From the IMG/VR virus record IMGVR_UViG_3300047094_001410, positions 1 to 30,125 of that record: a DNA stretch of 30,125 bases; one strand, written 5' to 3'. Under the pieces are notes generated by a model. The model had not been told where the DNA came from. It saw nothing but the letters and a program-made list of their open reading frames with translations, and did no database searches. The translations under genes and the position numbers were made by a program. Of the stretch, positions 1 through 30,125 are shown piece by piece (position 1 is the stretch's first letter; the number at the start of each line of letters is the position of its first letter). Origin of the DNA: a virus.

Positions 1-1
1 G

Positions 2-319
2 GCCGATCTTCCTACCGGCGCGGCGCAGGGCGATTCCTATATCGTCCAGGCGGACGATTCGTTCTGGGTCTACGACGCCGCCGCGGCGAAGTGGGTTTCG
101 GGCGGCTCGATCCAAGGGCCGCAGGGTATCGCCGGCGAGGCCGGCCCGGCGGGCGTGAAGGGCGACCAGGGCATTCAAGGCGTCGCGGGCGAAGCTGGCC
201 CCGCTGGCGCGAAGGGCGACGCCGGCCCCGCTGGCGCGGACGGTCGGAACAACGAAGTCTACGTCCAGTTGGCGCAGCCCACGCCCATCGCGGCGGGTGC
301 GATGTGGATCGTTAAGTAG
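2..319 (+). CDS. Collagen-like tail fibre protein, C-terminal part
   Basis: This is the end of an open frame that enters from outside the window; 105 residues are seen before the TAG at 317-319. The first part reads LPTGAAQGDSYIVQADDSFWVYDAAAAKWV, split here as a Gly/Asp-rich stretch followed by an aromatic FWVYD segment, a pattern common in phage fibre domains. It is followed by about ten Gly-X-Y triplets (GPQGIAGEAGPAG and similar) at roughly residues 38-75, a collagen-like triple-helix stalk. The last 25 residues (from NNEVYV to MWIVK) would form a small trimer cap. Phage proteins of this type are trimeric fibres or fibre stalks on the tail tip. The next gene has a shorter GPAGATGPEGP motif, so the two probably form one fibre assembly. 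The start is not visible. Confidence 0.75.
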   Translation, partial: ADLPTGAAQGDSYIVQADDSFWVYDAAAAKWVSGGSIQGPQGIAGEAGPAGVKGDQGIQGVAGEAGPAGAKGDAGPAGADGRNNEVYVQLAQPTPIAAGAMWIVK

Positions 320-346
320 TCGCGGGCAATCCTCGGGCAATCTAGC

Positions 347-382
347 GGGCGGCCCCCGGCGCACAACGCGCCGGGGGCGCCC
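347..382 (+). terminator. Strong GC-rich hairpin between two fibre genes
   Basis: GCCCCCGGCGC at 352-362 pairs perfectly with GCGCCGGGGGC at 368-378 around the loop acaac. Four more pairs (347-350 with 379-382) extend the stem past one bulged G. The following bases are gtcttc rather than a T run, so it may attenuate or stabilise mRNA rather than be a full intrinsic terminator. It lies in the 86-base gap between the two fibre genes. Confidence 0.55.
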
Positions 383-405
383 GTCTTCAACACAAGGGCG
401 AAGCA

Positions 406-1782
406 ATGGCGACGGAAATCAATGTTTGGACGGGCGCGGAATGGGAATCGATTCGCGGCCCGGCTGGCGCCACCGGACCGGAAGGACCGACGGTCGTTTC
501 CGCGGACCCGGTCAACGTCGCGAAGCTGGGGACCGACGGGAAAATCCTCGTCGCACAAGCCGATCTCGACTTGCGGTATGTCAACGTCGTTGGCGACACG
601 ATGACGGGACCGCTGGCCGTCACGCCGGCGGTAGCGGTCGCTGCCCCCGCGGGCCATATCCAAATATCGGGGCAGGGTTTCCAGCCGGCGCTTGCCATTC
701 AAGGGCGCGGCGACGCGAACGGAACGGGAACGCCGCAAGTGCGGTTGCTCCGCACTCGCGGAACCCTCGCGGCCCCGACGAGCGTTCAAGCAAGCGACAA
801 CCTCGGGACGGTCGCGTTTTACGGCTGGCTACCAAACGGCACGGCGGCGAATCCGGCAAGTATTATTGCGCAGTGTGAAGCAACCCCAGCGGCCGGCGAC
901 ACTGCGGCAAAAGGGCGCATAAATTTTGCAGTCAGCGACGGAGCTACCACTACGTTCCCGCTGTCACTAAATAGCAATGGCATCGTAAACGGTATAGTTG
1001 TAAATAACGGCGGGAACGGTATTGCACTGACGGCAAACACTACAACGTCCTCGCCTGGAACCCCCAATCAAGCCTGGGGCGTTCGCTCTTACGTCGACTG
1101 TGTCACAAAGGGGTCTTCCTGCCTGGTGGCAGACAACACGGGCAAAGGGACGGATTATAACTACGGTATAGCGCTGTTGTCGCTGGCGAAGGGTCCGAAT
1201 AACTATTCGTTCTATGACGCGTCGGAGGCGGATAACTACTTCAAGGGCAACATCGGGGTCAACTGGCTAACGCCGACGGCGAACCTTGAAGTGAACGGCA
1301 CGGCGAAGGTACGCGGTACGATCGAGATCACGGGCAATATCACTTCGAGCGGAACGGCCCACAATTTCGCGACGGCCAGCATTCCCGCGTCTGCCATCGG
1401 CGGGAATTTTACGACCATATCGGTAACGGGCGGTCGGTCAAACTTCGCAGCCGTCAACGAGCCTTACGCTATCGGGCTGCGGTATAGCGCGGCCACGGCT
1501 CCGAACTACGTCGGCACGTCGTCTACGGGAGCGTTCCAGGTCTCGGCGGCCGGCGGCGTTGCCATTCTGTCGATCACAAGCACGGGCAATATCACAAACA
1601 CGGGAACGGCCCATTCTTTCGCGGCCGGTTCTATCCCCGGCGCCGCTATCGTCGGCAGTGTTGCCAATACGCCCGCCACGTCCGCCGCGGCCGGCGCGGC
1701 TGGGTCGATTCGTTGGGATGAATCGTATCTCTACATTCGGACGGCGACCGCCTGGAAACGGGTAGCGCTGGCCGCCTTTTAA
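406..1782 (+). CDS. Tail fibre / receptor-binding protein
   Basis: A 458-residue protein. It begins with MATEINVWTGAEWESIRGP, a short fibre-type module, then a collagen-like GPAGATGPEGP stretch (about residues 19-29), then LDLRYVNVVGDTMTGPL (about 55-71), the recurrent phage fibre motif in which RYVNVxGDTMTGPL leads into beta-rich shaft repeats. The C-terminal half repeats an ITGNITSSGTAHNFATASIP / ITNTGTAHSFAAGSIPGAAI unit, and the end (GSIRWDESYLYIRTATAWKRVAL) resembles the last strands of phage fibre tips. This is expected to be a virion protein on the tail tip that contacts the cell surface. The start at 406 is preceded by aagggcg. The middle (about 850-1260) is less GC-rich than its surroundings. 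No chaperone-like C-terminal peptidase domain is seen. Confidence 0.75.
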   Translation: MATEINVWTGAEWESIRGPAGATGPEGPTVVSADPVNVAKLGTDGKILVAQADLDLRYVNVVGDTMTGPLAVTPAVAVAAPAGHIQISGQGFQPALAIQGRGDANGTGTPQVRLLRTRGTLAAPTSVQASDNLGTVAFYGWLPNGTAANPASIIAQCEATPAAGDTAAKGRINFAVSDGATTTFPLSLNSNGIVNGIVVNNGGNGIALTANTTTSSPGTPNQAWGVRSYVDCVTKGSSCLVADNTGKGTDYNYGIALLSLAKGPNNYSFYDASEADNYFKGNIGVNWLTPTANLEVNGTAKVRGTIEITGNITSSGTAHNFATASIPASAIGGNFTTISVTGGRSNFAAVNEPYAIGLRYSAATAPNYVGTSSTGAFQVSAAGGVAILSITSTGNITNTGTAHSFAAGSIPGAAIVGSVANTPATSAAAGAAGSIRWDESYLYIRTATAWKRVALAAF

Positions 1783-1791
1783 GGGGACTAT

Positions 1792-2010
1792 ATGACGGAC
1801 GAAAGCATTACCGATACCGGCATCACGGGCGAACCCGTCGCGGATGCTACGACCGCACGGGTCCAGGCGGACTACGACGCGGCACAGGAACGCAAGGCGG
1901 AGGAAGCCGCTATAGCGGCCGAACAGGATGCCGCGCTGGCGGCCGTCAAGGCGGCTTGTGACGCGGAGCGTGCGGCGTATGCCGAATCTCTGGAACGGCC
2001 CGCGGTCTGA
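1792..2010 (+). CDS. Small Ala/Glu-rich coiled-coil protein, unknown
   Basis: A 72-residue acidic protein. The first 20 residues are Thr/Asp/Gly-rich and the rest is a long alanine-glutamate helix (ARVQADYDAAQERKAEEAAIAAEQDAALAAVKAACDAERAA), likely a coiled coil; the string is given here only to show composition. A good ribosome site, AAGGGGA at about 1782-1788, precedes the ATG. It follows the fibre gene by nine bases, so it probably belongs to the tail-fibre transcription unit, perhaps as a small structural or assembly factor. No family was recognised. It ends four bases before the probable start of the HNH gene. Confidence 0.55.
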   Translation: MTDESITDTGITGEPVADATTARVQADYDAAQERKAEEAAIAAEQDAALAAVKAACDAERAAYAESLERPAV

Positions 2011-2014
2011 ACGA

Positions 2015-2308
2015 ATGCCAACCCGGCCCCCATCATTCCGGCCCCCTCGGCTGCGGCAACGGACGCGGCCCGTCGGGCACAATGCGCACTACCTTACGCC
2101 GCAATGGAAGGCGCTACGGAAGACGATCCTAGTGCGCGACGCGTACACTTGCGCCGATTGTCAACGCGTCGTCACGGGGATAGCGGCGCAGGTGGACCAT
2201 ATTCTGGCGCTGAAGGATGGCGGGTCCGATGCGCCGGAAAATTTGGCCGTGCGGTGCAACGTGTGCCACGGTCGAAAGATCCGCGACGAACAGCGGCGGC
2301 GAAAGTAA
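2015..2308 (+). CDS. HNH endonuclease next to the terminase genes
   Basis: A 97-residue protein from the ATG at 2015, just after the previous stop; the same frame is open further upstream, but that part is arginine-rich overlap with the preceding gene. The HNH core is complete: zinc ligands CADC at about residues 46-49, the catalytic strand QVDHILAL with its His, NLAVRC with the Asn, and the second zinc pair CNVCH with the final His. HNH proteins beside the terminase are common in HK97-type cos phages, where they act with the large terminase in cutting concatemeric DNA at cos. Position directly before the small terminase supports that role. A free-standing homing nuclease is the alternative. 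Confidence 0.8.
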   Translation: MPTRPPSFRPPRLRQRTRPVGHNAHYLTPQWKALRKTILVRDAYTCADCQRVVTGIAAQVDHILALKDGGSDAPENLAVRCNVCHGRKIRDEQRRRK

Positions 2309-2479
2309 CTGGACGGATACCGGCATCCGTCATAGGCTCAAGTTTGTAAAGCCGAACACGCGTTGAACGCTGCCAGAATGGCGGGGGGCGGGTGGACGCT
2401 CTAAACCCCCCATCCTCCGAAACCTCTGGCCTGGACTGACGCGAATTTCCGAAGGTTATCAACGATAACGGGTAATCAA
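2309..2479. other. Non-coding gap before terminase, possible cos region
   Basis: About 170 bases without a convincing gene. It holds a G6 run (2383-2388) that can pair with a C6 run (2406-2411) and a short inverted repeat in the sequence aacgataacgg near 2460. Its place between an HNH nuclease and the small terminase is where cos lies in many HK97-type phages. The ends cannot be located by eye, so this is a positional guess. Confidence 0.3.
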
Positions 2480-2950
2480 ATGGGACGCCGCGGCCCGCAG
2501 AAAACGCCGATTTCGCTGAAGATACTAAAAGGCAATCCCGGTAAAGAGGGTCTCGGGAAAATGGCGGCGAAGATGCCGCCGACGCCCGGCGACTCGAAGC
2601 AACCGCCCGCGGATCTCGAAGGCGTCGCGCTAGAAAAATGGCTGGCGTCCGTCCCGATGCTCTCAACCATGCGGGTATGGTCGGAAGACGCGGCGACGAC
2701 ATGGGCGCGGTACTGCCGGACCTATGCGTTATGGCTCGAGACGCAAACGTACATAGAGAAAAACGGACAAGTCTACGAGACGGTTTCCGGTCTCTATAAG
2801 GCGCGGCCGGAGACGATCCTATGTCGCGGCTACTCGGCGGACCTACTCCGAATCGAACAGTCGTTCGGCCTGGTCCCGTCCGCGAAATCGTCGGTGACGA
2901 TCCAAGAGCAAACCGTTGACCCGATGGAAGCATTCTTGCGGGAGGCATGA
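2480..2950 (+). CDS. terS: Terminase small subunit (P27 family)
   Basis: A 156-residue protein starting MGRRGPQKTPISLKILKGNPG, the hallmark opening of the P27-type small terminase family. The small terminase recognises the packaging site on viral DNA and hands it to the large subunit at the portal. The middle contains the helical core (WSEDAATTWARYCRTYALWLETQ and the GLYKARPE segment typical of the family), and the end (DPMEAFLREA) is the usual short tail that contacts TerL. Length is normal. The last codons overlap the start of the large terminase (ATGATG at 2947), indicating translational coupling. The ribosome site before ATG 2480 is weak (aacgggt). Confidence 0.88.
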   Translation: MGRRGPQKTPISLKILKGNPGKEGLGKMAAKMPPTPGDSKQPPADLEGVALEKWLASVPMLSTMRVWSEDAATTWARYCRTYALWLETQTYIEKNGQVYETVSGLYKARPETILCRGYSADLLRIEQSFGLVPSAKSSVTIQEQTVDPMEAFLREA

Positions 2951-4584
2951 TGCCGCGGGTCAAGAAATCATCCGCCGGCAAGCGGCCACGGAAGGCCCGG
3001 CCGGTTGGCTACGATCGGCCGGACTACGTTCCGGGTTTCGTCTTTGACCAGCGGAAAGCCGATCGGGTTATCCGTTTCGTTGAAACCTTTTGTATCCACT
3101 CGAAGGGACAATGGGCGGGCCAGCCGTTTCAATTGATGGAATGGCAGAAACGGGACATTCTCGAACCGCTATTCGGCTGGGTCGATTCGGAGGGCCGGCG
3201 GCGCTACCGTACCGCGGCGATATTCACCCCGAAAAAACAGGGAAAATCTACGCTACTGTCCGCGCTCGCGTTGTATTTTCTTTTCGCTGACGGGGAGCCT
3301 GGGGCGGAGGTCTATTCCGCGGCGGCCGATCGTTTCCAGGCGGGAATCATTGCGCGCGAGTGTTTTGCGCTGGCGAAGTCGTCGCCGTTCCTCTCGAAAA
3401 ACCTGGAGGTCGTCGAGAGTCGGAATACGATCATTCACCGGCAAAGTTTTTCCCGTTATTCCGTCCTATCCGGCGACAATTTCCGGGCGGAGGGTATCAA
3501 CGCGAGTGCGATCCTATTCGACGAATTGCACGCGCAACGGGACCGCCGGCTGTTTGACGCTTTGCGCTACGCGGGGGCGGCCCGCCGGCAAAGTTGCCTG
3601 ATTTCAATTTCGACGGCCGGTTTCGACCGATCCCCGAACGCGATTTGGTGGGATCAGTGGACGTATGCCGAACGCGTCGCGGCCGATCCGGGAGTAGACC
3701 CTACGTTTTTCGGGAAAATCTACGCGGCCCCCGAACAGGCGGATCCGGAAAAGTATTTCGACCGGAAGCTATGGCGCAAGGCCAACCCGTCGCTCGGGAT
3801 CACGGTTTCGGAGGAATCGTTCGCGGCGGATGCCGCGGAGGCCCGCGCCCGGCCGGCCGCCTTGAATTCCTGGCTCCGCTACCGGCTGAACGTACCCACG
3901 CAATCGGACGTTAGATGGTTCTCTCCGGAGGTATGGGCGGAGGGCGACAAGCCGCCGCCGGTCCCGCTGGCCGGCCGGAAGTGCTGGCTCGGCCTTGACC
4001 TGGCGAGTACCTACGACATTACGGCGCTGGTCGCCGTTTTCCCGTCGGAAGATGGGACGTTCGACGTTGACTGCCGGTTTTTCATTCCCCGGAAGAATGC
4101 CGCGGAGCGGGAACTACGGGACCGGATTCCCTACGCGCAATGGTTGCGGGAGGGTTGGATCATTGGGACCGACGGGGATATTTGCGACTATGGGGTAGTT
4201 CGGGAGCATATCCGCCAATACGCCGCGGATCATCAAGTTATGGGCCTGGCGGCGGACCGCTGGAACGCGGCGGCGACCATGACGCAAGTTCAAGGGGACG
4301 GGGTTGAGGTGTACGGTTACTCGCAAGGGTTTGGAAGCATGGCGGCCCCGTCGCGCTTGCTCGAAAACCTCGTAGTCGGTCGGAAACTGCGGCATCGGTC
4401 GCCGGTTTTGTCGTGGATGGCGGCGAACGTCGCCGTCCAGGAAGACGCGAACGGAAACATACGCCCCTCGAAAAAGGCCAGTACCGAAAAAATCGACGGA
4501 ATCGTCGCCCTATGTATGGCGCTCGGTTTGCATTCGTCGGCACAGGTCACGGCGTCGCAGTCTTGGGAAATCGTTGAAATATGA
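2947..4584 (+). CDS. terL: Terminase large subunit (HK97-type packaging motor)
   Basis: A 545-residue ATPase-nuclease that pumps DNA into the prohead and cuts it into genome lengths. The ATPase half shows a Walker A-type loop TPKKQGKS (residues 94-101) and a Walker B strand ending ILFDE (189-193, with the catalytic Glu at 193). The C-terminal RNase H-like nuclease shows the three expected acidic positions: D351 in LGLDLASTYD, D437 in LAADRWN, and D517 in EKIDGIVAL. Size and motif order fit the Terminase_1 group found with HK97-type portals. Two ATGs lie at 2947 and 2950, either of which could be used. The gene overlaps both neighbours by four bases (ATGA), so the packaging genes are translated as a coupled block. 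Confidence 0.95.
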   Translation: MMPRVKKSSAGKRPRKARPVGYDRPDYVPGFVFDQRKADRVIRFVETFCIHSKGQWAGQPFQLMEWQKRDILEPLFGWVDSEGRRRYRTAAIFTPKKQGKSTLLSALALYFLFADGEPGAEVYSAAADRFQAGIIARECFALAKSSPFLSKNLEVVESRNTIIHRQSFSRYSVLSGDNFRAEGINASAILFDELHAQRDRRLFDALRYAGAARRQSCLISISTAGFDRSPNAIWWDQWTYAERVAADPGVDPTFFGKIYAAPEQADPEKYFDRKLWRKANPSLGITVSEESFAADAAEARARPAALNSWLRYRLNVPTQSDVRWFSPEVWAEGDKPPPVPLAGRKCWLGLDLASTYDITALVAVFPSEDGTFDVDCRFFIPRKNAAERELRDRIPYAQWLREGWIIGTDGDICDYGVVREHIRQYAADHQVMGLAADRWNAAATMTQVQGDGVEVYGYSQGFGSMAAPSRLLENLVVGRKLRHRSPVLSWMAANVAVQEDANGNIRPSKKASTEKIDGIVALCMALGLHSSAQVTASQSWEIVEI

Positions 4585-6032
4585 TCGACCTAGCGGACCG
4601 ATTCGACGACGTTGACGCGTTCCAGTTGCGGGAAATCCGGTCCGCCTGGGGCGGAACGACGCTGCCCCCTATCAATTGGGGCGACGATTTCGGCGGCCGC
4701 GGCCCGGCCGGCGATCCCGTTTTGGCGCTCCAGGTCTCGGCTTTTTTGGCGTGTATCCGCGTTCTGGCCGAAGGGGTCGCGCAATTACCGTTCCACCTCT
4801 TGCGGTTGAACCCGGACGGGACGAAGGAACGGGCGACGGATCATCCGCTCTATTCGGTCCTGCACAATCGGCCGAACCCCTGGCAGTCGTCCTACGAATT
4901 CCGGGAAAGCCTCGTAGCGCATACCGCAAGCTGGGGCAACGGATTCGCCCGCAAGGTCTACGCGTCGAATGGGCAGATTTCCGAACTATGGCCGATGCAC
5001 CCCGCACACGTTGACGTTATCCGGCTGGAAAACAACGCGTTGTCCTACGTTCATCGGGAACCCGGTTTCGAAACGAAGACGTACCGCGAAGACCAGGTCG
5101 TTCACGTTCGGTTTTTGAGCGACAACGGATATATGGGCATGGTCCCGCTATCGCTTTCGGCCGGCGTCCTTGAACTGGCGCGGTCGATGGACGCATACGC
5201 CCGGAAATTTTGGCAAAACGACGCGCGGCCGGGGATTGTGATGGAATCCAGCCAGCCGATTCCGAAGGAAGCCGCCGAACAGTTGCGCCAGAATTGGGAA
5301 CGGATTCACCGCGGCGCGAACAACGCTGGGAAAACGGCGATCCTGCCCAACGGTATCACGCTCAAGGAACTTTCGGGCGCGTCGAATGAGTCGGCGCAGC
5401 TAATCGAATTCCGGGTTTTTCTTGTCCAGGAAATCGCCCGCGCGATGCGCGTTCCATGTTCGATGATTGGCGAAAACTCGCGGTCTACGTTTTCGAACGC
5501 GGAGCAAGAACAGCTATCGTTTTTGCAAAATACGCTGGTCTCATGGTGCAGGCGGGTAGAGTCGGCTTTCGAGCGGTCCCTATTGTCGGGTATGCCTGGC
5601 TATTCGGTTTCGCTTGACGTTCGCGGGATGCTCCGCGGCGATTCGGCGGCCCGGTCGGCCTACTATGGGGCGCTCGCCGCGCTCGGAAGTTTAAGCCCGA
5701 ACGACATAAGACGGCTCGAAGATATGCCGCCGATCCCGTCGGCCGGCGCGGACCAGTATTACCTACCGGCGAACAACCTAGCCCCGCTCCCGGCGATCGT
5801 CGGGGAAGCCGGCAAGCCGGACGCGGGTACGTCGGCGGCCGTTTTGTCGATCCTCCAGGCGGTCGCGGCGGGCACGATCACGGCGGCCTCGGCGGAGGCG
5901 CTGATTCTGGCGACGTTCCCGGAACTGCCGGCGGCGAGCGTTCGAGCAATGGTCGAGGGCGCGAAGCCCGCGGCGGTCGCGGTCGAGCCGGCGAACGAAA
6001 CGGAAGACACGGGGGAACCAAATGGAGATTGA
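4581..6032 (+). CDS. Portal protein (HK97 family)
   Basis: A 483-residue portal, the dodecameric ring through which DNA enters and leaves the head and to which the terminase docks. Family features are clear: an N-terminal ALQVSAFLACIRVLAEGVAQLPFHLLR segment (given to show the match; about residues 49-75), the HPLYSVLHNRPNPWQSSYEFRE block, and the later IARAMRVPCSMIGENSRSTFSNAEQ block (about 286-310) that is highly conserved in HK97-type portals. The last 100 residues are Ala/Glu-rich and probably form the flexible barrel end. The gene starts within the terL stop (ATGA at 4581) and runs 11 bases into the protease gene. Confidence 0.95.
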   Translation: MIDLADRFDDVDAFQLREIRSAWGGTTLPPINWGDDFGGRGPAGDPVLALQVSAFLACIRVLAEGVAQLPFHLLRLNPDGTKERATDHPLYSVLHNRPNPWQSSYEFRESLVAHTASWGNGFARKVYASNGQISELWPMHPAHVDVIRLENNALSYVHREPGFETKTYREDQVVHVRFLSDNGYMGMVPLSLSAGVLELARSMDAYARKFWQNDARPGIVMESSQPIPKEAAEQLRQNWERIHRGANNAGKTAILPNGITLKELSGASNESAQLIEFRVFLVQEIARAMRVPCSMIGENSRSTFSNAEQEQLSFLQNTLVSWCRRVESAFERSLLSGMPGYSVSLDVRGMLRGDSAARSAYYGALAALGSLSPNDIRRLEDMPPIPSAGADQYYLPANNLAPLPAIVGEAGKPDAGTSAAVLSILQAVAAGTITAASAEALILATFPELPAASVRAMVEGAKPAAVAVEPANETEDTGEPNGD

Positions 6033-6726
6033 ACGTCGCGCGGTAGCGCTGGCCGAAATGCCGGAGGCGGTTTGCCTGGAGGAACGCGGAGACGGGCGAA
6101 TGATTTTCCGCGGCCTGGCTGCGGTATTTAATTCGCTTTCGCAGGATTTGGGAGGTTTCCGGGAAGTCCTGTTGCCGGGCGCATTTGATGCCGTCCTGGC
6201 CCGCCGGCAGGATGGCCCCGGCCGGCCGTCGGCCGCGGCGAAGCGTTCCGGCGACTGTATCGCATGTTGGAACCATGACCCCGGCGCGCTCTTGGGTCGA
6301 ACATCGTCCGGTACCCTCCGGCTATCTGCCGATGAAGTCGGCCTCCGGTTCGAAATCGACCCGCCCGATACGCAGTTGGCGCGCGACCTGGTTTCGTTGA
6401 CCAGGCGGAACGACGTTTTCGGCGCGTCGTTCGCGTTCACGGTCGACCCCGCCGACGAAGTCTACGAACAGACGGACGCGGGCGCGTTGCGGACCATTCG
6501 GGCGGTTTCGGGATTATTCGATATTTCACTTGTGACGAACCCCGCCTACATGGGCACGGTGGCGAGCGTTCGCAGCTACGAAGCCTGGCGGGCGGCCGCG
6601 GCCCCGGCGGAGCCGGAAGCGGTCGTCGATCTACGCGCGGCCTGGCGGATCGTCCGGGCGCGAGCGGTCGCGGCCCGCGCGGCGGCGGAAGTTTCCCGGT
6701 CGGCGGCACTGTTGCGAAGGGGCTGA
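6022..6726 (+). CDS. Prohead maturation protease (HK97 / U35 type)
   Basis: A 234-residue serine protease that assembles inside the prohead, cuts the capsid scaffold domain, and then digests itself. The core starts GLAAVFNSLSQDLGGFREVLLPGAF, the usual opening of the family. The catalytic His is seen in CWNHD (H85) and the catalytic Ser in FGASFAF (S136), followed by the GLFDISLVTNPAYMGT block typical of these enzymes. The C-terminal 60 residues are Ala/Arg-rich and probably act as a scaffold tail. It overlaps the portal gene by 11 bases. In most HK97-type phages the capsid gene follows at once; here about 2.2 kb of other genes intervene. Confidence 0.92.
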   Translation: MEIERRAVALAEMPEAVCLEERGDGRMIFRGLAAVFNSLSQDLGGFREVLLPGAFDAVLARRQDGPGRPSAAAKRSGDCIACWNHDPGALLGRTSSGTLRLSADEVGLRFEIDPPDTQLARDLVSLTRRNDVFGASFAFTVDPADEVYEQTDAGALRTIRAVSGLFDISLVTNPAYMGTVASVRSYEAWRAAAAPAEPEAVVDLRAAWRIVRARAVAARAAAEVSRSAALLRRG

Positions 6727-6728
6727 AC

Positions 6729-6986
6729 GTGGAATTCTTTTCGACGCCGAACATGATCCTGGCCGTGGGGCTGTTGCTCCTGGTTTCCCCGGTCGTTTCG
6801 GGAGCGGTCACGGCGTGGGTTTCGTCGCTGGCCGGACGGTTTACTGACCGGAGCGATTTCGAAAAGCGGACGGTGGCGGAGGTTCTGGAGCTACGCGAGC
6901 GGTGCGCTAAACACGGCTTGACGAAAGCGGAGCGCATTTGCCGCGAACTACTTTTAGCGGTGGTATATGGTGACAGGGACGACTAG
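6729..6986 (+). CDS. Small membrane protein, holin-like in size
   Basis: An 85-residue protein with a GTG start at 6729, two bases after the protease stop and eight bases after a good AAGGGG site. Residues about 9-33 (MILAVGLLLLVSPVVSGAVTAW) form one hydrophobic membrane helix; the remainder is a charged helical domain (RSDFEKRTVAEVLELRERCAKHGLTKAERICRELL). Single-helix proteins of this size can be holins, spanins or simple membrane anchors. Its end overlaps the CAP gene by 20 bases, so it is co-translated with a run of exported proteins. No family was recognised, and the holin suggestion rests only on size, the membrane helix and position. Confidence 0.6.
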   Translation: MEFFSTPNMILAVGLLLLVSPVVSGAVTAWVSSLAGRFTDRSDFEKRTVAEVLELRERCAKHGLTKAERICRELLLAVVYGDRDD

Positions 6987-7458
6987 CGGTTTGTCGGCGT
7001 TCGGCGCGGCGATGCTGGCGCTATGGGTGGCGGGTTTGTTCCCGGTCGCGCGGGCGGCCCCGCCGGCGCCCCCGGTCCGGCAGTTGGCGGCGGTCGTCGA
7101 GCCGGCCCGGCCGATGCCGCCCCCGATGGGCTCAACGTCTGAAATGCGGGTCGTCGACCTGGTCAACGCGGAGCGGTCGCGCCGCGGCCTGGCGCCGCTG
7201 TCCCCGTCCCCGACGTTGATGAATGTTTCCCGTAGCTGGAGCAACACGCAAGCCAACCGCGGGCGTATGTACCATTCCAAAAACGGCTATATGGAAAACG
7301 TCGCCTACGGGCAAAGTTCTCCGGAAGCGGTAATGAATTCGTGGATGAATTCCCGCGGGCACCGGGCCAATATCCTGAGTTCAAGGGCGACGACTATCGG
7401 TGTAGGTTGCGCCCGTTCGTCCAACGGTAGCCTCTACTGGACGCAATGTTTCCAATAG
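6967..7458 (+). CDS. Secreted CAP-domain (SCP/PR-1-like) protein
   Basis: A 163-residue protein. Residues about 10-31 are hydrophobic and end in ARA-APPAPP, a plausible signal peptide with cleavage after Ala. After a proline-rich linker comes a small CAP domain (from about residue 60): VDLVNAERSRRGLAPL, then H103 in MYHSKNGYMENVAYG with E110, and H132 in SWMNSRGHRANIL. These are the His/Glu/His positions of the CAP cavity. Two Cys (148 and 161) could form a disulfide outside the cytoplasm. Bacterial CAP proteins are extracytoplasmic and mostly of unknown activity. It is unusual inside a phage head operon. Possible roles are cell-envelope action during lysis, or a lysogenic-conversion cargo; the sequence does not decide. 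Confidence 0.85.
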   Translation: MVTGTTSGLSAFGAAMLALWVAGLFPVARAAPPAPPVRQLAAVVEPARPMPPPMGSTSEMRVVDLVNAERSRRGLAPLSPSPTLMNVSRSWSNTQANRGRMYHSKNGYMENVAYGQSSPEAVMNSWMNSRGHRANILSSRATTIGVGCARSSNGSLYWTQCFQ

Positions 7459-7475
7459 CCTCGGGAGCCCCCGCA

Positions 7476-8141
7476 ATGAAGAATTTTTCCGGCTTTTGCT
7501 TGTCGTGCGTCGTCTTCGTTTTCGTCCTGGTCGGCATGGCGCAGGGTGGCGGCTACGGCTCCAGCGGTGGCGCGCCGCGCTCGACTGCCGGCGGCTACGG
7601 CTCTGCCGGTGGCGCCCCGCGGTCGGCTCCCGCTCCCGCGGCGTCGCGTTCGGCTGGCGGCTACGGCTCGACGGGCGGCGCCCCGCGTTCGGTCGACACG
7701 TTCGGCGGCCCCACTGCCGGCGACTCGCGCAGTGTGGTCGAAGTTCCTCCGGCGGCCCCTGCGATGGTTTCGGCTCCGGCCCCCGTCGCGGACCCTGCCC
7801 CGGTGGCGGCCCCGGCGCCGCGAGCGGTAGAGGCTCCCCCGGTCGCCCGTATCGTCCTTCGGGAAATCATCGAAGTGGAGGCACCGGAAGTTGTCCTGGC
7901 CCCGGCTCCGGCCGGCGGCTGCGAGAGCGGGCACTGTGAAGTAGCCGGCGGCGGCGGCGACGGTCGGCCCCCTCGGCTTGTCACGCAGTACCGCGACGCC
8001 CGGAAGGAAATGCACGAAAGCCACAAGGCGGCGCGGCTGGCGCACCAGGCGTATCGTCATGCCCGCAAGGCAGACGAGGAATCGGTCAACCGCGCGGCCA
8101 TTGAAGCGGCGAGCAACGCATACCGCGCCGTTAAACAGTAG
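7476..8141 (+). CDS. Exported GGYGSxGGAPRS-repeat protein
   Basis: A 221-residue protein read from ATG 7476; an earlier in-frame ATG at 7446 overlaps the CAP gene and would bury the signal peptide. MKNFSGFCLSCVVFVFVLVG followed by MAQ is a clear signal peptide. Next come three or four copies of GGYGSxGGAPRS with Ala/Pro spacers (about residues 22-90), then an Ala/Pro/Val-rich low-complexity stretch, then a Cys pair (GGCESGHCE) and a charged helical end (QYRDARKEMHESHKAARLAHQAYRHARKA, shown for composition). Such Gly-Ser-Tyr repeat proteins are frequent in planctomycete genomes, which is one reason for the host suggestion. No enzymatic motif is present. It may have been taken from the host. 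Confidence 0.7.
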   Translation: MKNFSGFCLSCVVFVFVLVGMAQGGGYGSSGGAPRSTAGGYGSAGGAPRSAPAPAASRSAGGYGSTGGAPRSVDTFGGPTAGDSRSVVEVPPAAPAMVSAPAPVADPAPVAAPAPRAVEAPPVARIVLREIIEVEAPEVVLAPAPAGGCESGHCEVAGGGGDGRPPRLVTQYRDARKEMHESHKAARLAHQAYRHARKADEESVNRAAIEAASNAYRAVKQ

Positions 8142-8155
8142 ACCCGCTACCGATC

Positions 8156-8896
8156 ATGGAACGGGGGCCGGTCGTGCGCTATCTGCCCCTGTTCCTGTTC
8201 GGCGCTTTGATTCTCGCGGAGAGCCGGCCGGGGCGGTCGCTTGTGGGCACGGTGTTACCATCGCACCCGTTCCCCCGCGGCCGCCCCTTGCCGGTTTCCC
8301 CGCCCTGCGAACCCTTGCCGGCGTTCGCATTCGACCCCGGCCCGCCGATCCTCGGGCCGCCGATGCGGTCGAGCCCCCCGGTATTGGCGGACGTACTCTG
8401 TCGGCTGCCGGACCCGGAATACTGGCGCGACCAGACGGACCCCTTCGACCTTGTCACCTGGACCCATGAAGCAACCCACGGCGTTTCGGCCCGTATCCGC
8501 CGCCAGCCCGGTTGCCATTCGATCTACTGTCTCGAAGGCCGGTCGGTCACGATTCGGCATCCGCGGTTAACGATCGGGCAAGTAGCGGCGGCGATCCCGG
8601 TTGAGGAACGCGGGCCGATCTATCAGTTGTATTTGGTCCAACAACGCCGCGATTGGGACCGGGAGCCAATCTATTTGGTTGAAGAGCTAGTTTGCTACGT
8701 TCACGGGACATTCGCCCGCCGGCAATTGGGCCTGGTCGAACGACAAGAGACGGAGCGCTACGCGGCGGAGCTAGAGCGGTACTGCCGGGCGATGATTGCG
8801 CTGGCTGCAAAGGTCGATCCGGACTACCCGGACGCGGCAAAGCTGGCGGCGTTCATTGAGTGGAACGCGGCCCGGTTCCGGTCGGCGGTCGAATGA
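8156..8896 (+). CDS. Secreted HEXXH metalloprotease-like protein
   Basis: A 246-residue protein. VRYLPLFLFGALILAESRP near the start is a signal-peptide-like hydrophobic stretch. A GTG at 8174 preceded by GGGGG is an alternative start that would put the signal peptide at the very N-terminus. After a proline-rich linker, TWTHEATHGV carries the zinc-peptidase HEXXH motif (His104, Glu105, His108). The later helix LVEELVCYVHG (about 174-184) offers Glu residues that could be the third zinc ligand as in gluzincins. Cys pairs at 82, 120 and 125 may form disulfides. It follows the CAP and repeat proteins, suggesting an exported set. No specific peptidase family was recognised; activity is inferred from the motif only. 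Confidence 0.65.
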   Translation: MERGPVVRYLPLFLFGALILAESRPGRSLVGTVLPSHPFPRGRPLPVSPPCEPLPAFAFDPGPPILGPPMRSSPPVLADVLCRLPDPEYWRDQTDPFDLVTWTHEATHGVSARIRRQPGCHSIYCLEGRSVTIRHPRLTIGQVAAAIPVEERGPIYQLYLVQQRRDWDREPIYLVEELVCYVHGTFARRQLGLVERQETERYAAELERYCRAMIALAAKVDPDYPDAAKLAAFIEWNAARFRSAVE

Positions 8897-8899
8897 TTA

Positions 8900-8928
8900 T
8901 TCAAGGGGAACGCGAGGGTGTTTACCTT
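8900..8928 (+). promoter_or_regulatory. Candidate promoter before major capsid gene
   Basis: TTCAAG (8900-8905), a 17-base spacer, and TACCTT (8923-8928). The upstream part, ATTCAAGGGGAACGCG, matches 15 of 16 bases at 29641-29656, where the same spacing leads to TAGTTT. A capsid-specific promoter would fit the terminator that follows the capsid gene. Both boxes are far from the sigma70 consensus. Confidence 0.35.
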
Positions 8929-8986
8929 TCTTGGCATTCCGGGCGAGTGTTCCCGGTTAACTCTTTCTCTAAGGGAACCGCCCGCA

Positions 8987-10318
8987 ATGAATGCTATCCA
9001 GACGAAGTTGGTCGAAGATATCGACGCGAAGATTGTGGAACTGGACGCCGTTTCCGCAATGGAACCGGGCGACGCCTCGGAAGAATCCGCCCGTAGTGCC
9101 ACGGTCGACAAGCTGACCGCGGAGATTGACACTCTCCGCTCCCGTCTGGCGGTCGAGAACAAAGCGGCTGACGCCCGATCGAAGGCAAGCGCCGTTCGTT
9201 CGGCTGTCACGGCCGCCGGCGTCGTCGTCCCCGCCCCGGCTCCGGTCGCTGTCAAGCGGGCCTTGCCAACGCTCGGACGTATCCAGGGCTTCGACAACGC
9301 GGAGGATGCCGCGGCGGCCGGTCGGTTCCTTCGGGCGCTGGCCCGCGGTGAACTGCGCGGCGATTTCACGACGCCGACGGAGGAACCGAACGCGATGGGC
9401 GAATTCTCGCCCACCTATGACGGCCGCGGCTCGGAGCTTGTCACCTATGACATCTACCGCGGGATTCTCAACCTCCTGTCCTACTCGTCGATCGCCACGC
9501 AGGTCTGTTCCACCTACGCGGTCAACGGCCCCGGCATGTATCTCCCGGTGGCGGAGATGATGCAGGAAGCGGAGTTCTATCTCGAAAACTGCGAAATTAA
9601 GCCAGTGACGTTCGGCGGCGGAACCCGCGCGGCGCTGGACCTGAAGAAAATCGGCGCGCGGGCGCAGGTTTCCAACGAGTTGATGGAAGACGCGTTCGTC
9701 TCCGTCGCGCAGTTGGTGGCGTCGCAGTTCGCGTATGCGTTCGCCCGGAAAATCGATAAGGTCTGGCTCCAGGGTGATTCCGTCGCCCCGGTTCCGGGCG
9801 GCGGCCTTTGCGGCATGGTCCCGGCGTCGAACGTCGTTTCATCGACGGGCGACCTGACCCCCGGCATTCTGGCGCAGGTCGTCAGTGTCGTGAATCCCAA
9901 CGCCCGGAATCGTGCGTGGGTCGTGTCCCCGGCCGGCTGGGGCAAGATTATGGGCGTTGCCGCTGGGGCCATCGGCGCGAGCATCGGAGACGCGGTTCGT
10001 CCGGTCGTCTACGGCGCCCCGGTGTATCAGTCGCAAGACTTGCCAGCCGATACGCTGGCGCTCTACGGCGACTTCGGGTCGAGTTGTGCCATCGGTTACA
10101 AGCCGGGCGGGCTCCAGATTCGCGCCTCTACGGAACGGGCGATTGAGTATGACGAGACGGTATTCGTCGGCACTGCCCGGTATGCCTGGGCTGTCCATTC
10201 GCCGTCATACGTCGCCAAGCTGACGACGACGGACGCGGCCCCGCTTGCCACTCCGGCCCCGGCCGCGAAGTCGGCCCCCGTCACTTCGACAACGTCTTCC
10301 ACGAAGTCGACGAAGTAA
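8987..10318 (+). CDS. Major capsid protein (HK97 fold)
   Basis: A 443-residue protein from ATG 8987, after AAGGGA at 8971-8976; an in-frame ATG at 8918 would add a stretch unlike any capsid. Residues about 1-85 are a charged helical scaffold (delta) domain expected to be cut away by the upstream protease. The mature region includes GRGSELVTYDIYRGILNLLSY, the YLPVAEMMQEAEFYLENCEI strand and the AQVSNELMEDAFVSVAQLVASQFAYAFARKID segment, all arranged as in HK97-type capsids (segments shown to mark the match), and the end KPGGLQIRASTERAIEYDETVFVGTARYAWA. The final 30 residues are Ala/Pro/Ser/Thr/Lys-rich and probably flexible. A strong terminator follows, which would allow separate high-level expression. 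Confidence 0.92.
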   Translation: MNAIQTKLVEDIDAKIVELDAVSAMEPGDASEESARSATVDKLTAEIDTLRSRLAVENKAADARSKASAVRSAVTAAGVVVPAPAPVAVKRALPTLGRIQGFDNAEDAAAAGRFLRALARGELRGDFTTPTEEPNAMGEFSPTYDGRGSELVTYDIYRGILNLLSYSSIATQVCSTYAVNGPGMYLPVAEMMQEAEFYLENCEIKPVTFGGGTRAALDLKKIGARAQVSNELMEDAFVSVAQLVASQFAYAFARKIDKVWLQGDSVAPVPGGGLCGMVPASNVVSSTGDLTPGILAQVVSVVNPNARNRAWVVSPAGWGKIMGVAAGAIGASIGDAVRPVVYGAPVYQSQDLPADTLALYGDFGSSCAIGYKPGGLQIRASTERAIEYDETVFVGTARYAWAVHSPSYVAKLTTTDAAPLATPAPAAKSAPVTSTTSSTKSTK

Positions 10319-10339
10319 GTCGGGCGCGTTGATTCATGG

Positions 10340-10375
10340 CCCCCGGCGCCGGATGGATTCGGCGCCGGGGGTTTT
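10340..10375 (+). terminator. Intrinsic terminator after the capsid gene
   Basis: CCCCCGGCGCCG (10340-10351) pairs perfectly with CGGCGCCGGGGG (10360-10371) around an eight-base loop and is followed by TTTTCTTT. This is a textbook 12-pair hairpin with a T run. It separates the capsid gene from the connector genes, so read-through or a further promoter would be needed for the tail genes. Confidence 0.92.
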
Positions 10376-10396
10376 CTTTCCTCGGAGGGTCTGGCG

Positions 10397-11026
10397 ATGA
10401 GTTGCGGCGGACAATTGGCCCTACCCTACGATTCCCTGCGACGCGTCGCGGAACCCGTCTTTGAGGCGGTTTCCCTGTTCGACGCGAAAGAACACCTCCG
10501 CATTCCTCTGGACGTTTCGGACGACGACGTTCAAATCATGGCATGGATTGCGGCCGCCCGGCGCATGATCGAAAGCCGGATCGGCTCCACGCTCACGCTC
10601 ACGCAATGGCAAGCCCGCCTGGTTGGCGTGGGCTGCGGCTGTTCCTGTGGCGGCGTCCCGCTGCCGATGCCGCCCCTGGTTATCGACGACGCGCACCCGG
10701 TGGAAATATTCGTTCGGGATGGCGACGGCGTAAAGACCTGGGTGGACCCCTCGGCATACTCGGTCGACGACGACCGCTTCCCGGCGGTCCTGCGGACGCG
10801 GAACGGCTGGCCGGGCGTTTGCTGCGAGTCGAGCGTGTATATCCGGTTTTGGGCCGGCCGGCGTGGCGCGGAGGAAGTCCCGGCCCAGTTGCGCGCGGCT
10901 CTGAAAATGCTGGTCGGGCATTTCTACGAAAACCGGGAAGCGGTGGCGACGGAGTCGGGGGCTATCGTCCTGCCGTTGGCGGTAGATGCGCTCTTGGCGT
11001 CTGAATCTTGGGACGGGGGCTATTGA
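10397..11026 (+). CDS. Head-tail connector protein (gp6-like)
   Basis: A 209-residue protein. The N-terminal half (VFEAVSLFDAKEHLRIPLDVSDDDVQIMAWIAAARRMIESRIGSTL, shown for the match) is the helical pattern of the HK97 gp6 / phi connector family, which forms the ring below the portal. The middle is a beta-rich insertion with a Cys cluster (GCGCSCGG), and the end returns to helices (QLRAALKMLVGHFYENREAVATES) typical of the family. A GGAGGG ribosome site at about 10384 precedes the ATG. Its place directly after the capsid gene and before the head-closure gene agrees with the usual HK97-type order. Confidence 0.82.
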   Translation: MSCGGQLALPYDSLRRVAEPVFEAVSLFDAKEHLRIPLDVSDDDVQIMAWIAAARRMIESRIGSTLTLTQWQARLVGVGCGCSCGGVPLPMPPLVIDDAHPVEIFVRDGDGVKTWVDPSAYSVDDDRFPAVLRTRNGWPGVCCESSVYIRFWAGRRGAEEVPAQLRAALKMLVGHFYENREAVATESGAIVLPLAVDALLASESWDGGY

Positions 11027-11350
11027 ATGCGAGCCGGACCCATGCGGGAGGTTGTCGTCATAGAGGCGCCGCGCGAGGAACAAAACGCGCTCGGGGAGTC
11101 GGTCCAGACCTGGCATAAATTCACGGTCCGCCGGGCAAGCGTTGAAGCGGTGTCCTATTCGGAAGCAACCCGCCGGCAACAAACCGGCGGCGAACTGTCG
11201 CATACGGTCCGCCTGCGGTACGTCGAGGGTATCCGCGGGTCGATGCGCCTGCGGTGGCAGTCTCGGGACGATCGAATTCTCTATATCTCGGGGATCGTCG
11301 AACGCGGCCACCGGCAGGAACACGAATTGAACTGCGAGGAACGCGGGTAA
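11027..11350 (+). CDS. Head closure protein (phage head-tail adaptor family)
   Basis: A 107-residue beta-barrel-type protein. MREVVVIEAPREEQNALGESVQTW and then RASVEAVSYSEATRRQQTGGELSHTVRLRYVEGI are the typical strands and the conserved GExxxxWxxxxxVWA-like and Q-rich strand pattern of head-tail adaptors related to SPP1 gp16. It plugs the connector until tail attachment. Start may be ATG 11027 or ATG 11042 (MREVVV), five residues later. It begins directly after the connector stop, and its TAA is shared with the next ATG (TAATG). Confidence 0.75.
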   Translation: MRAGPMREVVVIEAPREEQNALGESVQTWHKFTVRRASVEAVSYSEATRRQQTGGELSHTVRLRYVEGIRGSMRLRWQSRDDRILYISGIVERGHRQEHELNCEERG

Positions 11351-11919
11351 TGGCGAACGAATTTCTAGTTTTCGATTCGCTGTCCTACGCGGAGGACTGC
11401 CGGGCGTTGGGCCGCGGTTACGCGGAACTGCCTAAGGCGCTGGCGAAAATAACCATCCGGAAGGCCGTCAAGGAAGCCATAAAACCTTTCGTCCCGGCGT
11501 TGCGGGCGGCTACCCCGAAGGGAAAGCCGAAACGGGCCGCGAAGGCGGCGCGGGCGGCGGCGCGGGCCTCCGGTCAAAAGGTTAAGCCGGACGCGAACCG
11601 TCCCGGCCGGCTGCGGCGGTCGATCATCACGGTAACGAAGTTTTCCAACAAAGTGAATCACGGCTCATTTACGGCCCGTGTCACGTTCTCGCGCGGGGCC
11701 GGCAAAGGGAACCATGCGTTGTGGGTCGAGGAAGGCACGGCGGACCGCTCGGGAAAAGGCGGCGCGAACCGCGGCAAGCTGTCGCCGCGCTGGTTCCTGC
11801 GGACGCTGTTTAACTCGATGGCGCCCGGTATTGCGTCGTCTATGTCGATGCACCTGGCCGCGGGCCTGGAGGCGGCCGGCCGGCAGTTGGAAAACTACAT
11901 GAAAAACAAAAAGAGGTAA
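11350..11919 (+). CDS. Neck / tail completion protein (HK97 gp10-like)
   Basis: A 189-residue basic protein read from ATG 11350, which overlaps the previous stop. The pattern ALAKITIRKAVKEAIKPFVPALRAATPKGK, then GRLRRSIIT, then HALWVEEGTADRSGKGG, then SPRWFLRTLFN matches HK97 gp10-like proteins (segments shown to mark order). These conserve an xLxxSI strand, an H-xxxEfGT strand and a PxPFLRPA-like end, and act in joining the tail to the head. The lysine/arginine-rich centre (residues about 57-90) is longer than in most relatives. A longer reading frame upstream overlaps the head-closure gene and is not used. Confidence 0.75.
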   Translation: MANEFLVFDSLSYAEDCRALGRGYAELPKALAKITIRKAVKEAIKPFVPALRAATPKGKPKRAAKAARAAARASGQKVKPDANRPGRLRRSIITVTKFSNKVNHGSFTARVTFSRGAGKGNHALWVEEGTADRSGKGGANRGKLSPRWFLRTLFNSMAPGIASSMSMHLAAGLEAAGRQLENYMKNKKR

Positions 11920-11923
11920 CGCG

Positions 11924-12316
11924 ATGGGCTACCCCGAAAAATGGCTCCGCGGCGCGATCGAGGCGGCGACGAACTGCCGGACGTTTCCCGTCCAGGCGGC
12001 CGAAAATGCCGTTACCCCCTACGTCGTCTATCAGCGGACGGGGACAAGCCGGGAGCGGACGTTGACGAATAACGCGGGCGTCCCCCTGGCTACGTTTTCC
12101 GTCTGGATTTACTCGGATACCTACGCGGCCGGGAAGGAATTATCGGAGCGTGTCCGGGTCGCGGTGGACAATTTCAAGGGGGAGGCGGACGGCGTAACAA
12201 TCGAACGCGTCTTCCTGGCCGACGAGGCCGACGGCGATTTGGTCGATTTCGCCGGCGAAGGAAAACCGACATACACGATCGCGCTCCAGTTCGAAATCCG
12301 CTACCGCGAGGTCTAA
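11924..12316 (+). CDS. Tail terminator-like protein (DUF3168 type)
   Basis: A 130-residue protein starting MGYPEKWLRGAIEAATNC, followed by VYPVQ-like FPVQAAENAVTPYVVYQRTG, then AGVPLATFSVWIYSDTYAAGKELSERVRVAVDNF, and ending YTIALQFEIRYRE (segments given to show the order). This is the layout of the tail-completion / tail-terminator family: N-terminal helix, PYVVYQ strand, a strand followed by the long helix, and a closing strand. The protein caps the growing tail tube and joins it to the neck. Position after the gp10-like gene and before the tube genes fits. AAGAGG at about 11910 is the ribosome site. Confidence 0.72.
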   Translation: MGYPEKWLRGAIEAATNCRTFPVQAAENAVTPYVVYQRTGTSRERTLTNNAGVPLATFSVWIYSDTYAAGKELSERVRVAVDNFKGEADGVTIERVFLADEADGDLVDFAGEGKPTYTIALQFEIRYREV

Positions 12317-12320
12317 CGCA

Positions 12321-12776
12321 ATGCCATACCCTTATGACGATTCGCAGGGAATTACGTTTACCTTCGCCGGGCAGGAATTCGGCTGCACGAACATAAAGAA
12401 AAAGGTCAACGGTTCGTCTACGGACGACAAAATCGACGTTTCGACGACTAGCCTGGCTTCCGGCTCGAAGCGCCTCTATCAAGACCCCCCGTTGATCGAC
12501 GATCCGAATAAGGGCGTTCTCGGGATTGTCTCGATTTCGTTCCTGGGCCTGGAGGAACCGCCGACGGACAAGGCATACGCCATCGAATGCGCCGGCCTCG
12601 GGATCAGCGGAACGGCCCGTTGTACGTCCTACGAGGTCGAGGCGGCCGTTGGGGACGTTATCAAGGGAACCGCGGAATTCGCGATCGAAGACCCGGAACT
12701 TTTGGCGGCGTTGCTCAAGCCGGCCCCGGCCCCGTCTCCGTCGAATGATCCGGCGCCCGTTTCGCAGGCGGCCTAG
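12321..12776 (+). CDS. Tail tube-like protein
   Basis: A 151-residue protein. ITFTFAGQEFGCTNIKKKVN followed by DKIDVSTTSLASGSKRLYQDPPLID is the beta-rich start seen in siphovirus tube proteins, with the DVSTTxL element marking a strand before a short loop. GDVIKGTAEFAIEDP near the end fits the last strands of that fold. The C-terminus is Ala/Pro-rich. By position, between the tail terminator and the tail chaperones, it is the major tail tube protein or a paralogue of it. It is followed at 15 bases by a second protein of similar size and place, so which of the two is the main tube subunit cannot be told by eye. Confidence 0.6.
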   Translation: MPYPYDDSQGITFTFAGQEFGCTNIKKKVNGSSTDDKIDVSTTSLASGSKRLYQDPPLIDDPNKGVLGIVSISFLGLEEPPTDKAYAIECAGLGISGTARCTSYEVEAAVGDVIKGTAEFAIEDPELLAALLKPAPAPSPSNDPAPVSQAA

Positions 12777-12790
12777 CCGGAGGCTGGCCG

Positions 12791-13171
12791 ATGCCGAAAT
12801 ATTTTCCAGACTCTCAAGGCACGTTCGCAAGTTTTGCGGGGTACGCGCTGGACGGCTTAGTCCGTTTCGATTCGACCCCGGCGACGTGTGCCCCGTCTGA
12901 CGTTACCGGGATCGAGTCCAACACGGTAGGCGAGGGAATCGCCTCGCGCGTCGTTCGGCAGTATCACCCCGGCACGATCGACCCCGGTACGGCGACGGTC
13001 GAGCTATTCGGCGCGCCGCTATATGTCGCGCTGGATACCGGGATGACGGGCGCGCTGGTTATTTCCGGCGCCTGGGGCACGGTCTCGAATCAAGCCATGT
13101 TGTCGAAATGTACGGTCGGCGGCGCGGCTGGCGAAGTTGTTCGTTCTACGATGGAATTCCAGTTTATTTGA
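12791..13171 (+). CDS. Second tail tube-like or tail accessory protein
   Basis: A 126-residue protein: MPKYFPDSQGTFASFAGYALDG, a strand-rich centre (TVGEGIASRVVRQYHPGTIDPGTATVELFG), and the end GAAGEVVRSTMEFQFI, which resembles the end of the preceding protein (GDVIKGTAEFAIED). Like its neighbour it opens with a short segment, an SQG turn and an FAG element (SQGITFTFAGQEF versus SQGTFASFAGYAL). The shared pattern suggests that the two are distant paralogues. It probably forms part of the tail tube or of a decoration on it. A ribosome site CCGGAGG at about 12778-12784 precedes the ATG. Confidence 0.55.
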   Translation: MPKYFPDSQGTFASFAGYALDGLVRFDSTPATCAPSDVTGIESNTVGEGIASRVVRQYHPGTIDPGTATVELFGAPLYVALDTGMTGALVISGAWGTVSNQAMLSKCTVGGAAGEVVRSTMEFQFI

Positions 13172-13183
13172 AAGGGCAGAGCG

Positions 13184-13534
13184 ATGGCTGTTTCTCGAAG
13201 TGATTTCGAATCGTTGGCTATTGGAAAGGTCGAGACATTCCAGAGCGAAACGCTCGGGGTTTCGGTCGATATGCGGCATCCTCTGTTTAGCGAATGGCAC
13301 GCGCTGTGTATGGAGTTGCGGGCGCTGCCGGAGGGCCAGCCGCCCACGGCGGAATTGATGATTCGCACGGTCGCCGCTGTCCTGGTCAATCCGGACGGGA
13401 CGCGAATGTTCGCGCCGGGCGAAACGGCCGCTCTCGACGCTATGGCGCCGGCCCCGCTGTTCGAGCTTTACAAACTGGCCTGGTCCGGGCCGATGCGCGG
13501 GCTGGAGGCTACCGACGACGCAAAAAAAGGTTAG
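13184..13534 (+). CDS. Tail assembly chaperone, short form (G-like)
   Basis: A 116-residue protein ending at TAG 13532-13534. It is largely helical with a conserved-looking MRHPLFSEWHALCMELRALPEGQ centre. Position between tube and tape-measure genes, together with the slippery run at its end, identifies it as the upstream tail assembly chaperone, equivalent to lambda G. These bind the tape measure and recruit tube subunits. It is not a virion protein. A ribosome site AAGGG at about 13171 precedes the ATG. Confidence 0.78.
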   Translation: MAVSRSDFESLAIGKVETFQSETLGVSVDMRHPLFSEWHALCMELRALPEGQPPTAELMIRTVAAVLVNPDGTRMFAPGETAALDAMAPAPLFELYKLAWSGPMRGLEATDDAKKG

Positions 13535-13568
13535 AGCGGGAGCCGGAGCGGCTGTTTCTATTCCGGCT
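13522..13568 (+). promoter_or_regulatory. Programmed -1 frameshift site (A AAA AAA G)
   Basis: The zero frame reads GCA AAA AAA GGT TAG at 13520-13534, so a perfect X XXY YYZ heptamer (A AAA AAA) occupies 13522-13528. After a -1 slip the next codons are AGG TTA GAG, which enter the -1 frame that stays open to 13872. A stem AGCCGG (13541-13546) with CCGGCT (13563-13568) lies 12 bases downstream and may act as the stimulator. Confidence 0.82.
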
Positions 13569-13872
13569 GGCGCTGGCAATGGGAACGGTGGACGTTGACG
13601 GCCTCGCGGAGCGGATGCCTATGGACCTGGTCCGGGAATGGCGGCATTTCTACGACCGGGAACCGTGGGGCGACGATTGGCGGCGAAGCGGGCGAATGGT
13701 CGCGCTATTGGGCGCGGCGCTCGGAGGAAAGACGGGACCGGATTTTGAAACGAAGTTCTCGCCAACCTATCGGGAGGAAGAACCGGAGCCGCCCCGGCCC
13801 CAAACACAGGCGGAGATGATTGCCGAACTGCGAAAGATTCCCGCGTTTGCGAAACAATTGGAAGGCCGCTAA
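13528..13872 (+). CDS. Tail assembly chaperone extension (GT-like, -1 frame)
   Basis: This segment is expressed by the -1 shift as the end of a fusion of about 229 residues beginning at 13184. It adds RLEREPERLFLFRLALAMGTVDVDGLAERMP, MDLVREWRHFYDREPWGDDW and a C-terminal AEMIAELRKIPAFAKQLEGR helix (segments shown to mark domains). The MGxTVDxLxxRMPxxEFxEWxxFYxxEPFG pattern is characteristic of the T part of siphovirus and Mu-like tail chaperones, which bind the tail tube. The open frame starts earlier at 13294, but no ribosome site is seen there, and the upstream part is shadow sequence of the short form. Confidence 0.8.
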   Translation, partial: RLEREPERLFLFRLALAMGTVDVDGLAERMPMDLVREWRHFYDREPWGDDWRRSGRMVALLGAALGGKTGPDFETKFSPTYREEEPEPPRPQTQAEMIAELRKIPAFAKQLEGR

Positions 13873-13875
13873 ATC

Positions 13876-15414
13876 ATGTCCACGTCTAAAATCGCCGCCG
13901 TTTTCACCGCTAATACGGCGGGCCTGGTCGCGGGCACGAAGACGGCGTCGGCGGCTTTCGACAAGCTGGCGAAGGACGTAAAGGGGCTGCGGTCTGGCCT
14001 GGGGACGTTGACGGCCATTTCGGGGGCGCAGCTATTCGGTCAGATTGCGTCGGGTGTCTCGGCGGCCACGCAATCGCTTTACGGAATGTCGGCGGCGGCC
14101 GCGGAGTCGATCGACACGCTATCGAAACTGGCGACGCGGACCGGCCAGACCTATACCGAAATCGCCGGCCTGGCATTGGCTGGAGACCTGGCCGGCGTTG
14201 GCGTCGGAACGATTTCGAACGCGCTCACGAAGGCGGATCGGGCGTTCGTTTTGGCGTCGCAGGGATCGAAAACCGCGGTAAAGGCGTTCTCGGGTATCGG
14301 GCTGGCGCTCGAAGACCTCCAGGGCAAGAGCGGTTCGGAGCGGTTCGAGTTGATAGCGGACGGTATCGCCGCGCTACCGTCGGAAGCGGAGCGGGCCGCG
14401 GCGAGTATCGCGCTATTCGGCAAGGCCGGCGCGGAATTGCTCCCGTTGTTCGCTGGCGGCGGCGAAGGCATCCGGCAGGCGACCGAACAGGCGGAGCGTT
14501 TCGGGCTGGCCGTTACGAACGTCCAGGGAACGAACGTCGAGGCTATGAACGATTCTTGGACGCTCGTAGAAAAGGCGATAGAGGGCGTCGTAACGCAAAT
14601 TACGGCGAACCTGGCCCCGGCCGTTACGGCGCTGAATCAAGCGTTTACGAATTTCGTCGCGGGGTTTGGCGGCAAGAGCATAGGCGAGGCTATCGCGGAC
14701 GCGATTCTGGACGCGGCGGACTATCTGGTCCAGGCGGCGGATTTTGTCGTCGGCAGTATCCCGGCCGTTTTCCGGTTCGCGGAGGGCGTCGGCCAGTATT
14801 GGCAAACGGTCGTCGATCTATTCGGCCGGGCTATGACGTTCGCGCAGGCGGTTTTTAAGTCGTTCGAAGTCGCCGGCAACGCTATCGGCGCCGTTTTGCT
14901 GAACGTCGCGGGCAAGTTTTTCGAATTGATTTCGGCCGCGGCGAGCTATGTACCTGGAGCCGGGGGCTACGCGGAGGAAGCGGCGAAGCTGGCCGCGGCG
15001 TCTAACGAAATGGCGGCGTCCTACGGTCAAGCGATGCTAGATAATTCCTCGGAAGCCGGCCGGCTATTCGGTGAGACATTTGGGGAGCGTGCGAAGGACG
15101 GAACGGAGGGCGTTGCCGGTCCCATCACGACGGCGTTTCGCGGCATTCGCGCCGACATTGAGAAAGCCCGGACGGCTACCGACGAGGTCAAGAAAACGAC
15201 ACTGGACCCAAAACCGCCGGAAGTCAAAATCGACGAAGTGAAAATGGCGAAAGGTCTCGACGCGCGTTCGACGGCCGGCGTGAATGAAATGCTCCGTCTG
15301 ATGACCCCGGACGCCGGGAAACGGACCTACGAAAAAGAGAACGCGGACAACCTCGCGCGTATCGCGGACAATACGGAAGAAATGGGCCTCGAACTGGTCG
15401 AACAGGATTTCTAA
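13876..15414 (+). CDS. Tape measure protein
   Basis: A 512-residue helical Ala/Gly-rich protein that fixes tail length and is ejected with the DNA. It starts three bases after the chaperone extension. The N-terminus (TANTAGLVAGTKTASAAFDKLAKDVKGL) is the usual coiled-coil opening, with LATRTGQTYTEIAGL near 90 typical of phage tape measures. Hydrophobic stretches near residues 250-270 and 330-350 could insert in membranes. A C-terminal charged section (DEVKKTTLDPKPPEVKIDEVK) follows. By the usual rule of about 0.15 nm of tail per residue the tail would be short, near 75-80 nm. No lytic transglycosylase or peptidase motif is seen. Confidence 0.85.
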   Translation: MSTSKIAAVFTANTAGLVAGTKTASAAFDKLAKDVKGLRSGLGTLTAISGAQLFGQIASGVSAATQSLYGMSAAAAESIDTLSKLATRTGQTYTEIAGLALAGDLAGVGVGTISNALTKADRAFVLASQGSKTAVKAFSGIGLALEDLQGKSGSERFELIADGIAALPSEAERAAASIALFGKAGAELLPLFAGGGEGIRQATEQAERFGLAVTNVQGTNVEAMNDSWTLVEKAIEGVVTQITANLAPAVTALNQAFTNFVAGFGGKSIGEAIADAILDAADYLVQAADFVVGSIPAVFRFAEGVGQYWQTVVDLFGRAMTFAQAVFKSFEVAGNAIGAVLLNVAGKFFELISAAASYVPGAGGYAEEAAKLAAASNEMAASYGQAMLDNSSEAGRLFGETFGERAKDGTEGVAGPITTAFRGIRADIEKARTATDEVKKTTLDPKPPEVKIDEVKMAKGLDARSTAGVNEMLRLMTPDAGKRTYEKENADNLARIADNTEEMGLELVEQDF

Positions 15415-15423
15415 GGGGCAGAT

Positions 15424-16302
15424 ATGGCGATCGTAGCCGTTACAGAATCCATCGACGACCGCGGCGTTTCCGGCCGGTTCCGGGACACGATGACCTATTC
15501 GCGTTCCTTCCTGGTGCGCGTCGATGCTCCGTCTACGTCCATCCGCGACATAGCGCAGGCGCCGGGGATCACGTTCGGCTCGGCGCATCCGGACGACGGT
15601 ACGGTTTTCGCGATGGAATTCGACTGTAAGCCGCGCGGCGATACGTTGCTTTTGTACGTCGTCACGGTCAAGTATTCGACCCCGGCGCGCGAGCAAAAGG
15701 CGGACCCGTTCCAACTCCCGGCGGACGTATGGAGCGGCGGCAGTTCGGTAGCTACGGCGCCGTGTTGGCAGGACAAGCAAGGGAACCCGATAACGAATTC
15801 CGCCGGTATCGCGTTGCCTGATCTCACAATGGATACGGCGGAATTCTCGGTTTCGCTAACGCGATGCTACGGGAATTTGTCGTTCCTGGGCATTCTCGCG
15901 AGCGCGACGAATAAGCTCAATTCGGATGCGTTCCTCGGCTGTCCCCCTAACACCTGGAAATGCCAGGGCGGCCGGTTTTCAAAGAAAACGGAAAACGCCG
16001 ACGGCCGGACGTTCGTTTATTGGGAGGTTACTTACGAATTTAACTACCGGGAGGATACATGGTTTCTAAAACCTCTCGACATTGGCTATTCGCAATTGGT
16101 AGATGAGGAAGGCAATCCGACGGGTTCCGGGCAATACACCGCGGCGATTCTCGGCGCAGATAAAAAGCCTATTAAGGAACCCGCGGCCCTATCGGGCGGC
16201 GTCGCTATGGATGCCGGCAATGCTCCGCAAGTCATAAACGACGGCGACGGAGCCAACCCTTACGGTAGCTATCCGTTTTCCGGGTTCGGGAGCATAGGCT
16301 AA
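15424..16302 (+). CDS. Tail tip structural protein, unknown
   Basis: A 292-residue protein with no recognised family. It begins MAIVAVTESIDDRGVSGRF and shows beta-rich sequence with aromatic strands (DTWFLKPLDIGYSQLVDEEG, FVYWEVTYEFNYRE). Three central Cys lie in TRCYGNLSFLG, LGCPPNTWKCQGGRF. The C-terminus is Gly/Asn-rich (DGDGANPYGSYPFSGFGSIG). It lies directly after the tape measure, where distal-tail or baseplate hub proteins are normally encoded, so it probably builds the tail tip. It shares its stop with the start of the next gene (TAATG), pointing to coupled translation. Confidence concerns it being a real gene; the role is positional. Confidence 0.65.
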   Translation: MAIVAVTESIDDRGVSGRFRDTMTYSRSFLVRVDAPSTSIRDIAQAPGITFGSAHPDDGTVFAMEFDCKPRGDTLLLYVVTVKYSTPAREQKADPFQLPADVWSGGSSVATAPCWQDKQGNPITNSAGIALPDLTMDTAEFSVSLTRCYGNLSFLGILASATNKLNSDAFLGCPPNTWKCQGGRFSKKTENADGRTFVYWEVTYEFNYREDTWFLKPLDIGYSQLVDEEGNPTGSGQYTAAILGADKKPIKEPAALSGGVAMDAGNAPQVINDGDGANPYGSYPFSGFGSIG

Positions 16303-17840
16303 TGTCCACGCGCCGCCCGTCGTCTCGAAAGCCCGGCGTTGTGTTCACGCCGGCGGCCGCGGAGCGTATCGCAAGCGCGGTTCGTGCGGTCGAGCGCGGG
16401 GCCGGCCAGCCGGGCGCGGCGCACTGGGCCTACCGCCCGGATGAACCGGGCCGCGACGCGTTTTTTCGGACGCTAACGAAGCTGGAAAGCTGCGGCACGG
16501 TCGAGGCGCAAGAGGTCTACCTTGCGGCGGCGGAATCTGAATCCGGCTGCGGCGCGTCGTTCAAGCTGCAAATGCCGCGCGAAGACCCCGTCGAGGTCCG
16601 TGACGTTTCCTCGGTCGTTTCGCTATTCAATGCGGCGCAGGGCAATCGGTCCGGCGAGAAATTGCCGACGGGGACGGTCGTCGAAGCCCGGTATGAATAT
16701 CCGCGGGACAAAGACGAAAAACCATTCTGGCGCATTCTGCGCGTTATTGATTGCGATTGCGGTTCGTCGTCGTCTTCGTCGTCCAGTTCGTCTTCGTCGT
16801 CTTCGTCGTCTTCGTCGTCTTCAGCGGCTTCCAGTTCGTCGTCTGTTGCGTCGTCTGGCGGTTCGTCTGGCTCCGGCTCGGATGGCTCTGACGACAGTGG
16901 TTCGGGAGACGGCGGTTCGGGCGACGGTTCGGGGGACGGCGGCTCTGGCGACGGGTCGGGCGGCGGCTCGGGTGGCTCGGATTCGGGTGGCTCGGATTCC
17001 GACGGCTCGGGCGACGGTTCGGGCGACGGCGGTTCCGGGAGTAGTGATTCCGCGGGCCGCTGGTATTGCTACATAGTCGGCACTGATTCCGCCGGCGATC
17101 CAATCAAGGAATGCCACGTTCCGGACGATCCAGACGATGAATATGCGGCATGGACGCCCGGCAGTGGGCAGGATCCGCTATTCCCGGAATCCGGCCCCCA
17201 TGCGACCTACGAAGAATGCTTGGAAGCCTGCGGCCCGCCGGATTCGTCGTCGTCGGCTACGGATTCAAGCTATTGGGGCCGCTGGTATTGTTACCAGGTC
17301 GGAACCGACGACGAAGGCAAACCAATCAAGGAATGCCACGTTTCGGACGACGAAAACGACGACGCGGGCCTATGGACGCCGGAGCCGGGCGGGGAACCGC
17401 TGTCGCCGGTCTCTGGCCCCCACGACACGCTCGAAGACTGCGAAGCCGAATGTAATCCGGAGCCGCCTTGGTATTGCTACTGGCCGGACGACGACGAAAC
17501 GAAGGCCGTTTGCCGGCAACCTAACGAGGCGGGCGGATATTGGAACGGCCTGGAGCCTCACGGCGACCCCTGCGAAACCTATGAACAATGCTGCGAAAAC
17601 TGCGCCTGCGCGTCGTCCGGCGGGTCCGGGGACGGAAGCGCTAGCGGTAGCGGCGGCCCCGGTAGCGGCTCGGGTTCCGATGGCGGCCCGGATAGCGGCG
17701 GCTCGGGGTCCGGTGGCGGCTCGGGGTCCGGCGGTTCGAGTCGCGGGGAGTGGCTGGAAGTCGTTACGGACGTGAAATGTGAGGACGGCGAATTGGTCGT
17801 GACGAAAACGAAAATTTGGGCGCGGGTCTGGGAGGACTGA
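16302..17840 (+). CDS. Poly-Ser and Cys-repeat tail-tip protein
   Basis: A 512-residue protein with clear modules. Residues about 1-150 form a compact domain. About 154-250 is low complexity: a near-continuous run of serine, then Gly/Ser/Asp repeats (SGSGDGGSGDG). Three Cys-rich repeats follow (about 255-312, 328-387, 391-436), each starting WYCY and carrying a PIKECHV or AVCRQP element and a closing TYEECLEAC, TLEDCEAEC or TYEQCCENC. A second Ser/Gly linker (about 440-482) leads to a last strand pair (EWLEVVTDVKCEDGELVVTKTKI). This looks like an extended, disulfide-bonded surface protein. It precedes two glycosyltransferases, so its serines are candidate glycosylation sites. No family was recognised. 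Confidence 0.65.
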   Translation: MSTRRPSSRKPGVVFTPAAAERIASAVRAVERGAGQPGAAHWAYRPDEPGRDAFFRTLTKLESCGTVEAQEVYLAAAESESGCGASFKLQMPREDPVEVRDVSSVVSLFNAAQGNRSGEKLPTGTVVEARYEYPRDKDEKPFWRILRVIDCDCGSSSSSSSSSSSSSSSSSSSSAASSSSSVASSGGSSGSGSDGSDDSGSGDGGSGDGSGDGGSGDGSGGGSGGSDSGGSDSDGSGDGSGDGGSGSSDSAGRWYCYIVGTDSAGDPIKECHVPDDPDDEYAAWTPGSGQDPLFPESGPHATYEECLEACGPPDSSSSATDSSYWGRWYCYQVGTDDEGKPIKECHVSDDENDDAGLWTPEPGGEPLSPVSGPHDTLEDCEAECNPEPPWYCYWPDDDETKAVCRQPNEAGGYWNGLEPHGDPCETYEQCCENCACASSGGSGDGSASGSGGPGSGSGSDGGPDSGGSGSGGGSGSGGSSRGEWLEVVTDVKCEDGELVVTKTKIWARVWED

Positions 17841-18685
17841 TGCCGCGAACGACGCGAACAAACCTGGGCGCCTGCGAATGCTGCGGCGGTTCGTCGTCGT
17901 CCGGTTCGTCGTCCGGTTCCGCGTCTGAAAAGCCCGGTTCGTCGTCGTCTATTTCGTCCGGTTCTTCGTCGTCTAGTTCGAGCGGTATCGACTGTAGTGT
18001 TTCTTGTATGCCGCCTTGCCGATTCCCTGGCAACGTCGAGTTGTGGCAGATTACGCCGCGCTCGCCGGAGTTCAAGCGCCGAACGTCGCTACAAGTCGGC
18101 GGGGCGAACGCCGGCATCGTCAATATGGTCGAAAAGGATTGGTTTCAAGCGGGCCGCATTCGCTGGGCGGATGGATACCCGTCCGCGTTCGGGTCGTGCG
18201 CGTATTCTCTCTGGTTTCACGAAAGACGTTCGCGCGGCTCGGGATACGTTGAAGTATGGGAGTATCGGGTTAGTGTTTACGTCGTCGATTGTGATTCGCA
18301 AGAGATGCGCGACGTATCGAAAACGGCGCTGGTCGAACTGGTTGAAGACGGTCGAATTATCAAGGGTTGCCAATCTCCGGACCCGAACAACGAAGACAAC
18401 GTAATACCCTGTTCTGCGGATTCGCCCCCATCGGGTTCTGCGTCGTTGCCTGAGTTTTTATCGACGCCCTATCTGGTTTGTCCGGATAGTCCCGCCTGTG
18501 ATTCGTTGCCGAAGGATTACGGGCAGTGGGAATGGCTCGGAAGTTGGGTCTTGATCGACGGCGGTTGTACGGCGCACGGTTGCAAGGTCGCCCCCGGCCC
18601 CACGAAGCCGGGTACGGTAATTCGCGAAAGGGTTGATGTAGGGTGTGAGGATGTATCGCTTTTCGAGGATAACCCGCTCCCATGA
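17840..18685 (+). CDS. Second Ser-rich tail-tip protein
   Basis: A 281-residue protein read from ATG 17840, which overlaps the previous stop (TGATG) and follows GGAGGA at 17831-17836. After MPRTTRTNLGACECCGG comes a poly-Ser segment (about residues 18-50), much like that of the preceding protein and also written in TCG/TCT codons. A beta-rich body with many Cys follows (CSVSCMPPCRFPGNVELW, FGSCAYSLWFHERR, YRVSVYVVDCDSQEM, YLVCPDSPACDSL, GGCTAHGCKV; about 14 Cys in all). The Cys content suggests disulfides or metal binding in the virion. It probably forms the tail tip or an adhesin with its neighbours. No family was recognised. Confidence 0.65.
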   Translation: MPRTTRTNLGACECCGGSSSSGSSSGSASEKPGSSSSISSGSSSSSSSGIDCSVSCMPPCRFPGNVELWQITPRSPEFKRRTSLQVGGANAGIVNMVEKDWFQAGRIRWADGYPSAFGSCAYSLWFHERRSRGSGYVEVWEYRVSVYVVDCDSQEMRDVSKTALVELVEDGRIIKGCQSPDPNNEDNVIPCSADSPPSGSASLPEFLSTPYLVCPDSPACDSLPKDYGQWEWLGSWVLIDGGCTAHGCKVAPGPTKPGTVIRERVDVGCEDVSLFEDNPLP

Positions 18686-19092
18686 TTACCTGTAATTTTT
18701 TGCACCTTATGAACCGTTGCGCGGAACGCGGCTACACGCTGGCAGAGGTCGCGGCCTGTATCGTCTCGAGAGACGGCGACATGGTCACGGTAGACGTAGA
18801 CAATCCGGCCTATCCGCGGGCCGCGAAGCCGAAACCCAAAGGCGGCGCCGGAACCGAACTGAAAAAGCTATTGGGGCGAATTGGGATTCGGAGTAAGCCG
18901 TCTTGTAGTTGTAACGCGCGTGCGCGAGAGATGGACGCGAAAGGCGTTTTATGGTGCGATAACAACTTGGAAACCGTCGTCGGCTGGCTGCGCGAGGAAA
19001 GCAAGCGCCGGCGGGTTCCGTTCGTCCCCGTAGCGGGGCGGCTTTTGATTCGTCGAGCAATCGCAAATGCCAGGAGGGCGGGCTATGTTTGA
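18682..19092 (+). CDS. Small Cys-containing protein beside glycosyltransferases
   Basis: A 136-residue basic protein starting in the previous stop (ATGA at 18682). The N-terminus reads HLMNRCAERGYTLAEVAACIVSRDGDMVTVD. The second half, GTELKKLLGRIGIRSKPSCSCNARAREMD followed by WCDNNLETVVGWLREESKRR (segments shown as landmarks), resembles short domains found next to glycosyltransferase genes in phage and planctomycete loci, with a CxC pair and a following Cys that may bind a metal. The resemblance is from memory of such loci and no named family can be given. It overlaps the next gene by eight bases, tying it to sugar transfer by context. Confidence 0.6.
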   Translation: MITCNFLHLMNRCAERGYTLAEVAACIVSRDGDMVTVDVDNPAYPRAAKPKPKGGAGTELKKLLGRIGIRSKPSCSCNARAREMDAKGVLWCDNNLETVVGWLREESKRRRVPFVPVAGRLLIRRAIANARRAGYV

Positions 19093-20413
19093 CCGGGTTT
19101 GTGTTATTTCTTTGGATCGCCGGCCGGATCGGCTGGCGTCGTTTTACGCCGGCCTCCCGACGGATTTTCCGTTCGGCAAAGTCGAGGTCGTTCCGGCAAT
19201 CGACGGTTCGAAATGCCGGCATCCGTCATGGTGGCGGCAAGGCGGCGGCGCCTGGGGCTGTTATCGCTCACACGTCCGGATCATCGAAGACGCGTTGAAC
19301 GCCGGACACGAAAGCATTCTCATATTCGAGGACGACGCCACTTTTGCGCCGGGGTTCGCGGCAAAGGCTCGCGAGTATTTGGCGGCGCTCCCGTCCGATT
19401 GGGTCCAGGCGTATTTCGGCGGGCAACACCTCCGGCCGCCGCTGGCGGTTCCCGGTAATCGCCTGGTCGTCCGGGCGTCGAACGTCAATCGAACCCACGC
19501 ATACGCTATCCGCGGCCGCGTCGGAATGCTCCGCCTCTATCGCTGGCTCCACGCGTCGGACCAGTGGAAAAACGGATTTCATATCGATCATCATTACGGC
19601 CGGATGCACAAGGAACAACGGAGCGGGTTTTACGCGCCGGCAAACTGGCTATGCGGCCAGGCGGCCGGGCAGTCGAATATCTCCGGCAAACAAACCGTAG
19701 AAAGATGGTGGAAGGGTCGCGCCGCGGCGGCGGAGCCGGCGGCGGCCGGTTCAACGGCTGAACGGAAGTTCGTCGCGGTGATGGGTCTCCACCGCTCGGG
19801 GTCGTCCGCCTGTGCGATGGTGCTACACAAGCTGGGCGTAAGCATGGGCGACAAGCTGGGGGGCTACGAGGGCCGAAACGGCGGCGGCGGCGAAGCCCGC
19901 GGCCTCGCGGCAATCTGCGAACGGGCCGCGCGGTTCCCGTCCCCGTTGATAACGATGGACCGCCTGGAACTGGCCCGGCAGATTTCCGGCTGGGTCCGTA
20001 GGCGGTTCATTGGCCGGACGATTGCCGGCGGAAAATACCCCCATCTGTGCGCGATGGGGCCGGAACTGGTCGAGGCGGCCGGCGACGCGTTGCGGGTAGT
20101 CGTCTGCGATCGGCCGCTAGATGAGTCGATAGAAAGCCTCCGGCGTCGCTCGAAGGACGCGAAAGGCTGGCTCGCGATTACGGACGCGGAGGCGGAGGCG
20201 GTCCAGCGGTGGCTATCGCAGGAACGGGAAGCGTTCCTGCGGACGTTCCCCGCGGAGCGTGTCTACCGCGTCGATTGGCGGGCAATGCAGGAAGACCCCG
20301 CGGCGGTCGTCGGGGAGTTAGTCGAATTCCTCGGGATGGAGCCGACGGCCGCGCAGCTATCGGCCGCCGTCGCTCATATCAAAACGGGGGAGCCTTGCGC
20401 CGTTGCTTGCTAG
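19085..20413 (+). CDS. GT25 glycosyltransferase fused to sulfotransferase-like domain
   Basis: A 442-residue protein from ATG 19085, six bases after AGGAGGG; the ATG at 19067 is less well placed. Residues 1-210 form a GT25-type glycosyltransferase: VISLDRRPDR (7-16), GAWGCYRSH (55-63), the metal/nucleotide-sugar motif FEDD (81-84), and the late GQSNISGK segment (195-202). After an Ala/Pro linker, residues about 228-442 resemble a sulfotransferase: the PAPS-type P-loop GLHRSGSSA (234-242), then VVCDRPLDESIESLRRRSKD and YRVDWRAMQEDP, typical of the PAPS-binding and 3'-phosphate strands. The fusion suggests transfer of a sugar and then of sulfate. The P-loop domain could instead be a kinase-like enzyme. 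It sits right after serine-rich tail genes. Confidence 0.78.
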   Translation: MFDRVCVISLDRRPDRLASFYAGLPTDFPFGKVEVVPAIDGSKCRHPSWWRQGGGAWGCYRSHVRIIEDALNAGHESILIFEDDATFAPGFAAKAREYLAALPSDWVQAYFGGQHLRPPLAVPGNRLVVRASNVNRTHAYAIRGRVGMLRLYRWLHASDQWKNGFHIDHHYGRMHKEQRSGFYAPANWLCGQAAGQSNISGKQTVERWWKGRAAAAEPAAAGSTAERKFVAVMGLHRSGSSACAMVLHKLGVSMGDKLGGYEGRNGGGGEARGLAAICERAARFPSPLITMDRLELARQISGWVRRRFIGRTIAGGKYPHLCAMGPELVEAAGDALRVVVCDRPLDESIESLRRRSKDAKGWLAITDAEAEAVQRWLSQEREAFLRTFPAERVYRVDWRAMQEDPAAVVGELVEFLGMEPTAAQLSAAVAHIKTGEPCAVAC

Positions 20414-21141
20414 TTCTGAACGTCGGCGGGAAGTCGCTGTTTCCCCCTTCGCGGCGGTCGCTGGAACACGCGGCGCGCCGTTGGGACTGCGATTTCGTTG
20501 AAGTCCGGCAACGGGTCGCCCCGGTTCATATCTTTTGGCAAAAGCTGTTCGCGCCGCTGGTCGTCCAAAAGTATTCGCGCGTTCTGCAAATGGACGCGGA
20601 CGTATTGATTCGCTCGGATGCTCCGAACCCGTTCGGCCTGGTCCCGGAAACGTCGTTCGGGGTCGTCACGGCGGACCAGGCGAACGTCCTACCGCTACGG
20701 CCGTTCCGGGCGGAGGCGGCGGGCCTTTGGGCGGATCGGCTCGGGGTTCCGCGCGTTGACGATCCGGCCCGGCTGTTGAATGCCGGGCTGTTGCTCTATT
20801 CGCCCGCGATTCATGGCGGCGTCTTTTCCCGCGCTCGAGCCTGCGGCGAGGCTTACGGCTGGGATCATTCGGGCGTTGCCGATCAGTCGTCGCTCTCGGC
20901 GCTGTTGGCGGCCGGCGCGGCCCCGGTGGAATGGCTACCGGAGACCTGGAACGCGATACGGCCGGCGGCCCATTGCCCCCGCGGGAAAGGCGTTACCCCG
21001 ATGACGGATTTTGTTTGGCATTTCATCGGGCCGCGGCGCCGGGCGTCGAGGATTGCCGGCACGCGCTGGCGCGTCATGCCAGACGATGAATCCGCGGCGC
21101 CGCCGGCGGTCGAATCCGCGGTAGAGCGTCAATTGGCTTGA
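20395..21141 (+). CDS. GT8-like glycosyltransferase
   Basis: About 248 residues, read from a TTG at 20395 that follows GGGGGAG; a second TTG at 20407 is possible, and no ATG fits. The frame is open further upstream, but there it is only a shadow of the preceding gene. Features of a GT-A enzyme of the GT8 type: LLVLNVGGKSLFPPSRRSLEHAARRW at the start, then WQKLFAPLVVQKYSRVLQMDADVLI with the DxD metal motif, NAGLLLYSPA, the VADQSSLSALL segment, and WHFIG (His ligand). It overlaps the GT25 gene by 19 bases. Its last 68 bases overlap the end of the convergent integrase gene. It probably adds a second sugar in the same decoration pathway. Confidence 0.72.
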   Translation: MRRCLLVLNVGGKSLFPPSRRSLEHAARRWDCDFVEVRQRVAPVHIFWQKLFAPLVVQKYSRVLQMDADVLIRSDAPNPFGLVPETSFGVVTADQANVLPLRPFRAEAAGLWADRLGVPRVDDPARLLNAGLLLYSPAIHGGVFSRARACGEAYGWDHSGVADQSSLSALLAAGAAPVEWLPETWNAIRPAAHCPRGKGVTPMTDFVWHFIGPRRRASRIAGTRWRVMPDDESAAPPAVESAVERQLA

Positions 21142-21982
21142 CCCCCCCGGCCCCCACTATGCGCGGATCGATGTAGCTACGGCGCGTGACCCTATCGGAG
21201 CTATGTCCTAGATATTTTGTCGCCGCGTCCACGCTACCCGTCGCGGCCGCTAGATGGCTGGCTGTCGTCCGGCGAAGGCAATGAAACATAACGTCGCGGC
21301 CCGTTCCTAGCCCGGCCCGGCCCGTGATCTTGTGAAAATGGTTGTAGATGCCGCTCGGGTCCATCGGCCATAGGAAAAGCGTCGCGGCGTCGTGTCTGGC
21401 GGCGATTTCGACAAGCCGGCAAGTATCGGCCGAAAACTCGTAGATTCGCTCGGTCCGTTTTCCCTTGCGAACGCTGGCGGGAACGCGAAGGAACGGCGCC
21501 GTGTAGCACGATTTCGGGACGTGTAGCATTGCCTCGATACGCTCCCCCGATTCGTAAAGTGCCATCAAAACGGCCGGCCAAAACGCGCCGGCCGCCACCG
21601 GGCCGATCCAGCCGGGCGTATCCTCGGCGGCGGCGTATAGGCGCTCGAGTTCCGCGACGGTGAAAGCCCGCGGGGTCCGCTCGGGAAGTAGTTCCGCCTG
21701 GACGCATGGGCGGGTATCGACGAGGCGGCGGTCGGCGGCGAGCCGCCATAGCGCGAGCAATCCGGAACGCTCCCGTTCGACGGAGTACGGCGACAATTTC
21801 GCGCCGCGATGGGCTAGGAATTGCGAAACGGTCAAGTCGTCGAAATCCTCTAGCGTCGCGTCGCGCCGGAGGAATTTCCCGTATTGGCGGATCGCGTGTT
21901 CGAGCAATCGGACGGAGTTATGGCTACGGCCGCGGAGTCGGAGCGGAACGTATATCGAATGGAGGAAGTCGCGGAGCGTCAT
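21074..21982 (-). CDS. int: Tyrosine recombinase integrase
   Basis: A 302-residue site-specific recombinase that would integrate the phage into the host chromosome and, with a directionality factor, excise it. The N-terminal core-binding domain occupies about residues 1-95. The catalytic domain shows all usual residues: R148 in ESGERIEAML, K173/K175 in RKGKR, H234 and R237 in FHCLRRT, H260 in YLGHSS, and nucleophile Y270 in RRSYIDP. Length is slightly short but complete. It is the only confident minus-strand gene, divergent from the early genes, which fits a temperate switch. A run of seven C on the + strand (21142-21148) lies just after the tyrosine codon. Confidence 0.93.
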   Translation of the reverse strand: MTLRDFLHSIYVPLRLRGRSHNSVRLLEHAIRQYGKFLRRDATLEDFDDLTVSQFLAHRGAKLSPYSVERERSGLLALWRLAADRRLVDTRPCVQAELLPERTPRAFTVAELERLYAAAEDTPGWIGPVAAGAFWPAVLMALYESGERIEAMLHVPKSCYTAPFLRVPASVRKGKRTERIYEFSADTCRLVEIAARHDAATLFLWPMDPSGIYNHFHKITGRAGLGTGRDVMFHCLRRTTASHLAAATGSVDAATKYLGHSSDRVTRRSYIDPRIVGAGGVKPIDALPRIRPPAAPRIHRLA

Positions 21983-22066
21983 GGATGCACCTATTTTGGC
22001 GCGCTTCCATGCGCAGGAAAGTTTTTTCGTCGCTAGGTTGAGGGGCTACGCGGGGGGGGTCGTTTT

Positions 22067-22095
22067 GTTATGCGGTGGGGAACGGTCGTCCGCAA
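22067..22095 (-). promoter_or_regulatory. Candidate integrase promoter
   Basis: On the minus strand TTGCGG (complement of 22090-22095), a 17-base spacer and CATAAC (complement of 22067-22072) form a reasonable sigma70 pair about 85 bases before the integrase ATG at 21982. It does not contain the CTAACG element of the rightward promoters. Confidence 0.4.
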
Positions 22096-22207
22096 TGCGC
22101 CGGTCGATCGGATTGCGTTCGGTTTATGGGTCGCGCGTCGCGATTCCTGTCCCCGCCATTTGGATTTTGGATGTAGCGGAACGAATCCGGAACAGGATTC
22201 GAAGTCC

Positions 22208-22240
22208 GGCCCCCTCTGCCCAACGGCGTCAAAGGGGGCC
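22208..22240. repeat. Perfect eight-pair inverted repeat
   Basis: GGCCCCCT (22208-22215) and AGGGGGCC (22233-22240) are exact complements around a 17-base loop. No T run follows on either strand, so it is not a typical terminator. It may be a protein-binding site or part of an attachment site. Confidence 0.6.
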
Positions 22241-22280
22241 ACGGGAACCATACGCCCGTCGGTCGTCTGGTTTCCAATGT

Positions 22281-22309
22281 TTGCCCAAACTAACGCAACC
22301 GCATAGCAT
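22281..22309 (+). promoter_or_regulatory. Early promoter P1 with operator in the spacer
   Basis: TTGCCC (22281-22286), 17 bases, TAGCAT (22304-22309). The spacer contains CTAACGCAACCGC (22290-22302), a version of the CTAACGCTAACGC element seen at other early sites. The predicted transcript starts at about 22316, at or next to the first ATG of the following gene. Confidence 0.65.
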
Positions 22310-22315
22310 GGAGGT

Positions 22316-22573
22316 ATGGAAATGTGCAGTCCGGGAAAAGAATGGTTGTCGGTGGCGGAGGCGGCCGGGGAGGCCGGCTGTACCGATGGCTGGCTGCGGC
22401 TGTTGCTCGGGAAGAATCGCCAAGAATGGACGAAGGCGGGACGGTGCTGGAAGGTAGGCGAACGGGCCTGGGCGCTTCACCGCGATCTGGTCAAGGAAAT
22501 CGCCGGCGGTCTGTCCGCCCGTAGCCGTGGGCGCCGGGACACGAAGAAAACCCCGCGAAAAAAGGGCCGCTAA
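22316..22573 (+). CDS. Small HTH protein, excisionase or regulator candidate
   Basis: An 85-residue basic protein. LSVAEAAGEAGCTDGWLRLLLGKN followed by GRCWKVGERAWALHRDLVKEI is a winged helix-turn-helix of the excisionase / MerR-like type, and the end is Arg/Lys-rich (SRGRRDTKKTPRKKGR). Two starts are possible. ATG 22316 would coincide with the predicted transcript start from P1 and be leaderless. ATG 22322 has GGAGG at 22310-22314 in good position, but that site would lie upstream of the transcript from P1. The gene has its own promoter and terminator. Closeness to the integrase suggests a directionality factor; the operator at its promoter also allows a repressor role. Confidence 0.72.
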   Translation: MEMCSPGKEWLSVAEAAGEAGCTDGWLRLLLGKNRQEWTKAGRCWKVGERAWALHRDLVKEIAGGLSARSRGRRDTKKTPRKKGR

Positions 22574-22600
22574 AAAATTCCGTCGGTTCGTCGGATTTTT
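22572..22600 (+). terminator. Intrinsic terminator after the HTH gene
   Basis: AAAAAATTCCG (22572-22582) pairs with CGGATTTTT (22592-22600) with one bulge, around a nine-base loop, ending in a T run and overlapping the stop codon TAA. It is A/T-flanked on both sides and so could work in both directions. It isolates the HTH gene as a single-gene unit just before P2. Confidence 0.72.
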
Positions 22601-22602
22601 CC

Positions 22603-22632
22603 TTGAACACAACTAACGCTAACGCGTAGTAT
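22603..22632 (+). promoter_or_regulatory. Early promoter P2 with operator in the spacer
   Basis: TTGAAC (22603-22608), 18 bases, TAGTAT (22627-22632). The spacer holds the full direct repeat CTAACGCTAACGC (22613-22625). The leader then has GGGGG (22633 on) that can pair with CCCCC (22653-22657), forming a small hairpin before the ribosome site AAGGAAA. Confidence 0.75.
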
Positions 22633-22674
22633 GGGGGGTAGAGACGACACGACCCCCAACCAAGGAAACGACCG

Positions 22675-22890
22675 ATGGAAATCAACACGCAGTTGGACGC
22701 CCGCCATGCCCGCCGCCTCCGCGCGGAAGACAAGTTCCTCCGCGGCATCGACGGCCGCGAGGCGGTGGCGGAGGGCATGATCGGGGAATTGAATGGCGGT
22801 CGATGCTATGTCTTTCCGGCTGGCGGAAAGTACCGGGAAGGGACACGCAGTCAGTTGATTGCGTTCCTTATTCGGAACCGCTACGCATGA
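22675..22890 (+). CDS. Small early protein, unknown
   Basis: A 71-residue charged protein from ATG 22675, after AAGGAAA at 22662-22668. It starts MEINTQLDARHARRLRAEDKFLRGIDG and ends YREGTRSQLIAFLIRNRYA. No family was recognised. It is helical at both ends with a strand-like GGRCYVFPAGGKY centre. It has a private promoter (P2) with the repeat operator and is followed by a GC hairpin, so it appears to be a separately controlled early gene. A control or host-takeover role is possible but not shown by the sequence. Confidence 0.6.
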   Translation: MEINTQLDARHARRLRAEDKFLRGIDGREAVAEGMIGELNGGRCYVFPAGGKYREGTRSQLIAFLIRNRYA

Positions 22891-22898
22891 CCCGCCCC

Positions 22899-22924
22899 GC
22901 CCGCCGGCGATCGTGCCGGCGGGC
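22899..22924 (+). terminator. GC-rich hairpin, possible terminator
   Basis: GCCCGCCGGC (22899-22908) pairs perfectly with GCCGGCGGGC (22915-22924) around gatcgt. The next bases (ctgccccctt) carry only a short T pair, so termination may be weak or Rho-assisted. It separates the 22675 gene from promoter P3. Confidence 0.5.
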
Positions 22925-22932
22925 CTGCCCCC

Positions 22933-22961
22933 TTGGCGAAACTAACGGGAACGCATAGACT
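22933..22961 (+). promoter_or_regulatory. Early promoter P3 with operator in the spacer
   Basis: TTGGCG (22933-22938), 17 bases, TAGACT (22956-22961). The spacer holds CTAACGGGAACGC (22942-22954). A perfect copy of the element follows 13 bases later. This promoter would serve the gene chain that starts at 23031 and includes the RecT-like gene. Confidence 0.7.
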
Positions 22962-22966
22962 CGCAA

Positions 22967-22979
22967 CTAACGCTAACGC
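22967..22979 (+). promoter_or_regulatory. Second operator copy downstream of P3
   Basis: A perfect CTAACGCTAACGC. No good -10 box follows at the proper distance, so it seems to be a binding site only. It lies 25 bases after the start of the P3 copy, between the P3 -10 box and the first gene, as expected for a two-site repressor. Confidence 0.6.
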
Positions 22980-23030
22980 ACAAGCCCAACGGATGGGCGG
23001 ATCGGTTTCACACTTCAAGGACGAAGACGC

Positions 23031-23252
23031 ATGGACGCGCACAATTCGGAATATCTGGCCGCCGCCAACGGAATGGCGGAAATCTACGGCACGGATGCCG
23101 ACAACCGCCCGCTAGCCGAAGGCATGGCGGTCGTGACGACCGACGGCCCCGGCTGGGTCGAGTGGGTCGACGAAGACCGTGTCGTTGTCTGCACGGAACG
23201 CCGGGCGTGGATTGCCTACCGCCGCTGCGAAGTGCGGAGGGCCGCCACATGA
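23031..23252 (+). CDS. Small early protein, unknown
   Basis: A 73-residue protein from ATG 23031, after AAGGA at 23017-23021. The centre reads LAEGMAVVTTDGPGWVEWVDEDRVVVCTERRAWIAYRRCEVRRA, a run of short strands like a small SH3-like barrel (segment shown for the fold argument). It is the first gene of a chain under P3 and is coupled to the next gene by a four-base ATGA overlap. No family was recognised. Confidence 0.6.
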   Translation: MDAHNSEYLAAANGMAEIYGTDADNRPLAEGMAVVTTDGPGWVEWVDEDRVVVCTERRAWIAYRRCEVRRAAT

Positions 23253-23506
23253 TCTCGCGAGAAAACCGCGAACTGGCGCGGACCATGTGGGCGCGGATGG
23301 TTCCCGTTGGTGAGGTCAGCACCTCCACCGGGGTCAGCGTATCCGCGATCTACAAGCTGGCCCGTCAATACCACTGGCCCCGGCGATGCCGCGGCCGCGA
23401 TGGCTCATTGGAAATGACCAAAGCGGACCCCACGCCGTTGGAGATTGCCGCGGGATGCCTGCGGCTACGGGCGGACCACATGGCGCAGCGGAGGGCAACG
23501 GAATGA
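23249..23506 (+). CDS. Small helix-turn-helix protein
   Basis: An 85-residue protein from ATG 23249, in the stop of the previous gene. ENRELARTMWARMVPVGEVSTSTGVSVSAIYKLARQYHWPRR is a helix-turn-helix like that of resolvases and small terminase-type proteins: helix, turn VPVGEVSTSTGV, recognition helix SVSAIYKLARQY (segments shown to mark the motif). The C-terminal half (PTPLEIAAGCLRLRADHMAQRRATE) is a helix that may mediate dimers. It is a DNA-binding candidate for early control. Its C-terminus overlaps the next gene by four bases. Confidence 0.6.
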   Translation: MISRENRELARTMWARMVPVGEVSTSTGVSVSAIYKLARQYHWPRRCRGRDGSLEMTKADPTPLEIAAGCLRLRADHMAQRRATE

Positions 23507-23721
23507 CGCAAGTAGTGAGCGTGTTCGAAGACGCCAGCGCTGTTCGGCTGGCGGAAGACGTTGACGCGGGGCGGATGACCGCAACTCAAGCGGTCCGCAT
23601 CGCAATGGCTACGGGGCGTATTCAAGGGCTCTACATGAGCGGAAACCAAATCGCACGGGAGGCCGGGATCGTGTGCGACTTCAACAAAACCCGGCGCGGA
23701 GCTAACGGTAACGATGAGTAA
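23503..23721 (+). CDS. Small early protein, unknown
   Basis: A 72-residue protein from ATG 23503 (ATGA overlap). It reads MTQVVSVFEDASAVRLAEDVDAG, then RMTATQAVRIAMATGRIQGLYMSGNQIAREAG. The second part could be a small helix-turn-helix, but it is not convincing. No family was recognised. The last eight bases overlap the RecT-like gene, whose upstream CTAACGGTAACG lies inside this reading frame. Position makes it part of the recombination operon. Confidence 0.5.
   Translation: MTQVVSVFEDASAVRLAEDVDAGRMTATQAVRIAMATGRIQGLYMSGNQIAREAGIVCDFNKTRRGANGNDE
23702..23713 (+). promoter_or_regulatory. Operator-like repeat at the RecT start codon
   Basis: CTAACGGTAACG ends right at the ATG at 23714. It resembles the CTAACGCTAACG element with one change. 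No promoter boxes fit around it. If bound on DNA it would act as a roadblock or extra site; a chance match inside coding sequence is also possible. Confidence 0.35.
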
Positions 23722-24526
23722 CGAACTGACGACGACAAAGGCGGCGGATATGTCGGGGCTGGCGGCATCCGGGGAGCATGCGGTCAAGACGGGCATGCTG
23801 CCGGACCATATCAAAACCGGCTGGCAGTTTGCGGTAATCGCAGCCGCGGGCCACGAAATGGGAATGCAACCCATGCGGGCGATCCGCAGTCTGGCAATGG
23901 TCAAAGGCAAGGTGATCGAAGCGGCGGATAGCCAGTTGGCGCGGTTCAAGACTGCCGGCGGCCGGTCGGAGTTTGAAACACTCGACGACCAGCGCGCGGT
24001 TCTCCATCTGGTGCACCCCAACGGCGACAAGCACACGGAGACGTTTACCCTTGAGGACGCCAAACGGGCGGGCCTGGAGTCGAACGCGAACTACAAAAAG
24101 TTCCCCCGCGCCATGCTCCGCAGTCGGGCGATCACCGCGGGCCTTAAGTCGATCGGCTGGGAAGGCGCCGTCGGGGCATATGACCCGGAGGAACTACCGG
24201 CGGAGGCTGCGGCCCCGGCCTCCGCCCCGATTGAATACCGCCCGCGCGGCGGCAAGCCTCCGAAGACGGTCACGGCGGAGCGGCTGGAGGAACTGGCGAT
24301 AGCACCGAAACCGCCGGCCCCCGCGGGCGGAGACGCGTTCATGGCGGCGCTGGCGGCCGCACAGACGGCGGCAACGCTCGACGAGTGCGACGCGATCCGC
24401 CGCAAGTTGGATGCGACGAAAACGGCGGGCCGCATTACCGCCGAGGAATTCAAGGACGTAGCGGCGGCGCTCCAGGATCGGGCGAACGAACTGATTGTAA
24501 AGACGGAGGGCGCCGTTGATGGCTGA
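23714..24526 (+). CDS. recT: RecT-like single-strand annealing protein
   Basis: A 270-residue protein. The N-terminal two-thirds show the RecT-type pattern: an early helix (AVKTGMLPDHIKTGWQFAVIAAAGHEMGMQPMRAI), a KGKVIEAADSQLARFKTAG segment, strands around HTETFTLEDAKRAGL, then YKKFPRAMLRSRAITAGLKSIGWEGAVGAYDPEEL (segments shown as landmarks). This last block with W/F-P-xx-ML-xx-RA and a late YxxEE is the family signature. RecT/Beta-type proteins anneal complementary single strands during phage recombination and replication. The remaining third is Ala/Pro-rich and then helical. No partner exonuclease was recognised in the window. RusA further downstream would resolve the junctions. Confidence 0.7.
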   Translation: MSNELTTTKAADMSGLAASGEHAVKTGMLPDHIKTGWQFAVIAAAGHEMGMQPMRAIRSLAMVKGKVIEAADSQLARFKTAGGRSEFETLDDQRAVLHLVHPNGDKHTETFTLEDAKRAGLESNANYKKFPRAMLRSRAITAGLKSIGWEGAVGAYDPEELPAEAAAPASAPIEYRPRGGKPPKTVTAERLEELAIAPKPPAPAGGDAFMAALAAAQTAATLDECDAIRRKLDATKTAGRITAEEFKDVAAALQDRANELIVKTEGAVDG

Positions 24527-24707
24527 CGAATTGGAACCCGTAGAGGCGCAGCTATTGGCGTTGGGGTCGTCCCTGGTGGGCACGAATGACCAGGCGCCCC
24601 GGATCGTGGCGGAAGTGTTGGAACATATCGCCGCGTTAAAGCGCCAGATTGGCGACTTACAAAAGCGCGGTGAACGCCGAAAGACCAGGAAGGGGTGCTG
24701 TCAATGA
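24519..24707 (+). CDS. Small helical protein after recT
   Basis: A 62-residue protein from ATG 24519, overlapping the recT end by eight bases. ADELEPVEAQLLALGSSLVGTNDQAPRIVAEVLEHIAALKRQIGDLQKRGERR forms two helices, the second a coiled coil, with a basic tail ending KGCCQ (shown for composition). No family was recognised. The tight overlap on both sides (ATGA into the next gene) argues that it is translated. Confidence 0.5.
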   Translation: MADELEPVEAQLLALGSSLVGTNDQAPRIVAEVLEHIAALKRQIGDLQKRGERRKTRKGCCQ

Positions 24708-24943
24708 ATCCGGTGGAATGGATCACGGAACGAAAAGACCGGTTGCGGGAGTTGGTAAGCCGCGCGTGGGGCTATGACGACGGGGATATCGTGCGAGACA
24801 TTATCGAGTCTTACATAACAACCGCGCCGCAGATTGGACGGTTACACGGAACTATCCGCGAACTAATGGAGCGGCTGGCGAAGTACGAACAGCCGCAGAC
24901 ATACGGCGAGGAAGAACGGTGGCCGAAGTTCACGGGGGACTAA
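24704..24943 (+). CDS. Small helical protein, unknown
   Basis: A 79-residue protein from ATG 24704, eight bases after AAGGGG and in the stop of the previous gene; an in-frame GTG at 24695 is less likely. MNPVEWITERKDRLRELVSRAWGYDDGDIVRDIIESY is helical and acidic/basic mixed, followed by QIGRLHGTIRELMERLAKYEQP (coiled coil). No family was recognised. It ends the gene chain that begins at 23031. Confidence 0.5.
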   Translation: MNPVEWITERKDRLRELVSRAWGYDDGDIVRDIIESYITTAPQIGRLHGTIRELMERLAKYEQPQTYGEEERWPKFTGD

Positions 24944-25086
24944 GGGGTAACACAGACGGCGCACCATCGCCGCAGCGGAAAGGTTGCACCCTCGCCGCAT
25001 TGGTAGCCCCGCCGGAGGTGGCTGGCGACGGCATCGCGTTAATAACACCGGCTGCGAGAGCCAGCATTCTCCTATGTGGTTGGTGA
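24919..25086 (+). CDS. Possible 55-residue ORF in the gap after 24943
   Basis: GTG at 24919 follows GAGGAA with a five-base spacer and opens a 55-residue frame: VAEVHGGLRGNTDGAPSPQ, then RKGCTLAALVAPPEVAGDG and IALITPAARASILLCGW. It overlaps the previous gene by 25 bases. It uses codons rare in this genome (AGG, AGA, ATA, TTA), which argues against it. The same 200 bases also hold inverted repeats (TGGCCC 25097-25102 / GGGCCA 25110-25115, and GCTGGC 25021-25026 / GCCAGC 25060-25065). Otherwise the gap 24944-25152 shows nothing. Confidence 0.25.
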   Translation: MAEVHGGLRGNTDGAPSPQRKGCTLAALVAPPEVAGDGIALITPAARASILLCGW

Positions 25087-25152
25087 TCTCGCCGTCTGGC
25101 CCACGTTACGGGCCACCAATACACGACGGAACGGAAACGGGAGGGATCAAGG

Positions 25153-25509
25153 ATGACACGACCGCATTGGGAAACACCCCCGCCGGAGGAAGCGCTACCG
25201 CTATTTGCGGCGGCGACCCGCGCCCCGGCTCAGGCCCATAGCGAAACGAGCCGGGCCGCGGCGGAATCGCTCGACGGGAAGACGCTCAACGCGCTCCAAC
25301 GGCGGGTGATGGAACTGTTGCGGGCAGTTCCCGGCGGTCTTACCGACGAGGAAATATCGAGCCTATTGGGGATGAATCCAAGCACAGAGCGCCCCCGGCG
25401 GATCGAGTTGGCCCGCCTGGGGCTATTGGTCAAGGTCGGGACGCGGAAGACGGCAAGCGGACGTAGTGCGGACGTTTGGGCAATGGCGCAGAAACATAAC
25501 ACACAGTGA
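25153..25509 (+). CDS. Winged-helix protein
   Basis: A 118-residue protein from ATG 25153, after GGGAGGG at about 25139-25145. The second half is a clear winged helix: LNALQRRVMELLRAVPGGLTDEEISSLLGMNPSTERPRRIELARLGLLVKVGTRKTASGRSADVWAMA, where TDEEISSLLGMNPSTERPRRIEL is the helix-turn-helix and KVGTRKTASGRSADVW the wing (segments shown to mark the fold). The order matches the phage protein type with ARxTDxEIAxxL and GRxxxVWxL endings that is common beside replication genes. It probably binds DNA. It is followed by a strong terminator, so it closes its unit. Confidence 0.7.
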   Translation: MTRPHWETPPPEEALPLFAAATRAPAQAHSETSRAAAESLDGKTLNALQRRVMELLRAVPGGLTDEEISSLLGMNPSTERPRRIELARLGLLVKVGTRKTASGRSADVWAMAQKHNTQ

Positions 25510-25525
25510 GAACACGCCGCGTTTT

Positions 25526-25556
25526 ATCAAACTCGGCGCTATTGTGCCGTTTTGAT
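25526..25556. terminator. Bidirectional intrinsic terminator
   Basis: ATCAAA (25526-25531) pairs with TTTGAT (25551-25556) and CGGCGC (25534-25539) with GTGCCG (25544-25549, one G-T pair) around the loop tatt. A-rich on one side and T-rich on the other, it should stop transcription after the winged-helix gene. Confidence 0.75.
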
Positions 25557-25567
25557 TGTCTCGCGGC

Positions 25568-25592
25568 AAAACCGCCGGCCGTCGCCGGTTTT
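25568..25592. terminator. Second hairpin, A- and T-flanked
   Basis: AAAACCG (25568-25574) pairs exactly with CGGTTTT (25586-25592). It can be read as a bidirectional terminator or as part of a structured RNA. Confidence 0.65.
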
Positions 25593-25600
25593 CTGAATCT

Positions 25601-25623
25601 CGGCATCCGGCCGGGGCCGTTTT
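25601..25623 (+). terminator. Third hairpin with T run
   Basis: CGGC (25601-25604) pairs with GCCG (25616-25619), followed by TTTTGTTT. The stem is short but GC-only. The downstream text CCGTTTTG-TTTCTC-TCCGG resembles the text after the first hairpin (CCGTTTTG-ATTGTCTC-GCGG), as if the unit had been duplicated. Confidence 0.45.
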
Positions 25624-25667
25624 GTTTCTCTCCGGTGCGGCTGGCGGTTTTATAAAAAGGATAGATT

Positions 25668-26774
25668 ATGCAGCGGCTCTTTCCCTCTATCGAAGACTTT
25701 AAAAACGAGCGTCGCGACGAGCGCCGCCAGAGTCGCGCGGCGGTCGATCCCGGCACGGTGCGATCATGGGGAGACCCCGCGGGGCATACAGAAATCGTCG
25801 GCGCCGATATTGGGGGCGGCGTTATGCACCTACACAGGCTTTACGCCGGCGAGGACGTAGAGGGCATTGCGCTGTCGGATGTGCTGGGGACGCTGGCCGG
25901 CGAGAGGCCAGGGACGCTTTTCGTTATCGAAAGCGCTCACCTAGCCGTCGCGCAAACAGAGCAATCGCTATCGCAATCATTCACCGCCGGGCAGTTGCAA
26001 GAGATATACCGGGCGTGCGAGGCCGCCGGCGTGACACTGCGCCTTTTTTCGGAATCGTGTACGCGGAGGGCGCGCGATTGGACCGCGCGGAATGGTCCGG
26101 CGGGATTCGTCGATGCCGAAAAAGGAAGCGACATAAACGACGCGAGGGCGATAGCGTATTACGTCGCAAACGGTAACGGCATTTCGCTAGCGAAACCGCC
26201 AGGGTCGTTCGTAGTAAGCCGCCGGCGGGAGTTTGGGCGAAAGGTCGTCGAGGCCTCTAACGTCGTGTTGAATGCCGCCAGGCGGAGTAGCTACGCGGCC
26301 GACGTTTTCCCGCATATATCCGCATTGGCGGAAAAGCTAGTAGCGGTCGGCGGGCCTTGCGAAAACTTTATCGGTAACACCATCACCGCGTACACGGTGG
26401 CCGCGATGGTGCTGCACCGCGACAACCGCAGATTTACATATCTCGGCAATGCGCCGGGTTGGCGGTTGTGGAAAGAATGCGTCGCGAAAATGAGCCCCTT
26501 CCATCAAAGGGGCGGAATCGGCCGTTCCAATTATTGTTTTTGGCGGTTCCGGTCGTTTTTTGCGTCGTTTGCTAACGGCGAGGGGGTGGCGGTTAAAGAC
26601 GGCCAAAAACTCATAGCGTTCGGCGCTCTTGATAACGAACAAGACGCGGTGCGGCGGGCGGCGTGGAAACAGGCCCGCGATCACCTCAAAGCGGCTTACT
26701 TAGAGGCGGTGAGACTGACGGCGGATAGGCCGGGTTTCGAAATACTGGACGCAAAGGAAGGGGGCGAGGGATGA
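25668..26774 (+). CDS. DEDD RNase H-fold protein resembling IS110/Piv recombinases
   Basis: A 368-residue protein from ATG 25668, after AAAAGGA. Four acidic residues occur in the DEDD order of IS110/Piv recombinases: D47 in VGADIGGG, E88 in LFVIESAH, D155 and D158 in SDINDARAIAYY, the last matching the family motif TDxxDAxxLA. Residues about 184-206 (SRRREFGRKVVEASNVVLNAARR) resemble the linker helix. GNTITAYTVAAMVLHRDNRRF (about 236-256) and the RGGIGRSN segment (281-288) resemble the second domain, which carries the catalytic serine in that family (S287 is a candidate). A RuvC-like resolvase is the main alternative. No IS ends are evident. The preceding non-coding 158 bases are full of hairpins. 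Confidence 0.5.
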   Translation: MQRLFPSIEDFKNERRDERRQSRAAVDPGTVRSWGDPAGHTEIVGADIGGGVMHLHRLYAGEDVEGIALSDVLGTLAGERPGTLFVIESAHLAVAQTEQSLSQSFTAGQLQEIYRACEAAGVTLRLFSESCTRRARDWTARNGPAGFVDAEKGSDINDARAIAYYVANGNGISLAKPPGSFVVSRRREFGRKVVEASNVVLNAARRSSYAADVFPHISALAEKLVAVGGPCENFIGNTITAYTVAAMVLHRDNRRFTYLGNAPGWRLWKECVAKMSPFHQRGGIGRSNYCFWRFRSFFASFANGEGVAVKDGQKLIAFGALDNEQDAVRRAAWKQARDHLKAAYLEAVRLTADRPGFEILDAKEGGEG

Positions 26775-27226
26775 ACGAATACCCTATTTCGCGAAGCAAG
26801 GCAGAAAAGGTTTTTAAAAAATTGTTTGGCAATCAATGGGGCCGGCGGCTTGATACTTTTGAACGGTATTTCGGCGCCGTCGATAGCGGTAAGGATGGAT
26901 GGGCGCATTCTGACCCGCATTTTGAAAACAACGTCCGAATTTGGTTTGGATGCCTGCCGCCACAATCGAAGTTCGTAGCAATATGCCGGCCGGCCCGGCC
27001 GGGGTTTGTTTGGGTAGACGCTGACTATCACGCGACGGCTGTTTTGCATACCGGATCGCTCGTTTTCTACGGGAAGTCGGTCCGCCGTAACACGCTGGAA
27101 GTCGTCGGCGAGTTGGGGTTTGCCCGGTCGCGGTTCGTTAATGAATCGGGGCGGCTGTCTGTTTGCGGGATCGATGCGACGGCGCGGAGAGTATGTCCAA
27201 AGGAAGGGGGCAATCATGGCGGGTGA
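26771..27226 (+). CDS. Unknown protein coupled to the DEDD protein
   Basis: A 151-residue protein from ATG 26771, in the stop codon of the previous gene. It starts MNEYPISRSKAEKVFKKLFGNQWGRRLDTFERYFG and has strand-rich later text (NNVRIWFGCLPPQSKFVAICR, ATAVLHTGSLVFYGKSVRRN). No family was recognised. Its first 150 bases are clearly AT-richer than the flanking replication genes, as in the DEDD gene, so the pair may have arrived together. The last 11 bases overlap the next gene. Confidence 0.5.
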   Translation: MNEYPISRSKAEKVFKKLFGNQWGRRLDTFERYFGAVDSGKDGWAHSDPHFENNVRIWFGCLPPQSKFVAICRPARPGFVWVDADYHATAVLHTGSLVFYGKSVRRNTLEVVGELGFARSRFVNESGRLSVCGIDATARRVCPKEGGNHGG

Positions 27227-28160
27227 ATGGATAAAGATGCGCGCGGGCCTGTTGAACTGTCCAAAGGTGGCGGCGATCGCGCGGGCGGTTGGGGCGGCCG
27301 GCGGCCCGGTCTACTCCGCCCTCCCCCGGCAGTCGTTGCGACTCATGACCATCGGCGGGCTACACGCCGTATGGTCCGCCGTGAACGAACACACCTCCGC
27401 GGGGGTCATGGTCAACGCCCACCCGGAAGACCTGGACGACATAGCCGGTCTGGCGGGGTTCGGGGACGCGCTGGCGGCGGCCGGGTGGTTGGTGGTCGAC
27501 GCCGGCGCCAAAACGCTCACGTTTCCCAACTTCGACCAGTGGAACACTTGCGGCAAGGACGTAACCGCCGCGGAGAGAATGCGAAAACACCGGGCGAAAC
27601 AGGCTGTTACGCGTAACGACCGTAACGTTACGCGTAACGGTTACGCCGACGTTACGGTAGACAAGACAAGACAAGACAAGACAAGAGATGAAATACAACC
27701 GGCTGCGCCGGTAGCTACGACCGAAACGCGGAAGCCGCGTTGCCGGTCGCAGCCGACGGACCCGATCCGGTGGACGCCTGCGGCTGGCTGGGAGGGGATC
27801 ACCGACGAGGACCGGGCCGCATGGAGGACCGCCTACCCCGCCTGTGACATTCCCGGCGAACTGGCCCGCATGGGCGAGTGGCTGCGGGCGAACCCGGCGA
27901 AGGCGCACAAGTCCCGTTGGCGGGCGTTCGTCACCTCGTGGCTCACCCGGTCGCAGGACAAGGGCGGCGGCAAGCCGTCGAACCGCCCCGGGGAGGCGGC
28001 GCCGGCGAAGTCGTGGGCGGAGCGGGCATCGTGGAGGGACGACGCGGGGGCGAACATGACCGAAACCCGCTACAGGGCATGGCGCGAGGCCAACAGGCCC
28101 GCAACACCCTCTGTGGATGCGTTAGCGTTAGCTACACGCCTCCGCGTGGCCGAAACGTGA
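27216..28160 (+). CDS. Replication initiator-like protein
   Basis: A 314-residue protein from ATG 27216, after AAGGAAGGGGG; the longer frame upstream is a shadow of the previous gene. The N-terminal winged-helix domain (GEWIKMRAGLLNCPKVAAIAR ... VNEHTSAGVMVNAHPEDLDDIAGLAGFGDALAAAGWLVVD ... LTFPNFDQWN) is typical of phage replisome organisers that open an origin (segments shown as landmarks). AAERMRKHRAKQA leads to a linker rich in TRN and DKTRQ, followed by a C-terminal domain (WEGITDEDRAAWRTAYPACDIPGELARMGEWLRANPAK) found in such proteins at the helicase-loader-binding end. The linker DNA contains seven GTAAC/GTTAC pentamers, which suggests an origin inside the gene as in lambda O. Confidence 0.75.
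   Translation: MAGEWIKMRAGLLNCPKVAAIARAVGAAGGPVYSALPRQSLRLMTIGGLHAVWSAVNEHTSAGVMVNAHPEDLDDIAGLAGFGDALAAAGWLVVDAGAKTLTFPNFDQWNTCGKDVTAAERMRKHRAKQAVTRNDRNVTRNGYADVTVDKTRQDKTRDEIQPAAPVATTETRKPRCRSQPTDPIRWTPAAGWEGITDEDRAAWRTAYPACDIPGELARMGEWLRANPAKAHKSRWRAFVTSWLTRSQDKGGGKPSNRPGEAAPAKSWAERASWRDDAGANMTETRYRAWREANRPATPSVDALALATRLRVAET
27606..27655. repeat. GTAAC/GTTAC iteron-like cluster
   Basis: Seven GTAAC or GTTAC pentamers lie within 50 bases, with two copies of the perfect palindrome GTTACGCGTAAC (27606-27617, 27627-27638) and one of CGTAACGTTACG (27621-27632). It is inside the linker of the initiator-like gene, as lambda iterons are inside O. Codon bias alone would not give palindromes of this kind. 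Confidence 0.65.
27661..27685 (+). repeat. Five tandem ACAAG units in coding sequence
   Basis: Five exact copies of the pentamer ACAAG, encoding DKTRQDKTR. The unit is not a multiple of three, so gain or loss of one copy would shift the frame of the replication protein; gain of three copies would keep it. Confidence 0.9.
28119..28131 (-). promoter_or_regulatory. Inverted operator copy at the end of the replication gene
   Basis: GCGTTAGCGTTAG on the + strand is the exact reverse complement of CTAACGCTAACGC. Together with the forward copy at 28171 it forms an inverted pair about 40 bases apart. It lies in the last codons of the replication gene (DALALATRLR). Confidence 0.6.
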
Positions 28161-28188
28161 AATCACACCACTAACGCTAACGTAGTCT
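28158..28188 (+). promoter_or_regulatory. Candidate promoter P4 with operator
   Basis: CTAACGCTAACG (28171-28182) is followed at once by TAGTCT (28183-28188), the same relation as in P1 to P3. The -35 box is weak (TGAAAT at 28158-28163 with a 19-base spacer). It would transcribe the gene at 28215. Confidence 0.5.
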
Positions 28189-28214
28189 GAAATCGAACGC
28201 AGGGAGGTTTAACG

Positions 28215-28526
28215 ATGGGTCAGCCCAAATTACCAAGCAAGGCAGAATTGGCGGCCTCCGTCGATGAGGTTTTCGACGGCTCCGGCTGGGTTGCCAAGGA
28301 AGTGTGGATGGAGTCATGGGCGGCGGCTCGTTACCTCCGGCTCATGGTCGAGCCTGCGAACGAAATGGAAGACGGCGCAATCGGGGTGCTTAACCGGGCG
28401 TATGACCTGCGCCGGCAGATGATTGAACGTACTGGAATGTCATGGGTGGTCGTTCTCTACACGACGCCCCTTGCGCCGCGCGATCATCGGCGGATTTTGA
28501 AACGCATGATGAAGCGGTTCGGCTAA
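28215..28526 (+). CDS. Small protein, unknown
   Basis: A 103-residue protein from ATG 28215, after a strong AGGGAGG (28201-28207). The N-terminal half is acidic (KAELAASVDEVFDGSGW), and the rest is helical with a basic end (RDHRRILKRMMKRFG). The segment WVAKEVWMESWAAARYLRLMVEP is rich in Trp. No family was recognised. It has its own promoter (P4) with the shared operator, so it is likely an early control or host-takeover gene rather than a structural one. Confidence 0.6.
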   Translation: MGQPKLPSKAELAASVDEVFDGSGWVAKEVWMESWAAARYLRLMVEPANEMEDGAIGVLNRAYDLRRQMIERTGMSWVVVLYTTPLAPRDHRRILKRMMKRFG

Positions 28527-28529
28527 CGA

Positions 28530-28558
28530 TTCCCGCCGCGCCGGTTTCGGTGTAGTTT
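28530..28558 (+). promoter_or_regulatory. Candidate promoter, second class
   Basis: TTCCCG (28530-28535), 17 bases, TAGTTT (28553-28558). Spacing and the start ATTC-N20-TAG match 29641-29667 and 8899-8925. An ATG lies seven bases after the -10 box, so the transcript may start at the codon. Confidence 0.35.
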
Positions 28559-28565
28559 TCCCCGA

Positions 28566-28790
28566 ATGGACGGGCGCACAGTAGCGCGCACCATGGAGGG
28601 CGACGGTATGGGCACTGTGGCGGCGTTTCTGTGGATCGTCTCGGGCGTGATCGTCTGCGTCGGCGTTTTCTTCACCGGTTTCCTGTTCGGCGCGGCCTGG
28701 TTTCGGGGTCACGCCGGAGCGGACCTGGAGCGTTTCCGCAAGGCGGTCCGCGACGAGGAACGCGCGAAGGTCTGGCACAACCGGAACTAA
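28566..28790 (+). CDS. Small single-helix membrane protein with two starts
   Basis: A 74-residue frame from ATG 28566, or 60 residues from ATG 28608. The first ATG has no ribosome site but lies seven bases after a candidate -10 box. The second follows GGAGGG at 28594-28599. GTVAAFLWIVSGVIVCVGVFFTGFLFGAAWF (about 15-45) is one membrane helix, followed by a charged C-terminus (LERFRKAVRDEERAKVW). The longer form adds charged residues before the helix, as in the two-start holin/antiholin arrangement of lambda S. The likeness is only in layout; the protein may simply be an anchored accessory factor. Confidence 0.55.
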   Translation: MDGRTVARTMEGDGMGTVAAFLWIVSGVIVCVGVFFTGFLFGAAWFRGHAGADLERFRKAVRDEERAKVWHNRN

Positions 28791-28811
28791 AACACCTCGG
28801 GAGGGTCATGG

Positions 28812-29261
28812 ATGACCCCGGTATCTTTTCGGGTCTACGGCGATCCAATCCCCCAGCCGCGGCCGCGTGTCTCCACGTTCGGCGGACACGCGCGGGCGTA
28901 TGTTCCCGCGGCGCACCCGATTCACGCATTTCGGGAGGCGGTCCGCCTGGGCGCAATCGCCGCGGGCGTTCCCCTGGTATCTGGCCCGGTCCTGGTTTCG
29001 GTGCTGGCGGTTTTCGCTCGGCCCGCGTCGCACCGGAAAGCGGATGGCAGTCTTCGCGCGGGCGCTCCCCTGTTTCCCGGACACCGCTGCGGGGACGCGG
29101 ACAACCTTGCAAAAGGCGTCCTGGATTCGCTCCACGGCGTCGCGTTCGAAGACGACGACCAGGCGGACCTGGGCTTCGTCCGGCGGCGCTACGGGAAGAC
29201 GGCGTTCGTTGAAGTTTCGGTTTCGGAGTTTGAACCGGAAGACCACGGGGAGGGTTTGTGA
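28812..29261 (+). CDS. rusA: RusA-family Holliday junction resolvase
   Basis: A 149-residue endonuclease that cuts four-way junctions, releasing replication and recombination intermediates before packaging. VSFRVYGDPIPQPRPRVS at the start is the family opening. The metal-binding core is intact: D95, D97 and N98 in GDADNLAK, K101, D105 in VLDSL, and acidic cluster 114-116 in FEDDDQ. Length is normal for phage RusA. The start at 28812 follows GGAGGG with suitable spacing. It shares its stop with the next gene (TGATG). With the RecT-like protein it would form a recombination set; the DEDD protein at 25668 may be a second junction enzyme. Confidence 0.88.
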   Translation: MTPVSFRVYGDPIPQPRPRVSTFGGHARAYVPAAHPIHAFREAVRLGAIAAGVPLVSGPVLVSVLAVFARPASHRKADGSLRAGAPLFPGHRCGDADNLAKGVLDSLHGVAFEDDDQADLGFVRRRYGKTAFVEVSVSEFEPEDHGEGL

Positions 29262-29638
29262 TGCTCCAGCGCTCCCGCTGCCGGCGGTTGACGGAACCCG
29301 AATTGGCAACCGTTCGCGAAATGTGGGCGGAGGGCGACGCGGTTTCTGTTATCTGTGCGGCGCTCGACATAACCCGCGACGCGTTCATCGCGCGGCGGCT
29401 GGATCAACTCGCGGACCTACCGATTCGGGCGCGTGGATGCCGGGCGGGCGTTCCTCGGGTTCCCGAACCGACGGAGGCAGACTTCCCGCCGGAGTTGATT
29501 GCCCAGCGCGCCGCGGAGATTCGCGCCGGGTGGACGGAATCGGAACGGCTCAAGCGGATTTCCGGCGGGCGTGTCCCCCCGGCGACTCACCGCCTGGTAC
29601 GGCGCGCCGATCTTTCGGCGGCCATTCGGAACCGCTGA
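29261..29638 (+). CDS. Helix-turn-helix protein, late regulator candidate
   Basis: A 125-residue protein from ATG 29261, overlapping the rusA stop, with GGGGAGGG at 29247-29254. LTEPELATVREMWAEGDAVSVICAALDITRDAFIARRLDQL (residues about 9-49) is a helix-turn-helix like those of GcrA-type and small terminase-like regulators: helix ELATVREMW, turn GDAVSVICAALDI, recognition helix TRDAFIARR (segments shown to mark the motif). The C-terminal half is helical (PELIAQRAAEIRAGWTESERLKRI) and Pro-rich. Its place at the end of the early region and before a structural gene suits a regulator of late genes, but this is inference. Confidence 0.55.
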   Translation: MLQRSRCRRLTEPELATVREMWAEGDAVSVICAALDITRDAFIARRLDQLADLPIRARGCRAGVPRVPEPTEADFPPELIAQRAAEIRAGWTESERLKRISGGRVPPATHRLVRRADLSAAIRNR

Positions 29639-29641
29639 ATA

Positions 29642-29670
29642 TTCAAGGGGGACGCGTCCCGGTTTAGTTT
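29642..29670 (+). promoter_or_regulatory. Candidate promoter, second class
   Basis: TTCAAG (29642-29647), 17 bases, TAGTTT (29665-29670). It shares ATTCAAGGGGrACGCG with the site before the capsid gene. The ATG at 29678 lies seven bases after the -10 box, so the transcript would be leaderless. Confidence 0.42.
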
Positions 29671-29677
29671 CGCCCCC

Positions 29678-29806
29678 ATGGCGAAGCGGCGGAAACCAAA
29701 GCGCGACGAACAGCCGGAGACGGAAAAGCGCGTCGAGCGGAAGCCGGCGCCGTCCCCGAATCCCTACGCGTGGCGGAACCGGGTCGCGGAATGGTTCAAC
29801 AAATAA
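29678..29806 (+). CDS. Small basic protein, 42 residues
   Basis: Reads MAKRRKPKRDEQPETEKRVE, then RKPAPSPNPYAWRNRVAEWFNK and TAA. The first 22 residues are Lys/Arg/Glu-rich and the end is an amphipathic helix with two Trp. No ribosome site precedes the ATG; it starts at the expected transcript start of the candidate promoter at 29642-29670, which supports a leaderless gene. No family was recognised. It is 15 bases before the next start. Confidence 0.45.
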   Translation: MAKRRKPKRDEQPETEKRVERKPAPSPNPYAWRNRVAEWFNK

Positions 29807-29821
29807 CAAAGCGGGGCGCCC

Positions 29822-30125
29822 GTGACCAACTACCCTGCCCGCTGCGCTACCGACGACGACGCGCCGCCGCGGCTCACGCTACGGGTTCCCGCTGGCAATG
29901 AATGGTGGCGGGCGTTCCTGTTTCGGCAGGATGACGGAACCGGGAACCGCGTTCCGATCCCGATGGAGGGCTACGCGTTCCGGGCGTATGTCTCGGTTCG
30001 GTACGACTCGGAACCGCTCTTGGAAATCGCGATCGACGCCGGCCGCGCCGCGCAAGGCGTCGTTTTTCTGTCGTTGACGGAAGACCAGACGGGGTCCGTC
30101 ACGCCGGGGACGTATTTCTGGCGGC
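29822..30125 (+). CDS. Probable tail protein, N-terminal part
   Basis: A frame from GTG 29822, after GCGGGGCGCC, that is still open at the window end (101 residues seen). It is beta-rich: LTLRVPAGNEWWRAFLFRQDDGTGNRVP, then GYAFRAYVSVRYDSEPLLEIAID, then VVFLSLTEDQTGSVTPGTYFW (segments shown as landmarks). This order (an immunoglobulin-like strand set ending LTxxQTxxLxPGxYxW) is typical of small phage tail proteins encoded just before collagen-like fibre genes. The fibre remnant at the window start would be its expected downstream neighbour. The frame at the window end does not run directly into the frame at position 2. Confidence 0.6.
   Translation, partial: MTNYPARCATDDDAPPRLTLRVPAGNEWWRAFLFRQDDGTGNRVPIPMEGYAFRAYVSVRYDSEPLLEIAIDAGRAAQGVVFLSLTEDQTGSVTPGTYFWR

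What the first reader, a model, noticed from the sequence alone, without database searches (positions are those of the whole stretch)
19085..21141. Glycosyltransferase-sulfotransferase fusion directly after serine-rich tail genes
One protein joins a GT25-type domain (FEDD at 81-84) to a sulfotransferase-like domain (GLHRSGSS at 234-241), and a GT8-like enzyme follows with a 19-base overlap. Both lie in the same coupled gene chain as two tail-tip proteins with poly-Ser tracts. A system that adds a sugar and sulfates it on the virion would alter surface charge and host binding or shield the tip from defences. Glycosylated virion proteins are known; sulfation by a phage fusion enzyme would be new to me.
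Basis: partly seen in the sequence, partly recalled or inferred. Interest (0 to 1): 0.75.

Follow-up and report, generated by a model that had tools for sequence, protein, structure and literature searches.

The report
Phage sugar-and-sulfate enzyme for tail proteins
A bacterial virus, probably of planctomycetes, carries one protein that joins a sugar-adding enzyme to a sulfate-adding enzyme, and across dozens of related viruses this gene almost always sits next to genes for serine-rich tail proteins, which suggests that these viruses coat their tails with sulfated sugars.

Summary
ORF 19085-20413 (442 aa) passes curated Pfam cut-offs for GT25 and Sulfotransfer_3. Its predicted structure (mean pLDDT 84) matches human collagen galactosyltransferase COLGALT1 over residues 1-202 (Z 20.8), and PAPS sulfotransferases (TPST1/2, STF1/STF9) over about 226-442 (Z about 15). 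PAPS-site residues are invariant or nearly so, and both halves are under purifying selection. About 47 distinct fusions occur in viral contigs and bacterial genomes, mostly Planctomycetota, some in prophages of cultured strains. In 39 of 43 evaluable clusters a serine-rich ORF lies nearby on the same strand; a chromosomal control gave one per 400 kb, and 50 loci with serine-poor homologues of one such tail protein had no fusion. The next gene is a GT-A glycosyltransferase whose best fold match is PBCV-1's capsid-glycosylating enzyme. Most likely reading: a late-expressed cassette that O-glycosylates and sulfates serine-rich tail proteins. Fold and motifs are shown; activity, substrate and sulfation order are inferred. 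Modification of the host surface remains a real rival. Interest 0.66; new variant of a known kind.

The parts
13876..15414 (+). tail tape-measure protein, start of the tail module
   Evidence: PHROG tape-measure families, E 2.5e-30
15424..16302 (+). conserved tail gene after the tape measure
   Evidence: same order in related loci; relatives found
16302..17840 (+). serine-rich tail protein 1 (512 aa, 89 Ser, a 20-Ser run after DCDCG); proposed substrate
   Evidence: homologues upstream of the fusion in related loci. Six different Ser codons are used, so the tract is kept at protein level
17840..18685 (+). serine-rich tail protein 2 (ATG 17840; GACECCGG before the Ser tract; C-terminus NPLP); proposed substrate
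18682..19092 (+). small conserved protein (136 aa) between the Ser-rich genes and the fusion, function unknown
   Evidence: homologues at the same place in L003, L005, L009, L013 and L015
19085..20413 (+). GT25-sulfotransferase fusion (442 aa)
   Evidence: Pfam, alignments, structure
19085..19714 (+). GT25 domain, residues 1-210, FEDD at 81-84
   Evidence: PF01755 30.7 bits against cut-off 24; COLGALT1 Z 20.8, rmsd 2.6 over 195 residues
19760..20410 (+). sulfotransferase domain, residues 226-442: HRSGSS 236-241, GGKYPHLCAM 315-324, R343 and S351
   Evidence: PF13469 31.3 bits against cut-off 27; TPST/STF Z about 15; aligned PAPS motifs
20395..21141 (+). GT-A glycosyltransferase (248 aa, TTG start, QMDAD motif)
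   Evidence: model pLDDT 90; PBCV-1 A64R Z 17.0, glycogenin/GlyE/LgtC Z about 14-15
21074..21982 (-). tyrosine integrase, convergent with the cassette
   Evidence: PF00589 38 bits against cut-off 27.1

Best explanation
The locus encodes a late-expressed virion-modification cassette. The Ser-rich tail proteins are made first in a chain of overlapping genes. The GT25 half of the fusion adds a sugar (probably hexose from a UDP-sugar) to Ser side chains in their tracts, or extends a first sugar; the GT-A partner gene adds another; and the C-terminal half transfers sulfate from PAPS to the resulting glycan. The tail would carry a brush of sulfated, negatively charged sugars that could protect the tracts from proteolysis, alter adsorption, or shield the tip. 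Shown here: both folds, conserved catalytic and PAPS-site motifs, purifying selection, overlapping late genes, and a recurrent association with Ser-rich tail genes. Inferred: catalytic activity, sugar identity, substrate, order of steps, sulfate acceptor and biological role.
For: Both domains exceed Pfam cut-offs. Structure: residues 1-202 match COLGALT1, a protein glycosyltransferase, at Z 20.8; residues 226-442 match TPST1/2 and STF1/STF9 at Z about 15, above adenylate kinases at 12.7. The profile aligns HRSGSS, KYP and R(x7)S with the P-loop, Lys and 3'-phosphate sites of TPST2, largely invariant over 33-90% identity. dN/dS is 0.07-0.24 in both halves. Fusions have Ser-rich neighbours in 39/43 (90% identity clusters) and 19/21 (70%), against 1 Ser-rich ORF in 400 kb of host chromosome. 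The Ser-rich partners belong to several unrelated families, and loci with Ser-poor homologues of one of them lack the fusion in 50/50 cases. The partner gene resembles PBCV-1's capsid glycosyltransferase, and relatives add methyltransferase, Stealth/GT61 or GT2 genes in the same place. The genes overlap with the tail genes, and no sigma-70-like promoter was found between them. APS kinase, needed for PAPS, is present in 6/6 genomes that carry the fusion.
Against: No biochemistry or mass spectrometry exists. Fold does not fix the acceptor. GT2-type glycosyltransferases also follow Ser-poor homologues of the tail protein (12 of 81 downstream ORFs), so tail-end glycosyltransferases are not confined to Ser-rich phages. 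Two Ser-rich loci (L227, L236) lack the fusion and carry other glycosyltransferases, and ten loci with a Ser-rich ORF beside a Ser-poor tail protein also lack it. Four fusion clusters lack a Ser-rich neighbour within 4 kb. In the window the cassette ends beside the integrase, a usual place for lysogenic-conversion genes.
Confidence: 0.56

Rival explanations
1. Lysogenic conversion: the enzymes modify the host's surface polysaccharide or glycoprotein with sugar and sulfate, blocking superinfection or altering adsorption; the virion is not the substrate.
For: The cassette lies at the end of the late region beside the integrase, and three loci from chromosomes of cultured strains are in prophages. 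GT25 includes LPS enzymes, and LPS sulfotransferases exist (LpsS, PMC12445080).
Against: The genes overlap with tail genes with no promoter-like site found, whereas conversion genes usually have their own expression (general knowledge). No membrane or flippase-type gene was recognised in the cassette. The tie to Ser-rich tail proteins (39/43 clusters) is unexplained by this reading, and the fusion also occurs on a 186-kb viral contig beside a Ser-rich ORF (L022).
Confidence: 0.2
2. The glycosyltransferases modify the Ser-rich tail proteins, but the sulfotransferase half acts on another acceptor (a peptide Tyr or Ser, a lipid or a small molecule) and is fused for co-regulation only.
For: The nearest solved structures of the sulfotransferase half include tyrosylprotein sulfotransferases. 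Related loci keep GT25 without the sulfotransferase beside Ser-rich ORFs (L077-L079, L082, L084).
Against: The fusion is retained over more than 50% divergence with both halves constrained, which favours linked reactions.
Confidence: 0.16
3. One or both domains have lost catalysis and serve as structural or binding modules.
For: Glycosyltransferase folds without known catalytic role are found in virions; the vaccinia H3 envelope protein appears among the fold matches.
Against: Catalytic motifs are among the most conserved columns in both halves.
Confidence: 0.05

Closest known systems
Virion glycosylation in mycobacteriophages Che8/Rita (Freeman et al. 2023, cited in PMC11256854)
   Same: phage-encoded glycosyltransferases linked to glycans on virion structural proteins
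   Different: capsid rather than Ser-rich tail proteins as reported there; no sulfotransferase fusion mentioned in the source read
PBCV-1 capsid glycosyltransferase (A64R; PDB 2p6w/2p73)
   Same: best fold match of the GT-A partner (Z 17.0); a virus enzyme for a virion protein
   Different: 9% identity; algal virus; sugar and substrate here unknown
COLGALT1 and mimivirus R655 (GT25)
   Same: best sequence and fold match of the GT25 half; COLGALT1 glycosylates protein side chains
   Different: no hydroxylysine substrate here; fused to a sulfotransferase
Staphylococcal SdgA/SdgB acting on Ser-Asp repeats (PMC3794999)
   Same: glycosyltransferases that modify low-complexity Ser-rich surface proteins stepwise and protect them from proteases
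   Different: GlcNAc enzymes of a bacterium, no sulfation
Stand-alone phage Sulfotransfer_3 proteins (OM43 phages, Synechococcus phage S-SRM01; PMC10580990)
   Same: same Pfam family in phages
   Different: not described there as fused to GT25; that paper calls their function unclear

Membership tests
GT25 glycosyltransferase (PF01755) | profile score over the curated cut-off | tested here: met
   30.7 bits against 24, residues 6-102
GT25 glycosyltransferase (PF01755) | GT-A fold like solved GT25 members | tested here: met
   COLGALT1 Z 20.8; R655 Z 17.3
GT25 glycosyltransferase (PF01755) | conserved acidic EDD motif | tested here: met
   E82, D83, D84 invariant in 14 divergent sequences and aligned with EDD of COLGALT1
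GT25 glycosyltransferase (PF01755) | sugar-transfer activity | not testable with these tools
   needs purified protein
PAPS-dependent sulfotransferase (PF13469) | profile score over the curated cut-off | tested here: met
   31.3 bits against 27
PAPS-dependent sulfotransferase (PF13469) | 5'-phosphosulfate loop, Lys, and 3'-phosphate R...S motif | tested here: met
   HRSGSS, K317, R343 and S351 align with TPST2; the Lys, Arg and Ser are invariant in 19 sequences, the loop nearly so
PAPS-dependent sulfotransferase (PF13469) | sulfotransferase fold | tested here: met
   TPST1 Z 15.4 over 190 residues, STF9 Z 15.4 over 212
PAPS-dependent sulfotransferase (PF13469) | use of PAPS | not testable with these tools
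   needs a binding or transfer assay
GT8 (partner gene) | Pfam GT8 profile match | tested here: inconclusive
   no Pfam family matched, but the fold and DxD resemble glycogenin, LgtC and A64R
phage virion glycosylation system | sugar covalently bound to a virion protein | not testable with these tools
   mass spectrometry needed; gene association only

The most novel reading that the evidence does not exclude
Planctomycete phages make sulfated, proteoglycan-like tails: a one-protein glycosyltransferase-sulfotransferase with interchangeable partner enzymes (GT-A, methyltransferase, Stealth/GT61, GT2) decorates Ser-rich tail proteins with sulfated glycans, the first case of virion sulfation by a phage enzyme.
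Probability: 0.42. Interest if true: 0.85.

Novelty: new variant of a known kind. Interest (0 to 1): 0.66.

Why it matters
Phage virion glycosylation has few known cases, and a paper on phage sulfotransferases calls their function unclear (PMC10580990). This gene family gives a concrete, testable substrate: Ser-rich tail proteins encoded beside the enzyme in dozens of phages, including prophages of cultured planctomycetes. If true, sulfated glycans would be a new phage surface chemistry with effects on adsorption and protection, and the fusions would be compact tools for making sulfated glycoproteins in bacteria.

Tried and rejected
A TCN-repeat DNA pattern as a genome-wide poly-Ser control was useless, because antisense Asp/Glu repeats match it; replaced by ORF-based counting in 400 kb. 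Searching with the single tail protein at 15424 found only five loci. No fusion covering the query was found among annotated phage records (best hits cover only the GT25 half), and 6 of 294 sampled Planctomycetota genomes matched, so it is a mobile rather than a core gene. I first thought that any glycosyltransferase marks Ser-rich loci; one search showed GT2 enzymes beside Ser-poor homologues too, so the claim is limited to the GT25-sulfotransferase family. DNA slippage as the source of poly-Ser was rejected because six Ser codons are mixed. A single origin of the fusion was not resolved: the quick tree needs 2-7 changes. Literature searches found no report of this fusion or of phage virion sulfation, but only open-licence papers were searched; the Che8 paper itself is not held.

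Full report
Observation. The fusion ORF, its motifs and the 19-base overlap are as described. Residues 6-102 match PF01755 (30.7 bits, cut-off 24) and residues 291-419 match PF13469 (31.3 bits, cut-off 27). The genes 16302-17840, 17840-18685, 18682-19092, 19085-20413 and 20395-21141 overlap at every junction, downstream of a tape-measure gene. No sigma-70-like promoter was found in 13500-22100; this scan does not cover other promoter types.

Fold and motifs. An AlphaFold2 model from 14 relatives has mean pLDDT 84. Residues 1-202 match COLGALT1 (Z 20.8, rmsd 2.6, 195 residues), then mimivirus R655 and bacterial beta-1,4-galactosyltransferases. Residues from about 226 to 442 match TPST1/2 and the mycobacterial sulfotransferases STF1 and STF9 (Z about 15), above adenylate kinases (12.7). 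Profile alignment places HRSGSS with PRSGTT of TPST2, KYP with KDP, and R343...S351 with R...S of the 3'-phosphate site. The low pTM (0.52) means that the relative placement of the two halves is not known. Nei-Gojobori dN/dS is 0.07-0.15 for the GT25 half and 0.09-0.24 for the sulfotransferase half.

Partner gene. ORF 20395-21141 has no Pfam match, but a model of pLDDT 90 with an invariant DxD. Best solved match is the PBCV-1 capsid glycosyltransferase (Z 17.0), then WbbM, glycogenin, GlyE and LgtC (Z about 14-15). In L015, L022 and L104 the GT-A-like protein also carries a Methyltransf_24 domain; in L016 the gene at this place is Stealth-GT61; in L097 two GT2 genes and a radical SAM gene follow.

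Distribution. The profile search found 62 viral loci and 36 bacterial loci, nearly all of the latter titled as Planctomycetota, with a Nevskiales MAG and a Spongiibacteraceae MAG as exceptions. Two-domain fusions fall into 47 clusters at 90% identity. L097, L100 and L102 from cultured strains lie in prophages, with tape-measure, neck or major tail genes nearby. Host assignment of the window is inferred from these relatives.

Association with Ser-rich proteins. Of 43 evaluable clusters, 39 have an ORF with at least 50% Ser in 30 residues within 4 kb upstream or 1.5 kb downstream on the same strand; at 70% clustering 19 of 21. Twenty 20-kb stretches of three host chromosomes gave one such ORF. 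Outside one large family, whose joins may partly rest on the Ser tracts themselves, the Ser-rich proteins fall into several families without detectable similarity. As a converse test I searched with the non-repetitive N-terminal domain of these tail proteins: 50 Ser-poor loci with at least 1.2 kb downstream had no GT25, sulfotransferase or partner-type hit, ten of them despite a Ser-rich ORF nearby; of seven Ser-rich loci five had the fusion (all already known from the fusion search, so not independent), and two (L227, L236) carried GT4 and GT2 genes instead. This test supports the link, but its positive side is not independent. Ser-poor loci also had GT2 genes.

Interpretation. A cassette expressed with the tail genes, acting on the Ser-rich proteins beside it, explains gene order, co-occurrence and the changing partner enzymes best. 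PAPS supply is plausible, as APS kinase is present in 6/6 carrier genomes. I put 0.56 on the mechanism as a whole: about 0.95 on the two folds, 0.85 on active enzymes, 0.65 on the Ser-rich tail proteins as substrate, and least certainty on the sulfate being placed on the added glycan.

Comparison. Phage-encoded virion glycosylation (mycobacteriophages; PMC11256854) and stepwise glycosylation of Ser-Asp repeats (SdgA/SdgB; PMC3794999) are known, and lone phage sulfotransferases have been reported without function (PMC10580990). A fused glycosyltransferase-sulfotransferase tied to Ser-rich tail genes was not found in the papers searched.

Noticed in passing
window 18671-18685; L008, L010, L029-L033, L035, L041, L042, L046: Sixteen ORFs in these loci end in the tetrapeptide NPLP, on otherwise different, mostly Ser-rich proteins beside the fusion, with varying synonymous codons and stop codons: a possible C-terminal recognition or assembly tag.
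   Followed up: partly
window 16302-17840 and 17840-18685; many related loci: A Cys cluster (DCDCG, ECECG, CxCCG) stands directly before the first poly-Ser run in many different Ser-rich proteins; 45 of 94 distinct contexts have two or more Cys in the 12 residues before it.
   Followed up: partly
L067 5833-7488, L106 6480-8261; by eye also L070, L103, L105: Ser-rich tail proteins with a Hint-like (hedgehog/intein) domain between Ser tracts; Pfam scores are below the cut-offs. Possible self-cleavage.
   Followed up: partly
L015 9290-10504, L022 9310-10554, L104 10299-11579; L110 10370-11551: GT-A-like partner enzymes, and in L110 a second GT25, fused to a Methyltransf_24 domain, suggesting O-methylated glycans.
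   Followed up: partly
L096 10350-10955, L112 2762-3367: A 201-aa protein starting CxHVGKTGGVHVHR follows the fusion; it looks like another sulfotransferase by eye, but no Pfam family matched. No Ser-rich ORF was found near these two fusions.
   Followed up: partly
L227 4165-9298, L236 9001-14879: Ser-rich tail protein followed by GT4 and GT2 glycosyltransferases and a radical SAM-type gene instead of the fusion.
   Followed up: partly
window 23714-24526: RecT-like single-strand annealing protein (PHROG E 2.4e-9).
   Followed up: no
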